Assembly (NCBI RefSeq): GCF_029582805.1
Contig: NZ_JAKKUT010000005.1
Location: 124,001-188,000 of the forward strand
Direction: 5' to 3'
DNA: 64,000 nucleotides
From: Candidatus Synechococcus calcipolaris G9
Lineage (GTDB): Bacteria; Cyanobacteriota; Cyanobacteriia; Thermosynechococcales; Thermosynechococcaceae
Part shown: one piece after another, positions 1 through 64,000 of the stretch
Numbering within the stretch: position 1 is the stretch's first letter
Layout of the letters: each line of letters begins with the position of its first letter
Notes under the pieces: model-generated
Databases searched by the model: none
What the model saw: only the letters and a program-made list of their open reading frames with translations
What the model was told of the DNA's origin: nothing
Translations under genes and position numbers: made by a program

Positions 1-2
1 GC

Positions 3-1085
3 TCCCCTGAGGCCGTGGCCCAGGTGGCCCGTAATTCCTATAGTCTGGGGGAGAATTTCATCGGGCGATCGCAAACCCAAGCCCAATTTACAGCCACCAA
101 AGCCTTTAGCGATCGCTTTTTTGCGGAGCATCACGACTGGCTCGAAAAACGACAACGGGATCATAAAATTCGCGAATGCCACGGAGATCTACACCTCAAC
201 AATATTTGCCTCCACCATGGCAAGGTTCAAATCTTTGACTGCATTGAGTTTAATCAAGAATTTCGTAATATTGATGGGATTTATGATGCCGCATTCCTGG
301 TGATGGATCTGCAATTTCGCCAGCGACCAGACCTGGCCCAGCGGTTTCTCAATGCCTATCTGGAATGGAGTAACGACTATGAAGGGGCTGTCCTATTGCC
401 CTTGTACCTGTCCATGCGGGCCTACATTCGCGGTAATGTCAATTCCCTCGCCCTCAATGATCCGGCTATTCCTGCCGCAGACAAGGAAACGATTCAGGCC
501 ACGGCGGCGGCCTATTTTAAGGCGGCCTATGACTATACCCAAGTTCAACCTGGCAAGCTCTATGTCACCTGCGGCCTCTCAGGGGCGGGGAAAACAACCC
601 TAGCCCGATACCTATCCACCCAAATCGGGGCCATTCACATTCGTTCCGATGCGGTGCGGAAGCATTTAGCTGGAGTTCCCCTTGACCAACGCAGCCAGGG
701 GAGCGAGACCTTTGCCGGTGGAATTTATACCCCAGAGATGACCGCCAAAACCTACGATCTCCTCCTAGAACTGGGACTATTTTTAGTCGCCGCCGGTCAA
801 ACGGTGATTTTAGATGCCAAGTACGATCGCCAATTCCACCGTGAACGGGTCATTGAGGGGGCAAAGAATCAAGGAACGACCCTGGAAATTCTCCATTGCC
901 AGGCACCTATGACCGTGATGCAGCAACGCCTGGGCGATCGCCGTGGTGATATTGCCGAAGCTACCCCACCCATCCTAGAGCAGCAGGCGGCAGATTTTGA
1001 GCCATTTACCACCCCTGAGCAGGCCTATGTCCGCAGCATTGATACCACCCAACCCATCCATCACCTGCACCTATTGGAAAAATAA
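3..1085 (+). CDS. APH-like kinase / P-loop ATPase fusion, 5' partial
   Basis: The reading frame is open to the left edge, so the N-terminus lies outside the window. The first visible half carries the aminoglycoside-phosphotransferase-type catalytic loop HGDLHLNN followed by the metal-binding IFDCIEFN. The second half starts a new P-loop domain, GLSGAGKTT, followed by a gluconate-kinase-like region with the conserved RSDAVRKHL. This two-domain order (COG2187-type plus COG0645-type kinase) is a known bacterial fusion whose substrate is not established. The frame ends 81 bases before a peroxiredoxin-glutaredoxin gene on the same strand, but nothing shows that the two are co-transcribed. The domain assignment is firm; any substrate would be a guess. 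Confidence 0.85.
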   Translation, partial: SPEAVAQVARNSYSLGENFIGRSQTQAQFTATKAFSDRFFAEHHDWLEKRQRDHKIRECHGDLHLNNICLHHGKVQIFDCIEFNQEFRNIDGIYDAAFLVMDLQFRQRPDLAQRFLNAYLEWSNDYEGAVLLPLYLSMRAYIRGNVNSLALNDPAIPAADKETIQATAAAYFKAAYDYTQVQPGKLYVTCGLSGAGKTTLARYLSTQIGAIHIRSDAVRKHLAGVPLDQRSQGSETFAGGIYTPEMTAKTYDLLLELGLFLVAAGQTVILDAKYDRQFHRERVIEGAKNQGTTLEILHCQAPMTVMQQRLGDRRGDIAEATPPILEQQAADFEPFTTPEQAYVRSIDTTQPIHHLHLLEK

Positions 1086-1166
1086 TCTCGGCTCCTTGGC
1101 ACAGGACTTGACAAATCAAAGTCATAACGACTACGATTTAGCTAATAACCTTTTAAGGAGATGCAG

Positions 1167-1898
1167 ATGTTGGTTAATCGTGAAGGACAACGGGTTCCCC
1201 AGGTAACATTTCGGACTCGCCAAGGGGATCAATGGCAAGATGTCACCACCGATGAACTGTTTGCCGGTAAAACCGTGATTGTCTTTGCCTTGCCAGGGGC
1301 CTTTACCCCCACCTGTTCCTCGACCCATTTACCGGGCTATAACGAGCTTGCGCCTGTCTTTCACAAAAATGGCGTAGATGACATTGTTTGCCTGTCCGTG
1401 AACGATACCTTCGTCATGAATGAGTGGGGAAAAAGCCAAGAAGCGGATCATGTTCGCCTCATCCCCGATGGCAATGGTGAATTTAGTGAAGGGATGGGGA
1501 TGCTAGTGGATAAGGAGGATCTCGGTTTTGGCAAACGTTCTTGGCGATACTCCATGCTGGTTAAGGATGGTGTCATTGAAAAAATGTTCATTGAACCGGA
1601 AGAACCGGGGGATCCCTTTAAGGTATCTGATGCGGAAACCATGTTGAACTACATCAATCCCCAAGCCCGCAAACCATCCTGTGTATCCCTATTAACCAAG
1701 CCCGGATGCCCTTACTGCGCCAAGGCTAAGGCCCTGCTCACGGAAAAAGAGATTACCTATGAAGAAATTGTCCTAGGGCAAGATGCCACAATTCGTTCCC
1801 TGCGGGCCATGACTGGGGCTACCACCGTTCCCCAAGTCTTTATCGACGGTAAATTGATTGGGGGGTCTGAGGCCCTAGCAAGCTACTTTGGGGATTAA
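1167..1898 (+). CDS. Peroxiredoxin-glutaredoxin fusion protein
   Basis: Hybrid thiol peroxidase of 243 residues. The N-terminal peroxiredoxin-5-type domain has the peroxidatic cysteine in [12 protein letters not shown] (Cys50). The C-terminal glutaredoxin domain has the dithiol site CPYC (Cys181 and Cys184) plus [10 protein letters not shown] and the glutathione-binding GGSEAL. Such fusions reduce H2O2 and alkyl hydroperoxides with glutathione directly, the glutaredoxin half recycling the peroxidase half. An ATG at 1161 is in frame, but the ribosome site AAGGAG (1155-1160) touches it. The ATG at 1167 has normal spacing and is preferred. Expected in the cytosol. The fusion is well known in bacteria, including cyanobacteria. 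Confidence 0.93.
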
Positions 1899-2114
1899 AA
1901 TACAAACTTTCACCCCATCGGTTGATGGCAATGATCACCATAAACAGGGTTAATGGTGAAATCAAGAAAGTTACGGGGATTCCCCATGTCCATGTACACT
2001 GAGTCCTTGAAACGGTCATTGTTTTTGACAGTCTGTGCCTTGACCGTGTCAGTTTTTCTTTCGTTCCTGATGGCACTGTGAACGGATGAAAATATCCCAT
2101 CCCGATGGGGGATG

Positions 2115-2501
2115 TCAACCCTCTGCTTGGCTGCGTAGGTAGGCTAAGAGCCAGTTTGCGGCGGTAGCCCGGCGGGTTAGGCGGGGGTTGAGTTCCTGGA
2201 CACTATAACCCTCAAACCCCAAGTCTTCCTTCAGGAGTTGCTTGTATTGTTGGGGAATGGAGCGGGTCAACTTAACCGTTGCGGGGCGACTACCGATAAA
2301 GTCCGGTGGCTCAGGGTAAGTAGTACGCCAATCCTCGGCCACATCAGTAATATCCCAGGCATTATTCGCGGCATCGTAGCGGTAGCCAAGGGCCCACCAG
2401 ACCAACTCATTGACGGTTTCATCGCCCAACTCATTTCTTAAAATCTGCCAAATTGTGGATGGGGTTAGGGGCAACAGGGATGGGTCAATCATATCTGGCA
2501 T
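2115..2501 (-). CDS. Conserved cyanobacterial protein, DUF1823-like
   Basis: 128-residue soluble protein with no signal peptide or membrane segment. The core block has ALGYRYDAANNAWD, YPEPPDFIGSRP and TVKLTRSIP followed by QLLKEDLGF, and it ends in RRATAANWLLAYL. From memory this matches the cyanobacterial family DUF1823, whose function is unknown; no search could be run. Its start lies 12 bases after the stop of the 103-residue ORF at 2513-2824 on the same strand, so the two may be co-transcribed if that ORF is real. The ATG at 2501 is the first in frame. A second in-frame ATG three codons on is also possible. Confidence 0.8.
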   Translation of the reverse strand: MPDMIDPSLLPLTPSTIWQILRNELGDETVNELVWWALGYRYDAANNAWDITDVAEDWRTTYPEPPDFIGSRPATVKLTRSIPQQYKQLLKEDLGFEGYSVQELNPRLTRRATAANWLLAYLRSQAEG

Positions 2502-2512
2502 GATTTGGATGA

Positions 2513-2824
2513 TTATTTGCTGCTACACCACCATTGGCGATCGCCGATGGATAGACTTTCATTATAAAGCGTCAAGATCATGATTACCCCCGTATCCAGA
2601 TGACGCACCGCGTAGGAGGGATGCCCCTTAGCTGCCAGATCCGGTGTCAACCGGCGGCCAATTCTGCGCCAACTGGGTTCCTTACTCCGCCAGGCAATAC
2701 GACAGCAGGGCCAAGGCAACTGTTCTCGGTCAAAGAGACGACAGCAGGGCCCCTGCACCTCATAGCAAAAATGCTTACCAGGGCTATAGAAAATATGTCC
2801 GCAGGGCCAAGGATGCACAATCAA
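2513..2824 (-). CDS. Small cysteine/tryptophan-rich hypothetical protein
   Basis: 103-residue ORF that I do not recognise. The N-terminal half repeats a short Trp-Pro-Cys theme: HPWPCGH, then QGPCCR, then LPWPCCR. Seven cysteines sit in the first 41 residues, which could suggest metal binding. The C-terminal half has a plausible soluble sequence (GHPSYAVRHLDTG). It lies directly upstream of the DUF1823-like gene with a 12-base gap. The repeats are also visible in the DNA as copies of GCAGGGCCAAGG on the plus strand. Two overlapping plus-strand ORFs exist here but look less protein-like. It may be a real gene or a chance ORF over a small repeat. Confidence 0.45.
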   Translation of the reverse strand: MIVHPWPCGHIFYSPGKHFCYEVQGPCCRLFDREQLPWPCCRIAWRSKEPSWRRIGRRLTPDLAAKGHPSYAVRHLDTGVIMILTLYNESLSIGDRQWWCSSK

Positions 2825-2856
2825 AGGGGGGCGAGAAAATTAAAGTAAAACTCAAC

Positions 2857-3222
2857 TTAGGTCTTGAGTAATTCTTTGACCTTCGCAATCAAATCCCCTG
2901 GCTCAAAGGGTTTAGTGATATAGGCATCAACCCCTTGTTTTTTACCCCAGTGAATATCAAAATCTTCACTTTTCGTGGTACACATGATCACCGGCACATC
3001 CTTGGAGGCCGCCTCCCCCTTGATCCAACGACACAGTTCGTAGCCATTCATGCGCGGCATCACCACATCTAAAACCACTAGATCGGGACATTGGGCCTTG
3101 ATTTTTTCTTGGGCAATTAACCCATCCTCTGCTTCGACCACTTGTAGCCCTTGGCTTTGCATGATCTCAACAATCATTGCCCGCAATGTGGGGCTATCAT
3201 CAACAACCATTACTGTTGCCAT
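2857..3222 (-). CDS. CheY-like single-domain response regulator
   Basis: Receiver domain only, 121 residues from the preferred start. It shows the acidic pair VVDDS, the phosphoacceptor Asp52 in VVLDVVMP, the switch Thr in IMCTT and the conserved Lys in ITKPF. It is of the PilH/CheY type seen in cyanobacterial chemotaxis-like pathways and resembles the PixH protein at 36065-36427. An upstream in-frame start at 3246 would add eight residues, but GGAG sits at proper distance before the codon at 3222. It has no output domain and no kinase next to it, so its partner cannot be named from context. It could feed type IV pilus motility; that is inference. Confidence 0.88.
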   Translation of the reverse strand: MATVMVVDDSPTLRAMIVEIMQSQGLQVVEAEDGLIAQEKIKAQCPDLVVLDVVMPRMNGYELCRWIKGEAASKDVPVIMCTTKSEDFDIHWGKKQGVDAYITKPFEPGDLIAKVKELLKT

Positions 3223-3321
3223 ACTACTCCAGTTTGGTGCTGCCAATAACTAGGACGATGTATATATTAAATGGAATTTTCCACTCATGGTTAAGGGTAT
3301 CATTTCTGGAGCCATCCCGCT

Positions 3322-5088
3322 CTATCTCTCGGTCGGATTAACGGGGTAGAACAGGGCGGGGAAGGCCGAAATGGGTGGCCCCTCAAGGATGGGTTGACTT
3401 AGATCTTGGCTGAGATTCAAAGGTTGATCCCTATGACTCAAAGCTTGGGCAGCGGCGGCGGTTAGAAAGGCCCGATCCTGCTCCTGATTAAGAAGATGGG
3501 TTCGCAAAAAGGCGAGGCTCATGGCCATCAGATAGGCCCGAGACCTCGGCGTAGAACCAATCAGGGCCCGGGGAATGGGCATTGCAGCAGTATTGGGCAA
3601 GGATTCGCCAATGGTGGAAAAGTGGGTGGCATGATCCACTAGCACGAGGTAGCGATCGCCACTGGTCAGCCAGGTAAAGGGGTACACCTGTTCTGAGACG
3701 GGCGGGGCAATGGCATCGGCACTTCCGGCCATAATCATGACAGGGGTTTCAATGGCGGCCAGACTGGCGGGACTAAAGACCGCACTGGTAATGGGATTAA
3801 CGGCTAAAACGGCCCGAACCCGGCGATCGCTGAGATGATAATTTCGATGGGGCAGAGTTGTCGCTTGGCATTGCAAAATCAGGGAGATATTTAAGGTAGT
3901 AGCAATATGGGCGGGACATATCTGGTGAAGATGGTCAAAATCTAAGCTGGCTCCCGCCAGGGTGAGGGCCGTATAGCCACCAAAGGATTGGCCAATCACT
4001 GCAACCCGATCCAAATCCAGCCGCCCTGGCCAAGGTTGCAGTTGACTGGGAAATTGATGCAATTGATCTAAAATAAACGTCACATCTAGGGGGCGATCTA
4101 AAAATTCCTGGGCCGCGGTATAGGCCGTTGTATGGCCGGCGGGAAAGGAGAGTAAACGTTCACTGGAACTACCCGGATGCTCAAGGGCAAGAACAGCAAA
4201 CCCGTGGGAAGCCAAATGGCGACCCAGGTAATGATAGCTATAGCGATCGGCCCCCAATCCATGGGAAATGACCACCACCGGCACAGCTTGACTGAACTGG
4301 TTTGGCGACAGCGTCGGTAAGTAGAACGTAGCCTTTAGGGTGCGGGCATGGCCCGTCAATTGAAGACGGCGTAGACTCTGATCCGTCATTGTCCAAGGCA
4401 TTTCAATCCATCGCAGTGGCCCCAACTCCGTCAGGGATTGCACCATGGGAACGGCTCCATGAACCGCAACAGCCTCTATATTGGCTTGGTAGCGCACCGC
4501 ATCTAAAACCGTTTGGGTCTGGAGAATCAGCTCCTGGAAATTTTTCAGAATACTGAGGCCCTTGGCTAAATCCACCCGTAGGGAGGAAGACGGGTAGTGG
4601 CGAATTATCGTCAGGGCCGTTAATCCATCAGAGTCAGCGGCGGCTAGAATTAATGCAGAGCGTAGGGCATAATTATTCCCGCGACGAGATCCCGTTTGCA
4701 TCACGTCGCCAATTTGGGCCAGGAGTTCTTCCCCAAGGGGAGAATAGAGCAATTGGGCCACAGCAACGGGGGAGAGTGTTAATTTTTCTTGCAGGGACGA
4801 ACGAATTTGCCGCCGATGTTCAGGGGGTAACAGACGCAAATAGGCCCGTAATTCCGACGAAGCCTGTCCCGTTGCTGCGTAGTCTTCTAGGTCATTAAGA
4901 TCCACCGATCGCTCTAGAAAACCATAGCGAAAAACCACTTGATCCGCTGCCGAAACCGGCATTGCTACAACCATAGACAGCAACAGTCCAAGTGCCCCCA
5001 CAGTCCAAGGAAGCGGTATGGAATGGATGGATTGCCGACTTTGAACCATCGTTGATGAACCATAGCGGACAACGGCAAGGCGAATCAC
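3322..5088 (-). CDS. Exported alpha/beta hydrolase with DUF1400 domain
   Basis: 588 residues. An N-terminal hydrophobic stretch ending VVAMPVSAAD is a likely signal peptide, so the protein should act in the periplasm or outside. Residues about 50-180 match the cyanobacterial DUF1400 pattern (VVFRYGFLERSV, LEDYAATG). The C-terminal two thirds is an alpha/beta hydrolase with an oxyanion region VVVISHGLGADRYSY, the nucleophile elbow GQSFGGYT and a late DHATHFS that could supply the histidine. It is related to platelet-activating-factor-acetylhydrolase-like esterases; the substrate is unknown. The GTG at 5088 has GAGG upstream. An ATG at 5049 is the alternative. It is divergent from ilvN across about 190 bases. 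Confidence 0.88.
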   Translation of the reverse strand: MIRLAVVRYGSSTMVQSRQSIHSIPLPWTVGALGLLLSMVVAMPVSAADQVVFRYGFLERSVDLNDLEDYAATGQASSELRAYLRLLPPEHRRQIRSSLQEKLTLSPVAVAQLLYSPLGEELLAQIGDVMQTGSRRGNNYALRSALILAAADSDGLTALTIIRHYPSSSLRVDLAKGLSILKNFQELILQTQTVLDAVRYQANIEAVAVHGAVPMVQSLTELGPLRWIEMPWTMTDQSLRRLQLTGHARTLKATFYLPTLSPNQFSQAVPVVVISHGLGADRYSYHYLGRHLASHGFAVLALEHPGSSSERLLSFPAGHTTAYTAAQEFLDRPLDVTFILDQLHQFPSQLQPWPGRLDLDRVAVIGQSFGGYTALTLAGASLDFDHLHQICPAHIATTLNISLILQCQATTLPHRNYHLSDRRVRAVLAVNPITSAVFSPASLAAIETPVMIMAGSADAIAPPVSEQVYPFTWLTSGDRYLVLVDHATHFSTIGESLPNTAAMPIPRALIGSTPRSRAYLMAMSLAFLRTHLLNQEQDRAFLTAAAAQALSHRDQPLNLSQDLSQPILEGPPISAFPALFYPVNPTER

Positions 5089-5280
5089 AGCACCTCTTCG
5101 TCACCTCTCAGTATAGACCTGCCTTTTCTAGACGACCATAGCTCAAAATACCGGTGAAGAATATCTAGCAAGGCAATAGGTAAAATCTGCTACAATTCGA
5201 TAATCACTTCATCTATTTTGATGATAGTAACCTTACCCCTCTAGATTGATTGAATTGATCAGAAACGCTGTCACAACGCT

Positions 5281-5799
5281 ATGAAACATACATTATCGGT
5301 ATTGGTGGAAGATGAGGCAGGGGTACTCACCCGTATTGCCGGACTCTTTGCCCGACGGGGCTTTAACATTGAGAGTCTTGCCGTGGGCCCGGCGGAGCAG
5401 TTGGGAATTTCCCGGATCACCATGGTGGTGCCTGGGGATGATGGGATTATTGAACAACTAACGAAACAACTCTACAAGCTCATCAATGTCCTCAAGGTTC
5501 AGGATATTACCACCACCCCCTGTGTGGAGCGGGAATTAATGCTTCTCAAGGTCAATGTAGCCCCAGGAAACCGATCAGAAATTTTAGAATTAGTTGAAAT
5601 TTTTCGAGCGAAGGTGGTGGATGTATCTGAGGATTCTTTAACCATTGAGGTTTCTGGGGATCCAGGCAAAATGGTGGCGATCGTGCAAATGCTCAGTAAG
5701 TTCGGTATTCGGGAAATTGCCCGCACCGGTAAAATTGCCCTAGTGCGGGAGTCCGGTGTCAATACTGAGTATTTGAAATCCCTTGAGGCCCGGTTGTAA
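5281..5799 (+). CDS. ilvN: Acetolactate synthase small (regulatory) subunit
   Basis: 172-residue regulatory subunit of acetohydroxyacid synthase, the first common enzyme of valine, leucine and isoleucine synthesis. It opens with an ACT domain ([21 protein letters not shown], then [13 protein letters not shown]) that binds the feedback inhibitor valine. The C-terminal half has the family pattern EVSGDPGKM and [11 protein letters not shown]. Length and start are standard for the family. The catalytic subunit is not in the window, as is usual in cyanobacteria. The next gene starts within or just after its stop codon, so the two are probably co-transcribed. Confidence 0.96.
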
Positions 5800-5800
5800 G

Positions 5801-7015
5801 TTGAAGATTCGCCGGTTTACCTTTCTAGGGCTGGGTTTGCCCGTTCTCCTAGGGGCGATCGCCCTGGGTTTAGGGGCTTGCAACTCTCCGCCAACGGATC
5901 GGGCAACTAGCGATTCCATTCCCCTGGGGGTGGCCCTAGCCCAGTCTGGCAATGCGGCCTTGTTTGGCCAGGAGGCGGTGCAGGGGGTTCAGGTGGCCGA
6001 ACGCTGGATCAATGAACAGGGTGGTATTGATGGGCGATCGCTGCGTTTAGCTCTCCAGGATACGGGCAGTGACGAGGCCGGGGCAGTGAATGCCTTTCAG
6101 ACCCTAATTAACCGCGATCGCGTTGTTGGTATTGTTGGCCCCACCCTTTCCCAACAGGCCTTTAGTGCGGATCCCATTGCCGACCAAGCGGGAGTTCCGG
6201 TCATTGCCCCCTCCAATACAGCGGCGGGTATTCCCCAAATTGGTGAATTTATTAGTCGGGTATCGGCCCCCGTGGCGGTTGTGGCTCCAACGGCCTTGGC
6301 GGCGGCCCTGAAGATCAAACCAGATATTCAGCGGGTGGCGGTGTTTTTTGCCCAGGATGATGCCTTTAGCCGCTCCGAAAGTGAGATTTTCCAGCAAAGC
6401 ATCAGGGATTTGAATCTAGACCTAGTAACGGTTCAGCAAACCCAAACCAGTGATACGGATTTCCAGACCCAGATCAACAACACCCTCAACCTCAATCCCG
6501 ATCTAATTGTGCTGTCCACCTTGGCGGCGGATGGTGGTAACTTAATTCGGCAGTTACGGGAACTGGGCTACGAGGGTCTGATTCTGGGGGGGAATGGCTT
6601 AAATACCATGAACGTATTTCCGGTGTGTCGCCGTTTTTGTGATGGGGTGCTGGTGGCCCAAGCCTATAGTCCAGCCTACGAGGGGGCAATGAATGTGGCC
6701 TTTCGCCAAGCCTTTGAGGCCCAATTCCAGCAAACCCCCTCCCAATTTAGTGCCCAGGCTTTTACGGCGGTTCAGGTCTTTGCCGAAGCACTCCAGGTCT
6801 TGGCTCGTCAAGAGGATTTAAGTGCGCTACCCTTGGATGAACTGCGTCAAAAGCTGAATCAGCAACTACTGATGGGTCGCTATGAAACCCCCCTAGGGGA
6901 GTTAAGCTTCTCACCGGAGGGAGAGATTGATCAGAAGCAGTTTTATGTGGGACAAATTCAGATGGATGAGGATGGCCGGACGGGGCGCTTTACCCTGCTC
7001 CAAAGTACGGATTAA
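5801..7015 (+). CDS. ABC transporter substrate-binding lipoprotein, branched-chain amino acid type
   Basis: About 404-residue periplasmic binding protein of the Leu/Ile/Val (LivJ-like) family. A basic N-terminus and hydrophobic segment lead to a lipobox ending in LGACNS, so it is probably a lipid-anchored protein. The family signature follows: IPLGVALAQSGNAALFGQEAVQGV, AERWINEQGGIDG and VVGIVGPTLSQQA. Start choice: an ATG at 5783 overlaps ilvN and gives a poor leader, whereas TTG at 5801 gives the clean MKIRRF leader, so I prefer 5801. No permease or ATPase genes are adjacent. Position after ilvN fits a link to branched-chain amino acids, but the ligand cannot be read from sequence. Confidence 0.9.
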   Translation: MKIRRFTFLGLGLPVLLGAIALGLGACNSPPTDRATSDSIPLGVALAQSGNAALFGQEAVQGVQVAERWINEQGGIDGRSLRLALQDTGSDEAGAVNAFQTLINRDRVVGIVGPTLSQQAFSADPIADQAGVPVIAPSNTAAGIPQIGEFISRVSAPVAVVAPTALAAALKIKPDIQRVAVFFAQDDAFSRSESEIFQQSIRDLNLDLVTVQQTQTSDTDFQTQINNTLNLNPDLIVLSTLAADGGNLIRQLRELGYEGLILGGNGLNTMNVFPVCRRFCDGVLVAQAYSPAYEGAMNVAFRQAFEAQFQQTPSQFSAQAFTAVQVFAEALQVLARQEDLSALPLDELRQKLNQQLLMGRYETPLGELSFSPEGEIDQKQFYVGQIQMDEDGRTGRFTLLQSTD

Positions 7016-7039
7016 GGCTTCTAGTTACTGCGATCGCCT

Positions 7040-7420
7040 ATGGCTGCTGTTGATTTACCGACGGAGTTACATTTAATTCATCCCCGCCGTGTCCTGGGTC
7101 ATGTCTACTTAGATTGGATGCCCCAGCCCGGCTGTTTAATCCATCATCAGGGATCCACCTATACGGTACTGGAACGCCGCCATCGCTATCAATTGCGGGC
7201 CAGTCGCTACCAATTGGAAAAAATCACCCTCTATCTCCAAGTGTGTGAATTTAGGGGCGATCGCCACAGCTACCAGGGAGAATGGATTTTGGGAGATCCC
7301 AACTGCCAATTTAGTGCCCACTCCAGCCTGATTCGCTGCGCGGTTAATCCCAGCGGCCCCTGCGAGGGCTGCCCCCAGTTTCAACCGATTGCGATTACCC
7401 CTGAGGATGAATCACCCTAA
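7040..7420 (+). CDS. Conserved cyanobacterial protein, DUF6464-like
   Basis: 126-residue soluble protein. The body has GCLIHHQGSTYTVLERRHRYQ and a beta-rich LYLQVCEFRGD. The C-terminus carries a cysteine cluster, IRCAVNPSGPCEGCPQF, that could bind a metal. I recall this as the cyanobacterial DUF6464 family; function unknown. It follows the binding-protein gene by 24 bases, and its stop overlaps the start of rnhB, so translational coupling is likely. Confidence 0.78.
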   Translation: MAAVDLPTELHLIHPRRVLGHVYLDWMPQPGCLIHHQGSTYTVLERRHRYQLRASRYQLEKITLYLQVCEFRGDRHSYQGEWILGDPNCQFSAHSSLIRCAVNPSGPCEGCPQFQPIAITPEDESP

Positions 7421-8036
7421 AAAATCCCGTTCCCCCCTAATTCTTCCCTCCCTAGTTCAGGAACAAGACCATTGGCAGCAGGGCCGCGATCGCATTGCTG
7501 GCGTGGATGAAGTGGGGCGAGGTTGCTTGGCGGGGCCTGTGGTGGCAGCGGCCCTTATTTTGCCCAAGGGTTGCGCCATGATTTCCGGTGTCCAAGACTC
7601 AAAAAAGGTATCTCCCTCCCGACGTTCCCGCCTAGATCCGCTGATCCGACAGCAGGCGATCGCCCTGGGGTTTGGCCTAGCTACGGTGTTAGAAATTGAA
7701 CAACTCAATATTTTGCAGGCCACCTATTTGGCGATGAAACGGGCCCTAGATCGGGTCAGCCCCTGGGATCATGCCCTCATTGATGGCAAATTGACGGCGG
7801 ATGCTGGATTTTCGGCAGTAACGGCCATCGTTGGCGGCGATCGCCATTGCTATAGTATTTCCTGTGCGGCCATTGTGGCGAAAGTTCGTCGCGATCGCTT
7901 GATGGTTCGCCTTGGGGCGCGGTACCCCGGCTATGGCTGGGAGCGAAATATGGGCTACGGGACAAAGGAACATTTTCAAGGGATTAAAGCACTGGGCCTG
8001 ACTCCCTGGCATCGTCGTACCTTTATTCACGTTTGA
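7407..8036 (+). CDS. rnhB: Ribonuclease HII
   Basis: Type 2 RNase H that cuts RNA in RNA-DNA hybrids and removes misincorporated ribonucleotides. The signature is complete: GVDEVGRGCLAGPVV (catalytic Asp and Glu), then DSKK, then ALIDGK, and ISCAAIVAKVRRDRLM for the later acidic/structural block, ending GYGTKEHFQGI. The length of about 209 residues is normal. A TTG at 7389 is in frame, but the ATG at 7407 has GAGG just upstream and overlaps the previous stop by 14 bases, the typical coupled layout. Confidence 0.95.
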   Translation: MNHPKKSRSPLILPSLVQEQDHWQQGRDRIAGVDEVGRGCLAGPVVAAALILPKGCAMISGVQDSKKVSPSRRSRLDPLIRQQAIALGFGLATVLEIEQLNILQATYLAMKRALDRVSPWDHALIDGKLTADAGFSAVTAIVGGDRHCYSISCAAIVAKVRRDRLMVRLGARYPGYGWERNMGYGTKEHFQGIKALGLTPWHRRTFIHV

Positions 8037-8082
8037 GTGTAGCCTTGTTTTAAGTGCGAATTTGATCCAGTTCCAATCCCTA

Positions 8083-8349
8083 TTACCCTCCCTGATGGGC
8101 GATCGCCGTTACCAAAGCGGTAATTGCCGGTGAAAGGCTCGAAAGTACCACCACTGACGCTGAAGCAATAATAATCGTGGTCGCCATTCGTACCATTGCC
8201 TCAGAGCCTTTCTGGTAGGCCTCAAACCGTATCCCTTGCTCTTTCACATCAGCCTCAACCCTATCCAGCCGTTGATTGACCTTGCCAATGTCCATCCTGA
8301 GAGCTTCAAACTCACTCAGAACCTTGACTTGAAATTCTTGCTCACTCAT
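8083..8349 (-). CDS. Small coiled-coil membrane protein
   Basis: 88 residues. Residues about 8-50 form a heptad-like helix (VLSEFEALRMDIGKVNQRL, DRVEADVKEQG) and residues about 58-85 form one hydrophobic span (TTIIIASASVVVLSSLSPAI). The start at 8349 has AGGAG seven bases upstream. The same layout, start context (GGAGATG then ATGAGTGAGC) and size class occur in the gene at 47151-47456, so they look like members of one small family. Function is unknown. It stands at the left edge of the accessory islet. Confidence 0.65.
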   Translation of the reverse strand: MSEQEFQVKVLSEFEALRMDIGKVNQRLDRVEADVKEQGIRFEAYQKGSEAMVRMATTIIIASASVVVLSSLSPAITALVTAIAHQGG

Positions 8350-8595
8350 AACCCATCTCCTAGAGGTTTATGGCACTTGTGGGCAGGATGTTCCTTGGAA
8401 CTTTATTCAGCACTACAACGAAACATTGCATTTGGAGGTAGCAATGGCATGAGTCGCTTGTTTCTCTCTATCATTTATAAAAATAGACTACCCCAGCGTT
8501 TTAATATCTCAGTAATTTGCGATAGCATCATATTAAATATGTAGTACAATCAATCGTTATGCTTTTAGTGCTTATGTAAGGAGAAAACTATATCC
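8350..8595. other. Short gene-free stretch at the edge of the accessory islet
   Basis: The AT content rises sharply from about 8450, and no HIP1 octamer is seen between about 8100 and 9640. I see no protein-like ORF on either strand. The plus-strand frame over 8236-8544 reads backward through the coiled-coil gene and is not credible. AAGGAG at 8578-8583 belongs to the next gene. Confidence 0.5.
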
Positions 8596-9117
8596 ATGAA
8601 TACTAAAATTAAGTGGCTCATCCACGATAATTATTATTGTATTGTCTTGAGCATATTTATAATCTTGATTATTTTTGTGCCTGTTCTTTATGTATGTGGC
8701 AAAGATTGGAAAGTTCTTCTTACACTCGTCGGCAGTTTGCTCTCATTCTTCTATTTTCTTCAAAAGCAACAGCTTGATGAAGCCAAATTTCTCAATGAAT
8801 TGTTCATCCAATTTAATCAAAGATATGATCGCCTAAATGAAGAAATGAATGATATTCTTGCCAACGATAAAATATCAAAAGAAAAAGAATTGGAAGACAA
8901 TGAAATTGATACTCTCAATGATTACTTCAATCTCTGTGCGGAAGAATATCTGTTTTATCGAAGAGGTTATATTTATCCCGAGGTGTGGAAATCTTGGGTA
9001 GCTGGAATGAACACTTTCTACGATGATAATAGAATTCAGAAATTATGGTTAAAAGAGTTGAGTGCACAATCTTATTACAGCTTTAATGTAAGTAATGAAA
9101 TCAAACAATTGCCTTAA
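8596..9117 (+). CDS. AT-rich hypothetical membrane protein
   Basis: 173 residues, unrecognised with certainty. Two hydrophobic spans lie near the N-terminus (IVLSIFIILIIFVPVLYVC and VLLTLVGSLLSFFYFL). A charged helical region follows (FNQRYDRLNEEMNDIL), then DYFNLCAEEYLFYRRGYIYP and VWKSWVAGM. That last pattern is reminiscent of DUF4760-like small membrane proteins, a weak similarity recalled from memory. AAGGAG stands 12 bases before the ATG. Base composition and codon choice are far more AT-rich than in the flanking genes, and HIP1 octamers are absent, which points to horizontal acquisition. Function unknown. Confidence 0.7.
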   Translation: MNTKIKWLIHDNYYCIVLSIFIILIIFVPVLYVCGKDWKVLLTLVGSLLSFFYFLQKQQLDEAKFLNELFIQFNQRYDRLNEEMNDILANDKISKEKELEDNEIDTLNDYFNLCAEEYLFYRRGYIYPEVWKSWVAGMNTFYDDNRIQKLWLKELSAQSYYSFNVSNEIKQLP

Positions 9118-9226
9118 AGAGTTAAGCATAACAAATAGTGACTATTTGGTTTGTGCAGGTGAGTTGACTGTTTCAGATTATTTTCCATTGCTGTAAAATA
9201 TTATCGATGTGTTCGAGGGTAAATGA

Positions 9227-9334
9227 GGGTTCTGTCTAGATACATATATCTTCTTATGGTTCATAAGTGAAGATGCCCAGTTATCAGCAGCCGAAATAGA
9301 TATACTGCAACAAATGTCGTGTTTGGGAAAATAA
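9227..9334 (+). pseudogene. Possible 3' remnant of a gene coupled to the GNAT gene
   Basis: A 35-codon open frame without a proper start ends in a TAA whose last base is the A of the ATG at 9334 (TAATG). Its end reads SEDAQLSAAEIDILQQMSC, which looks like genuine helical protein. TAATG overlaps are typical of translationally coupled genes, so this may be the tail of a deleted upstream gene. It is too short to identify and could be chance. Confidence 0.3.
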
Positions 9335-9816
9335 TGGAGCTACGTTTCGCCACTTCCGATGATCTGGAGTTGCTGCGTCACTGGGACAATCAGCCGCATG
9401 TCGTAGCTGCAGACCCAAACGATTATTGGGACTGGGATGTAGAACTTGGTAGGTCGCCCGATTGGCGAGAACAGTTTATCGCGGAGGTTGACGGTCGGCC
9501 GGTCGGCTTTCTCCAGATCATTGATCCGGCTTTGGAGGAAACACGCTACTGGGGTGATGTCCCGCCCGGTCTTCGCGCAATTGATATCTGGATCGGCGAG
9601 GAAAACGACCTCGGAAAGAGCTATGGAACGAAGATGATGCGCCTGGCGATCGCTCATTGTTTTCAGTATCCGGCGGTGTCTGCGGTAATTATCGATCCTC
9701 TTGCCAGTAATATCCGGGCACATCGCTTTTATGAGCGACTGGGGTTCCAGTTTGTTGAACGCCGTCGCTTTTGTCAAGACGAGTGCTTTGTTTACCGCTT
9801 GGGACGCTGCCAATAA
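9334..9816 (+). CDS. GNAT N-acetyltransferase, AAC(6')-like
   Basis: 160 residues from the ATG at 9334; a GTG at 9319 would add five. The N-terminus RFATSDDLELLRHWDNQPHV and the block IDIWIGEENDLGKSYGTKMM are the acetyl-CoA-binding GNAT pattern, and DPLASNIRAHRFYERLGF is the typical motif B. This subgroup (Acetyltransf_8 type) includes aminoglycoside 6'-acetyltransferases and siderophore acylating enzymes; the real substrate is unknown. It sits in an islet with foreign features: a TAATG overlap with a gene remnant upstream and an attC-like element directly after its stop. It contains one HIP1 octamer (near 9646), so it is not very recent or comes from another cyanobacterium. Confidence 0.85.
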   Translation: MELRFATSDDLELLRHWDNQPHVVAADPNDYWDWDVELGRSPDWREQFIAEVDGRPVGFLQIIDPALEETRYWGDVPPGLRAIDIWIGEENDLGKSYGTKMMRLAIAHCFQYPAVSAVIIDPLASNIRAHRFYERLGFQFVERRRFCQDECFVYRLGRCQ

Positions 9817-9826
9817 TGTTTAAGCC

Positions 9827-9890
9827 GCCCAACCAGGTTTTGCAGCAGACCTTCAGCGATTGGCATGCGGCTGTATCCCAAGCGTTAGTC
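9827..9890 (+). repeat. attC-like element (possible integron cassette site)
   Basis: Starts 11 bases after the GNAT stop. The left box GCCCAAC (9827-9833) fits the integron R'' consensus RYYYAAC. The right end AAGCGTTAGTC (9880-9890) resembles the usual cassette end AAGCGTTAG, with one departure from GTTRRRY. The 64-base span falls within normal attC size, and the arms show patchy complementarity (GCAGC against GCTGT-type segments). No integrase is present in the window. Boxes this short can arise by chance, so this is a candidate only. Confidence 0.25.
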
Positions 9891-9936
9891 CGCCATACCA
9901 ACCTCAGCACATCAGGAGAAGAAGCAGAATGAGCGT

Positions 9937-10101
9937 ATGGCTACAATTGTCAATAACCTTACTGTTCTGGCGATCTCCGCCGCCAAGGATGTCCGTCGAT
10001 TCGCCCCCACGGGTGTGGGGACAATGCAGGGAATTTATCTCTATATTTTTTGTATCCTGTACAAAAATGCAATACCCCTAAACCTTAGGACAAGAATTTA
10101 A
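9937..10101 (+). CDS. Short hypothetical ORF, perhaps a truncated gene
   Basis: 54 codons from an ATG preceded by CAGGAGAAG. The first 31 codons (MATIVNNLTVLAISAAKD, then VRRFAPTGVGTM) have GC-rich, protein-like codon use. The rest is AT-rich and reads as junk, as if a gene had been cut after about codon 31. The cut coincides with a perfect 6-bp palindrome at 10005-10020. An alternative frame from the ATG at 9929 has a better-placed ribosome site but gives an unlikely protein. No family recognised. Confidence 0.3.
   Translation: MATIVNNLTVLAISAAKDVRRFAPTGVGTMQGIYLYIFCILYKNAIPLNLRTRI
10001..10025. repeat. Orphan palindrome resembling a type I-E CRISPR repeat
   Basis: The sequence TCGCCCCCACGGGTGTGGGG (10001-10020) contains the perfect arms CCCCAC and GTGGGG around a 4-base loop and continues ACAAT. 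The shape and bases resemble type I-E CRISPR repeats (CCCC-stem-GGGG). Only one copy exists, with no spacers and no cas genes. It lacks a T-run, so it is not a good terminator. Confidence 0.3.
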
Positions 10102-10165
10102 TACTTGGCAATAGACAATAAAACTGTCGCAATTTTAGCAGCCTTGTATTCTTAATTACGTTAAG

Positions 10166-13100
10166 GTGGTAGGCAGTCTTAAAGCAATTATTTTTACTCT
10201 TGGCGATCCTTCTCCACATTCATGGCAAATGTCCAACAGTCCTTTACTTCCCCTATTGGTTCAACGTGCCGGGGCTTCCATGGTTTCAGCAACGGATGTC
10301 CTCCTAGACACAGTACTTAACTATAGTAGTGAAGGCATTTTTCTGGTTGGCGTAGAGCCAACACAGCAGACTCCAGCCCATCCCTATCATTTTCGCATTC
10401 TCGCCATTAATCCACCGGGGCGGCAGTTACTCGGCTTAGATAGCTTGATTCCCCTAGGGGGCGAACTCCACCAGTCCTTACCAGGGGATTTGGGGGTTTG
10501 GCTGGAGGCCCAATTACACCAATGTTGGCAGCAGGGAACCACCCACCGCAGTGTTAGCCTATCGGTCTCAGTGACGCTGGTTCCGTTCTTTAACCATGGG
10601 GATGAGTCAGGCTTTATTGTCGGTCTTTGTCAGCCCGTATTGTTCCCGGCACGGTTAATGGAAAATCCTGGCCGGCTGGGGCAACTTCTAGATATGTTAC
10701 CCGGTCTCGTTTTTTCCTTTCGGAATGTACCGCCTTGGCCGATGCAGCATCTCAGTCAGGGTTGTTATGGGGTGACGGGCTATACCAGTGCTGAACTTCT
10801 ATATCGCGGCGGCGGTGGTTTTAACCAGATTACCCATGCCCAGGATCTACCCCAGGTACTCCAGACCATTGATATGGCGATCGCTGAGCAAACCCCCTAC
10901 GAAATTGAATATCGTCTCTTTTCTAAGGATGGTCAACTCCGCTGGGTACGGGAACAGGGGATGCCCGTGCTAGGAGAAAATGGCGAAGTGGTGGCGGTCG
11001 ATGGTTTTATTGCCAATATTACGGATTGGAAGCAACTGCACCAGGCCCTTCAGGATCCCTTGCAGGGGGTAGCGGCCGCCGTAGGGGATGATTTTTTCCG
11101 GAATTTAGCCCTTTACCTGAGCCAAACCCTAGAGGTGGACTATATCTTGATCTGTGAGTTGGCTGAAGCAGATATGGTAACAACGATCGCCCACTGTCAT
11201 CGAGGTCAAATCGAAGCCAATTTCTGCTACAGCCTCAGGGATACCCCCTGTGAAACAGTGGTCAACAGTCCCGGAGCCTGCCTCTATGCCAACGATATTC
11301 AAAACCGCTACCCCAAGGATCAAAGTCTGCGGGAGATGGGAGCCGAAGCTTACATTGGTGTCCCCCTGCGGAATGCCCTCGGCGAAACCCTGGGACTGAT
11401 CGTCGTCCTCCATGGCCATCCCCTAGAGAATTTATCGTTTATTGAAGCCCTGCTGCAAATTTTTGCCTCCCGCCTCACCGCCGAATTGGAACGCTGCCGG
11501 GGTGAGCGGATTTTACAGGCCGCTGAAGCCCGTTGGCGATCGCTGGTGCAACATGCCGCCGATCTCATTTCCATTCTGGACGCGGACAGTTTGGTTCGCT
11601 ACCACAGTCCTGCCCTTACTCGGCTATTGGGCTATGACCCAGAGGAACTCATTGGTCAGGAGGCTCTGCGCTTCATACATCCCAATGATCTGCCTAGGAT
11701 GCAGAATCAGTTTAAGCACCTCTTAGCCAACCCCAGCCAAATAGTGTCCCTAGAATTTCGCTATCGTCATCGCCAGGGCCATTGGTGTCACTTGGCCGCT
11801 ACCGCTCAAAATTTATTGGCAGACCCCACCATTCGTGGCTTAGTGATTAATAGCCGTGACATTAGCGATCGCAAGCGGCAAGAGACTAATCTACGGGATC
11901 AAATTCAGTTTGAGCAACTCATTACCACCCTCACCACCCAATTTATTAACCTACCCCTGGAAGACATTGATACCGGCATCGAGGCGGTCTTAAAAGTGAC
12001 CGGAGAATTTACCGCCGCCGATCGCAGTTACGTCTTTCAGGTGTGTGAACCCAATTCCTACTGCGTCAAAAACACCCATGAGTGGTGTGCCCCAGGTATT
12101 GAACCCCAAATTGAGAATCTACAATATTTGCCCCTAGAGGAGTTTCCCCTTTACCGCGAAACATTTTTAGAGATGCGGCCCCTGATTCTGACCGCCGTAG
12201 ATGAACTGCCGGAGGATGCCCCGGAACGACATCAACTCGGGGTTCAGGACATTCAATCCCTGATTGTATTGCCCCTAGGCCAAGCAGATCACTTTACCGG
12301 CCTCTTGGGTCTAGACTATGTTCAGTCTAAAGTTGACGATTTAGAAGCTCTTTTACCCCTGATGCAGGTGTTGGCGGAGGTTTTTACCAATGTCTTCGAG
12401 CGGCAGCGATCGGAGGCGGTGTTACGGGAAGCGGAGGCCAAGTATCGCAGCATTTTTGAAAACGCTGTGGAAGGAATCTTTCAATCAAGTCCTGATGGCT
12501 GCTACCTGAGCGTGAACCCGGCCCTAGCCCGGATGTACGGCTACGACTCCCCCGAGGAACTAATCGCCTCTCTCAACAATATTGGCCAGCAACTCTACGT
12601 GGATCCAAAACGACGTAGTGAGTTCATCCATGCCCTAGAGCAAGAAAGTACCCTGTCCAATTTTGAATCTAGGGTCTATCGCAAGGATGGCACCATTATT
12701 TGGGTCTCTGAACATGCGCGGGTGGTACGGGATAACCAGGGCCAGGTGTTGTACTACGAAGGCACCGTTGAAGATATTAGCCAGAGCAAGGCCGCAGAGG
12801 TCAAACTACGGCAAACTACATCGGAATTGGAAGCCATTTTTCAGGTACATCCAGACCTTTACTTTCGCATGGCCGCCGACAGCACGATTTTGGATTACAA
12901 GGGTGCCAAGGATTCGGATCTGTATGTCTCTCCCCAGGATTTTCTGGGGCGACGCATGGTGGAAGTCCTTCCCACCGAGGTGGGGGACATTTTTCGAGGG
13001 GCGATGATTCAAGTTTTAAGGGGTGAGACCCCTGTTTTGATTGAGTATGCCCTGCCCTACCCGGAGGGACCGCAATACTTTGAGGCGCGGCTCTTACCCT

Positions 13101-14869
13101 TTCCCCCCAATCAAGTGGTTACGTTTATTCGCAATATTAGCGATCGCAAGCAAACGGAAGCAGAACTGCGTCAGGCCGAAGCCAAGTATCGCAGTATCTA
13201 TGAAAACGCCACCGAAGGAATTTTCCAGTCCAACCTAGAGGGAAATTACCTGAGTGCCAACAATGCCCTTGCCCGCATTTATGGTTACGATTCCCCCGAG
13301 GATCTGCAAGCAAACCTGACGGATATTGCCGCCAGCCTGTATGTTGACCCCAACCGCCGCCATGAGTTTACCCGCCTATTGGTGGAGCAGGGCAGTATTA
13401 CGGAATTTGAATCCCAGGTCTACCGTAAAGATGGCCAGATTATTTGGATTTCCGAAAATGCGCGGGCGGTTTACGGTGCCCACGGGGAACTCCTCTACTT
13501 TGAAGGCACCGTGATTGATATTACGGAGCGGAAGCTGTCGGAAAATACGATCCATTACCAGGCCTTCCATGATCTGTTGACGGGCTTACCCAATCGGGCC
13601 CTCTTTGACGATCGCCTCCCCATTGCCCTGGCCGATGCCCGCCGACGCGGGGATTTAGTGGCTGTCATGTTCTTGGATTTAGATCGGTTCAAGACCATTA
13701 ACGATACCCTGGGCCATGCCGTGGGCGATCGCCTGTTGCAGGATGTGGCGGAGCGGATTTCCCATTGCCTCAGGGAAGTGGATACGGTGGCCCGTTGGGG
13801 CGGGGATGAATTTACCCTATTGCTGCCCCACTTGCGCTATCCCGATGATGCCGTCATTGTCACCGAACGCATTCTCCATGCCCTCAAGCCCGGCTTTTAT
13901 CTAGAAGGCCACCATCTCCATGTCACCACCAGTATGGGCATTGCCCTCTATCCCGGCGATGGAACCGATCCCGATACCCTACTCCGCAACGCCGATGCCG
14001 CCCTCTATCGCGCTAAGGAATCCGGTCGCAATAATTATCAGTTCTATACCGCTAATCTCAATTCCAGCAGTTCCGAACTGTTGCGCCTGGAAAATCAACT
14101 CCATCAGGCCTGCGATCGCGATGAATTGCGACTTTACTACCAGCCCCAAATCGCCACCACCAGCGGCGATGTCACTCACCTAGAGGCCCTGGCCCGCTGG
14201 CAACACCCCGAACACGGCCTCCTCAGTCCAAAGCATTTCATTGCCATTGCCGAAGAAAACGGTTTAATTGTCAGTATTGGTGAATGGGTACTGCATCGGG
14301 CCTGTCAAGATTGTAGCCATTGGCAAAACGAAGGTTTGGGCGGGATTGGTGTATCCGTAAATCTATCGTCCCGTCAATTTTTGCATCCCAACCTAGTAAA
14401 CGATATTCGCCATTGCCTGGAAACCCATCGCCTTTCCCCCCACCTGCTGACCCTGGAAATTACGGAAACCATTGCCATGCAGAATCTAGAGATGACGAAA
14501 GGGATTTTGATGCGGTTGCGGGATATTGGTGTAGGCATTGCCCTGGATGATTTTGGCATGGGATATTCTTCCCTGAGCTACCTCAAGCAGTTCCCCCTCA
14601 CCAGCCTGAAAATAGATCGCTCCTTTGTTCAAGATTTAACCGAGAATGATCAGGACGTGGCCATTGCCCGCGCCATTCTTGCCCTGGGTAAAGGCTTAAA
14701 TCTCAATGTTGTGGCAGAAGGGGTGGAAACCGTTGAGCAATTGGACATTCTAAGGGAACTGGGCTGTGATCTTATCCAAGGCTTCTTCTATTCCCGGCCC
14801 ATTCCCTACGATCGCCTATTCCTTTGGTTGCAAACCTATAATAATAAATTGAGTAATCAAATAAAATAA
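10166..14869 (+). CDS. Multi-sensor PAS/GAF diguanylate cyclase-phosphodiesterase
   Basis: 1567-residue soluble c-di-GMP turnover protein without membrane spans. Domain order: a divergent PAS-like start, PAS (about 170-290), GAF (about 310-450), PAS (about 465-575), GAF (about 590-750), PAS (about 756-876), PAS (about 890-1000), PAS (about 1002-1122), GGDEF (about 1130-1300) and EAL (about 1315-1560). The cyclase motif is intact (RWGGDEF), as is EAL within LEALARWQHPEHG, with later ITETIAM and DDFGMGYSSLSYLK. Both activities are therefore possible. The third and fifth PAS domains are near copies of each other (AEAKYRSI..EN..EGIFQS, ARxYGYDSPE). The start is uncertain: the GTG at 10166 lacks a good ribosome site, and ATGs at 10229 and 10280 are alternatives. 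Confidence 0.93.
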   Translation: MVGSLKAIIFTLGDPSPHSWQMSNSPLLPLLVQRAGASMVSATDVLLDTVLNYSSEGIFLVGVEPTQQTPAHPYHFRILAINPPGRQLLGLDSLIPLGGELHQSLPGDLGVWLEAQLHQCWQQGTTHRSVSLSVSVTLVPFFNHGDESGFIVGLCQPVLFPARLMENPGRLGQLLDMLPGLVFSFRNVPPWPMQHLSQGCYGVTGYTSAELLYRGGGGFNQITHAQDLPQVLQTIDMAIAEQTPYEIEYRLFSKDGQLRWVREQGMPVLGENGEVVAVDGFIANITDWKQLHQALQDPLQGVAAAVGDDFFRNLALYLSQTLEVDYILICELAEADMVTTIAHCHRGQIEANFCYSLRDTPCETVVNSPGACLYANDIQNRYPKDQSLREMGAEAYIGVPLRNALGETLGLIVVLHGHPLENLSFIEALLQIFASRLTAELERCRGERILQAAEARWRSLVQHAADLISILDADSLVRYHSPALTRLLGYDPEELIGQEALRFIHPNDLPRMQNQFKHLLANPSQIVSLEFRYRHRQGHWCHLAATAQNLLADPTIRGLVINSRDISDRKRQETNLRDQIQFEQLITTLTTQFINLPLEDIDTGIEAVLKVTGEFTAADRSYVFQVCEPNSYCVKNTHEWCAPGIEPQIENLQYLPLEEFPLYRETFLEMRPLILTAVDELPEDAPERHQLGVQDIQSLIVLPLGQADHFTGLLGLDYVQSKVDDLEALLPLMQVLAEVFTNVFERQRSEAVLREAEAKYRSIFENAVEGIFQSSPDGCYLSVNPALARMYGYDSPEELIASLNNIGQQLYVDPKRRSEFIHALEQESTLSNFESRVYRKDGTIIWVSEHARVVRDNQGQVLYYEGTVEDISQSKAAEVKLRQTTSELEAIFQVHPDLYFRMAADSTILDYKGAKDSDLYVSPQDFLGRRMVEVLPTEVGDIFRGAMIQVLRGETPVLIEYALPYPEGPQYFEARLLPFPPNQVVTFIRNISDRKQTEAELRQAEAKYRSIYENATEGIFQSNLEGNYLSANNALARIYGYDSPEDLQANLTDIAASLYVDPNRRHEFTRLLVEQGSITEFESQVYRKDGQIIWISENARAVYGAHGELLYFEGTVIDITERKLSENTIHYQAFHDLLTGLPNRALFDDRLPIALADARRRGDLVAVMFLDLDRFKTINDTLGHAVGDRLLQDVAERISHCLREVDTVARWGGDEFTLLLPHLRYPDDAVIVTERILHALKPGFYLEGHHLHVTTSMGIALYPGDGTDPDTLLRNADAALYRAKESGRNNYQFYTANLNSSSSELLRLENQLHQACDRDELRLYYQPQIATTSGDVTHLEALARWQHPEHGLLSPKHFIAIAEENGLIVSIGEWVLHRACQDCSHWQNEGLGGIGVSVNLSSRQFLHPNLVNDIRHCLETHRLSPHLLTLEITETIAMQNLEMTKGILMRLRDIGVGIALDDFGMGYSSLSYLKQFPLTSLKIDRSFVQDLTENDQDVAIARAILALGKGLNLNVVAEGVETVEQLDILRELGCDLIQGFFYSRPIPYDRLFLWLQTYNNKLSNQIK

Positions 14870-14922
14870 ATCGAGAAGGGCCTTCGTCCTTTACTTGTCC
14901 TAATTTTTGTATCTGAAAATCC

Positions 14923-15801
14923 ATGAGTTCTCCCCTTCTCTCCTTCGACTCAAAAAAAATAACCGCCCCAGATGCAGAAATGCCGGGTCTAATTTCAGGG
15001 GAATTTTTTCAAGAAACCTTAGCCCTGACTCGCAGGCTGTTTATTCAGTTACAGCGTCGTCCTTCTACCCTCATTGCCGGGATTATTCAACCCCTGATGT
15101 GGTTGATCCTCTTTGGGGCCCTGTTTCAGAATGTTCCCCAGGGTCTTTTTGGCGAAAGTGAAAACTATGGCCAGTTCCTCTGTGCTGGGGTGATTGTCTT
15201 TACCGCCTTTAGTGGTGCCCTGAATGCCGGCTTACCGGTGATGTTTGACCGGGAGTTTGGTTTTTTGAATCGGCTGCTGGTTGCCCCCTTGGCCTCACGG
15301 TTATCCATTGTCTTGGCCTCGGCCCTATTTATTACCAGCTTAAGTTTAATTCAGGTGGCGGCGATCGCTAGTCTCGGCTATTTTTTAGGGGCGGGTCTAC
15401 CGGCTCCCCTGGGACTATTACTGGTCATGGCGATCGTCCTCTGTTTAGTGCTAGGGGTGACTGCCCTGAGCTTGGGATTAACCTTTGCCTTGCCCGGTCA
15501 TATTGAGCTATTGGCGGTTATTTTCGTCATTAATTTACCCCTCCTCTTTGCCAGTACGGCCCTCGTTCCCCTCACCTTTATGCCGGGATGGTTGCAATGG
15601 GTCGCCAGTTTGAATCCCCTCAGTTTTGCCATTGAACCCATTCGCTATCTCTACCTCCACCCCGATTGGACCTTTGCCAGTGTGGTGATGGCCGCCCCCT
15701 GGGGAGAGGTGAGCCTCGTCCAAGCCCTAGCCCTTTTATTGGGGTTTGATCTGGTGGTATTGGTGAGTATTCAGCCCCTCCTTCGCCGCAGTCTTTCCTG
15801 A
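14923..15801 (+). CDS. ABC-2 type transporter permease
   Basis: 292 residues with about six hydrophobic spans, starting near LIAGIIQPLMWLILFGALF, and the ABC-2 family features FSGALNAGLPVMFDREFGFLNRLLVAP and SLNPLSFAIEPIRYLYLHP near the C-terminus. It is the membrane half of an exporter of the NodJ/DrrB class that moves lipids, polysaccharides or drugs. The matching ATPase is not adjacent, so substrate and partner are unknown. cutA begins five bases after its stop, suggesting a shared transcript. Confidence 0.88.
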   Translation: MSSPLLSFDSKKITAPDAEMPGLISGEFFQETLALTRRLFIQLQRRPSTLIAGIIQPLMWLILFGALFQNVPQGLFGESENYGQFLCAGVIVFTAFSGALNAGLPVMFDREFGFLNRLLVAPLASRLSIVLASALFITSLSLIQVAAIASLGYFLGAGLPAPLGLLLVMAIVLCLVLGVTALSLGLTFALPGHIELLAVIFVINLPLLFASTALVPLTFMPGWLQWVASLNPLSFAIEPIRYLYLHPDWTFASVVMAAPWGEVSLVQALALLLGFDLVVLVSIQPLLRRSLS

Positions 15802-15806
15802 AGCCT

Positions 15807-16154
15807 ATGGAATCTCAACAGACCCATCCAGCGGATTCCATTGCGGATCGCTTTATTGTTGTCATGGTGACAACGGCCTCGGAGGTGGAAGCCCAGGGCA
15901 TTGCAACGGCCCTCGTGAATGAGGGGTTAGCGGCCTGTGTCAACTTTCGTGAGGTGCAGTCCATTTATCGCTGGAAAGGGGATACCTGTCATAGTAGGGA
16001 GTGGCATCTATTCATTAAAACAAAATCCGCAAAATTTGATGCCCTAGGGGCGCGGATCCAGGCCCTCCACCCCTACGATGTACCGGAAATTATTGCGGTG
16101 CCGATTGTGCGGGGGGCCCAAACCTACTTAGATTGGTTAGATCAAGAAACATGA
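15807..16154 (+). CDS. cutA: Divalent-cation tolerance protein CutA
   Basis: 115 residues, standard for the trimeric CutA1 family. Conserved parts: VMVTTASEVEAQGIA, LVNEGLAACVNF, SIYRWKGD, EWHLFIKTK and LHPYDVPEIIAVPI. The protein was linked to copper tolerance in E. coli, but its molecular job in cyanobacteria is unclear. It follows the ABC-2 permease closely and precedes recF. Confidence 0.95.
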   Translation: MESQQTHPADSIADRFIVVMVTTASEVEAQGIATALVNEGLAACVNFREVQSIYRWKGDTCHSREWHLFIKTKSAKFDALGARIQALHPYDVPEIIAVPIVRGAQTYLDWLDQET

Positions 16155-16170
16155 TCCCCATAATCCTACC

Positions 16171-16215
16171 CTCGATGACCTTACCCCCAATGATCTCATC
16201 CTCAATGAACTTATC
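16171..16215 (+). repeat. Three degenerate 15-bp tandem repeats before recF
   Basis: Units CTCGATGACCTTACC, CCCAATGATCTCATC and CTCAATGAACTTATC follow each other without a gap. They lie in the recF reading frame but ahead of its likely start; read in that frame they give LDDLT-PNDLI-LNELI. A fourth, worse unit may precede them (16157-16170). Confidence 0.6.
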
Positions 16216-16227
16216 CATTGTTGTTTG

Positions 16228-17358
16228 GTGTACTTAAATCATTTATTGCTGCAAAACTTTCGTAATTATGCCTACCAAGACGTATCGTTTATTGCCCCGA
16301 AAACGATCCTAGTGGGGGATAATGCCCAAGGGAAATCCAATCTCCTTGAAGCCGTTGAGTGGTTAGCCAGTTTACGATCCCATCGCACTAGCCGCGATCG
16401 GGATTTAATTCAGCAGAACACCGACTACAGCCACATTTCAGCGGGAATTCAACGGGATAGTGGCCCCCTCGATCTATCCGTCACTCTACGGCAAACTGGA
16501 CGGCGATCGCTGATGGTGAATAGTGAGCGAGTGCGGCGTAATGTAGATTTTTTAGGTCACTTAAATGCGGTGGAGTTTTCCTGCCTAGATATGGAACTGG
16601 TGCGGGGCAGTCCAGGGGAGCGGCGAGATTGGTTAGATCGGGTGTTAATTCAGCTTGAACCCATTTATGCCCACCTCCTCCAGCAGTATCAGAAGGTCTT
16701 ACGTCAGCGCAATGCCTTTCTGAAGCAATCCGTACCCCATCCCCCGGAGGCATCCCAGTTAGCCCTTTGGAATCAACAATTGGCGATCGCTGGTACTCGA
16801 TTAATGCGACGACGGCATCGACTAATTCAGCGGTTAACGCCCATTGCCCAACATTGGCACCATTGCTTAAGCCAGGGCTGTGAAATTCTCGGGATTCATT
16901 ACCAATCCCATGTCCCCATCCAGCTAGACACAACCGAGGCGATTTTAGAAAGTTTTTATGAGCAGTTTCAACGCCGGGCGATCGCGGAACAACACCAAGG
17001 AACCAGTTTAGTCGGCCCCCACCGCGATGATGTTAGCTTAGAGATTAATCAAACACCGGCCCGGCAGTATGGCTCCCAGGGACAACAGCGCACCCTGGTT
17101 TTGGCCCTTAAGTTAGCGGAATTGCATTTAATCGAGGAGGTGATCGGCGAAGCTCCCCTGCTATTATTGGATGATGTCTTAGCGGAACTGGATTTACATC
17201 GACAAAACCAGCTTTTAGCCACCATTGAACATCGATTTCAAACGATCATTACCACCACCCATCTGGGAAACTTTACTGCCCCCTGGTTGGATGCGGCCCA
17301 ACTTTTAACGGTGCGATCGGGCAAAATTGTGGAATATACAGATACTAGGACAGGCTAA
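16228..17358 (+). CDS. recF: DNA replication and repair ATPase RecF
   Basis: 376-residue SMC-like ATPase that loads RecA at single-strand gaps together with RecO and RecR. It has Walker A VGDNAQGKSN, the signature YGSQGQQRT and Walker B LLLLDDVLAELD. The N-terminus MYLNHLLLQNFRNY is the classic RecF opening, so I place the start at the GTG of 16228 rather than the TTG at 16225. It lies downstream of cutA, separated by a tandem repeat, and converges on rpsN. Confidence 0.95.
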   Translation: MYLNHLLLQNFRNYAYQDVSFIAPKTILVGDNAQGKSNLLEAVEWLASLRSHRTSRDRDLIQQNTDYSHISAGIQRDSGPLDLSVTLRQTGRRSLMVNSERVRRNVDFLGHLNAVEFSCLDMELVRGSPGERRDWLDRVLIQLEPIYAHLLQQYQKVLRQRNAFLKQSVPHPPEASQLALWNQQLAIAGTRLMRRRHRLIQRLTPIAQHWHHCLSQGCEILGIHYQSHVPIQLDTTEAILESFYEQFQRRAIAEQHQGTSLVGPHRDDVSLEINQTPARQYGSQGQQRTLVLALKLAELHLIEEVIGEAPLLLLDDVLAELDLHRQNQLLATIEHRFQTIITTTHLGNFTAPWLDAAQLLTVRSGKIVEYTDTRTG

Positions 17359-17468
17359 AATTTTCCTGTTAATATATTAAAATTTTATCAGGATATTAAA
17401 ATGCTTAAACTTGCATGTTGTTGAATATTTGAGCGTGCAATGTCCGTATATTGCCCTAATTCAAAACC

Positions 17469-17771
17469 TTACCAACTGGACTTGACCACTCCAGGTAGTA
17501 AACCTTGATGAGCCATATCCCGCAGCGCATTGCGGCAGAGACCAAAATCACGGAAGTAGCCCCGGGGACGGCCAGTTAACCAGCAACGGTTCCGTAGACG
17601 AGTGGGGGAGCTATTGAGGGGTAGGCGTTGCAATTGCCGATGGAGTTCTAAATTTTCCTCGGGGGTTTCCGCCATGGCCAATTGTTCTTTAATGGCCTGA
17701 CGCTTTTCCGCGTACTTGTCCACTAAACGCTGCCGCTTCTTTTCCCGCTCAATCATACTTTTTTTGGCCAT
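17469..17771 (-). CDS. rpsN: 30S ribosomal protein S14
   Basis: 100 residues, the long zinc-free form of S14. [17 protein letters not shown] opens the protein and the C-terminal family block [33 protein letters not shown] is present. It stands alone, outside the main ribosomal operon, as is usual in cyanobacteria. It is divergent from nblA across about 300 bases and convergent with recF. Confidence 0.96.
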
Positions 17772-18075
17772 GGAGGTGATGCTATCCTTCTACATTTTGT
17801 TAATTCAGCATTTTTTATCTTAACAAGCTACCCTCAAAAATGGCAAATTTCTCGCTCGAGCCTATGCACCTTGCACTAAAATCCCCCTATTTTGACCCGT
17901 AATCAGCGATCGCTATGGCAGAGTTTAGAAAAACTTAAGGAATAATTCGGCAAAATGTTCAAGCCGAACATCATCTTCTTGATAGCAGTGTTATCCATTG
18001 AGTGGCAACTTTGTCAATCATTTGTTATATTTTGTAACATCTAGAGACGACAATGTTCTTAGAGGAGAATAAGCT
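17772..18075. promoter_or_regulatory. Divergent promoter region rpsN / nblA with two inverted repeats
   Basis: The 304-base gap separates divergent rpsN and nblA. Two dyads stand out. ATGTTC-AAGCC-GAACAT (17955-17971) is a perfect 6-bp inverted repeat. TGTTA-N7-TAACA (18023-18039) is a 5-bp arm repeat. The second resembles an NtcA-type GT...AC box, but the spacing is one base off the GTN10AC consensus, so I do not call it NtcA. AGAGGAGAA just before 18076 is the nblA ribosome site. Assignment as operators is inference from symmetry and from the stress regulation known for nblA. Confidence 0.45.
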
Positions 18076-18261
18076 ATGGATTCAAAGTTTCCTGAACTGA
18101 GTGTCGATCTCAGCTACGAGCAGCAGTTTCAAATGCGCCTGATGGAAGAACAGGTGGATACCATGAGCCACCAGCAAACCCGGGATCTGCTCTTGCAGGC
18201 ATCTCGACTGCTGATGATGAAGGACAATGTGATCCGTTCCCTAGTGCGACGTGCTGCCTAG
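18076..18261 (+). CDS. nblA: Phycobilisome degradation protein NblA
   Basis: 61-residue proteolysis adaptor that binds phycobiliproteins and Clp protease during nitrogen or sulfur starvation so that the antenna is dismantled. The family pattern is clear: LSYEQQFQMRLMEEQVDTMS, then QTRDLLLQASRLLMMKDNVI and a basic end. Length is typical. A strong ribosome site (AGAGGAG) lies upstream, and two inverted repeats in the upstream gap are candidate control sites. It stands alone, not in the cpc operon. Confidence 0.95.
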   Translation: MDSKFPELSVDLSYEQQFQMRLMEEQVDTMSHQQTRDLLLQASRLLMMKDNVIRSLVRRAA

Positions 18262-18482
18262 TTGATCTGTGACGTGTTTTATTTGGGACGGACGACCTCC
18301 CTCTCTCGCTAGGGTTCCCCACCGGGAAAAAAGCAGGGGACACGGGGCCGCACCACCCAAATACAGCAGACCTTTCCTAATGATCTACTCCAGGGAGCCT
18401 GAAAATTATTTCCGGCGAATCACATCACCCACCACATTTACACAACACATCCATAAAACATCAAATACACAACACGTCATAG

Positions 18483-18830
18483 CTAATAGCTAAAGGCCAT
18501 CATGGGTGTGGCAGCCATAACGTCCTGAGGAGCCTTTCCTGTGCGCTTGAGTCCCAATATCCAAAAAATTTGATCTTCTACTTTTTTCATTTGATCGGGT
18601 TGTTTGGCTTGGGCCAGGACTTGGTGAGAGAGTACCAGTTTCTCCAATTCATTGATCTGGTCAGCAATATCTTCTTCATCCAGGTACAGGCTTTCAATCA
18701 CTGCATTTAAGTCAATTTCGGGATCAGCCACCAGGCAAGCACCCTCGGCAACCACGGATTTCAACTGGGATTGGGATGTCCGTAGCAAGCGACGAATGTA
18801 GTAAACGGTAACAGGCAACAAAAGTTTCAT
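18483..18830 (-). CDS. Conserved hypothetical protein, acidic helical
   Basis: 115 residues, not recognised. The N-terminus (MKLLLPVTVYYIRRLLRTSQ) is weakly hydrophobic and basic. The middle is acidic and helical (LNAVIESLYLDEEDIADQIN), followed by LEKLVLSHQVLAQAK and a C-terminal DQIFWILGLKRTG. No signal peptide or clear membrane span. A strong purine box (AGGGGGG) lies at a suitable distance before the ATG. It is followed by a 480-base gene-free region on its upstream side and convergent with nblA. Confidence 0.7.
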   Translation of the reverse strand: MKLLLPVTVYYIRRLLRTSQSQLKSVVAEGACLVADPEIDLNAVIESLYLDEEDIADQINELEKLVLSHQVLAQAKQPDQMKKVEDQIFWILGLKRTGKAPQDVMAATPMMAFSY

Positions 18831-19308
18831 CGATCCCCCCTAATTAAAGAGTTACTTTAAGAAATAGATTTAATGTGTTCATCAGCAAAAAAAACAAAAC
18901 CGTGATGGTTAAATATCTTCAGAAAATTTGTCTATCGAGGGAGAAGTTTCGTAATAGTTCTTAACAACTCATCGATAATCTGAAGTTATCTGTAGAACAT
19001 ATTTCAATATTATGAATGTCGTCCCGGAAACAGCATCCGTAAATTTACCTAGGGATCGTCATCGACAATGACTGGGATCACACAAACCCAGTGATTTACA
19101 GCCTTAGAGGAAAATGCTAAGAATCATGAATAAAACCAGGATGAATGTTAAATACCTGCAATCTTTAATTCGCTAGATGAAGATAGATGACCAGTGATCC
19201 CAGGGCATGGTAGTCATTACCACAGAAATAGTTACAGTCTTTAATATTCACAGTCCTTGGTAGCCATTGAGATATTCCTAGGGTGTGGGGAACGTAAGGG
19301 GAAAGTCT
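18831..19308. other. Gene-free region with several small hairpins
   Basis: 478 bases without a credible ORF. Visible structure: ACTGGG-N10-CCCAGT (a perfect 6-bp hairpin near 19068-19090), GTCAT-N5-ATGAC just before it, and two related segments TGGTAGTCATT and TGGTAGCCATT about 50 bases apart near 19208 and 19258. None has a terminator-like T-run. It could hold an untranslated leader or a small RNA, but nothing identifies one. Confidence 0.4.
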
Positions 19309-19965
19309 TTAGGGTTTGAGGCAGGAAGAAGGGGATAGGGGGATCGCCTCTAGGTGGCCCTGGGTGAGTTGCCAGCAGCGATCGCTAATGGGGAGTAACT
19401 CCTTGGCTTCGTGGCTAACGACCAATAAACTCCAATGCTGTTTTAGGCGACCGAGGACGGTAATCAATTGTTGCCGCATAGACCAATCCAGTCCGGCGGT
19501 GGGTTCATCTAGGAGGAGTAAATAGGGCTGGCGAATGAGCTGGACGGCTAGGGCGAGGCGACGTTGTTGACCGCCACTGAGGGATTGGGGACGGCCGTGG
19601 AGGGGGAGGTGATCTAAGCCCACATCGGCAAGGGCCCTGTCAACCCGATCGATCCCCACGTCGGGATGGCCAAAGCGAATTTCTTCTAAGATGGTACTAC
19701 CGCAAAAATAGCGATCGGGAAACTGAAAGACTAAGCCAGCCAACTGCTGTAACTCTAGGGCTGAAAGGTCTTGATTTTGCCAAGAGATGGTTCCCCGATG
19801 GGGTGTGGCTAACCCCGCTAGAATCTCAAGTAAGGTGCTTTTCCCGGATCCGCTCGGGCCGATAATCAACCCCAATTCTTGGGGCCCTAGCTCTAGGGTC
19901 AACTGATCCAAAATGGGCTGGGGGGTGGCCGGGGGATGATAGCTAATATTTTTAAGGGAAAGCAA
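19309..19965 (-). CDS. ABC transporter ATP-binding protein, ECF/CbiO-like
   Basis: About 218 residues. Walker A IIGPSGSGKSTLLE, Q-loop VFQFPDRYF (the FQxP form typical of energy-coupling-factor ATPases), signature LSGGQQRRLALA, Walker B LLLLDEPTAGLD and switch His in VVSHEA. It is probably the ATPase of a micronutrient uptake (ECF-type) or small exporter system; no membrane partner is adjacent. Start: a TTG at 19989 is in frame, but AGGAG lies five bases before the TTG at 19965, which is preferred and gives MLSLKNISYHPP. It is divergent from the TPR gene, whose first codon is about 24 bases away. Confidence 0.88.
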   Translation of the reverse strand: MLSLKNISYHPPATPQPILDQLTLELGPQELGLIIGPSGSGKSTLLEILAGLATPHRGTISWQNQDLSALELQQLAGLVFQFPDRYFCGSTILEEIRFGHPDVGIDRVDRALADVGLDHLPLHGRPQSLSGGQQRRLALAVQLIRQPYLLLLDEPTAGLDWSMRQQLITVLGRLKQHWSLLVVSHEAKELLPISDRCWQLTQGHLEAIPLSPSSCLKP

Positions 19966-19988
19966 AGTAAACTCCTGGAGGATGATCA

Positions 19989-20888
19989 ATGCAGCCGCAC
20001 GGTTCCATTTCCATCATGACCCGTTGTTGTCGGGCCGCTGTCTTGGCGATCGCCCCCTGGATCATGACGATTCCTGCGTGGGCGGCGGATCCATTTCGTT
20101 CCGGAACGCAGGCCCGGCCAATTTCCGATCAAACAGAAGCAGTTTTTGAGGCTATCTTCCGTGATGGTCATTATCGCAAGGGAAAAGACTTATTGCCAGC
20201 GGCCCTCCAGAGCGATCGCCGCGAACCCCTCACCCTCACCCTTGCGGCGGGAATCGCCTACCTAGATCAGGATTGGGAAACCTATCGTCAGTTTAGTGAA
20301 CAAACCCTGCGGGCCGCCCAAAATCTGGGCGATCGGGATCCCCTGCGGAGCAATTTATATCAGGCTGTGGGACATTTTTTACTGGCGGCCTACGAAATTT
20401 CCGATGCTGGGGCTGGGCCCTTTTTAGGGGCATCGGCGGCCCTGTTGCGGGTACAGCAAATGTTTCGATTCCTTGACCAAGCGGAGGCGATCGATGCCAA
20501 TGATCCAGAACTTAATTTGATTCGCGGCTATATTGAGTGGGGCGTTGCCAATAACATCGGTTTTTTTGATAGTGAAGCAGCGGTACAGCGACTTCAGAAC
20601 CGCGCCGCTCCCACCTATCTCAGCTACCGGGGAACGGCCCTAGCCTACCGGGATTCTAACCAACTGCCCCTGGCTCTAACCGCTGTGGATCGGGCCCTAG
20701 GGGCAGCCCCCCATAACCCGGAGTTGCTTTACCTGAAGGCTCAAATTCTCAGAATGTCGGGAAACTATGAAAACAGTCGCTCCTACCTGGATCGGGCCCT
20801 GGCCCAACGGGATCAATTACCCAGCGAGGTCGTGCGGGAAATGTTGGCCGCCAGTCAGGAAATCGATGCCATAGTGGAGCGCCAGTGA
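19989..20888 (+). CDS. Exported TPR-repeat protein, Sll0314/Alr1548-like
   Basis: 299 residues. A signal peptide (VLAIAPWIMTIPAWAADP) predicts export. The rest is all-helical TPR-like sequence: LTLAAGIAYLDQDWETYRQFSEQ, YLSYRGTALAYRDSNQLPLALTAVDRAL and ELLYLKAQILRMSGNYENSRSYLDRAL. It fits the cyanobacterial Sll0314/Alr1548 TPR family as I recall it. Such repeats bind other proteins; no partner is known. GGAGG at eight bases upstream supports the first ATG, although an ATG nine codons later also gives a sound leader. Confidence 0.82.
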   Translation: MQPHGSISIMTRCCRAAVLAIAPWIMTIPAWAADPFRSGTQARPISDQTEAVFEAIFRDGHYRKGKDLLPAALQSDRREPLTLTLAAGIAYLDQDWETYRQFSEQTLRAAQNLGDRDPLRSNLYQAVGHFLLAAYEISDAGAGPFLGASAALLRVQQMFRFLDQAEAIDANDPELNLIRGYIEWGVANNIGFFDSEAAVQRLQNRAAPTYLSYRGTALAYRDSNQLPLALTAVDRALGAAPHNPELLYLKAQILRMSGNYENSRSYLDRALAQRDQLPSEVVREMLAASQEIDAIVERQ

Positions 20889-20947
20889 ACCCTGCCTGAT
20901 AGTGAACCGCGCCTGATAAAATAGGGTGTTAACATTAGCAGGGTGCC

Positions 20948-22036
20948 ATGACCATTACGGCTGAAGCGTTGCAAGCCCTGAAGCAACAATTAGTAGATTT
21001 AGTTGATGGCCTAGATAGCTCTCCCCACGGCGAACTGATTTATCAAACTTTAACCACCTTTGCTCACCTAACTGAGGAAGAGTTAGAACGACTCGACTGG
21101 AAGATTTTGCGCTCCTCCCTGCGGGACATGCACCAGGCCCTACGGGTCTTTGCCCCCTATCGCCATACCCGTAAAATATCCATCTTTGGCTCGGCCCGTA
21201 CCCCCAGCGATCATCCTGCCTATGCCATGGCAGCGGAGTTTGCCCAAAAAGCCACCGCCCAAGGATTTATGGTAATGACTGGCGCGGGCGGAGGCATTAT
21301 GGAAGCGGGTAACAAGGGAGCTGGTGCGGAAAATTCCTTTGGACTCAATATTGACCTTCCCTTTGAACAGGGGGCCAATGCCTATATTGAAGGGGATCCA
21401 CGCCTGATTCATTTCAAATACTTTTTTACCCGCAAACTCTTCCTATTAAAAGAAACTGATGCGATCGCCGTCTTTCCGGGGGGATTTGGAACCCAAGATG
21501 AAGCCTTTGAATGCCTGACCCTGTGCCAAACGGGAAAAGCACCACCCACCCCCATGGTTCTTGTGGATGCCCCCGGTGGAACCTATTGGCGCGATTGGGA
21601 TCAGTATATCCAAAACCAACTCAGTGCCAATGGCCTGATTAACCCGGAAGATCGGCAGCTTTATACCATTACCGATGATGTGAGCCAGGCAATTGAGTCC
21701 CTCAGCCAGTTTTATCGGGTCTACCACTCCTGTCGCTATGTCAAGGGGCAACTGGTACTCCGTCTCAATCAAGAGATTACGGATGAGCAGCTAGGGCAAC
21801 TCAATCAAGAGTTTGGGGATATTTTACTGAGTGGACAGATTGAAAAAACCATCCCCCTGCCTCGGGAATTGGAGGATGAACAGCCCCTAACCCAAACCAA
21901 CTTTATCCGCACAGTTCACCTTCCCCGTTTGATGTTGCATTTTAATCAGCGGGATTTTAGTCGTCTCTATCAACTGATCCACTGCCTGAATCAAATGGCC
22001 ACCAGTGAAGCGGCCCAGCATCCTGAGCGCAAATAG
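20948..22036 (+). CDS. LOG-family (lysine-decarboxylase-like) protein
   Basis: 362 residues. A Rossmann core with TRKISIFGSARTPSDHPAY, MTGAGGGIMEAGNKGA and the nucleotide-site motif PGGFGTQDEAFE defines the LOG/YgdH superfamily, whose best-known members are cytokinin-riboside 5'-monophosphate phosphoribohydrolases or nucleosidases. The protein is longer than plant-type LOG (about 200), with extra helical segments at both ends, like the larger cyanobacterial forms. The true substrate is uncertain. AGGG precedes the start. purB lies 78 bases downstream, beyond a likely terminator. Confidence 0.85.
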   Translation: MTITAEALQALKQQLVDLVDGLDSSPHGELIYQTLTTFAHLTEEELERLDWKILRSSLRDMHQALRVFAPYRHTRKISIFGSARTPSDHPAYAMAAEFAQKATAQGFMVMTGAGGGIMEAGNKGAGAENSFGLNIDLPFEQGANAYIEGDPRLIHFKYFFTRKLFLLKETDAIAVFPGGFGTQDEAFECLTLCQTGKAPPTPMVLVDAPGGTYWRDWDQYIQNQLSANGLINPEDRQLYTITDDVSQAIESLSQFYRVYHSCRYVKGQLVLRLNQEITDEQLGQLNQEFGDILLSGQIEKTIPLPRELEDEQPLTQTNFIRTVHLPRLMLHFNQRDFSRLYQLIHCLNQMATSEAAQHPERK

Positions 22037-22042
22037 TTCTGG

Positions 22043-22080
22043 ACATTCAGCTTTTTCAACGTTTTGAATGTTTTTGTTAT
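22043..22080 (+). terminator. Likely rho-independent terminator after the LOG gene
   Basis: ACATTCA (22043-22049) pairs with TGAATGT (22065-22071), followed by TTTTGTTATTTT. The stem is AT-rich, so strength is moderate. Confidence 0.5.
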
Positions 22081-22114
22081 TTTCGTTATTTTAGTTTCTT
22101 TTTGAAGACATCCT

Positions 22115-23410
22115 ATGATTGAACGCTATACCCTGCCCCCCATGGGAACATTGTGGACTGATGGTTATAAATTCAAAACTTGGCTCCAGGTTGAACTAGC
22201 GGTTTGTGAGGCCCAGGCCCAGTTGGGATTGATGCCCCTCTCTGCCCTAGAGACGATCAAAGCTAAGGCGGACTTTGACCCCGATCGCATCCTGGAAATT
22301 GAAGCCGAAGTCAAGCATGATGTGATTGCCTTTCTCACCAATGTGAATGAGTACGTGGGGGAAGATGGCCGCTATATTCACCTCGGTCTGACCAGTTCCG
22401 ATGTCTTGGATACGGGCCTGGCCTTACAATTGATGGCCAGTCTCAACTTGCTTTCCCAGCAACTGGAAACCTTGATCCAGGTGACGCGGGCGAAGGCCCA
22501 GGAGCATCGCTATACCGTCATGGTGGGACGAAGTCATGGTATCCACGCTGAACCCATTACCTTTGGCTTTAAGTTAGCGGGTTGGTTGGCCGAACTATTG
22601 CGCCATCGCGATCGCCTGTGTCAACTCCATAAAACCATTGCCGTGGGAAAGATCTCTGGGGCGGTGGGAACCTATGCCAATATTGATCCCAAGATCGAAG
22701 CAATTGCATGTCAAAACCTAGGACTGCACCCGGATACCGCTTCAACCCAAGTGATTTCCCGCGATCGCCACGGTGAGTATGTCCAGGTTCTTGCCCTATT
22801 GGCCGCATCCCTAGAACGGTTTGCCGTGGAAATCCGTAATCTTCAGCGCACCGATGTTCTGGAGGTGGAAGAGTTCTTTTCTAAGGGACAAAAAGGCTCC
22901 TCCGCCATGCCCCATAAACGGAATCCGATTCGCTCCGAGCGGTTAACGGGTTTAGCCCGAATCCTACGGGGCAATGCGATCGCTGCCCTGGAAAATATGG
23001 CCCTGTGGCATGAACGGGATATTTCCCACAGTGCCGTCGAGCGAGTGATTCTGCCCGATAGTTCCATCCTGACCTACTTCATGCTCGTGGAAACTACCGA
23101 GTTGATTCGCACCCTTCAGGTGTACCCAGAAAATATGCAGCGGAATATGAATCTCTATGGTGGGGTCATTTTCAGTCAGCGGGTTCTATTAACCTTGGTG
23201 GAAAAAGGAATGGTGCGGGAAGATGCCTATGCCCTAGTGCAACGCCATGCCCATGCCGCCTGGAATCAAGAAAATGGTAACTTCTTAGAAAATCTCAGGG
23301 GAGATACCGCCGTTACCGCCCAATTATCGGCGGATGAACTGGCCAATTGTTTTAATCCCCAGCATCACTTGCAGCATTTGGAAGAGATTTTCCAGCGGTT
23401 AAGTATTTAA
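22115..23410 (+). CDS. purB: Adenylosuccinate lyase
   Basis: 431 residues. It cleaves SAICAR and adenylosuccinate in purine synthesis. The superfamily signature GSSAMPHKRNP is intact, as are the catalytic-His block VGRSHGIHAEPITFG and TSSDVLDTG. Length and start (MIERYTLPPMGTLWTD) are typical of the bacterial short-form enzyme. Monocistronic by appearance; it converges on the WD40 gene. Confidence 0.96.
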   Translation: MIERYTLPPMGTLWTDGYKFKTWLQVELAVCEAQAQLGLMPLSALETIKAKADFDPDRILEIEAEVKHDVIAFLTNVNEYVGEDGRYIHLGLTSSDVLDTGLALQLMASLNLLSQQLETLIQVTRAKAQEHRYTVMVGRSHGIHAEPITFGFKLAGWLAELLRHRDRLCQLHKTIAVGKISGAVGTYANIDPKIEAIACQNLGLHPDTASTQVISRDRHGEYVQVLALLAASLERFAVEIRNLQRTDVLEVEEFFSKGQKGSSAMPHKRNPIRSERLTGLARILRGNAIAALENMALWHERDISHSAVERVILPDSSILTYFMLVETTELIRTLQVYPENMQRNMNLYGGVIFSQRVLLTLVEKGMVREDAYALVQRHAHAAWNQENGNFLENLRGDTAVTAQLSADELANCFNPQHHLQHLEEIFQRLSI

Positions 23411-23520
23411 CCTCTACTGTCCGAATCTACTGCCTGAGTCTAGGGGTTCACTTTACCGTTTAGGAGAATCGTTTAGCCGTCTTCTTCGGAGCAGCGGATG
23501 AGGATCTCAACCTGAGGATA

Positions 23521-26500
23521 TTAACCAGGGCAAACCTGAGCAACATCTTTATTTTGGTAGCGATAGTCCCGTAGCCAGTCACAGGCATACTGCAAGAGTT
23601 CCGGCAACGGATAGAAAGCCGTGAGAATAATTTGATCATTTTGACCGGCGATCGCCACCACAGGAGGATTTGTGGCTGAAATATCTACGCCGTAGGAGAC
23701 ACCGGGAACTGCTGTTGTTTGCCCCAGGGGTTGGCCACTGCGGGACCAGAGACTCACGGTACGATCTTGGGATGCGGCGGCAATCATCTGACCGTCCGCA
23801 CTCAGACCTAGGCTGAGAATACTGCGTAAATGGCCACGAAACTGTTGATGGTTTTGCCCCTGGCCATTCCAAACATTAATCCAGCCCCCGTCCCCCCCCG
23901 CAATCAGGGTTTGACCATCTTGACTAAAACGCACCATCGCTAACCAGCCTTGGTTGGGTTCTAAGGTTTGCGCTAGGGTGCCGGCCTCAATGTTCCAGAG
24001 TTTGACACTGCCCCCTTCGCCGGTACTGGCTAAAAGTCCAGTCACGGGATTAATGCTTAAACTCCAAATACTTTCCCCCGAGCCACCAAAGCTCAATTGA
24101 CTCTGATCCTGAAGATTCAACCGATGAATCATCCCCTGACCATCCCCCGCCACCAGATAACGATCGTCGGGACTGACTGCGACGGTGTAGAGTCTTGCCT
24201 CACTGTGCCAAAGTTTTTCCGGTGGATCCATCTGTTCCTGTTGCCAGAGATAAATATCGTGACTCGCGGCGATCGCCACCTGTTGACCGCTGCTGGTAAA
24301 GGCCAAACTATTAATCCCCGCCGGATCCAGGATCGGTGTTTCCGCTAAAAAGGTACCATCCTTTTGCCAGAGACGTACCCGACCATCTTTTCCTCCCGTG
24401 GCCAGGGTTTCACCATCCGGGGCAAAGGCCAGGGCCCAAAGACTCTCTTGATTCGCCGGCCACACCCGATGACGCTGGTTCTTAATCTGCCATAGGTAGA
24501 TGCCACCGCCGCGATCGCTACTGATTAACCATTCCCCCTGGGTATCAAATTGCACACTATTGACAAACTGCTCATGGCCCCTTAGCTCCGTGTGCAGTAA
24601 GCCATTCTCATTCCAGAGGCGAATCACATTATCGTTACTGAGGGTAATTAAATAGCCACGGGGATCATAGCCGACGTAGTACACGGGCGCGGTACTGACT
24701 CGCCACTGATTTCGTTGCTGACCATTGCTATCCCATAGTCGTAAAATGCCATCGACCCCCACCGTCGCCAACAGGCCATCACCTAAAAACGTCAAACTAT
24801 TTTGATCTACCGGCTGATTGGGGGGAGCCTGCCAGTCCGCCTGAAGTTCTCCCCCTAGATTCCAGCGGCGAATATGGCCATCACTACCGGTGGTTGCCAG
24901 AAATTGACCATCGGGACTGTAGCTCATACTGTATCCCTGGCCTTGGTGGGCTGAAAATTCCCCCAGTAATTCTCCCTGGTTATTCCAGCGATAGACCCGC
25001 CCCTCCTTGCTCAAGGCGGCCATTTCCGTGTTGTCGGGACTAAAGCGAAAACTGACAATTTGGCTGTTGGCTCCCCCTAGTTTAGCCAGGAAGGTGATAT
25101 CCGGTTTCAGTTGCCAGAGTTCCACCATGCCGGACGTGGTTAACAGAGCGAGGCGATCGCCCTCTCTATGGAAACGGACACCACCAATATCGTCTCGGTT
25201 GAGGGGAAATTCAGCCTGGGGTAAACCAGCCTGATTCCAAAGGATTAATTCTCCCCCCTCACTAATGGTGACAATGGTTTCGGCATCGATAAACCCACTC
25301 CCCACCATGGAATTTTCTCGGGTATTCCCTGGGGCTTGCCACTGATTGCGGGCGTGAATCTGACCCAGTAGGGTATTCAGGGCAAAGATCGGCCGGGTGG
25401 TGGGGTAGTCACTCAGGGGAGTATTCCCAACCAATTCATCTAGAGTACGCCCCGCGGCGATCGCACTGACAAGGGCCGGTAATTCCTGGCCAGAAAAGCG
25501 ACTTAAGCTATCAATACTCTCCTGTTCTAGGGTCAGACTAATCCGCGAGGCGCGCAGATCATAGTTGGTTTTAATGAGGACGATACCCACCCCCAGGGAG
25601 AGTAACGACACCATGGCGAGGGCCGTCATGGCTTGGCGCATCAACCGTCTAGCCCGGTGTTGGGCCTGATCTAAAATAGCATTGGCCGCAGCGATCGCCT
25701 GCTTTTCCTGGCGTTCCAGGAGCAAGGTATGCTGCATTTCCCGCTGATTTAGATCTTGGCTGGCGGCAAAAAATTGATAATCTAAGTCCGACAAACTCTT
25801 GCCATTGGCCCACAGGAGGGCATCCTGGAGAGCCTGTCCCCGCAACAGCCGTGAACTATCCTGGCCCCCCGATCGCAACCACGCCTGAAAACTATCACTG
25901 TAGGGACGTAGCTGGGCGAGCTGCTCCTCCACCCAATTTCCATTGAACACATGGGCATAAATGGGATTAAAGACCTGCAACTGCCCCCACCGCTGGCATA
26001 CGAGTCCCGTCAAACTTAACGAGCGTTCCTCCGGACTATTATCCAGGGGAATACTGCCCTGCTCTAGAATTTTTTGATACATTCCCAGTAGACGGCCACT
26101 CCGCTGTTCATCGGCCAATAGACGGTTTCGTAGGGTTTTTAGATGCTCTGGCTCATCCTGCCGTTCCCAGTCCTGTAAGATCATTTTCTGAATGAGTCGC
26201 TCAACATGATCCTCCGCCTCTCCACTAGGGACAAACTGATCCCGAACCTGGAGAAGACGGCAAATTTTCTGGGTGAGAAAGGGTTGACCACCCGTCCAGG
26301 TTAAGACTGCCCTTAGGAGTGCTTGGGGCTGATCACTGAGGGAACGAATTCCCTCTAGGAGGGGTGTTGCTTCCTCTAACTGAAACCCTTCTAGGGAAAT
26401 GGCCCGGCCAATATTAAAGGGGGTGCGTTGTTTATCTTCAATCAGGCGATCGGGGGTGGCTACCCCCAAAAGGGCAAAGGTCAACCGCTGGTAACTGGGA

Positions 26501-27027
26501 TCATCGGCCCGTTGGTTATAGCAGGAACGGATCCAGGCAAAAAAGTCATCGGTGGAAAAGGGCAAGCTCAGGAGGCTATCCACCTCATCAATGAAAATCA
26601 CCAGGGGACAGGTGCGATGGTGCAGTAAGACCTGTTCCATAAATTCCCCAAGGCGATGAATGGGCGACATGAGTTGGCGATCGCGCCACCAAGACCGTAG
26701 ATTAAACACATCCGCCAACTGAAAGCTTTGGACAAGGGCACCAATCAGACTGGCATACCACTGATCCGCATTAATATTTTGACTACCGATTTTTGTAATA
26801 TCTAAGGCCGCACAGGCATAGCCATCCCCCTGAAGCCGCTGCATCACCTGTACCCGCAGGCTGGACTTCCCCATTTGCCGAGAATTTAAGACATAGCAAA
26901 ATTCACCTGCTCGCAAACCACCGTAGAGGTCGCGATCGGCTTGGCGTTCTACGTAGGTTGGACAGGCACTCGGTAAACTGCCCCCTACTTGGTAGGGGAC
27001 GGACAGATCAATTTCAGGACTAGACAT
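23521..27027 (-). CDS. AAA-like ATPase with C-terminal WD40 propeller repeats
   Basis: 1168 residues. The N-terminal AAA-like (AAA_35 type) NTPase has NSRQMGKSSLRVQ (Walker A) and LVIFIDEVDSLLS (Walker B). One membrane span lies at about 465-487 (TALAMVSLLSLGVGIVLI). About 14 WD40 repeats fill the C-terminal 600 residues (for example DGHIRRWNLGG, DGILRLWDSNG, DRTVSLWSRSG), enough for two propellers. Such NTPase-WD40 giants are common in cyanobacteria and are thought to act as signalling or conflict-system scaffolds. The span would leave the ATPase and propellers on opposite sides, or the segment may only be peripheral. Its start is 86 bases downstream of the RodZ-like gene's stop, on the same strand. 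Confidence 0.9.
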   Translation of the reverse strand: MSSPEIDLSVPYQVGGSLPSACPTYVERQADRDLYGGLRAGEFCYVLNSRQMGKSSLRVQVMQRLQGDGYACAALDITKIGSQNINADQWYASLIGALVQSFQLADVFNLRSWWRDRQLMSPIHRLGEFMEQVLLHHRTCPLVIFIDEVDSLLSLPFSTDDFFAWIRSCYNQRADDPSYQRLTFALLGVATPDRLIEDKQRTPFNIGRAISLEGFQLEEATPLLEGIRSLSDQPQALLRAVLTWTGGQPFLTQKICRLLQVRDQFVPSGEAEDHVERLIQKMILQDWERQDEPEHLKTLRNRLLADEQRSGRLLGMYQKILEQGSIPLDNSPEERSLSLTGLVCQRWGQLQVFNPIYAHVFNGNWVEEQLAQLRPYSDSFQAWLRSGGQDSSRLLRGQALQDALLWANGKSLSDLDYQFFAASQDLNQREMQHTLLLERQEKQAIAAANAILDQAQHRARRLMRQAMTALAMVSLLSLGVGIVLIKTNYDLRASRISLTLEQESIDSLSRFSGQELPALVSAIAAGRTLDELVGNTPLSDYPTTRPIFALNTLLGQIHARNQWQAPGNTRENSMVGSGFIDAETIVTISEGGELILWNQAGLPQAEFPLNRDDIGGVRFHREGDRLALLTTSGMVELWQLKPDITFLAKLGGANSQIVSFRFSPDNTEMAALSKEGRVYRWNNQGELLGEFSAHQGQGYSMSYSPDGQFLATTGSDGHIRRWNLGGELQADWQAPPNQPVDQNSLTFLGDGLLATVGVDGILRLWDSNGQQRNQWRVSTAPVYYVGYDPRGYLITLSNDNVIRLWNENGLLHTELRGHEQFVNSVQFDTQGEWLISSDRGGGIYLWQIKNQRHRVWPANQESLWALAFAPDGETLATGGKDGRVRLWQKDGTFLAETPILDPAGINSLAFTSSGQQVAIAASHDIYLWQQEQMDPPEKLWHSEARLYTVAVSPDDRYLVAGDGQGMIHRLNLQDQSQLSFGGSGESIWSLSINPVTGLLASTGEGGSVKLWNIEAGTLAQTLEPNQGWLAMVRFSQDGQTLIAGGDGGWINVWNGQGQNHQQFRGHLRSILSLGLSADGQMIAAASQDRTVSLWSRSGQPLGQTTAVPGVSYGVDISATNPPVVAIAGQNDQIILTAFYPLPELLQYACDWLRDYRYQNKDVAQVCPG

Positions 27028-27113
27028 TAATCAAATTATCAATCAAATTAAAATCCTTTGACCTAGAATCATTCACCCTAGGGATCATTCACCAGGGCGA
27101 TCGCTGATCATCC

Positions 27114-27986
27114 CTAGTAGGTAGATGACGTAGAATCTGGGACAGTAGTTGCTTGATTATTCATAGAATTGTTCACAGAGGTCTCCCCAGACCCACTCGG
27201 GCCATACTCCTTAACCTCCACATCTCCCAGGGCCCCCATCTTCTCTGCTGGATTATTGTTGTAGGCAATGTTCACGGCTCCCGCATTCCCCGAACGCACA
27301 ATAATGCGTTCCTTGCCTTTCCAGGTTTGCTCACTGCCGGTTTCCATCATGCCCACAAAAACCATGGTGCCATCCACCTCAACTTCAATCCAGGAATCTC
27401 CCTCTAGGGTGACATCCACTTGTACCGGCTGATCGGCGAGGGGGGGAGAGGATTCTGGGCTAGGGCTAGGACTGTTTTGGACTGTTTCCGGGAAAGTTGT
27501 GGCAGCGGGAGAGGGACTCGCTTCAGGGGTAGCGGTAACGTCTGGAGCGGTATCCCCATCGGCAATACCTTGGACGGTGGGCTTAAAGATGTAGGCAAGG
27601 GCCGCCACTGAGCCAATTACTAGGAAAAAGTAGGCTAAGTATAGGTGAATCGGCCGCAGTTGGGGGGTAGATAAGCGGCGCGGACTCTCTTTCTTTTGCT
27701 CAACCGTGTAAACATGGGTTTCCGTCGGATATTCCGATGCGATGACTTTACCCTCTAGGCCAAGGGCATCGGCAAAGCGGCGAATAAACCCTTGGGTATA
27801 TATTGGCTCCGGCAGGTGGGCGATCGTGCCGGCTTCAATGGCCTCCAGAATGGATTGGCGAATCATTGTTTTGGCGGCAATTTCATCTAGGGGTAAGCCA
27901 AGTTCTTGACGCTTTTCTTGTAAGAACGCACCGATTTCCGCCAGTTTTGCTGCCCGATCTTGATCGAGGTGATTCAGATTTGGCAT
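27114..27986 (-). CDS. RodZ-like helix-turn-helix membrane protein (DUF4115)
   Basis: 290 residues. The N-terminal HTH_25 domain (LAEIGAFLQEKRQELGLPLD, then YTQGFIRRFADALGL) is the RodZ-type fold that binds MreB. One membrane span lies at about 112-133 (LYLAYFFLVIGSVAALAYIF). A Pro/Ser-rich linker and a C-terminal DUF4115 beta domain (VTLEGDSWIEVEVDG) follow. In rod-shaped bacteria RodZ helps the elongasome; in a cyanobacterium it may have a related shape or envelope role. It precedes the WD40 gene on the same strand. Confidence 0.88.
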   Translation of the reverse strand: MPNLNHLDQDRAAKLAEIGAFLQEKRQELGLPLDEIAAKTMIRQSILEAIEAGTIAHLPEPIYTQGFIRRFADALGLEGKVIASEYPTETHVYTVEQKKESPRRLSTPQLRPIHLYLAYFFLVIGSVAALAYIFKPTVQGIADGDTAPDVTATPEASPSPAATTFPETVQNSPSPSPESSPPLADQPVQVDVTLEGDSWIEVEVDGTMVFVGMMETGSEQTWKGKERIIVRSGNAGAVNIAYNNNPAEKMGALGDVEVKEYGPSGSGETSVNNSMNNQATTVPDSTSSTY

Positions 27987-28115
27987 AGCTGTAACTCTCC
28001 TTATAGCGACTCTCAGTAAGCATCAGGAACAACCACACATCATGACTTATGATTCAGCCTAGACTATTTCTAGGTTTTAGGATCAATTTGCTAATCCTAC
28101 CTGCTAAGGGAACCT

Positions 28116-28904
28116 TCACCCTATGATAGGGGGAAATTCCCCCTTTGAATGTCCGGTTTGTTCTAGTTGGTTTAGCTCATGGTTGGACAATACACGCACC
28201 TGGCCCACGTCTAATTTCCCCTGACGTTTGCAACTCAGTTGAATCGGGCCAATGGCCAGGCGATGGAGCGCAAGGACAGAATAGCCTAAGTATTGAGCAA
28301 TCCGACGAATTTGTCGATTCCGACCTTCGTGGAGGACAATTTTGAGCAGGGTTCTTGGGGTAGGCTGGTCGGATTTTTTAAGGACATTCACTTGGGCGTT
28401 TAGGGTTTGCTGGCCATCCAGAGGAATGCCATTTCGCCATTGTCGTAATGCTGACTTCGATGGGCTTCCCTCTACCCAGACATGATAGGTCTTGGGAATA
28501 TGGTGGCGGGGATGGCTGAGGCAAAAGGTTAGTTCACCGTCGTTGGTGAGAATCAGGGCACCGGTACTGTCCGCATCTAAACGGCCCACGGGATGCAACC
28601 CAGGGGTTTCCTGGTAGTGCTTCGGCAAAATATCGAGAATAGTAACCCGTCCCTGGGGGTCATGGCAGGTGCAGATCACCCCTAGAGGCTTGTGGAGGAG
28701 AAGGTAAACCCGATCGGGTGGATACTGGGGATTGAGCCATTTCCCGTTATATTCAATGCGATCGCGATCGGGGTCGGCGCGATCGCCCAGGTGGGCCAGT
28801 TGACCATTCACCCGAACCCGGCCAGCTTTAATCCATTCTTCAGCTTGGCGGCGAGAGGTAATTCCCCATTGGGAAAGAATCTTCTGAAGACGCTGCTCCA
28901 TCAT
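28116..28904 (-). CDS. rRNA pseudouridine synthase, RsuA/RluB family
   Basis: 262 residues. An N-terminal S4 RNA-binding domain (RLQKILSQWGITSRRQAEEWI) precedes the catalytic domain with VYLLLHKPLGVICTCHDPQGR and the active-site block GRLDADSTGALILTNDG, whose Asp attacks the uridine; HEGRNRQIRR is the conserved late motif. It isomerises one uridine in rRNA. The closest named relatives are RluB and RsuA, and sequence alone does not separate them here. It lies directly downstream of the pix operon on the same strand. Confidence 0.93.
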   Translation of the reverse strand: MMEQRLQKILSQWGITSRRQAEEWIKAGRVRVNGQLAHLGDRADPDRDRIEYNGKWLNPQYPPDRVYLLLHKPLGVICTCHDPQGRVTILDILPKHYQETPGLHPVGRLDADSTGALILTNDGELTFCLSHPRHHIPKTYHVWVEGSPSKSALRQWRNGIPLDGQQTLNAQVNVLKKSDQPTPRTLLKIVLHEGRNRQIRRIAQYLGYSVLALHRLAIGPIQLSCKRQGKLDVGQVRVLSNHELNQLEQTGHSKGEFPPIIG

Positions 28905-28952
28905 TAATCGGACTACAGCCGAGAATTTTTAAAATAGTTATGTCTGAGAATA

Positions 28953-29483
28953 TTATGTTTGCGAAGTGTTCATCTCGGCAAGGGATGCCAGAATTTGCTC
29001 TAGGTCAATCACAAAAATAGGGGGTAAATTGGCATTCTCTGGACTGGTGATCATGCGGGAACTGACACCATGAATATTTCCCCAATGTAAGTAGTTCTTT
29101 GGCAGGGGCGCAACCTGATCTGCCGGAACCCGCTCCAGAGTGGGTGGATCTGCAATGGGTAAACCAATTAACTCATGATCGCTACTTTCTTGACGTTGCA
29201 ATAGCAGGAGAAAACGCTGTTGATCTACTTCCGGGGACATCATTGCATCCCTAAATAGGCAGCACCCAATATCAATCACAAAAACTTCTTGATTTTGGTA
29301 CGTGATGAGGCCAATCCCGCCCCTTTCCGGATCCCCATGGATCTGATGGAGGGGAATAACTTTAAGAACCGTTTCAATGGGGAGGGCAAACTGTTCCTGA
29401 CGAATGGTAAAGGTGAGAAATTGCCGCAGGATAATCTGTTTGGCCTGACGATGGCGGAGCCGACGGGGGGAATTAATGGCCAT
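28953..29483 (-). CDS. CheW-like protein at the end of the pix operon
   Basis: 176 residues with a CheW-type fold: TFTIRQEQFALPIETVLKVIPLHQIHG, then GIGLITYQNQEVFVIDIG. Its start overlaps the end of the CheA gene by 11 bases, so translation is coupled. It would couple receptors to the kinase, or act as a second adaptor beside PixI. The Synechocystis pix operon, as I recall it, has no CheW at this place, so this gene is an addition. The N-terminus (RRLRHRQAKQI) is basic. Confidence 0.82.
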   Translation of the reverse strand: MAINSPRRLRHRQAKQIILRQFLTFTIRQEQFALPIETVLKVIPLHQIHGDPERGGIGLITYQNQEVFVIDIGCCLFRDAMMSPEVDQQRFLLLLQRQESSDHELIGLPIADPPTLERVPADQVAPLPKNYLHWGNIHGVSSRMITSPENANLPPIFVIDLEQILASLAEMNTSQT

Positions 29484-32400
29484 GGAGGGTTTCCCCGTTA
29501 ATGAGTTGGCGGAGGGATTTGAGGAGTTCGGTTTCCCGGAAGGGTTTGCTAAAGTAGGCGGCGGCCCCCAGATTAAAGGCGAGTTGACGGTGTTTATCGC
29601 CAGTGCGGGAGGTGAGCATGGTAATGGGTAGCTGTTGGCGATGCCCTAGGGTTTTGACATGGGCCAGAAATCCATAGCCATCGAGGCGGGGCATTTCAAT
29701 GTCACAGATGACGGCATCGACCCGTAAGTCGGTTTGCAGTTTGTCGAGGGCCTCTTGACCATCCTTGGCCTGTTCCACATGGTACCCTGCTTTTTCCAAG
29801 GTATTGGCGAGGAAACGACGGACATTGATGGAGTCATCTACCACCAGAATGGTTTCTTGCTGGGGCAGATTCAGGGTTGGGGCGGGTGGGCGGGCCGGGG
29901 CCCCATCTCCCAAGGAGGCGTGATCAAACCAACGCAATAGGGCCAGGGTATCAATGAGGGGGACAATCCGACCATCTCCCAAAATGGTGCAACCACTAAA
30001 GCCAGGGGGGAGGCCCATATCTCCGTCCACTTGGCGAATAGTTACTTCCTGTTCTCCCCAATAGCGATCGATTTCAATGCCAATTAAATCATCCCCTTGG
30101 GCCAGGAGCATGACGGTGGGATCGTTAATCGTGGGAATGGCATCCATATCTAAGGAGCGATGGGGCCGGCTAAAGCGGAAATAGTCCTGTAGTTGCACGA
30201 GGGGAATCATGTAGCCTTGCCAGTCAAGAATTTTTTGACCGACGGTTTCAATAATCGGGTAGCGATCGCGGAGCATCATTTCTTCGATCGCCTCGGTGGG
30301 AATCGCCACCAACATCCCTGCCACCTCGGCCAGGAGTACCCGGACAACGGATAGGGTATAGGGCACGGTGATTGTAAAGGTTGTCCCTTCCCCTAGGCGG
30401 GTTTCCACCCGGACATCTCCCCGCACTTGGCGCAGGTTGGTACGGACTACATCCATGCCCACGCCCCGGCCCGATAGGGAGGTGACTTGACTGGCGGTAC
30501 TAAACCCTGGCTCAAAGATGAGGTCAATTAACTCGCGATCTCTGGCACTATTCAGGGTTTGGGAATGAAATCCCAGTTGAAGTGCTTTTTGGCGCAGTTT
30601 TTCCGGATCAATGCCGCGGCCATCATCGGTAATGGTGATCACGGTTTGGTTGCCCCGGTAGGTGGCCCGCAACTCAATGTGCCCTTGGGGGGATTTCCCT
30701 TGGCGTTGGCGATCGCTGGGGGATTCAAGACCATGGTCAAAGGCATTGCGGACAATGTGCATTAAGGGATCACTCAAAATCGCTAATACCGAGCGATCGA
30801 TGAGGGTATGGCCCCCTTGAATATCCAGTTTGACCCGTTTACCATGTTCTTGGCAAAGGTGCCGAATTAAGCGTGGATAGCGATTGGCTAAGTCCGCAAA
30901 GGGTCGCATCCGAATTTGGGTAAATCGGGTTTGAAGTTGTTTCGCCGTGCGGTTGAGATCTCGGCTAGTATGCTCCGTATCCTCTAGGCCAATTTCTAAA
31001 TCACTGGTGATTTCCTGGATCTGAACAATGGATTCCATCACCTCTTGGGATAACAGGTGCAGATCACTGTAGCGATCGAACTCTAGGCTATCAAATCCCT
31101 GATGCCAATCTCCCCCCGGCAGGGAAGGGGTTAGGGGAGTCGGACTTCGCCCAGGGACAGTACTGAGGGATTCCACCGCGTTCCCCACCACCTTAACTCC
31201 ACTGCCAAAACGGTCGTAGCCTGTCCGCAAACGAAAATTAGACTGCTCTAAGGCCCGTACTTTGCCCTTGAGCATTTCCAGTAATTGATGGAGCCGTTCC
31301 AGTTGTAAATCTAACCCATTCCGTTCAATGGTTAATTCCCCAAACAGATCACTGAGGTGATCCAGTTGTTGAACCGCCACCCGCACGGTCATATCCTGAA
31401 TTTCCGGGGCGATCGCCCCTGGGGATGGGGTAGCAGGCTGGGATAGTGTTTGCTGATCAGTGGTCTCTTTTTGAGTAGTTTGGCTGGGGAATGAATCTAC
31501 CCCTAGAATGGTTTCGATGTCATCATCGTCCGTCTCGTCCTCAGCCGTCTCGTTGTCAACTGGCTCACCTTCAACTAGTTCATCGTTCATTGCGGCCAGG
31601 CTACCGCTATCCTCCCCTAAGGGGGGAACCTCTAGGGGGAACTCGCCACCGAGGACATCGGCCAAGCCTTCGAGATTGATTTGCTCCAATTCAAAATCCG
31701 CAAAGGATTCGCCATCAAAGCTATTCCCTAGGGCTGGTTCGGGGCGATCGCCGGTAACCGTCCCCTCGCCTAATTGGGGAACCGTTGAGTCTTCAAGTTG
31801 AATAACCGAAAATTCGTCTTCATCCCGTGCATCAACCTGATCAACTTCATCAATAAAGAGGGCATCCGCTGTCACGGTGGTACTTGATTCTAGGGGCATT
31901 ACTGGCATCGCGGTGGGATCAAAGTGATCCGGTAGGGCCGTGAGTTGACCAATCAAAACCAAGGCCTGCGATCGCCGCCATTGCTGTAATACCTGGGCTG
32001 CCAGAGTTCCCAGGGGAGTGGGGTTACTCTTGAGATAGTCATTGACGGAGGCGCAAAAAGACGTAAAGGCCGGTAGCTCCAGAATTTGACCGAGGCCTTC
32101 CAGTTCTTGGGCGGCAATTTCTAGCTCTTCTCGCAAACAGGGTTGGGCCGGGTCAGCAATCACCGCCTCAAGACGCTGAAGACAGGCTTCTACCTCTGAC
32201 TCAAAGAGCATCACCCGCATATCATTGCCCCCATCTTCCGAGAGCAGAGCCATTTCATCTTCTGCTTGGGGGTCGCCTAATATCTCCTGTAAATGGTTAA
32301 AGATGGGATCTGCTTGGCTACTCAGCCAGGAGGGTTTGGGTTCCGTGCCCTGTCGGGTTAGGGTAATGACCTGTTGCAGTTGATCCACTGCCCGGAGCAA

Positions 32401-32679
32401 CTCCTGCTGCACAAAGGCATCCACGGGACGGCCGCCCCGCAAAACCTTAAAGAAATCCTCCATGCGGTGGGCCAATTGACTCAGGTTTTGGAACCCCATC
32501 ATTGCCGCCCCGCCTTTAATGGAATGGGCCGCCCGCAAAATCCCATCCAGCCGCGATCGCCGCTCCTGCTCAGGAATATCCCCTAGCTCTAGGAGGCCGG
32601 TTTCAATCACCTGCAAATAATCCTGGGCTTCCTCCAGGAATTGCAGCCGTACCAGTTCATCTACACTAACGTCGGGCAT
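29473..32679 (-). CDS. pixL: CheA-type hybrid histidine kinase (PixL-like)
   Basis: 1068 residues. Domains: HPt with the phosphorylated His52 in AAHSIKGGAAMM, a long acidic linker (about 260-400), dimerisation helices, the kinase with N-box HIVRNAFDHGLE, G1 ITDDGRGID and G2 GRGVGMDVVR, a CheW-like regulatory domain and a C-terminal receiver with Asp993 in CDIEMPRLDG. It autophosphorylates under receptor control and passes phosphate to PixG, PixH and its own receiver. The operon order (PATAN-CheY-CheW-MCP-CheA) is that of the positive-phototaxis pix system of Synechocystis. The gene starts six bases after the pixJ stop. Confidence 0.9.
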   Translation of the reverse strand: MPDVSVDELVRLQFLEEAQDYLQVIETGLLELGDIPEQERRSRLDGILRAAHSIKGGAAMMGFQNLSQLAHRMEDFFKVLRGGRPVDAFVQQELLRAVDQLQQVITLTRQGTEPKPSWLSSQADPIFNHLQEILGDPQAEDEMALLSEDGGNDMRVMLFESEVEACLQRLEAVIADPAQPCLREELEIAAQELEGLGQILELPAFTSFCASVNDYLKSNPTPLGTLAAQVLQQWRRSQALVLIGQLTALPDHFDPTAMPVMPLESSTTVTADALFIDEVDQVDARDEDEFSVIQLEDSTVPQLGEGTVTGDRPEPALGNSFDGESFADFELEQINLEGLADVLGGEFPLEVPPLGEDSGSLAAMNDELVEGEPVDNETAEDETDDDDIETILGVDSFPSQTTQKETTDQQTLSQPATPSPGAIAPEIQDMTVRVAVQQLDHLSDLFGELTIERNGLDLQLERLHQLLEMLKGKVRALEQSNFRLRTGYDRFGSGVKVVGNAVESLSTVPGRSPTPLTPSLPGGDWHQGFDSLEFDRYSDLHLLSQEVMESIVQIQEITSDLEIGLEDTEHTSRDLNRTAKQLQTRFTQIRMRPFADLANRYPRLIRHLCQEHGKRVKLDIQGGHTLIDRSVLAILSDPLMHIVRNAFDHGLESPSDRQRQGKSPQGHIELRATYRGNQTVITITDDGRGIDPEKLRQKALQLGFHSQTLNSARDRELIDLIFEPGFSTASQVTSLSGRGVGMDVVRTNLRQVRGDVRVETRLGEGTTFTITVPYTLSVVRVLLAEVAGMLVAIPTEAIEEMMLRDRYPIIETVGQKILDWQGYMIPLVQLQDYFRFSRPHRSLDMDAIPTINDPTVMLLAQGDDLIGIEIDRYWGEQEVTIRQVDGDMGLPPGFSGCTILGDGRIVPLIDTLALLRWFDHASLGDGAPARPPAPTLNLPQQETILVVDDSINVRRFLANTLEKAGYHVEQAKDGQEALDKLQTDLRVDAVICDIEMPRLDGYGFLAHVKTLGHRQQLPITMLTSRTGDKHRQLAFNLGAAAYFSKPFRETELLKSLRQLINGETLHGH

Positions 32680-32685
32680 TGTGAT

Positions 32686-35421
32686 CTAGCCCTCCGCACT
32701 CACCTTAAAGGTGTCCACTGAAGCCTGTAGGGTTTGGGCGACGGCTACCGTTTCTTGCAGGGAATCGGAAATATGTTGAGAGGTGGCGGACATCCCCTCC
32801 GAGACCTTGGCAATGTCCTTCATCAGCGTGTTCACCGTATTGGAGGTGTGGGACTGGGACACGGTGGATTCGGAAATAGACTGCACCAGTTCATCAATGT
32901 GGTGGGACACTTCCACAATTTCCTCCAGGTTTTTCTTGGCGGTTTCCACGAGGCGGGTTCCCTCCACCACCTGGGATGTGCCGGTTTCCATCGCCGCTAC
33001 TACTTCGTTGGTCTCCTGTTGAATCGCTTCCACAATCTGTTCAATTTCCTTGGTTGCCGCCGCCGATCGCGCCGCCAGTTCCCCCACTTCTTCCGCAACC
33101 ACTGCAAAACCACGGCCTTCTTCCCCTGCCCGCGCCGCCTCAATACTAGCGTTAATGGCTAAAAGGTTTGTTTGTAGGGCAATCTGGTTAATCAGCGAAA
33201 TCACCTTAGAAATCTGTTGGGAGGACTCCCCTAATCGCTTCACTTTTTTAGCGGTTTCGGCAACGGTTTCCCGGAGATGCATAATACTCTGCACCGTTTC
33301 ATCCATCGTTTCCCCACTGGTTTGGGCGGTTTCTGAGGCATGACGGGCAACCTCAGCGGCTTGGTTGGCACTGTGGGTCACGGATTCAATAGAGGCAGAC
33401 ATCTCTTCGATCGCCTCCAGCATCCGATTAATTTTCTTGGCCTGGCGCAGGGATTCCTTCGCAAGCTGGCCCATGGCGGTTTCATCTTCACTGAGGGACG
33501 CATTCACTTGACTGGTGGCGGTTTTTACCTGGATCACCACTTCCCGCAGACTTTCAATCAGGGAGTTAAAGATGTCCGCCACCGTGCCAATTTCCCCGGC
33601 GGTAATGTCAGCCCGCACCATCAGGTTCCCCTGGGAGGCTTCTTCAACCTCCGAGAGCAAGTTAATCAGTTGTAGTTGAATATCTTCCGTTTGACGTTGG
33701 CGATCGGCCGCCAGGGTTTCTGCTTTTTGGCGGGCGGCCTCCGTCTCCCGCAGGAAGTTGGCCCGCTCAATCACTAAGCCGAGTTGGGTTGCCAATTGGG
33801 TGAAGAAATCAATTTCCGACTGTTGCCATTGGCGGGGGGCATCACACTGGTGGGCAATGAGGAGGGCAACCAGCTTCTGCTCGACGAGCATGGGGGCGAC
33901 AAGATTGGCTTTCACGCCTAGGGGCTTTAATTGACCCAAGTAACACTCGTTTAAGTTGGCGGCATCAATGTCGGCGGTGGCCTGTACCCGCCCTTTTTCA
34001 TAGGCCTTAATCCAGTTTTTGCGGAAGCAAGGATCGTCAATGGTTTGCTCTAGGGCCTTGGGCCAACCCTCGCCCACGGACTCTGCCACCACCGTACCGA
34101 CCCAGTTGGGATCAAATTCGTAGACAATGACCCGATCGCTTTGGAGTATCTGGCGAATGTCGGCCACCCCCTGGGCTAAAATTTCCGAGGTGGATTTGAA
34201 CTGGGACAAGCGCAGGGTTAAATCCCGGAGAAACTTGGCCCGCTGTGCTTCTAGGGCCTGCTGGGTATTGGCGGCTTCCGTCCGCGCTAAAAGATTGGCC
34301 CGGACGAGGGCTAACCCCACCTGGGTGGCCATCTGGGTAAAGAAACTCACTTCAGCGGTTTGCCATTGGCGCGGCCCAGAGCATTGATGGGCAATTAAAA
34401 GAGCCACCAGTTTTTGATCGACGACGAGGGGAGCCACCAAATTTGCTTTTACCCCTAGGGGTTCCAGTTGCTTTAGGTAGCAGTCATTCAGATTAGCCTG
34501 GTAAATATCGGCGGTGGCCTGAACCCGTCCCTTTTCGTAGGCCTTAATCCAGTTTTTGCGGAAGCAGGGGTCATCAATGGTTTGCTCTAGGGCCTTGGGC
34601 CAACCGTCCACCACGGACTCTGCCACCACCTTGCCAGCCCAGTTGGTGTCAAATTCGTAGACAATGACCCGATCGCTCTGGAGAACCTGCCGGATTTCGG
34701 TGACGGCGGTGTCCAAAATGTCGGTGGGCGTTTCCTGCTCGGCAATACGGAGGGTCATTTGGCTTTGGCACTTCCCTAGGTAGGCCTCTCGGGATTGTTT
34801 AGAAAGAATGCCTTGAATTTGTATGGCCATGTGGTTGATGTTTTGGCCAAGATGGGCTACCTCATCTTCCCCAGTTACGGATAAACGGGCGGAGAAGTCC
34901 CCCTGGCTCAATTTTTCAACGGTTTCATTGGCGGCAATCAGGGGCCGTAAACTGCGCTTGATCAGGTAGGCGGCGATCGCCCCAACCCCCAAGGCCGTAA
35001 TCAGGGTACCGCCCACCACCACCCATTGCAAATGTTGCAGATCATTGACCCGTTGGCGTAGATAGATTTCAGCGGCTGGGTTTTCTCCCTGTTGGCTGCG
35101 GGCACGGGCAACCGATTGCTCCATGGACCAGTAGGCCACGCCGCCGACTGCGACCACCGGAATCACCCCTAGGGCAAGGGCCGTGGCTAGTAACTTGGCC
35201 TGCAAGCGGGCCCTGGGTGGAGATGGTTTTTCGGCAAGGGGAGAAGGCTGAATATCCGTTGTCCCTGGGGCTTGACTAGACACGCCATTGCTACCATGAC
35301 CATTGGCTCCATTGGTAACTTCGGGATGGGCATTCAAAACCGAATCGGGTAAAACCGGGGGCTGAATTGGGGCCGTAGCTCCTTTTTTGGAGGGGTTAGG
35401 ATTGGGTTGGGTACGGGTCAT
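32686..35421 (-). CDS. pixJ: Photoreceptor chemotaxis protein PixJ with two DXCF cyanobacteriochrome GAF domains
   Basis: 911 residues: a Pro-rich N-terminal tail, membrane spans at about 77-98 and 133-153, HAMP (about 154-206), GAF1 (about 225-380), GAF2 (about 404-560), and an MCP signalling domain ending with the hairpin tip [21 protein letters not shown]. Both GAFs have DPCF (Cys286; Cys465) and a second Cys 28 residues on (NDCY Cys314; NECY Cys493). That is the two-cysteine layout of DXCF cyanobacteriochromes such as TePixJ (Cys494/Cys522, also 28 apart), which carry phycoviolobilin and switch between blue- and green-absorbing states. Only one short loop faces the periplasm, so sensing is by the GAFs. 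Blue/green phototaxis sensing is inferred. Confidence 0.92.
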
Positions 35422-35481
35422 CGTCGCATCACCTAAAAATTAATAATTTTCAAATAAAATAAAGAAAAGCAACAGGAATCC

Positions 35482-36015
35482 TTAGCCGCGCATCGCCAAA
35501 ATATCTGCCCCAATAATCGCCCGCGGATCCAGGACAAGGAGCATCTCACTATCGAGGAGACAGCACCCACTCAGGTAAGGGACGAGGGCGGCGGGCACAG
35601 TTCCCACAGGGGATTGGATGGCATCGGGCATCAGGCGAATCACGCCCCGAATTTGACTCACCGCTAGGGCCAAGGGCTGCTGATCAACCCGAACAATGGC
35701 GATCGTCTGTTGGGGCATATCCATGGGCAGACTGGGCAGGTCGAGCAGATGGGGCAAGTCCACGACCCAAACCACCCGGTTGCGGTGATTTAGCAGGCCA
35801 ATGACGGGGGGCGGCATGTTGGGCATGGGCGTAAGGCGCAGGGAGGGAACTACCAAGACCTCTTGGGTTTGTTGCATCGGCAGAATGGCACTCAGACTAT
35901 CGCTCAGTTGTAACCGTAAATAGGCTTCCCCTTGACGGCGCGATCGCCCTGATTCATCCAAGGTGGTGGCAAAGGATGCTAATTGATCTTCGCGGGAAAT
36001 AATCTGGCGATTCAT
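35482..36015 (-). CDS. pixI: CheW-like adaptor (PixI-like)
   Basis: 177 residues with CheW beta-barrel features: LRLQLSDSLSAILPMQQTQEVLVVP, then PPVIGLLNHRNRVVWVVDLPHLL and a C-terminal half ending LVLDPRAIIGA. It links the PixJ receptor to the PixL kinase. It lies between the CheY-like gene and the receptor gene, as in the known pix order, about 50 bases from each neighbour. Confidence 0.87.
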   Translation of the reverse strand: MNRQIISREDQLASFATTLDESGRSRRQGEAYLRLQLSDSLSAILPMQQTQEVLVVPSLRLTPMPNMPPPVIGLLNHRNRVVWVVDLPHLLDLPSLPMDMPQQTIAIVRVDQQPLALAVSQIRGVIRLMPDAIQSPVGTVPAALVPYLSGCCLLDSEMLLVLDPRAIIGADILAMRG

Positions 36016-36064
36016 ACTCCTAACCGATACAAGCCATTACAAGCCATCACAAGGAATACCCCAC

Positions 36065-36427
36065 CTAGATCACCACGGACTTGAGGGCCCGCAGGAGATC
36101 ATCCCGATTAAAGGGTTTGGTGACATAGGCATCCGCCCCCTGTTTCATCGCCCAGAGACGATCCAGTTCTTGGTTTTTTGAAGTACACACAATAATTGGC
36201 AGCTTTTCCGTGTCAGGGTTTTTCTTGAGACTGCGGCACAGTTCAAAACCACTCATTCCCGGCATCACCACATCGGTGACCACCACATCGGGCTTAAATT
36301 GACTCACTTTTTCCAGGGCTTCCTTTGCATCCGTTGCACTGATTACGGAGTAACCACTGTCCTTCAAAAATGAGGTGATTAAGGCCATTTCCGAGGGGGT
36401 ATCTTCAACGACTAACACCGTACTCAT
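36065..36427 (-). CDS. pixH: CheY-like response regulator (PixH-like)
   Basis: 120 residues, a receiver domain alone. Acidic pocket VVEDTPSE, phosphoacceptor Asp52 in VVTDVVMPG, Thr/Ser switch in IVCTSKN and the Lys of VTKPFNRD. In the pix pathway this single-domain regulator is phosphorylated by PixL and acts with PixG on the type IV pilus motor. It is about 70 bases downstream of pixG. It is similar to the stand-alone regulator at 2857-3222. Confidence 0.88.
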   Translation of the reverse strand: MSTVLVVEDTPSEMALITSFLKDSGYSVISATDAKEALEKVSQFKPDVVVTDVVMPGMSGFELCRSLKKNPDTEKLPIIVCTSKNQELDRLWAMKQGADAYVTKPFNRDDLLRALKSVVI

Positions 36428-36500
36428 GCAAAACTCCTGATTTGAAAAGTATTCATATTAAACCCTAAGAAGTCTATCCCTCCCTCACTCAGATATTGCC

Positions 36501-37724
36501 CTAACTTAGATATTGAAAGACCATTTTCAGGAGTTCTGCTTGGGTGAATGGTTTCGTCATGTAGTCCGTGGCCCCGACAAGGCGTGCCTTGGCGCGATCG
36601 ATTAAGCCGGTATTCCCTGTCACCATAATGATCGGTGTTTGCTTAAATCGCTCATGGTTGCGAATGACTTTACAGAATTTATAGCCATCAATATTGGGCA
36701 TACCCACGTCTAGCAGGATCAGATCCGGCTTGATCCGCATCACATCCATCAAGGCTTTGACGGAATCATTGAGGGTGACAACGGAAAAGGCATCATCGGA
36801 CAAAAATCGGCTCAGTTCATTGAGCATCGTCGGGCTGTCATCAATACAGACAATGGTGTATTGCCGCTGGAGATTGGCGATCGCCGGAAAGCCGGTACTC
36901 AAATCTCCCGAATCATCCAGATCTACGGGAGCGGCATCCTCAAAGGAGCAGGTATCAAATCGGGGTAATTGATCAAAGGGGGCCTGGGGTTCCCGCACGA
37001 CAATGACACCCCCACCAATGAGGGGATAGAGGCTCTTGACTAACTGAAATTCATCCTGGTTGAGGATCACAGCCAAATGCCGGAAACTAAAGCCCCGCAG
37101 CAAACTGCCCAGGCGTTGTTGTTGCTCAAGGCTGAGATTGCCCTGGCCACCATGACCAAAAAAGTAGGGCCGCTGGAAGGGAGAACTGATTTTTTCACCC
37201 CAGGCCTGCCATTTGCGAATATTGGCTTTACACTCATCAACTAATATCCCTGGGGTAAACTGGGCGACCACCGGCACATCCAGAAAACGTACCAGTTGGT
37301 GAGTCCCCTCCCGTAAACACAGGTAAGATTCCAGTACCTCTAGAATCAGTTGACGGATCAGTTCACCGGCCTCCTCCACCGCAAGAATACCTTCATTCAC
37401 TAACCAGCGAATGCTTTCGTACTCACAAATGGGGGTGGGGGTTTGGGCTAAATCCCATTGCTGTCGTACCTGGGCCCGAAATTCCCGGGTTAAGACCTCA
37501 TTCCTTTGACTGAGCCGACGCAGATGTCGCTCAAAGCGATCGCCCGGATCAATGGTATGGGTCGCATAAATCAAAAATCCCTGATCAAGATAAAGAAACC
37601 AATGGTTCCCCTGACTGGTCAGTTGCAGACAGCCTGTGCCCCCAGATTCGGCTAACTGTTGCAAGAGACGTTCAGGATTGAGCATCATCTGGGTTTGAGT
37701 ATTAATATCAATAGACTGAACCAT
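36501..37724 (-). CDS. pixG: PATAN-domain response regulator (PixG-like)
   Basis: 407 residues. The N-terminal two thirds is a PATAN/DUF4388-type domain (LAESGGTGCLQLTSQGNHW, FLIYATHTIDPGDRF, HLRRLSQRNEVL), followed by a C-terminal receiver with VCIDDSPTMLN, phosphoacceptor Asp339 in LLDVGMPNIDG and the Lys in MTKPFTQAEL. PixG/PatA-type regulators control the pilus extension motor in cyanobacterial phototaxis. It is the first gene of the operon, with pixH, pixI, pixJ, pixL and a CheW gene following on the same strand. Confidence 0.9.
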   Translation of the reverse strand: MVQSIDINTQTQMMLNPERLLQQLAESGGTGCLQLTSQGNHWFLYLDQGFLIYATHTIDPGDRFERHLRRLSQRNEVLTREFRAQVRQQWDLAQTPTPICEYESIRWLVNEGILAVEEAGELIRQLILEVLESYLCLREGTHQLVRFLDVPVVAQFTPGILVDECKANIRKWQAWGEKISSPFQRPYFFGHGGQGNLSLEQQQRLGSLLRGFSFRHLAVILNQDEFQLVKSLYPLIGGGVIVVREPQAPFDQLPRFDTCSFEDAAPVDLDDSGDLSTGFPAIANLQRQYTIVCIDDSPTMLNELSRFLSDDAFSVVTLNDSVKALMDVMRIKPDLILLDVGMPNIDGYKFCKVIRNHERFKQTPIIMVTGNTGLIDRAKARLVGATDYMTKPFTQAELLKMVFQYLS

Positions 37725-38095
37725 TAAATTTTCCCCCTAGCAATAAGGCGATGGACTCCTAGGGCTGCTGAATAGGTTGAAGTTACATTGATTACTGACA
37801 CAAATGAGTGCACATCAGTAATACAAACAGGCAGCAACACAAACTGGTTAACCCTATCATTCATAAAATAGGAATTCTTAAAAAAAGATTAACTTCTCAA
37901 TATATAGCGAATTATTATAAAAATACCAAGGAAATTAATCATTCTTTATGTTGTGTGCTGATGGGTAAACCCCCTTCTTTGTCAATGATCCCCTAGTCAA
38001 TGGAATCATTCAAGCCATTGTTTTTGATGCCAAAAAAGATCGAATTATTGCCGGATGATGACCCTTAATCAGTGCCCTTCGTGGCTATTCTCATT
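37725..38095. other. AT-rich gap upstream of the pix operon with a short coding remnant
   Basis: 371 bases between pixG and the MTHFR-like gene, both on the minus strand. It should carry the pix promoter near 37725-37850. A 29-codon plus-strand stretch without a start (37969-38058) reads NDPLVNGIIQAIVFDAKKDR and then stops. It looks like a real protein tail and may be a fossil of a deleted gene. The 62-codon ORF at 37808-37996 is AT-rich and not convincing. Confidence 0.4.
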
Positions 38096-39019
38096 TTATG
38101 ACGATTTGGATGAGGATTTCCCTACGGGAGCAATGCCGGCCCGATCCAAAATTTTTGGGATCAGATCCTCACGGCGCACCGCCATGACATGGACACCTTG
38201 GCAAATGTGGCGGGCCTGTTGAATTTGTTCAGCCGCGATCGCTATCCCCTCCTCTAAGGGATTGGCCGCCGCCGCCAGACGTTGAATGATGTTTTCCGGA
38301 ATCGTTACCCCCGGCACCATCCGATTAATAAATTGGGCATTTTTTGCAGATTTGAGCAGAAAGATACCCGCCAAAATGGGGCGATCGCACCCCGCCGCAA
38401 TCTGGGTCATAAATCTATCGAGGCGATCGAAATCGGTAATGAGTTGGCTCTGAAAAAACTTTGCTCCCGCCGCCAGTTTACGCTCAAAGCGTTGTTGCAG
38501 ACCTGACCAACTGGCAGACTGGGGATCCACCGCCGCCCCCGCAAATAATTGGGTTGGCCCATCGGTGAGGGGGGCATCTTGGGCATCAAAACCCTGGTTG
38601 AGGCGACCGATTAACTGCAATAACCGCACGGATTCTAGATCAAAGACGGCCTTTGCCTTGGGATGATCCCCCGCCTGGATGGGATCTCCCGTCAAGGCTA
38701 GGATATTTCGCAAACCTAGGGCATGGGCCCCCATTAAATCCGCCTGGAGAGCAATGCGGTTGCGATCGCGGCAGGTCACTTGACAAATCGGTTCTAGACC
38801 CTGTTGTTGCAGGATCACCGTTGCCGCCAGGGAACTCATCCGTAATACGGCCCGACTGCCATCGGTGACATTGATCCCGTGTACCCGACCCTTTAGGCCT
38901 AGGGCTTGGTCAATCATTTTGGAGGCATCACCGCCCTTGGGGGGACAAACCTCAGCCGTTACTAAAAAGTCGCCGCGCTCAATGGCTGCCTGAAATGCGG
39001 ATTGTTCACTGGAACCCAT
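38096..39019 (-). CDS. Methylenetetrahydrofolate reductase family protein
   Basis: 307 residues, near the usual MetF length. The TIM-barrel landmarks are present: LVTAEVCPPKGGD at the N-terminus, GINVTDGSRAVLRMSS, GLEPICQVTCRDRNRIALQ and LRNILALTGDP, followed by the flavin-barrel end FFQSQLITDFDRLDRF and PILAGIFLL. It would reduce methylene-THF to methyl-THF for methionine synthesis. The cyanobacterial form differs from E. coli MetF in details, so I leave the symbol open. It is adjacent to and on the same strand as the membrane protein gene upstream (gap about 17 bases). Confidence 0.85.
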   Translation of the reverse strand: MGSSEQSAFQAAIERGDFLVTAEVCPPKGGDASKMIDQALGLKGRVHGINVTDGSRAVLRMSSLAATVILQQQGLEPICQVTCRDRNRIALQADLMGAHALGLRNILALTGDPIQAGDHPKAKAVFDLESVRLLQLIGRLNQGFDAQDAPLTDGPTQLFAGAAVDPQSASWSGLQQRFERKLAAGAKFFQSQLITDFDRLDRFMTQIAAGCDRPILAGIFLLKSAKNAQFINRMVPGVTIPENIIQRLAAAANPLEEGIAIAAEQIQQARHICQGVHVMAVRREDLIPKILDRAGIAPVGKSSSKSS

Positions 39020-39036
39020 TCCCGAAAATTACCCAT

Positions 39037-40989
39037 TTAGTTTGGTTGGAATCCTGCCATTGTACGCTTTTCCCGGCTTCCAAAACGATGGGGGTGTGGC
39101 TCAGTCTCTTGTTTGGGGTAAAGTTGCCATACCCGGACAGGGCCCCTAGCGGGGGAACGATTCGGTGTGCGATAAACCGTTGTTATGGCCTGGGGATTGT
39201 CGTATATCAATTCCCCTAGGGTAAATCCAGGCAGGTCTGTGGGGGGATCGGCCAAGGTGGTGAGAAGATAGGCTTCCCCAGGGTTGGGCAGGTCTTGGAG
39301 ACTGCGGTACACCGGCCGCGGGGCATAGGCTAAACTCACACGGGGCCCGTCAATGTAGAGATGGGCCTGGGTTGGCAGCAGGGTATCTAAGCGTTGATAA
39401 TCTTCGATGAGGGCAACTTTTTCTGTGGCAAAGTCTAGGGGTTTTTGCTGGCCAAGCACCACGGGCATAAATTGGAGACTGTAATACAATTGCAAAATTA
39501 GCCAAGGTAAAAAGCATAAACTAGTGAGCCAAATAACCAGGGATGGGGGGTAGGGGCAAAGCAAAAATTTTGTTTTTTCCTGTTTTTTAGTTTTGATCAT
39601 TACATCGGTTGGGCTGCCATAGCCGAGCACCGAAAAGATAAATAAACCGTAGGGTAGACCACTATAAAAGCGAAAATCCGCAAATAGAAAGACCAGAATG
39701 ACTAGGGTCTGCACTAACAATAAACCTAGGGCCAAGAGGCGATCGCCCCAGAAAATTCGTTGATTAAAAAAGAGGGCAACAATGCCGATCCCCAGCAATG
39801 GAGAGTAATTGGGTAAGCCATGGGACAGGCTAGAGAGAACACTCGCCGTTGCACTCAGACTCGCTTTCGTTTCCTTGAGTACCTGTTGAATCGGAATCGG
39901 CTCACCCTCATAAATTGACCAAGGGGAAAAGACATGGCTGAGCATTGGCCCGAAGGGAGAACCGGACTGAAAAAAAGTCCACAGGAGAATGGGGGCATAG
40001 AGGATCAACCAGGGAATTATTGCCCGCAGAACTAACCCCAGGATTGAACCGAGGGGGGGTGTTTTTTCCATGGATAGGATGGCGACAATTATGGCCAGTA
40101 ACACCATTGTGCCGCCCAGGGGCAGTAAGGATACCTTGGTGGCAACGCCGGCCAAACTTAGGATAGAAACCAAGGTTACATAATCTTTCCCGCCCATCTT
40201 CCGGAGGAGGGATCGGTGGAGCAGGAGGGCAAGGGTGGCGGCGGCGATCGCCAGATCCCCCATGGCATGGGCCCCACCCGTGACGTGCCAAACCGTTGGA
40301 TAGAGACCGACAATCACCGTGGCGGAGGCGATGAATATCCACACCGATGGCAAACGGGCGATCGCTAAAAGATAGGCACAAAACCAAACCAACGTTAAAC
40401 TTAAAAACCAACTCACCACATTGCCGGCATCGGGAACCCCTAGGGCATAGAGGGGGGTAAGGCTCATTTGATAAATGCCATGGGCATAGACGGCTCCCTC
40501 CCAAGGCTCGCGATAGAACAGGAGCGCGTGATCCAGGAGAATCCGACTGGGGATCACCATGTGGTAGTACAATTCGTCGATTTTCGTAGATGGGGCGATC
40601 GCCACCATCAAATTAATCAACAGAGCCGCACCACAGATGATCAAGGGTAGCAGCTGCCACGAGCGGGTCAATTGCATCCCCGGCGGCATCAAGTCCCGAT
40701 AGCCTCGGAGCATTTTGGCACTGCCAACCATCAGCAGACCGCCCCACAAACTGATTAAAACCCAGGAGTACGCCAGGCCCGTAAAGCCAAGGAGTTGAAC
40801 CCCTAAACTAACCGTCAAGAGTCCCAGCAAAATAGCCGTAACCTGTCGCCAAGGTGTGGGAAATTTTAACCCTAGAGCCTCAAGTAACAGGAGGCCAAAC
40901 CCCAACGTGGCGATCGCCGTTATCAAGCCAACCAGAAAAACCAAAAACGAAGAGTAGTGACTAAGGGCGGTAAATGAGGTCATTCCCAT
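39037..40989 (-). CDS. Polytopic membrane protein, glycosyltransferase-C-like
   Basis: 650 residues with roughly a dozen hydrophobic spans starting at the N-terminus (FLVFLVGLITAIATLGFGLLLLEALG) and a C-terminal soluble domain of about 140 residues. The first loop after span four carries APSTKIDELYYHMVIPSRIL, an acidic, Tyr/His-containing segment in the position of the catalytic loop of GT-C transferases. This is suggestive only; no family is firmly recognised. It runs toward the MTHFR-like gene, and both may share a transcript. The substrate would be a lipid-linked sugar if the GT-C idea holds. Confidence 0.6.
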   Translation of the reverse strand: MGMTSFTALSHYSSFLVFLVGLITAIATLGFGLLLLEALGLKFPTPWRQVTAILLGLLTVSLGVQLLGFTGLAYSWVLISLWGGLLMVGSAKMLRGYRDLMPPGMQLTRSWQLLPLIICGAALLINLMVAIAPSTKIDELYYHMVIPSRILLDHALLFYREPWEGAVYAHGIYQMSLTPLYALGVPDAGNVVSWFLSLTLVWFCAYLLAIARLPSVWIFIASATVIVGLYPTVWHVTGGAHAMGDLAIAAATLALLLHRSLLRKMGGKDYVTLVSILSLAGVATKVSLLPLGGTMVLLAIIVAILSMEKTPPLGSILGLVLRAIIPWLILYAPILLWTFFQSGSPFGPMLSHVFSPWSIYEGEPIPIQQVLKETKASLSATASVLSSLSHGLPNYSPLLGIGIVALFFNQRIFWGDRLLALGLLLVQTLVILVFLFADFRFYSGLPYGLFIFSVLGYGSPTDVMIKTKKQEKTKFLLCPYPPSLVIWLTSLCFLPWLILQLYYSLQFMPVVLGQQKPLDFATEKVALIEDYQRLDTLLPTQAHLYIDGPRVSLAYAPRPVYRSLQDLPNPGEAYLLTTLADPPTDLPGFTLGELIYDNPQAITTVYRTPNRSPARGPVRVWQLYPKQETEPHPHRFGSREKRTMAGFQPN

Positions 40990-41021
40990 TCAAGAGTGAA
41001 ACAAGCCAAAGAACCAATTCC

Positions 41022-42263
41022 CTAGGACTTAGATCGCCGCCGTTGTAGGAATGCAGGAAGATCTAGTTTCGGGTTACTCTCCTCGGCATCCGATTTTTCC
41101 TCAGTCCCCTGAGGCTCTGGTGCCGCCGGTGTGTCCGTCGAGGCAGGACTCGGATTCCCGCCACTACTCTTTTTCTTTTGTTGATTCACGCGGGTTTTCA
41201 GGACAGGTTCCCCGGAAAAGCCAGTGGCAATGACCGTGACTTGGACTTCCCCCTGAAGAGAATGATCCACAACGGCCCCAAAAATAATGTTGGCATTGGC
41301 ATCCACTACCTCGAAAATCACCTCAGCAGCCGCATTCACTTCATGGAGGGTGAGATCTGCACCACCGGTAATATTAAAGACAACTCCCTTGGCTCCCTCA
41401 ATGGAGGATTCGAGTAGGGGGGAGGAAATAGCTGTCATCGCCGCCTCCCGGGCCCGAGATTTACCGGAGGCAACGCCAATCCCCATCATGGCGGATCCCG
41501 CATCGGCCATCACCGCCCGAATATCGGCAAAGTCAACATTAATCAGACCGGGCAAATTAATAATATCGGAAATGCCCTGCACCCCTTGGCGCAAGACATC
41601 ATCGGCAATCTGGAAGGCATCCTGGACAGAGGTTTGCTCCGAGATCACCGATAGAATTTTATCGTTAGGAATAACAATTAACGTATCCACCCGGCTTTGC
41701 AGGGCTTCTATTCCTTCATCAGCTTGATTGGCGCGCCGCCGTCCTTCAAACAGAAAGGGACGAGTCACCACCGCAATCGTTAAGGCCCCCTGTTCTTTGG
41801 CTACTTCCGCCACAATTGGGGCTGCCCCGGTTCCGGTTCCACCCCCCATGCCACAGGTAATAAAAACCAAATCGGCTTCTTTGACGGCATTGGCTAATTC
41901 TTCCCGAGATTCCTCCGCCGCCTTCTGGCCAATGGCCGGATTTCCCCCTGCCCCTAGGCCACGGGTTAATTTCTGTCCCAGTTGTAGAGATTTACTGGCT
42001 TGGGATTGGGCGATCGCCTGGGCATCAGTATTGACAGACCAGAACTCAACTCCGGCCACATTACTGGCAATCATCCGGTTGACGGCATTACCGCCACCAC
42101 CGCCAACGCCAACGACCTTAATACGGGCTGCTGTTTCTAGCAAGGTATCATGACTCCTCTGTGCATCGGTGGCAAAGTTGTATCCATTATCACTAGAATC
42201 AACAGGATCACCCATCAACGTCTCATGGGATAGCCCTTCACTGATTTGCTGATCATTTTCCAT
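41022..42263 (-). CDS. ftsZ: Cell division GTPase FtsZ
   Basis: About 413 residues. The tubulin-like GTPase signature [10 protein letters not shown] is intact, with [18 protein letters not shown] at the start of the core, the T7-loop region DFADIRAVM and a C-terminal tail ending in [12 protein letters not shown], which is the conserved peptide that binds partner proteins. A cyanobacterium-style N-terminal extension of about 45 residues precedes the core. An in-frame TTG at 42311 exists, but the ATG at 42263 is the better start. It lies downstream of ftsQ, and the two probably form one transcript. Confidence 0.95.
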
Positions 42264-42372
42264 AGGGTCGTAGATATTCAGAACCGTAACCCAGCCACCA
42301 GCTAGGCGCAATTATGAACATACTATAGGCTATGTCACCCTAAACACCAATTAGTCCAAAAAAAATTAAAAA

Positions 42373-43350
42373 TCAAGGGTTACTCCCAGGGGATGGACTG
42401 GGTTGGGGAGATGGCGGCTTTACTGTGGCAGTTTTCATTTGCAGTAGGGGTTCCGCCGGATTCACTAAGTCAATGTGGAGTAATTGGCTGGTATCGACAA
42501 ACGTGGGCAATTCCTTCAGGCTATTTAGGGCGCGTAGTTGTTCCCGCAGGCGATCGCCCATGATGGCATAGGGTAAGGTTTGATGATTTTCCTGGAGTTG
42601 GGTTCCATAGGCCCCTAGATGAACAGAGCCTAGGGCGGTTTGCACAATTAGGTTCTCCGGTTTTCGCCAGTCAATCGTCGTAATGGGTACCTCTGCTTCC
42701 CCCAGATGACTAAATAATTGCTGCCATTGCTGTTGACGTTCCTGGGGCAGGGCCACTGCGCGGGGAATGGTTTCTGGGGGTGGAGAGAGGGGCAACAAAT
42801 AGCCAACAACGGTCAATGGGGGCGGATCGGCGATCGCCTCGGCTTGGTAACTGGCCACCGCCGCCGCCATCCCGGCCCCATCAACATACCAACGACTGGA
42901 GGGCCCCTGGCTTAAACCATTGGGGCTGACAAGGGTGCAGCGATCGCAGGTGGTGATGGCCACGGGAAATCGCTCCTGTACCTCTACGATCAGCGTGGGT
43001 GGAAATAACTGCCGCGAAATGGTAACCCGTTGTAAGGGCAAAGCGGTTTCTAGGCTCTGAACTAGGGTTTGGGGATCAAGTCGGAGCAGGGACTGGGGAT
43101 AATTGAGGGGAAGTTGGGCTTGAATCGCCTCCGTCCGCAGCAGTTGATTGCCGCGAATCCTCACTTGGTCAGGCCGACGCAGCATCCAATCCGGTAAGGT
43201 GAGTCCCCAAATCAATCCCCCCGTTAGGGTCAGTAAAAAAGAGGTACGCCAGATCCCTGACAGTAACCGGAGGCGACGCTTTCCCTTTAATTCTCGCCGT
43301 CGCTGATGAATAGCGTCAATGGAGGATGGGTTAGACTGAGCAGGATTCAT
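42373..43350 (-). CDS. ftsQ: Cell division protein FtsQ/DivIB family
   Basis: 325 residues: a short cytoplasmic basic tail (RRRELKGKRRLRLLS), one membrane span (TSFLLTLTGGLIWGLTLP), then a POTRA domain with VRIRGNQLLRTEAIQAQL and LPLQRVTISRQLFPPTLIVEVQER, and a Pro-rich C-terminus. It is the scaffold of the divisome, acting in the periplasm. Gene order ftsQ-ftsZ is the normal cyanobacterial one. It is divergent from the gene at 43516. Confidence 0.9.
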   Translation of the reverse strand: MNPAQSNPSSIDAIHQRRRELKGKRRLRLLSGIWRTSFLLTLTGGLIWGLTLPDWMLRRPDQVRIRGNQLLRTEAIQAQLPLNYPQSLLRLDPQTLVQSLETALPLQRVTISRQLFPPTLIVEVQERFPVAITTCDRCTLVSPNGLSQGPSSRWYVDGAGMAAAVASYQAEAIADPPPLTVVGYLLPLSPPPETIPRAVALPQERQQQWQQLFSHLGEAEVPITTIDWRKPENLIVQTALGSVHLGAYGTQLQENHQTLPYAIMGDRLREQLRALNSLKELPTFVDTSQLLHIDLVNPAEPLLQMKTATVKPPSPQPSPSPGSNP

Positions 43351-43515
43351 GGCAGATTTAGTAATGCAGATTTAGTGATTTAGTCAACACCGAACAATTT
43401 TCCAAACAACCAAAATTTAACTAAATTTAACTATACGCCTAGCTTGGTGATAAGATACCCGTTGTCAATACTCCGACAGAGACTGACTGCCTCTATCTTA
43501 ATAAAGGGACAGCTA

Positions 43516-44139
43516 ATGGCCGCCTTGAGGATCGCTAATTTACCTGTACGCTGGGTTATCACCGGGATGACTGTCCTTGGTTTTCCCCTTCTTTCCAACC
43601 CTGGTTACGGACAAACGCCCCCACCTAGTCAACCTCCAAATGTTGAATTTGTTACGCCCACCCCTCCTCCCGGAGGGAGTAGCATTTATACGATTGAAGG
43701 GGGAAAACGACTCATGGACGAGGCGGCCAGTGCCGTCAGTGGGCAAAACTATACCGTGGCAGCCCAAAAACTGCTCCAAGCCCGCACCGTGATGAATCAA
43801 TTGTCGAACTACTACCAATCCCTGAGTTCCAGTTTCTTGGGCATTGATGGCTCTGCCTCCGATAGTAGTCGTCGCCGGGCCCTAGAATCGGCCCAAATCC
43901 GCGACCAGGCCACCTACCAGTTAGCACTGGTTTATCGGGCCAATAATCAACCGGAATTGGCGATTCCTCTGCTAGTAGAGATTATCCGCAGTCAAAATCC
44001 GACCCGGGACTTGGGACAAAAGTCCTATCAACAATTGCTAGAATTAGGATTCGTGGACATTCCCTTTCCTCGTGGTGGCACAGTTCCCATGGATACCTCT
44101 ACCCCTAGTGCGCCGCCCCCTGTCCCTCCCCAAAGTTAA
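43516..44139 (+). CDS. Exported hypothetical protein
   Basis: 207 residues from the preferred ATG; AAAGGG lies seven bases upstream, whereas the longer in-frame start at 43444 has no such site. A signal sequence (LPVRWVITGMTVLGFPLLSNPGYG) is followed by a Pro-rich stretch, a helical TPR-like region (LMDEAASAVSGQNYTVAAQKLLQARTVMNQL, YQLALVYRANNQPELAIPLL) and a second Pro-rich tail. It probably acts in the periplasm. I do not recognise the family. It is divergent from ftsQ and about 25 bases from hisB. Confidence 0.75.
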   Translation: MAALRIANLPVRWVITGMTVLGFPLLSNPGYGQTPPPSQPPNVEFVTPTPPPGGSSIYTIEGGKRLMDEAASAVSGQNYTVAAQKLLQARTVMNQLSNYYQSLSSSFLGIDGSASDSSRRRALESAQIRDQATYQLALVYRANNQPELAIPLLVEIIRSQNPTRDLGQKSYQQLLELGFVDIPFPRGGTVPMDTSTPSAPPPVPPQS

Positions 44140-44164
44140 ACATTCTCGGATTTGATCTGTGCCT

Positions 44165-44806
44165 ATGCTGTCCTCGATTGAGTCTCCTTCCCTAGGGATA
44201 ACGGAATGTCCGCCTCGGCAGGCGATCGTACACCGCAAAACCGGTGAGACGGATGTCCATGTCCACCTTAATTTGGATGGTTCGGGCCAGGGCCGTAACA
44301 ACACAGGTATTCCATTCCTAGATCATATGCTCGATCAACTCTGCTCCCATGGTTTGGTGGATCTTCAGGTGCAGGCAAAGGGGGATCTGCACATTGATGA
44401 TCACCATACCAATGAGGACGTGGGCATTACCCTTGGCCAAGCCCTAGATCAGTCCCTGGGCGATCGCCGGGGCATTTATCGCTTTGGCCATTTTGTCGCC
44501 CCCCTAGATGAAAGTTTGGTACAGGTCGCCCTTGACTTTTCTGGCCGCCCTCACCTGAGCTATGGCCTTCAGATTCCCAGCGATCGCGTCGGTACCTACG
44601 ATACCCAACTGGTACGGGAGTTCTTTGTGGCCTTAGTGAACCATAGCCGCATGACCCTCCATATTCGCCAATTAGATGGACTGAACTCCCACCACATCAT
44701 CGAAGCAACGTTCAAGGCCTTTGCCCGATCGCTGCGAATGGCGATCGCCCTAGATCCACGGCGTAGTCAACAAATTCCCAGTTCAAAAGGGGTGATTCAA
44801 GCCTGA
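44165..44806 (+). CDS. hisB: Imidazoleglycerol-phosphate dehydratase
   Basis: About 213 residues. Sixth step of histidine synthesis. Manganese-binding histidine motifs are in place: [15 protein letters not shown] and [15 protein letters not shown], and the N-terminal block [31 protein letters not shown]. Length is typical. A GTG two codons earlier (44159) is an alternative start. It stands alone between the exported hypothetical and pnp. Confidence 0.96.
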
Positions 44807-44941
44807 AAAATGGCTAGATATTGGCTAAATATTTGGGTTGGGTTTGGGGCTATTCTTCCCTGAAACTGTAGGAGTTGCCGGCCAAGTGCCATTTTCTCTC
44901 TAACCTTGTAGAGTGGAAAAAGAACAAACGGTAAAAAACAC

Positions 44942-47083
44942 ATGAGTGGTATGGAAAAAGTCATCTCGCTAGATGGGCGGGATATAAGTTTGACGCTACA
45001 GAAATTTGCACCCCAGGCGGCTGGTTCAGTATTAGTACGTTCAGGAGATACGGCGGTTTTAGTGACCGCTAACCGGGCAGGTGGACGAGAGGGAATTGAT
45101 TTTTTACCTCTAATTGTGGATTACGAAGAACGTCTTTATGCCGCTGGACGCATCCCCGGCGGTTTTTTACGGCGTGAAGGTCGTCCCCCCGAAAAAGCAA
45201 TTTTAACGGCGCGGCTGATCGATCGCCCCCTGCGTCCCCTCTTTCCCCAATGGTTGCGGGATGATTTGCAGGTCATTGCCACAACGGTTTCCATGGATGA
45301 ACAGGTTCCCCCCGATGTTTTAGCCGTTACCGGGGCATCCGTGGCCGTGCTGTTAGCCCAAATTCCCTTTAATGGCCCGATGGCAGCGGTACGGGTAGGA
45401 CTAATTGGCGATGATTTTGTGATTAACCCCACCTACGCTGAAATCGAATCTGGAGATTTAGATCTGGTGGTCGCCGGAACCCCCGATGGCGTTGTCATGG
45501 TGGAGGCGGGAGCCAACCAACTACCAGAGCAAGACGTGATTGAGGCTATTGATTTTGGCTACGAAGTGGTACGGGATCTGATCCAGGCCCAGCGAGATTT
45601 AATGGCCCAGTTGGGCATTGAACTGGTTACAGCCACCCCTCCCACCATTGATCCCACCCTAGAAAATTTTATTTCCGAACGGGCCGTGACTCCGGTGACA
45701 GAGATATTGGCGCGGTTTGAGAAAGATAAAAATATTCGCGATGCGGCCCTAGATGAGGTGAAGGGGGCGATCGCCAATGAAATTGCCACCCTAGGGGAGG
45801 ATCATCCTGTAGCCATTGCCGCCCAAGAGCAACCCAAGGCTCTGGGCAATCTCTTTAAGGGCATTACTAAAAAATTAATGCGTCAACAGGTGATTAGTGA
45901 CGGCCTGCGGGTGGATGGCCGCAAACTAGATGAAGTGCGGCCCATTAGCTGTGATGTTGGAATTTTGCCGCCACGGGTTCATGGCAGTGCCCTCTTTAAC
46001 CGAGGCTTAACCCAGGTTATGTCCGTTGCCACCTTGGGAACCCCAGGAGATGCCCAAAACTTAGACGATCTTCACCCCGATGATTCCAAACGCTACCTGC
46101 ACCACTACAATTTTCCTCCGTTTTCCGTGGGAGAAGTGCGGCCGATGCGATCGCCCGGTCGTCGAGAAATTGGCCATGGAGCTTTAGCGGAGCGGGCCCT
46201 AAGCCCAGTTTTGCCACCGCAAGAAGACTTTCCCTACGTTATTCGCGTCGTCTCCGAGATCCTTTCCTCCGATGGCTCCACCTCCATGGGATCCGTGTGT
46301 GGTTCAACCCTGTCCCTCATGGATGCGGGGGTTCCCATTACCAAGCCCGTCAGTGGTGCGGCCATGGGCCTCATCAAAGAAGGGGATGAGATTCGGATTC
46401 TCACCGATATTCAAGGGTTAGAAGACTTCCTTGGGGATATGGACTTCAAGGTAGCCGGAACCGATAGCGGCATTACCGCCCTGCAAATGGATATGAAAAT
46501 TACGGGTCTGCCCCTAGACGTGATTAAACAAGCGGTAGAGCAAGCCCGGCCTGCCCGTTTGCATATCCTCGAAAAAATGCTGGCAACCCTGGATGCTCCT
46601 CGGGACGAACAATCTCCCTTTGCGCCCCGTCTCGTTACCCTGCAAATTCCACCGGATATGATTGGTTTGGTGATTGGCCCAGGGGGGAAAACCATCAAGG
46701 GCATTACGGAGCAAACCGGTGCCAAGGTGGATATTGGCGATGATGGTTTAGTGACCATTTCTGCGGTGGATGAAGATAAGGCCAAGCAGGCCCGGGCCAT
46801 TATTGAAGGCATGACTCGCAAGCTCAATGCTGGGGATGTTTATCTGGGTAAAGTCACTCGGATTATTCCCATTGGTGCCTTCGTTGAGTTTCTGCCGGGC
46901 AAGGAAGGCATGATTCACATTTCCCAATTAGCGGATTACCGAGTTGGTAAAGTAGAAGATGAGGTGACGGTTGGGGAAGAAATCGTGATTAAGGTTCGGG
47001 AAATTGACAATAAGGGGCGGATTAATCTCACCCGTTTAGGCATCCATCCCGATGAAGCGGCGGCGGTACAGTCCAAGGCCTAA
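44942..47083 (+). CDS. pnp: Polyribonucleotide nucleotidyltransferase (PNPase)
   Basis: 713 residues. It contains two RNase PH domains, [17 protein letters not shown] in the first and [22 protein letters not shown] in the second, then a KH domain with [20 protein letters not shown] and an S1 domain with [18 protein letters not shown]. It degrades RNA phosphorolytically and can add tails. The whole enzyme is intact and of normal size. A terminator follows at 47123-47152. Confidence 0.97.
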
Positions 47084-47122
47084 AATCCCATCTAAGTTGA
47101 TCTTCAATATTTGAATAAACAA

Positions 47123-47152
47123 ACCCAAGCCTGACCGCTTGGGTATTTTTTT
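47123..47152 (+). terminator. Rho-independent terminator after pnp
   Basis: ACCCAAGC (47123-47130) pairs with GCTTGGGT (47137-47144) around a 6-base loop, followed by ATTTTTTT. The hairpin overlaps the very end of the minus-strand gene at 47151, so it could help both strands. Confidence 0.85.
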
Positions 47153-47456
47153 ACCCACGGTCAAACCAGAAAACCTTAAGCACACTTCCACCAATCAATG
47201 TCACCAGGCCCACAATGAAGCCCCATAACCTTGCATTAGTCGTTTTCTGCTGGGCAAGCAGTTCGGCGATGTCATCTCGCAGTTCAGATCGTAGGCCATC
47301 AACCTTGTCGTCAAGAGCTTTCACTTGAGCCTGAGTCACTTTGACCTCAATCGTTAGGGCCTGGATATCGGACTGCATCCCCTTCATATCCCCTTGCAGT
47401 TCCTTCAAAACCTCAAGAATTTGTCTGGCTTCTGAGCCTGCTATCGGCTCACTCAT
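47151..47456 (-). CDS. Small coiled-coil membrane protein
   Basis: 101 residues from the ATG at 47456, which has GGGAG seven bases upstream; a longer frame to 47543 has no support. A long heptad helix covers about 10-75 (VLKELQGDMKGMQSDIQAL, VKALDDKVDGLRSELRDDI) and one membrane span ends the protein (LWGFIVGLVTLIGGSVLKVFWF). The same layout and start context are seen at 8083-8349. Function unknown. Confidence 0.75.
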   Translation of the reverse strand: MSEPIAGSEARQILEVLKELQGDMKGMQSDIQALTIEVKVTQAQVKALDDKVDGLRSELRDDIAELLAQQKTTNARLWGFIVGLVTLIGGSVLKVFWFDRG

Positions 47457-47518
47457 GGTCATCTCCCTTGGGTTTGCGCTCCCACCGTCTCGGAGTAGTT
47501 GCTTTTTGTGGGTAAAAA

Positions 47519-48769
47519 CTATTTGACAGGGGTTGATTCCCACGGTAACGTCACGAGGACGGTTGTGCCCTCTTCCTCACTGGAGGAAATGGTTAACTGG
47601 CCACGGTGGGCGGCAATAATGCGATCCACGATCGCCAGGCCAAGGCCGGTTCCCCCCGGTTTTCGAGAATAAAAGGGTTGGGTGAGCTTGGGAATGTCCT
47701 CCGGCGGGATGGGACTACCAACGTTGTGAATGCTTACCCTAATCCAGCCTTCGCGATCGGTTTGCAGTTGACAGGTAATGGGTTGATAAGGTGTTCCTGC
47801 TTCACAGGCATTTTGAATCAAATTAAAAAAGACCTGTTTGAGTTTGTCGCGATCGCCCGTAATGATCACCGGTTGGGGAGGCATTTTCCAAAGGATGGGT
47901 TTATCCTCCGTTTCCGGTAAGTCTTCAAGGATATGGGTCAGTTCCAGGCCTAGGGCGGACATATCAAAGGGTTCTTGGTTGAGAATTTGGGGCTTTGCAT
48001 AGAGCAAAATTTCACTGAGGAGCATTTCTAACCGTTTGGATTCCTCTAGGGCTAGGGTAAGACGTTCCTGGGAACTGGGGGGTAGTGTGAGTTTACAAAA
48101 ATAATTTAATCCCATTTTTATAGTGGTAAGAGGATTCCGCAACTCATGGACAATCATGGCGGCAAATTCCCCGATCGCTACTAAACGAGCTTGCTCTAGA
48201 AGCTGGGCCTGGGCGGCTTCAAGTTGGGTAGTACGGGTTTTAATTTCTGCCTCTAAGCGACTATTAAATTCCTGTTGAATTTGGTAAAGCGCGTAATTAT
48301 CAATGGCAGTGGCGGCTCGCTCTGCAAAGAGTTCGACAATTTGGATCTCTTCATTACGGTACTGGCGGGGCTGCATATTAAAGGAGCAAATTGTTCCCAA
48401 GATTTTGCCCTGGGGCGTACATAGGGGCACCCCCAAATAAGCTAAATATCCCTCTGGGGGTTCGCCAAAATCAGGATAGTGGCGAACATCTTCCACCCAC
48501 AGGGCCTGGCCCAGTTGAACAACCCTATGGGTAATCGTGCCATGGAGGATATAGATTGGCTCCTCATCTCCTAAATCAAGGGTACTTGCTAAGACCCGTT
48601 CGTGGTCATCATCACAAAGGGTAACGACCGACCAATCGCTGGCAATTAATTGACTCACCCCATGGGCGATCGCCTGTAAATAGTCCTGCAAATTACCAGA
48701 ACGATAACTGAGGGAAGCCAAAATCGACAAGATTCTCTGGCTTTCATTCCAACATTGTGGATTCACCAA
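47519..48769 (-). CDS. GAF-domain sensor histidine kinase
   Basis: 416 residues without membrane spans. A GAF domain (about 10-165) has the block YLAYLGVPLCTPQGKILGTICSF. A coiled linker (FNSRLEAEIKTRTTQLEAAQ) leads to the HisKA box with the phosphorylated His in IVHELRNPLTTIKMG and a complete ATPase domain: FFNLIQNACEAG, then GTGLGLAIVDRIIAAHRG. It should be a cytosolic kinase responding to a small ligand or redox signal. It is separated by about 65 bases from an OmpR-type regulator on the same strand, which is the obvious partner. The initiation codon is TTG or the adjacent GTG. Confidence 0.9.
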   Translation of the reverse strand: MVNPQCWNESQRILSILASLSYRSGNLQDYLQAIAHGVSQLIASDWSVVTLCDDDHERVLASTLDLGDEEPIYILHGTITHRVVQLGQALWVEDVRHYPDFGEPPEGYLAYLGVPLCTPQGKILGTICSFNMQPRQYRNEEIQIVELFAERAATAIDNYALYQIQQEFNSRLEAEIKTRTTQLEAAQAQLLEQARLVAIGEFAAMIVHELRNPLTTIKMGLNYFCKLTLPPSSQERLTLALEESKRLEMLLSEILLYAKPQILNQEPFDMSALGLELTHILEDLPETEDKPILWKMPPQPVIITGDRDKLKQVFFNLIQNACEAGTPYQPITCQLQTDREGWIRVSIHNVGSPIPPEDIPKLTQPFYSRKPGGTGLGLAIVDRIIAAHRGQLTISSSEEEGTTVLVTLPWESTPVK

Positions 48770-48834
48770 GGCTAAAGAGTCCCCTGTTTCTAAGCTGAAT
48801 CGTTTACTACATCAATTTTAATCATGGGGATCAA

Positions 48835-49512
48835 TTAGGATTTACGCAGACTATAACCGACTCCCCGAATCGTATGGATTAAGCGCGGTGAATGGGCTGA
48901 CTCCAGTTTTAAGCGCAGATAGCGAATATAAACTTCAATAATGTTAGAATCGCCCACGAAATCATAGCCCCAAACCCGACTTAAAATTTGTTCCCGTGCA
49001 AACACCTGTCGTGGCCGCGATAGCAGATAACTCAACAAATCAAACTCCTTCACCGTTAGCTCAATCGCCCGATCTCCCCGATATACTTCCCTTGTTCGTG
49101 GATTGACCCGGAGATCCTCAAACTCTAGCCATTCACTTACTTCGTCGGTTTGTCGTCGCAGTTGGGCACGCACTCGGGCTAAAAGCTCCTCAATACTAAA
49201 GGGCTTAATCACATAATCATCAGCCCCTGCATCTAGTCCAGCCACGCGATCGCCAATCTCATCTCGCCCTGTCAACATAATAATCGGTGTTTTTTTGCCC
49301 GTTGAGCGCAACCGCCGACAAATTTCCACCCCCGTCAAACCTGGTAACATCCAGTCTACGATCAGTAAATCAATGGGCATTTCTCTGGCAACCATTAAAC
49401 CATTGTGACCGTCATAACTGACACTAATGTCATAGCCTTCACTTTGTAGTTCTAGCTGAACAAAACGAGCAATTTTCTGTTCGTCTTCGATTAACAAAAT
49501 TTTGGCAGACAT
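48835..49512 (-). CDS. OmpR/PhoB-family response regulator
   Basis: 225 residues. The receiver has acidic residues in LLIEDEQK, phosphoacceptor Asp53 in LIVDWMLPG, the switch Thr in IMLTGRDE and Lys in VIKPFS. The DNA-binding domain is of the winged-helix type (LTVKEFDLLSYLLSRPRQVF, VWGYDFVGDSNIIEVYIRYLRLKLE). It most likely pairs with the GAF kinase downstream. A perfect inverted repeat GTAAC-AGC-GTTAC (49541-49553) lies about 30 bases before its start and is a candidate operator, possibly for autoregulation. Confidence 0.92.
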   Translation of the reverse strand: MSAKILLIEDEQKIARFVQLELQSEGYDISVSYDGHNGLMVAREMPIDLLIVDWMLPGLTGVEICRRLRSTGKKTPIIMLTGRDEIGDRVAGLDAGADDYVIKPFSIEELLARVRAQLRRQTDEVSEWLEFEDLRVNPRTREVYRGDRAIELTVKEFDLLSYLLSRPRQVFAREQILSRVWGYDFVGDSNIIEVYIRYLRLKLESAHSPRLIHTIRGVGYSLRKS

Positions 49513-49527
49513 AGGATTCTCGAAGGC

Positions 49528-49553
49528 ATATAAACGTAGCGTAACAGCGTTAC
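49528..49553. promoter_or_regulatory. Inverted repeat and shared motif upstream of the response regulator
   Basis: ATATAAACGTA (49528-49538) is followed within two bases by the perfect dyad GTAAC-AGC-GTTAC (49541-49553). The same 11-mer occurs again at 51851-51861 in the gap between the xylanase-like and channel genes. The gap from 49513 to 49719 is divergent, so this could serve the regulator gene, the exported-protein gene or both. Confidence 0.45.
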
Positions 49554-49719
49554 CTTAACCAATCCTGAAAATTTTCTAGATCAGGGGGCGGAAATTTATG
49601 AGTTTTATGTATAAAAATTTTAGTCCAGTCTCAAGGGTTTCTCAGTTTTTTTTAAGGTCGCTCTTCCATTCTGGAGACATCGACTGACTTCGGTCTTCAC
49701 TCATTTAGAGATTAATGGT

Positions 49720-50223
49720 ATGAAACACTTTCTGGCCACTGGCTCCTTCACTGCGCTCTCGTTTCTTTGCTTGACGACTGCTGCTTTTGCCTCTCCTGCT
49801 CCCTCCCTTGATTCCGACGGGACTCAATCTACCTACGTTACTGCATCGGTCAAATTTCCATCCATTGTCGGAGCTAAAATTTCTGGTAGTAACCATGTAA
49901 TCACCATTTCGGGCAATGGTATGAGTCTGCGGGGATTGGCGATCGCCCTGCCCAAGCAAATGGAAAACTTTACAGATGTTACGATTCAAAATGGTTCGGG
50001 TGGATTCATTCCGGCAATGGTAGAGCGTCAGGATGGGCGACTGATGATTTTATTTGCTGCCCCCGTCGTGGCGAATAGCATCCTGAATGTGCAACTCAAT
50101 GATGTGCAAATGCGGACAAAGGGTGGGGAGCAACTCCCCTACGGCGTTAAAGTGATGCAAACGGGAACTAATGGGGATATCAGTATTGGTACTGCCCTAA
50201 TCAGTGTTCCCAATCGAGACTAA
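49720..50223 (+). CDS. Exported DUF2808-like protein
   Basis: 167 residues with a signal peptide (MKHFLATGSFTALSFLCLTTAAFASP) and a beta-rich mature domain: ASVKFPSIVGAKISGSNHVI, GLAIALPKQMENFTDVTIQN and LNVQLNDVQMR. As I recall the family, this is DUF2808, found in cyanobacteria, of unknown role, likely in the periplasm or outer envelope. It has its own promoter region and is divergent from the response regulator. A weak terminator-like hairpin follows. Confidence 0.8.
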   Translation: MKHFLATGSFTALSFLCLTTAAFASPAPSLDSDGTQSTYVTASVKFPSIVGAKISGSNHVITISGNGMSLRGLAIALPKQMENFTDVTIQNGSGGFIPAMVERQDGRLMILFAAPVVANSILNVQLNDVQMRTKGGEQLPYGVKVMQTGTNGDISIGTALISVPNRD

Positions 50224-50243
50224 GACACAGATCGCTTGATCAA

Positions 50244-50276
50244 GGGGGCTTCTGCCCCTATGGGTTTATTCTTTTT
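50244..50276 (+). terminator. Possible terminator after the DUF2808-like gene
   Basis: GGGGC (50245-50249) pairs with GCCCC (50254-50258) with a 4-base loop. It is followed after about seven bases by a T-rich segment (TTTATTCTTTTT). The distance from stem to T-run is larger than usual. Confidence 0.4.
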
Positions 50277-50394
50277 GAGAATTTGCCAAACCTCAGGGAA
50301 GTTGGGCGACGGGGTTCGATGGGGCATGCCACCGGACTCACCAAGAGCATCAAGCAACCTGAAGTACTCTAGAGTCTTCAAGAGAGAGTGTTAA

Positions 50395-51696
50395 CTAAGG
50401 TAGTCTAAATGTCAGGTTGGCACCTGATCGGGTTAACTCAATGTTCTCCCTTAATTCCTGGCCATTGGCAGTAATCCTAATCTGATACTGACCCAAAAAG
50501 CCGCGATCGCTCCAATGGCCCTCGTCATTGGTCTGCCCCTGAATCTCTGTCCACCACTCTTCAAAAATAAGACTTCGATAGGCTTCAGCCGCTGGCTTGG
50601 GCGAAAAATCTTGTCGATAAAGGGCCGCTTGGGGTCGCCAGTGATTGCCCTGCCAAAAGCCCCACAGTAAAATTTCTTCTACCGCAGGATGGGCAAAGGC
50701 AATGCGATAAATGTTCCGCAGCGTTTCCGCCTGCTCCGCTTCTGAGTCCAGACTAACGCTGATCTCCGTGAGTTTGATGGGTAGGTTGAATTGGGCCAAG
50801 GTATTTAGGGCCCGCTGCATTCGTTCCTCATTCAAGGGATACTCTAAGTGGGCTTGAATACCAATGCCACCAATGGGTACACCCTGATCCAGCAGATCAC
50901 GAATGAGGGTAGCATAATCATCCAGGCGATCGCCCTCAATAATGCCAAAGTCATTCACATAGAGAACCGCATCGGGATTTCCTTGATGACACCATTCAAA
51001 CATCTCTTTAATAATTCCTGGCCCCAGACGACTGCGGTAAAAATCGCCGTGAAGTAGCTCGTTATTTACATCAAACTCATCAATTTTGCCGCGATAGCGA
51101 CGACACACCTCCATGGCACGCTTTTGAACAGCTACCCGTAGTTCCTGGGGCGGTAGATCCTTCAGCCAGGATTGATTAAACTGCTCATCTTCCCAAAATA
51201 GAGTATGGCCACGCATTGTCCAGCCTTGCCCCTGACTCCATGCAAGAATGCGATCGGCATCATCGTAACTCACCTGACCCCGCTCCGGTTCAGTGGCATA
51301 CCATTTCAGGGCATTTTCATGAACCGCCGCATTAAAAAGCTCTTGGGCAATTTTCCTATAGGATTCTTGTTGGCTCTTATTGCCGCCATCCTCAAACATA
51401 TCCGTACTCAGGGCAACCCCAAGGGGAAAATCATGGCTCAACTGTTCTAGATGAACTTGGGCTTGGCTGACAGGTTCATTTTGGCCATTGACAACGGTGA
51501 TGTTGATGGGAGCCTTCCGCAATTGCTCAATAGCCACCCGCAGCCCATCCCCTTGGGCGAGTTCAGGATAAGAGCTTGTGACATTAGGGGCTGGGTCAGA
51601 CGTACTAGAACTAGAATCTAGACAGGCTTGGGACGTTAGCAGCGTAAAAATTGTAACGCAGGTGATGGGTAAGGCAGAAAAAGACATCATAAACAA
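50395..51696 (-). CDS. GH10 endo-1,4-beta-xylanase-like lipoprotein
   Basis: 433 residues. An N-terminal leader with a lipobox ending SQAC (Cys25) predicts a lipid-anchored or exported protein. After a short Ser-rich linker and a beta-domain (about 60-95, ITVVNGQNEPVSQAQVHLEQL) comes a glycoside hydrolase family 10 barrel: MRGHTLFWED, then the acid/base Glu213 in EFDVNNELLHG, IGIQAHLEYP and the nucleophile Glu311 in LTEISVSL, ending in EILLWGFWQGNHW. Both catalytic residues are present. In plants-degrading bacteria this family cleaves xylan; here the substrate could be external polysaccharide. The divergent neighbour is the channel. Confidence 0.9.
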   Translation of the reverse strand: MFMMSFSALPITCVTIFTLLTSQACLDSSSSTSDPAPNVTSSYPELAQGDGLRVAIEQLRKAPINITVVNGQNEPVSQAQVHLEQLSHDFPLGVALSTDMFEDGGNKSQQESYRKIAQELFNAAVHENALKWYATEPERGQVSYDDADRILAWSQGQGWTMRGHTLFWEDEQFNQSWLKDLPPQELRVAVQKRAMEVCRRYRGKIDEFDVNNELLHGDFYRSRLGPGIIKEMFEWCHQGNPDAVLYVNDFGIIEGDRLDDYATLIRDLLDQGVPIGGIGIQAHLEYPLNEERMQRALNTLAQFNLPIKLTEISVSLDSEAEQAETLRNIYRIAFAHPAVEEILLWGFWQGNHWRPQAALYRQDFSPKPAAEAYRSLIFEEWWTEIQGQTNDEGHWSDRGFLGQYQIRITANGQELRENIELTRSGANLTFRLP

Positions 51697-52071
51697 ACGA
51701 GGGAATCCAACAAAGGGGCTGTCAATTCAAGAATGACTTACCACAATGGGGACAGCCCAACAAAAGTCAAAAAGCTATAGAAATGAAAAACCCTGGGAGT
51801 CTTGCCGTGTTTCGACCCCAGGGCTTTCGTTTGCGAATCACTCCTCACTGATATAAACGTAACGTGAACGCCACAGGATTGTCACACGACACATGACACT
51901 TTTATGACTGTCCCTAATGGGTTCCCTCACCTTTTCGGCAGATTCGGTTCTACCGTGAAGCTTTCCCCCAGAAAGGCTTCATCCCTGCACCCCGTCCTAC
52001 AATAAGTCACGATAGTTATAAATAGTAGGGTGGGCTTGCAAACCCATCAGAGGTATTTTTGGAAACGATAT
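51697..52071. promoter_or_regulatory. Divergent gap between the xylanase-like gene and the channel
   Basis: 375 bases. Features: an imperfect hairpin with perfect 7-bp arms CCCTGGG (51791-51797) and CCCAGGG (51817-51823); directly after it ACTCCTCAC (51840-51848), nine of the eleven bases of the Yfr1 core motif known from cyanobacteria; then ATATAAACGTA (51851-51861), also found before the OmpR-type regulator. The rest is unremarkable. No ORF is credible. A small RNA is possible but not shown. Confidence 0.4.
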
Positions 52072-53490
52072 ATGGGTAAAGGGCATCTCAACCAACGCCT
52101 TGATCGCCTCATCCACTCTGCCCCGATGGAGCTAGCTTTAGTTGCTCTCATCCTCGTCATGGCTTTGCTGGTAGTCTTTCAAGTTATACTGGTTCGTCAG
52201 CAGGAAAGTATCTCCTGGGTCATTCTCCTAAAATTGCCGATTCGCATCTTCTTTATCATTGAACTTTTGATCCGGTTTAGCCTTGCCCGCAAGAAAAAAC
52301 GGTTTTTCCGCCACTATTGGCTGGATTTAATTGCTATTCTGCCGCCCCCTCCCCAGATCAGCCTCCTTCAACTCCTGCCACTCCTCCGCCTACCTCGCGC
52401 CGCCATCCTCATTAATCGCAATCTATACTACCTATCTCCCCGTATCACCGGCACCTATAGCCTGCAAATCTCCGCCATCTTGATGATTGTTTTGATTATG
52501 CTGATGGGTGGATTAGCCATGTACATGCTAGAGGGACACATTAATCCTGAATTTGCCTCCCTCGGAGATTCCCTTTGGTATAGTTTTTTTTCCTTAATGT
52601 CATCGGAACCCATTGGCGGTTATCCTGAAACTCATCAAGGACGGATCGTCACCATGGTGATTGTCCTGTCAGGATTGACCCTATTTGCAGTCTTTACGGG
52701 AATTGTTTCTGCCTTAATGGTGCAACGCTTGCGAACTGCCATGGATATTAAAAACCTAGACTTGGACGAATTACGTCACCATATTATTATTTGTGGTTGG
52801 AATCGTAGTGGCGGTCTAGTCCTCCAGGAACTGCAAGTGGATCCGGCCATTCAGCATAGCCCTATCGTTGTTGTTGCCGAACTTGAGACAATCCCCATTC
52901 TGGATCTGCACCATGTTGATCAAAATCGTCTTTATTTTTACTCCGGTGACTATACCCGCATTGATGTCTTAGAAAAAATTGCCATCTACCATGCTGACCG
53001 TGCCATTCTCCTTGCGGATACATCCCACCCCCGTAGTGACCAAGACCGAGATGCCCGTACTGTTCTAGCCGCCCTAACCATTGAAAAGCTTAATCCCAGT
53101 ATCTACACCTGTGCCCAACTTCTAGATCGCCATAATAATGTGCAATTGCACGTTGCCGGTGTGGAGGATGTGGTGATTGCCGACGAAATGGCTGGCCACC
53201 TAATTGGCAGTGCGGTGCGAAATCAAGGTGCTATGGATGTTTTTGCCGAGCTATTAACGGCCCAAGTGGGCAATCAGTTTTATCGCCTCCCCTTACCGGT
53301 TCACCTAGCCAATCAATCCTTTTGGGATGTCAATCACTACCTGAAGACCCACCATGATTCGATTCTGATTGCCATTGAGCGACGGGTGGATGGGCGTCGT
53401 CAAACCCTTGTTAATCCCCCGGAAAGCCATCCCCTTCTTTTGGGGGATTATATCGTTCTCATTGCCCGTAGTTGTCCTCACCTCACCTGA
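52072..53490 (+). CDS. Ion channel with RCK/TrkA-N domain
   Basis: 472 residues from the ATG at 52072 (GGAA at suitable distance); a GTG at 52030 would add 14. About five membrane spans (LVALILVMALLVVFQVILV to ISAILMIVLIMLMGGLAMYML), a pore segment DSLWYSFFSLMSSEPIGGYP, a last span (VTMVIVLSGLTLFAVFTGIV) and a cytosolic RCK domain opening HHIIICGWNRSGG. The filter position reads SEPIGGYPET, not the potassium TVGYG, so ion selectivity is not clear. It is likely a cyanobacterial cation-channel subgroup. SRPBCC gene follows 10 bases after the stop. Confidence 0.88.
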   Translation: MGKGHLNQRLDRLIHSAPMELALVALILVMALLVVFQVILVRQQESISWVILLKLPIRIFFIIELLIRFSLARKKKRFFRHYWLDLIAILPPPPQISLLQLLPLLRLPRAAILINRNLYYLSPRITGTYSLQISAILMIVLIMLMGGLAMYMLEGHINPEFASLGDSLWYSFFSLMSSEPIGGYPETHQGRIVTMVIVLSGLTLFAVFTGIVSALMVQRLRTAMDIKNLDLDELRHHIIICGWNRSGGLVLQELQVDPAIQHSPIVVVAELETIPILDLHHVDQNRLYFYSGDYTRIDVLEKIAIYHADRAILLADTSHPRSDQDRDARTVLAALTIEKLNPSIYTCAQLLDRHNNVQLHVAGVEDVVIADEMAGHLIGSAVRNQGAMDVFAELLTAQVGNQFYRLPLPVHLANQSFWDVNHYLKTHHDSILIAIERRVDGRRQTLVNPPESHPLLLGDYIVLIARSCPHLT

Positions 53491-53500
53491 ACCCACTATC

Positions 53501-54031
53501 ATGCATATTTCCTCTTGGGTCAGCCTTCCCTTTCCCCGCAGCCTAGTGTACCCCACCTATCGGGATAAACTAGTTGAGCTAACTCCCTACCTCGGCAATG
53601 TTCGTGAGATTGAACTCAAAGAACGACACCCGGTAGATCATGGACTCGATATGATTTTGATCTGGCATGGTGGTGGCGAGATTCCAGCCGCTGCCCGTGC
53701 CCTGCTAAGTGATGCCATGCTTTCGTGGACAGACCACACCCACTGGGATGACCAGAACCACCTCACCCTTTGGCGCATTGAACCCCATGCCTTTACCGAA
53801 GCGGTTCATTGCCATGGGCGTAATCTTTTTCTGGAAGATGGGGAACAAACGGTGATTAAAAGCGACGGAGAGTTAGTGATTGATCCAGGATTAATTTCCG
53901 GGGTTCCCTCTTTTCTCTCAGGGATTGTGGCTAAGGCAGTGGAGGATTATTTAAGCCAGAAAATTGAGCCTAACTTTCGTCAACTCGCCCAAGGAGTAGA
54001 AACCTATTTGACACAACAGCGGTCTTCATAA
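53501..54031 (+). CDS. SRPBCC-like (DUF1997-type) protein
   Basis: 176 residues. The N-terminus VSLPFPRSLVYPTYRDKLVELTPYLGNVREIE is a good fit to the cyclase/START-like SRPBCC fold that binds hydrophobic ligands. A longer frame from 53369 lies inside the channel gene and is not real. The start ATG is 10 bases after the channel stop, so a shared transcript is likely. I cannot name the ligand. Confidence 0.78.
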   Translation: MHISSWVSLPFPRSLVYPTYRDKLVELTPYLGNVREIELKERHPVDHGLDMILIWHGGGEIPAAARALLSDAMLSWTDHTHWDDQNHLTLWRIEPHAFTEAVHCHGRNLFLEDGEQTVIKSDGELVIDPGLISGVPSFLSGIVAKAVEDYLSQKIEPNFRQLAQGVETYLTQQRSS

Positions 54032-54173
54032 ACTATCATTCTCTTGTCCATGGAGAGGTAAATTTATGATATAACGGATGTCTTGACAGTTTAGATAATA
54101 CATCGATAATCTAAGTTGACGTTGATATTGATTAAACTTTAGCTATAATTAAATTCAGGAAAGGGGGTAGTCA

Positions 54174-55238
54174 TTGGCTCACATCAAAAATATTGCCTCT
54201 GGATTTGGAGCTTCTTTATTTGCCCTAGGCGTTTTGATGGGTGGGGCCTATGGTGACTTGGTAAATGCCTCTACGGACACCCCCATCAACCTTGCCATTA
54301 ACCCCCTAGAAGATTATCTGCTTGGCCCCGGTGATGTTCTGTTTGTGGAGGTCGTGAATCTACCCGATGATGTTACTAGGGAAAAACGTTTCCGAGTTGC
54401 CCTAGATGGTTCTATCACCCTACCTCTAGTGGGACGTTTGATGGTCGCCGAGAAAACCATCCCCCAAGTTCAACGGGAAGTCTTGGCAGCCTATGACAAA
54501 ATTATGCGTTATCCTTCCGTTACGGTTGCTTTGGAGACACCGCGCCCCCTGAGAATTCTGGTTTCAGGGGAGGTACAGCGGCCAGGAACCTATAATCTCC
54601 GTTTAGATAATACAGGGGAATGGCCAACCTTGACCCGTCTTTTGTCTGAAGCCGGGGGCATTACCCAATTGGCGGATGTTCGTAATGTGGAAGTGCGCCG
54701 TTCCTTGGGCCAAGGGCGGACAGCGGTGACAAAGGTTAATCTTTGGGATCTAATTCAGTCCGGGGATGCCAGCCAAGACCTTACGGTGCGTAGTGATGAT
54801 GTGATTGTCATTCCCAAAGCCGAGGTTGTTAACGCCGCCGAAGCGGTGCGGGTCGCCTCCGCCAATTTTTCGCCGGCAGCTATTCCGGTTCAAGTCATTG
54901 GTGAAGTCATTCGTCCGGGGTTAGTACAGGTTCCAGCCAATGCCACCCTCAATCAAGCCTTGGGAGCCGCAGGTGGGTTCAATATGCGTCGGGCTAATCG
55001 TGCCTCTGTTGTGCTTGTGCGTTTAGATCGGGATGGGAACGTTACAAAACGGACAATACCTGTTAATCTAGCTGACAATCCCAATGATGTTACCAATCCC
55101 GTTTTGCGGGAAAATGACATTGTTATGGTAGGTCGTTCTGGCTTAACCCAACTGGGAGATAGTTTAGCCGATGTCTTTCAGCCCCTCAATTCCCTGGGAG
55201 CCTTAACGTTGTTTTTGCGTGTGTTTGGTGATCTTTAA
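54174..55238 (+). CDS. Polysaccharide export protein (Wza-like, SLBB)
   Basis: 354 residues. A signal-peptide-like start (ASGFGASLFALGVLMGGAYG) is followed by the poly_export domain (YLLGPGDVLFVEVVN, DGSITLPLVGRLMVAEKTIPQ) and two SLBB domains (LRILVSGEVQRPGTYNL and IPVQVIGEVIRPGLVQV). It should form an outer-membrane or periplasmic ring for exopolysaccharide export, working with the Wzc-like protein two genes downstream. The initiator is TTG at 54174 with AAAGGGGG at good distance. The lipobox cysteine typical of Wza is not visible. Confidence 0.9.
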   Translation: MAHIKNIASGFGASLFALGVLMGGAYGDLVNASTDTPINLAINPLEDYLLGPGDVLFVEVVNLPDDVTREKRFRVALDGSITLPLVGRLMVAEKTIPQVQREVLAAYDKIMRYPSVTVALETPRPLRILVSGEVQRPGTYNLRLDNTGEWPTLTRLLSEAGGITQLADVRNVEVRRSLGQGRTAVTKVNLWDLIQSGDASQDLTVRSDDVIVIPKAEVVNAAEAVRVASANFSPAAIPVQVIGEVIRPGLVQVPANATLNQALGAAGGFNMRRANRASVVLVRLDRDGNVTKRTIPVNLADNPNDVTNPVLRENDIVMVGRSGLTQLGDSLADVFQPLNSLGALTLFLRVFGDL

Positions 55239-55276
55239 AAATTAGTGAGATTTGATGTTCGTGTGTGGGACTAAGC

Positions 55277-56548
55277 ATGCCTCTTGACTCTGTGCAAAAT
55301 TTATGTATTGTCACCCAGTACTACCCACCGGACTATGCGGCCACAGGGCAACTCATTGAAGAACTTGCCAAGTATCTCAGTGATCAAAATGTTCGCGTTA
55401 AGGTTTTTGCAGGCCAACCGGGTTATGCCTTTAGTCGACTCATGGCTCCTCGCTACGAATCCCAAGATAATCTCACCATTAAGCGCACACGCACAGCACG
55501 TTTTTGGCCCCGACGAATTCGGGGACGCTTAATTAATGGCTTACTTTTTTGTGTGCGATCGCTCCTGCATATCATAAAATCCCATCGACAGGTGGATGTT
55601 CTCCTGTTGACTACTGAGCCGCCCTACTTGACGTTTATTGGTTATCTGCTCAATCGACTATTGGGCATGCGTTATATTTGTCTACTGTATGATCTCTATC
55701 CCCAGGTTGCCGTTGAACTCAAAGTGGTTCAGCCCCACCACTGGCTCGTTAAGCTGTGGAATCATTGTAATCATTTGGCATGGCAGCGATCGGATTCGAT
55801 TATTGTTTTGAGTGAATCCATGCGGCAACGGGTCATTGCGGATTGTCCTGATATTGCCCATAAAGTTAATGTCATTCCTAACTGGGCCAATCCCAGTCAG
55901 ATTGTGCCCATGGCAAAGGCCGATAATTGGTTTGCCCAGGATCATCATCTTGTCGATAAATTTACTATTCTCTATTCTGGCAATCTGGGGCGCTGTCATG
56001 ATGTGGATACCATTTTGGCCGCAGCGGCAAAGTTACGGCATAAGCCTGTTACTTTTGTGTTCATTGGTGGCGGTGCGAAAAAAGCAGATTGTGTCCAGAG
56101 GGTTGAAGAACTAGGACTAGAAAATTGCCTATTCCTGCCCTATCAGGATAAGGATGTGTTGCCCTACTCCCTAACTGCCTGTGATCTATCACTAGTTAGC
56201 ATTGACATCGGAATGGAAGGATTAGTTGCTCCCAGTAAGCTGTATGGAATTTTGGCTGCGGGACGACCGGTTCTGGCCATTTGTCCACCCACGTCTTACT
56301 TACGACAAGTTCTCACCGATGGTCAGTGTGGCATGGCCGTTAATAATGGTGATGCGGACGCGCTAGTTGACTTTGTGGATTACTTAATGGAAAATCCTCA
56401 GGTGGGCGATCGCCTGGGACAGGCCGGACGTAGCTATTTATTGAGAAATTACACCTTAGATGTCGCTGGGCAACAGTATGCAGATGTTGTGAAAGGTCAA
56501 ACAAACCAGTCATCCTTAAAAACTCACTTTGTAAAACAAAATACTTAG
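55277..56548 (+). CDS. Glycosyltransferase family 4, WcaI-like
   Basis: 423 residues. N-terminal Rossmann half with NLCIVTQYYPPDYAATGQLI, a family feature of WcaI-type enzymes, and a C-terminal half with FTILYSGNLGRCHD, FIGGGAKK and ACDLSLVSIDIGMEGLVAPSKLYGILAAGRPV, containing the GT4 motif around the nucleotide-sugar site. It adds a sugar to a lipid-linked intermediate in polysaccharide synthesis. GGGA six bases before the ATG supports the start; a GTG at 55265 is possible. It sits between export genes in one strand group. Confidence 0.9.
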   Translation: MPLDSVQNLCIVTQYYPPDYAATGQLIEELAKYLSDQNVRVKVFAGQPGYAFSRLMAPRYESQDNLTIKRTRTARFWPRRIRGRLINGLLFCVRSLLHIIKSHRQVDVLLLTTEPPYLTFIGYLLNRLLGMRYICLLYDLYPQVAVELKVVQPHHWLVKLWNHCNHLAWQRSDSIIVLSESMRQRVIADCPDIAHKVNVIPNWANPSQIVPMAKADNWFAQDHHLVDKFTILYSGNLGRCHDVDTILAAAAKLRHKPVTFVFIGGGAKKADCVQRVEELGLENCLFLPYQDKDVLPYSLTACDLSLVSIDIGMEGLVAPSKLYGILAAGRPVLAICPPTSYLRQVLTDGQCGMAVNNGDADALVDFVDYLMENPQVGDRLGQAGRSYLLRNYTLDVAGQQYADVVKGQTNQSSLKTHFVKQNT

Positions 56549-56558
56549 GAGTCTTCTG

Positions 56559-58916
56559 GTGTCAAATGCTCAGCCAATATCCTCAGAAAATCAACGCCCT
56601 GCTATGGATATAAATTCAAATATTCAAAACAGTAATCAGAATGGCTATTCTTTAGAAGATATCGAGAGGATTGATCCTGACATTGATGAATCCAAAAGTG
56701 ATCTTGCAAAGTTTTTTGATCTTCTTAAACGTCGTTGGTTTGTTCTTTTTGGTGCGGCGGGGGCAACGGCTGCTTTCATGGTGGTTTCCTATCTGGTGAA
56801 TCCCCGAATCTATCAAGGGGAATTTCGCCTATTAATTGAACCGATCGCCCAGGGGGGTGGGGGGGCTGCGGGGGCGGGCACAACGGCCCAAGTGTTATCG
56901 CGACTGCAATCTGTGCCGGGTCTGTTGGTTCCCAGTCAAGGACGGGATATTGGCTCCCAAATCCAAGTTTTAGCCAGTGACTCCGTTTTAGACCCAGTCG
57001 CTGAAAAAATTGAGGAACAGTATCCTAACGTCACTACAGGTTCGTTGCTGTCCAATATGAAAGTGACGAATGTCTTAAATGGAAATTTACCGACAAAACT
57101 CGTTAATGTTAGCTATAGAGCCACGAATCGAGAACAAGTAGCCTACGTTTTAGAGCAGCTTGCCCAGGGCTTTATTAACTATAGTGAGGACGAACGTCAA
57201 AATCAAATCGAAGAAAATCTCCGCTTTATTAATGCTGAAATCAGTCGACAAATTAGTAATTTAGATGGCTATGAAGCGGACATGGCCCAATTTCGCACTG
57301 GAAATGAAATCTATCTTCCGGCAGAGCAGGCCACTGCCCTGAGTGCCCAACTAGATGAGTTAACTCAAGCCCGGCAGCAAAATCGTGCCGCCGCTGAAGC
57401 AGCCCTAGCAACCTATCAAAATATTCAAGCTCAGTTGCAGATGACTCCCCAAGAGGCCCTGGTTGCTACAAATTTAAGTGCTTCAAAGTCTTATGCAACT
57501 CGACTGGAAGAACTTCAAAAAGTAGAGCGGGATTTGGCGGAGCAGTTAGGACGATTCCGGGAAGATACGCCGATTGTGCAAGCGTTGCAGGAGCAGCGCC
57601 GAGTAATGCTCGAACAAGTAAAAGCTGAGGCCCAAAATGTGGCGGGGGCCAATGCCGATCTGGTACAATTCCCTGAAAATCTAGGGTATCAAAGCCCAAC
57701 TTCTGCTGGAATTATTGGACAATATATTGAGGCAGCGATTGAATACGACGCGCTGCGGCGCACGGATCAAATTCTCGCCCAGGCGGAGGAGCAGGTTCTA
57801 TCGGAAATTCGTCGCTTTGCAGATTTAGTTAAAGACTACAACCAAATTGAGTTGCGATTAAAAACGGGGATTGAATCTTTAGGGTTATTATTGCAATCTC
57901 GGCAAGCCTTGCAAATGCAGCTCGCCCAAAATGATTTTTCCTGGCAGTTATTGACGGATATTAGTGAGGCAAGGGTTTACCCCGTTCGCCCCTTTTCACG
58001 GGTTTTGCTTTTTGCGGCGATCGCCAGTGTCATTGTGGGCATTGCGGCGGCCTATATAGTAGATGCCCTAAATAGCTCCTATGTTTCCCTAGAGCAGTTA
58101 AAGGAAAAAGTAAAGTTACCGATTCTGGGTATCATTCCCAAGCATCGGAGTTCCATTCAGTCTAAATTCCAGCAATTTTCCAGTCCCACTCCCTCAGTCT
58201 CCTTTTGGGGCTTAAATCATTCCCTGGCATCGGTGGGGCAGAGGGCCCTTTTTGATGAAAGCTTTAACGCATTGTTGAGTAATCTCCAACTTCTTGACAG
58301 TGGCAAAACAATGGCCATTACTTCCCCAGCGAGCAAGGATGGGCGGACAACGATCGCCACAAATCTTGCCCTTGCGGCGGCGGCCATGGGCAAAAAAGTG
58401 TTACTGGTGGATGCTGACCTGCGCCGGCCAGGAATTCACCGTGAATTAGGCCTACCCAATCAAGTGGGTTTGTCCGATATCTTAGGAGCAGATCACCTGT
58501 GGACTAAATCAGCCTTGGAGGAATCCCTCGGCTATAGTCTGTCCAATCTAGTGGTTCTAACGGCTGGATCACCGCGACCGGATGCCATTGGTTTGCTAAC
58601 ATCGGAGTCCATGGCAGACCTTCTTGCCGTTAGCAAAGATGTGTTTGATCTGGTGATTTTTGATACGCCACCCTTGGTTTTATTTGCTGATGCAAAACTG
58701 ATTACAACTCGTGTCGATAGTGCCCTATTAGTTGTGAATATGGGACGGACAAAACGGGATTACTTGCAACAGGCAATTCAAGATTACCGCACTAGTCTAC
58801 GGGGTAAATTATTAGGCTTAGTTGTAAACCGCTGTAATGCAACCGGTATGAATCGGCTGTATCGCCAATACAATACAGAAAGTGAACAACGCCCTCTCTT
58901 AGCCAAGCTTCCCTAG
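56559..58916 (+). CDS. Wzc-like tyrosine autokinase / polysaccharide co-polymerase
   Basis: 785 residues. A Wzz-type membrane domain with spans at about 59-80 and 478-502 surrounds a long helical periplasmic region (about 80-475). The C-terminal cytosolic BY-kinase-like ATPase begins at about 585 with MAITSPASKDGRTT, followed by Walker A' LLVDADLRRP and Walker B FDLVIFDTPP. The P-loop lysine is replaced by Arg (DGRTT at 594-598), and the C-terminal tail has only two tyrosines (768, 771) instead of a cluster. It may control polymer length even if kinase activity is reduced. GTG start. aroB follows without a gap. Confidence 0.9.
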   Translation: MSNAQPISSENQRPAMDINSNIQNSNQNGYSLEDIERIDPDIDESKSDLAKFFDLLKRRWFVLFGAAGATAAFMVVSYLVNPRIYQGEFRLLIEPIAQGGGGAAGAGTTAQVLSRLQSVPGLLVPSQGRDIGSQIQVLASDSVLDPVAEKIEEQYPNVTTGSLLSNMKVTNVLNGNLPTKLVNVSYRATNREQVAYVLEQLAQGFINYSEDERQNQIEENLRFINAEISRQISNLDGYEADMAQFRTGNEIYLPAEQATALSAQLDELTQARQQNRAAAEAALATYQNIQAQLQMTPQEALVATNLSASKSYATRLEELQKVERDLAEQLGRFREDTPIVQALQEQRRVMLEQVKAEAQNVAGANADLVQFPENLGYQSPTSAGIIGQYIEAAIEYDALRRTDQILAQAEEQVLSEIRRFADLVKDYNQIELRLKTGIESLGLLLQSRQALQMQLAQNDFSWQLLTDISEARVYPVRPFSRVLLFAAIASVIVGIAAAYIVDALNSSYVSLEQLKEKVKLPILGIIPKHRSSIQSKFQQFSSPTPSVSFWGLNHSLASVGQRALFDESFNALLSNLQLLDSGKTMAITSPASKDGRTTIATNLALAAAAMGKKVLLVDADLRRPGIHRELGLPNQVGLSDILGADHLWTKSALEESLGYSLSNLVVLTAGSPRPDAIGLLTSESMADLLAVSKDVFDLVIFDTPPLVLFADAKLITTRVDSALLVVNMGRTKRDYLQQAIQDYRTSLRGKLLGLVVNRCNATGMNRLYRQYNTESEQRPLLAKLP

Positions 58917-60032
58917 ATGGTCGTTATTCCCGTTAAATTACCCAGCCAATCCTACGAAGTGGTGATAGCAGCCGGTGGGCGTTATCAGGTTGGTTCATAC
59001 TTAGAAAAATTATCTAACATTGCTTCTGATGTGCCCCTATTAATTGTTTCCAACCCGAAAATTTGGCAACTTTATGGTCAGGATATTCAATTAGCCTTAA
59101 AAAAAGCAGGATTTAAGAGTGCCCATTGTGTCTTGCCAGCGGGGGAACGGTATAAGACCCTGAAAACATTGCAAAAAATCTATGATGCGGCTTTAGCCCA
59201 TCGCCTAGAGCGGCGATCAACCCTTATTGCCCTTGGTGGTGGAGTGATTGGGGATATGACGGGTTTTGCGGCGGCAACTTGGCTCCGGGGTATCAATGTT
59301 GTTCAAATTCCCACTAGTTTACTGGCCATGGTCGATGCCTCCATTGGCGGCAAAACGGGGGTTAACCATCCTCAGGGCAAAAATTTAATTGGTGCATTTC
59401 ACCAACCGCGTCTAGTTCTCATTGATCCCGATGTCCTGAAAACCTTACCTCGGCGAGAATTTCGGGCGGCGATCGCCGAAGTGATCAAATATGGGGTGAT
59501 TTGGGATCCACAGTTATTTAGCCAACTAGAAGCGTTACCCCGATTAGATGATCATCGCTATATTTCCCCTGAGCAATTACTAGAAATTTTAGAACGTTCC
59601 TGTCAGGCGAAGGTGGATGTTGTCACCAAGGATGAGCGGGAAGCGGGGTTACGGGCAATCTTAAATTATGGTCACACCCTGGGCCATGCCCTAGAAAGTA
59701 TTGGCAACTATCGCCTCTTTAACCATGGCGAAGCTGTTGCCTTGGGAATGATTGGGGCAGGGGCGATCGCCACGGCGTTAGGCTACTGGTCAGAAGCAGA
59801 GGAAGCAGCCCAGTTACAATTAATTCAAAAAGCTAAATTACCGACATCCATTTCCGCCAAGCTAGATCACTCAGATATTATGACCCTCTTAAGTAGTGAC
59901 AAGAAAGTTCAAGGGGGGCAAATTCGTTTCGTTTTACCCAAAGGAATTGGTCAAGCTGAAATCACTGACCAAGTTCCCCAGGACATTATTGCCCAAGCCC
60001 TAGCAAAACTCTGCTCAGTCGTTGCTACCTAA
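58917..60032 (+). CDS. aroB: 3-dehydroquinate synthase
   Basis: 371 residues. Second step of the shikimate pathway. Conserved blocks: [23 protein letters not shown] (NAD site), [33 protein letters not shown] and the metal-ligand histidines in [12 protein letters not shown] and [11 protein letters not shown]. Its ATG directly follows the stop of the Wzc-like gene, so it appears to be co-transcribed with the polysaccharide genes, an unrelated function. The window gives no reason to suppose a special role. Confidence 0.95.
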
Positions 60033-60049
60033 ACGTCCCTTAATCCTTA

Positions 60050-60085
60050 CAAAAACTGGCCCCCTAGAAGCTCTAGGATGGCCAG
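60050..60085 (-). terminator. Terminator of the cpc operon
   Basis: Read on the minus strand, CTGGCC pairs with GGCCAG (outer arms, 60080-60085 and 60056-60061), with inner arms CCTAG and CTAGG, and the hairpin is followed by TTTTTG. On the plus strand it lies after aroB but has no T-run there. Confidence 0.7.
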
Positions 60086-60150
60086 CTTGAATTATTGAAT
60101 TGGTGAAATTCTAATTCTCTAAAATTAGAAAAGATGAATGAGCCTTAGGT

Positions 60151-60909
60151 TTAGCGACGGGGTACCTTGCTGAGATAATCCAGATCGGAAGCCCGTAGTT
60201 GCTGGGCATAGCGAGTCTTGGGGGCGATCGCCGCGGCCAAGTCCCGATATTTCCGTGGATCTCCCTCGGCCAATTGCCGTTCCTGGAATTTGCGACTGTA
60301 GAATTTCTCCACCGTAAATCGCCAGTCGGTGGTTGTTGTACCCACTTTATCCCGATACTCATAGCCATAGCGGGGCGTTACCAGGTTAAAGGGACGGCTC
60401 TCCATCCGCTTCCGCTGGTAAGGTACGGTGAAATCCCCAAAGGCTTGGGTATACTCATCACTATCGATCAGAGCATCAATAAACCCAGCAAAACCAAGGG
60501 TACCAATTTTAATCGACCAGGCAATTTTCTCCGCTTCATTGTATGCACTCCGCCCCAAGAAGCGACGCAGGCAGATATCCACCAGTCGATAGTTGTCGTT
60601 GACAGCAACCACGGTATTATAGAACCGCTCCGATTTTGCCAATTCCCGAATAAAGTCACGCACCGTTAGGGAGCGATTAGCAAACCGGGTCTCTAGGGTA
60701 ATCTGACGATTGAACTGAATCGTAGCATGCTCACTAAACACCTGACGGTAACTGGCCCAAATAATCGAGCGAATTTCACCAGGGGAAGCCGCATCCTCAA
60801 TTCGATAGATATAGGGGGTATCTTCATTTAAGTCAGCCGTACCAAAACTAACCACACGGTGGTTTTGACTGGTCGGTTTATAGGCTAACAAGGGCAAATC
60901 CATTGGCAT
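60151..60909 (-). CDS. cpcG: Phycobilisome rod-core linker CpcG, copy 3
   Basis: 252 residues. A single PBS linker domain: [48 protein letters not shown] and [24 protein letters not shown]. It attaches phycocyanin rods to the allophycocyanin core on the cytosolic thylakoid surface. The C-terminus is hydrophilic (ending YLSKVPRR), without the membrane anchor of CpcL-type linkers. It is the last gene of the block and is followed by a terminator. It differs more from the two other copies than those do from each other. Confidence 0.93.
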
Positions 60910-60947
60910 CTCCCAAAATCAAATTGCTAAATGAACAAAAGCTCAAC

Positions 60948-61688
60948 CTAGATCAACGGAAAGGCCGCTGTCGGGTTAATGGACGCAGGCACTGCACTAC
61001 CCTCGGCTCGGCTCGTATCAGGAATCTGGATAGAGTCCGTCTGCACAGAGGTGAAGGGAACGGGAACGATAGTAACCGTGCGGGCCATGGCGAGAAAATT
61101 ATTAATGTCTCCCCATTTGTACCGGCTGTCTTCTAACTTATCGCGCCAGTAGGCCCCATAGCGCGGTGTGACTAAATTAAACGGCCGATCTTTATAGCGT
61201 CGCCGTTGGTAGGGGACGGTGCTATCCCCAAAGTTTTGGCTGTATTCGTCGCTGTCAATGAGAGTATCGACAAATCCCTGCCAGCCCTCAGTGGCAATCT
61301 GAATCGACCAAGCCAGTTCCTCATCTTTACCGTAGGGAGCGCGGCCCAGCAGCCGTTTTAGGGATAGCTCCACAATGCGATAGTTTGAGTTTGTTTCCAC
61401 CACTAAACGGCGAAAGGTCTCAGACTTGGCCAAGCCACGTACAAAATCCCGCACGGAAATGGCTCGATTGCGTAGCTGGGATTCAAGATGGGGTTGGCGG
61501 CTCGTCTGAAGTAAGACATGCTCACTAAAGACTTGCCGATAGGCTGCCCAGATTAATTCATCAATACTGCCAAGATCGGGGCAATCCTCTAGGCGATAGA
61601 GGCGAGGCGTTTCTTCGGTGCCGACATCATAACCCGCAACCCGTTGATTTTGGGAACTGGGGCTATAGTCAAGGAGAGGAATGGACAT
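60948..61688 (-). CDS. cpcG: Phycobilisome rod-core linker CpcG, copy 2
   Basis: 246 residues from the ATG at 61688; the longer frame to 61736 reaches into the preceding cpcG and is not needed. The PBS linker domain ([59 protein letters not shown]) is complete. The C-terminal tail is Pro/Ala-rich and soluble. It starts five bases after the stop of the previous cpcG, so coupling is likely. DNA segments such as GATAGTTTGAGTTTGT are identical to the neighbouring copy. Confidence 0.93.
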   Translation of the reverse strand: MSIPLLDYSPSSQNQRVAGYDVGTEETPRLYRLEDCPDLGSIDELIWAAYRQVFSEHVLLQTSRQPHLESQLRNRAISVRDFVRGLAKSETFRRLVVETNSNYRIVELSLKRLLGRAPYGKDEELAWSIQIATEGWQGFVDTLIDSDEYSQNFGDSTVPYQRRRYKDRPFNLVTPRYGAYWRDKLEDSRYKWGDINNFLAMARTVTIVPVPFTSVQTDSIQIPDTSRAEGSAVPASINPTAAFPLI

Positions 61689-61692
61689 AGGA

Positions 61693-62526
61693 TTACACCT
61701 TGGGCTGGGTGGGCAAATAACGGTAAGGAAGGGCAACTCCAGTAGCTTTGATCGGGGTTGGGGATAGATCGCGATCGCAGGTGCTATCGGGCACTTTCAC
61801 TAAACTAGAGGTAGCCCGGGCCACATGACGCTGACTGTCAATGGTCGGAACCAAGACACTGCGGGCTAAGGATAGGAAATTCGCCGGAATTGCCCCGCGA
61901 ATCACTTGTTTATCTAAGGGGCCAGAGGAATAGTAGCGCACCTGATAGTAAGAGCGGCCAGACATGGCCATTTCCTGGTTGCGCCAGTAGTCACCATAGC
62001 GGGGATTCACCAAGTTGTAAGGACGACTCATCCGCCGCCGCCGTTGGTAGGGCACAATATCCGCACCAAAATTGCTCTGGTATTCATCACTTTCAATCAG
62101 GGCATCAATAAAGCCCTGGAGACCCTTCGTTGCCAGAATAATAGACCAGGCAATTTGTTCATCTTTGTTGTAGGTGGGGCGACCCAGGAAACGCTTAAAG
62201 GAAATATCCACTAAGCGATAGTTTGAGTTTGTATCGGCGACTTGCTGGCGATAAACCTCTGATGTTCCCAGACCGCGAATGAAATCCTGGACGGAAATGG
62301 CTCGGTTTCGTAGTTGAGACTCTAAAAACCGCTGGCGATAACTCTCGATAATCAAATGCTCACTAAAAATCTGGCGATAGGCCGCCCAGATCAAAGCATC
62401 GATCGCCGCATTATCTGTGGCATCGGTTAAGCGATAAATGACGGGGTCATCATCGGCGGGGACTTCAAAACTAGTGACTCGTTGATCCAGAGTTTTGGGT
62501 TTAACACCCAACAAGGGCAAAGACAT
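61693..62526 (-). CDS. cpcG: Phycobilisome rod-core linker CpcG, copy 1
   Basis: 277 residues, the longest of the three. PBS linker domain: AIDALIWAAYRQIFSEHLII, VQDFIRGLGTSEVYRQ, RFLGRPTYNKDEQIAWS and FIDALIESDEYQSNFGADIVPYQRRR. The C-terminal extension of about 90 residues is hydrophilic. It is the first cpcG after cpcF. Three different linkers let the cell vary which rods dock at which core site, a plausible but unproven purpose here. Confidence 0.94.
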   Translation of the reverse strand: MSLPLLGVKPKTLDQRVTSFEVPADDDPVIYRLTDATDNAAIDALIWAAYRQIFSEHLIIESYRQRFLESQLRNRAISVQDFIRGLGTSEVYRQQVADTNSNYRLVDISFKRFLGRPTYNKDEQIAWSIILATKGLQGFIDALIESDEYQSNFGADIVPYQRRRRMSRPYNLVNPRYGDYWRNQEMAMSGRSYYQVRYYSSGPLDKQVIRGAIPANFLSLARSVLVPTIDSQRHVARATSSLVKVPDSTCDRDLSPTPIKATGVALPYRYLPTQPKV

Positions 62527-62540
62527 AGGATACCAATCCT

Positions 62541-63221
62541 CTATAGGGGACGCATGGACACAGGGGAAACAGCTTGAAAAGGTTGTAGGGCTAATTGGGC
62601 CCGGGCCCGCACCGCAATATCCACATCGGCTTGACTGATCTGCTTTAATCGGGCCAGTATCTCGGCGGCAAGAGGCCCGCTCACCGTCGATCCATTCATC
62701 GTAAAAACAAGCAGTTCAGCAAGTGCTACGACAACGGCATAGCGCAAAGACCAATCCGATTCTTGAATCAGTTGGCTGAAGGCGTTCAACACTTGGGTTT
62801 GGGCGGCAACGGCTTCCCGATCGCTCAGTTCTTGCCAGCGAAGGTGGCCCAAGCCCTTAATGGCAGCCCGGCGAACACTGGGGGCAAAATCTGTGAGGGC
62901 CGCTTGCAGAAGTAAATCTAAGGACTGGGGATGACCGATCGCCCCTAGGACACGAATGCTATAGGCCCGGGCCCCATAGTTATACTCATCTAAGGCTGCT
63001 AGGACTGGGGCAACGGCACAATCCCCTAGGTTAATTAAACCCTGAACCGCCGCTAGGGCAGCCCCCGGATTATTATACCCGAGAACCCTAATTAAGGTGG
63101 GTATGGACTCAGGATAAACTAAGTCCGCTAGGGCCTTGACGGCACTGCTTAAAGACTCAGGGGAATCTGCTTGATCAACCGCCGTTATCGCCGCTGCTAC
63201 CGTTGTCGCTGCTGTTGTCAT
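62541..63221 (-). CDS. cpcF: Phycocyanobilin lyase subunit CpcF
   Basis: 226 residues of HEAT-like helical repeats (IPTLIRVLGYNNPGAALAAVQGL, AVAPVLAALDEYNYGARAYSIRVLG, SVRRAAIKGLGHL). With CpcE it forms the lyase that attaches phycocyanobilin to Cys84 of the phycocyanin alpha subunit. It begins two bases after the cpcE stop, the usual coupled pair, and is followed 14 bases on by cpcG. Confidence 0.92.
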   Translation of the reverse strand: MTTAATTVAAAITAVDQADSPESLSSAVKALADLVYPESIPTLIRVLGYNNPGAALAAVQGLINLGDCAVAPVLAALDEYNYGARAYSIRVLGAIGHPQSLDLLLQAALTDFAPSVRRAAIKGLGHLRWQELSDREAVAAQTQVLNAFSQLIQESDWSLRYAVVVALAELLVFTMNGSTVSGPLAAEILARLKQISQADVDIAVRARAQLALQPFQAVSPVSMRPL

Positions 63222-63223
63222 TT

Positions 63224-64000
63224 TTATAACAACCCATCCATCAAGGTAAATAGGGTGGTCACCCGTGGGGTGATCTCCCCAGACTGGGCGATCGCGGTTT
63301 GAACTAATCCCCGCAGGGCAATGAGCTTAAAGCTATTTTCCACCGGAGCTTGGGCGATCGCCTCGGCCCCTGGAACATAGCCCATGGCCCCTAAATCCAA
63401 GAGGGCACTGCGCCGTAATTGCACATCCTCTGCCCTTAGGGCCGGCAGCAATCGCTCACCGTAGGAGTCATTTCCCGTCAACTGATACAGGGCCCGGGCC
63501 GCAGCAAACTCAATGCGTTCACAGTCATGGCCGAGGAACGGCTCAATATCTGCGATCGCCTGACGAGCGCCCAATTGCCCCAGACTTTCAATGATGGCTT
63601 CGTAGGGTTGTACCAGATGGGGACGACCGGGAACAAACTGGGCCACCTCAATGCCGCCGGCCAATAATTCCAACAGGGGAGTAATCCCTTGGGGATCAGC
63701 CAACTTACCGAGGGACTGGGCCGCCGCTTCCCGAACGTAATAATCCTCACAGTCTAGACAATGAATCAATGGCTCTACGGCCCGGAGATCTCCGAGCTTA
63801 CCGAGGGCCCGGGCCGCATTCCGCCGCAGAGGATAGCCTCCCAACGCCGTGCGATCGGATTCATCCCCTAGGGCAGCAATTAATGCCCCAACTGCGTCCC
63901 CCCGCTCCGATGGTGTGCCATCAGAGCCAAATTTACCCAGCCACCAAGCGGCATAGTAACGAAGACTGGTATCCTCGTGACTCAATTGTGCCGTCATTGC
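63224..64000 (-). CDS. cpcE: Phycocyanobilin lyase subunit CpcE, 5' partial
   Basis: 258 codons visible up to the window edge. HEAT repeats run throughout: LSHEDTSLRYYAAWWLGKFG, LRRNAARALGKLGDLRAVEPLIHCL, YVREAAAQSLGKLADPQGITPLLELL and YEAIIESLGQLG. CpcE is a partner of CpcF in the alpha-phycocyanin bilin lyase. The codon before the first visible Met is open, and in relatives residues precede this point, so the gene probably starts outside the window. The phycocyanin genes cpcB and cpcA would be expected upstream, beyond the right edge. Confidence 0.9.
   Translation of the reverse strand, partial: AMTAQLSHEDTSLRYYAAWWLGKFGSDGTPSERGDAVGALIAALGDESDRTALGGYPLRRNAARALGKLGDLRAVEPLIHCLDCEDYYVREAAAQSLGKLADPQGITPLLELLAGGIEVAQFVPGRPHLVQPYEAIIESLGQLGARQAIADIEPFLGHDCERIEFAAARALYQLTGNDSYGERLLPALRAEDVQLRRSALLDLGAMGYVPGAEAIAQAPVENSFKLIALRGLVQTAIAQSGEITPRVTTLFTLMDGLL

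Follow-up and report, generated by a model that had tools for sequence, protein, structure and literature searches.

The stretch of DNA analysed here (the window; 64,000 nucleotides from Candidatus Synechococcus calcipolaris G9) contains the full pixG-H-I-J-L gene set. Gene names were assigned from domain content and gene order, and pixJ was delimited from the ORF listing and Pfam:

28953-29483, minus strand: further CheW-like gene, immediately downstream of pixL (domain content)
29473-32679, minus strand: pixL, CheA with Hpt, HATPase, CheW and receiver domains (domain content)
32686-35421, minus strand: pixJ, 911 aa (ORF listing and Pfam; TM helices read by eye)
35482-36015, minus strand: pixI, CheW-like (domain content)
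36065-36427, minus strand: pixH, CheY-like receiver (domain content)
36501-37724, minus strand: pixG, DUF4388/PATAN-like domain plus receiver (domain content)

The CheW-like gene at 28953-29483 is extra to the usual pixGHIJL set. Elsewhere in the window, positions 23521-27027 encode a protein of 1168 aa in which WD40 repeats follow an AAA-like domain.

The PixJ protein starts with two probable TM helices, assigned by eye only, that flank a short extracytoplasmic loop; a HAMP domain, two GAF domains (GAF1 and GAF2) and an MCP signalling domain follow. A Pfam domain search of the 911-aa protein recovered the HAMP domain (residues 153-203), two GAF stretches and the MCP signalling domain, and found no dCache domain. 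Both this layout and the complete gene set are those of a PixJ system, and by its sequence the protein is a predicted phototaxis receptor of a Thermosynechococcus-family cyanobacterium.

The sequence-only reading had held that TePixJ uses only its second GAF for the chromophore. This attribution was mistaken: TePixJ has a dCache domain and a single GAF, and the result in question was reported for Synechocystis PixJ1 (PMC5812497). The PixJ of genome G004 has a GAF identical to the TePixJ crystal sequence, which is the sole tie of that genome to T. elongatus, and is composed of a dCache domain, two HAMP stretches, one GAF and an MCP domain; its orthologues in G022 and G009 share this arrangement, HAMP number apart. 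A dCache domain with one GAF is the plan found in the nearest relatives of the window PixJ. TePixJ (PDB 4FOF/4GLQ/3VV4) resembles the window PixJ in its DXCF GAF of the same lineage, the cysteine spacing of 28 residues, the HAMP and MCP domains and the host family, but its one GAF is of the Cys-His type, whereas both GAFs of the window protein are Cys-Tyr. Synechocystis PixJ1 (SyPixJ1, tax1/pix operon) likewise possesses two TM helices, two tandem GAFs and an MCP domain and is accompanied by the same pix genes; in contrast to its chromophore in the second GAF only, the window PixJ keeps the cysteines in both.

Motifs, fold and putative bilin pockets of the two GAF domains

The two GAF domains and the linker between them lie as follows:

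34273-34752, minus strand: GAF1, residues 224-383 (DPCF Cys286 at 34564-34566, canonical Cys314 at 34480-34482)
33742-34215, minus strand: GAF2, residues 403-560 (DPCF Cys465 at 34027-34029, canonical Cys493 at 33943-33945)
34204-34359, minus strand: inter-GAF linker, one continuous predicted 52-residue helix (model residues 150-201, corresponding to PixJ residues 355-406)

Each domain thus carries the D-x-C-F motif with the canonical cysteine 28 residues on, exactly at the residue positions claimed from the sequence alone. Searched with the pattern D-x-C-F...G-[RS]...C-Y, the window gives exactly two hits, and 100 shuffled sequences give none. The sole further DXCF-pattern match in the source genome (L125; G000:C2:74591) is a Cys-His GAF; the protein that carries it resembles GGDEF-EAL in its C-terminal part and is laid out like the Thermosynechococcus protein L140, which has Cys-Tyr.

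An alignment of the two domains and a comparison with other PixJ proteins had been proposed as a check. Carried out here, the comparison yielded PixJ proteins with one, two, three, five and six GAFs, and the alignment an uneven likeness: 115 of 157 aligned codons specify the same residue (73%), and DNA identity is also 73%. The description of the domains as near-identical therefore suits the central block (90% amino acid and 89% nucleotide identity over 61 codons) but not the whole domains, with protein identity falling to 35% in the N-terminal flank and 71% in the C-terminal part. The 20-residue protein stretch said to be common to the two is indeed present in both, as are long identical DNA runs, the longest being 32, 29, 29 and 20 nt. 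Compared with the TePixJ GAF, GAF2 is 57% and GAF1 51% identical, GAF1 being thus somewhat more diverged.

In the AlphaFold2 model, which spans GAF1 and GAF2 with a mean pLDDT of 90.4, the same fold occurs twice; the mutual arrangement of the domains is less certain than each fold because the pTM is 0.63. By Foldseek, the model matches the TePixJ GAF structures 4fof, 4glq and 6p58 with target-normalised TM scores of 0.86-0.92 and 54-58% identity, and both domains are predicted to adopt a TePixJ-like GAF fold. The Cys-to-Cys spacing across the linker is 179 residues, one heptad above the common value of 172.

By alignment, the TePixJ residues D492, C494, W499, R507, C522, Q526, L527 and N535, whose roles in the pocket have been described (PMC6955287, PMC7504144), are present in GAF1 and GAF2 alike. 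Both domains depart from TePixJ at two positions: H498N, where Asn also occurs in most of the Thermosynechococcus PixJ proteins compared, and H523Y, by which the canonical cysteine is followed by Tyr instead of the typical, though not universal, His. Among the 242 sampled genomes of the class, a Cys-Tyr DXCF domain is found in 116 and a Cys-His one in 192. Moreover, the TePixJ genome itself has a Cys-Tyr example in a CBS...GAF-GGDEF protein, the layout of which agrees with Tlr0924 (SesA), a blue/green receptor that holds about 80% PVB and 20% PCB (PMC4067208). Tlr0924 is a lone GAF in a CBS...GGDEF protein and no taxis receptor, but it shares the Cys-Tyr DXCF GAF with the window PixJ. Since Cys-Tyr is common and present in a Tlr0924-like protein, it does not disqualify a DXCF GAF, and the notion that this Tyr is rare or disabling was dropped.

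The earlier view that both GAFs look competent is consequently upheld: cysteines and the pocket residues checked are kept save for two substitutions that are tolerated elsewhere. Because both domains retain the bilin-binding residues, and because the source genome encodes heme oxygenase and PcyA for chromophore supply, two bilins per PixJ chain are likely. Alternatively, only GAF2 might bind a bilin, GAF1 being a decaying copy with a structural or dimerisation role as in Synechocystis PixJ1. Besides the PixJ1 precedent itself, the lower similarity of GAF1 to TePixJ would fit such a division, as would a PixJ1-like protein of the genus f31 g54 (L113; G224), whose first GAF is without the DXCF cysteine. 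However, in two congeners of that genome (L112 of G090 and L114 of G235) both DXCF GAFs are intact, with 79% and 87% identity, and in the window PixJ GAF1 has the same complement of cysteines and pocket residues as GAF2 and has been homogenised with it over the DXCF region (see below). We therefore regard binding by GAF2 alone as unlikely.

Origin of the GAF pair

The identity between the domains is concentrated in a central tract, delimited from codon statistics in both copies:

34507-34683, minus strand: conversion tract in GAF1, residues 247-305 at its widest (core 34576-34677)
33970-34146, minus strand: conversion tract in GAF2, residues 426-484 at its widest (core 34039-34140)

Within the core of 34 residues (249-282 and 428-461), 93% of the codons for identical residues are themselves identical, as opposed to 46-48% outside, and permutation of the codons equalled this clustering in 21 of 20000 runs (79 of 50000 with slightly different domain limits). 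Over the wide tract of 59 residues, synonymous identity amounts to 78% vs 42% outside (Fisher p = 1.1e-4), figures for tract limits that were set post hoc and fitted to the data. Outside the central tract, the synonymous identity of 42-48% is at the between-genus level. In a phylogenetic tree, GAF1 and GAF2 are sisters (support 96/96), and removal of the tract leaves the pair in place with lower support (82/91); for a tree from the tract alone the alignment is too short to give resolution.

These data favour an old, lineage-specific duplication that was followed by a short gene conversion around the DXCF motif. Conversion over a core of about 100 bp, or up to about 177 bp, would have re-homogenised the middle of the domain after the duplication. 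Of the two origins named in the sequence-only reading, recent duplication or gene conversion, the latter thus stands in the form of a short tract. Recent duplication of an entire domain could account for the sister position of the GAFs in the tree and for identical DNA runs of up to 32 nt, but it was rejected on the synonymous identity of the flanks, which is no higher between GAF1 and GAF2 than to other genera and so speaks for an old event; in the truly recent case found in genome G207, identity is high across the whole domain (96% protein, 99% synonymous). We consider such a recent origin extremely improbable. Very improbable, too, is that the central DNA identity results from constraint at the codon or RNA level. 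The block encodes the best-conserved portion of the domain, as this explanation would demand, but comparison of each GAF with 12 single-GAF orthologues from within the family gives the block a synonymous identity of 0.33-0.69 (mean ~0.46) and not 0.78-0.93, and neither GAF exhibits a consistent excess over the flanks in the tract block against these 12 orthologues. Codon constraint is hence insufficient and was rejected on this comparison; furthermore, conversion-like tracts sit at other positions in other arrays. For CBCR domains in general, a conversion tract of this kind would mean that DNA identity need not imply recent duplication.

Multi-GAF PixJ proteins in other cyanobacteria

Many cyanobacteria have PixJ proteins with GAF copies in tandem, and proteins with one to five GAFs have been described (PMC13383048). 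One, two, three, five and six GAFs were counted among the PixJ proteins compared here. The PixJ-like MCP of genome G039 (L039:5842-10569) has six tandem DXCF GAFs, one above the published range, the third and fourth being 97% identical in protein. Five DXCF GAFs are found in G058, which belongs to the same genus as G039, and in the genus of G044 (G044, G062 and G088), and three in G007 and G010. All these proteins, the closest multi-GAF relatives in the comparison, resemble the window PixJ in having tandem DXCF GAFs before the MCP domain with a spacing of 172 or 179 residues, but they differ in copy number, and Cys-His prevails in most.

When G039 is set against G058, outer copies pair as orthologues and inner copies cluster by genome, which implies recent expansion or homogenisation. 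Conversion-like tracts recur in unrelated arrays, lying at differing places in G039, G058 (38/38 codons), G207 (36/36 and 53/53) and G088. Adjacent DXCF motifs are 172 (24 pairs) or 179 residues (9 pairs) apart in 33 of 36 pairs, the seven extra residues falling in the linker helix by alignment; these spacing and tract counts are approximate because they include related species and overlapping loci of one array, de-duplicated by exact sequence only, so that not all loci are independent. Genome G207 possesses two further tandem DXCF arrays (L115:4037-5143 and L116), with no MCP signature seen in a simple motif check; the recent pair mentioned above is that of L115 and would reflect either duplication in the very recent past or conversion of the full domain. 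Tentatively, and with somewhat less than even confidence, we suggest that tandem arrays of bilin-binding PixJ GAFs evolve in concert, with shifts in copy number within genera, short conversion tracts that repeatedly re-homogenise adjacent copies, and linker helices held to heptad-compatible lengths.

Proposed working of the receptor and its significance

Taken as a whole, the locus quite probably encodes a PixJ with two bilin-binding DXCF sensors, derived from an old duplication and a short gene conversion. By analogy with TePixJ and Tlr0924, each GAF would attach one phycocyanobilin via its canonical cysteine (Cys314 and Cys493) and convert all or part of it to phycoviolobilin, and the DXCF cysteines (Cys286 and Cys465) would form a reversible second thioether in a blue/green photocycle. 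The pockets are so alike that GAF1 and GAF2 are expected to sense identical or almost identical colours. A light-driven change would be passed from GAF1 via GAF2 to the MCP tip along a continuous helix, and from the tip to CheA (PixL), PixH and PixG. A wider light-intensity range or cooperative switching from two bilins, as the sequence-only reading proposed, is speculation.

PixJ is among the few proposed direction-sensing photoreceptors. Tandem DXCF GAFs in PixJ are already known, and the window protein adds another example; we found no explanation in the literature for the several similar bilin GAFs in many PixJ proteins. If the arrays do evolve in concert, the gain for PixJ would lie in several same-colour photosensors placed in series on one coiled-coil rod, a serial design that might serve for more photon capture or for a graded or cooperative output. 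Together with its relatives with one, three, five and six copies, the minimal two-GAF PixJ offers a clean test series, which could reveal whether extra chromophores act on sensitivity, dynamic range or cooperativity.
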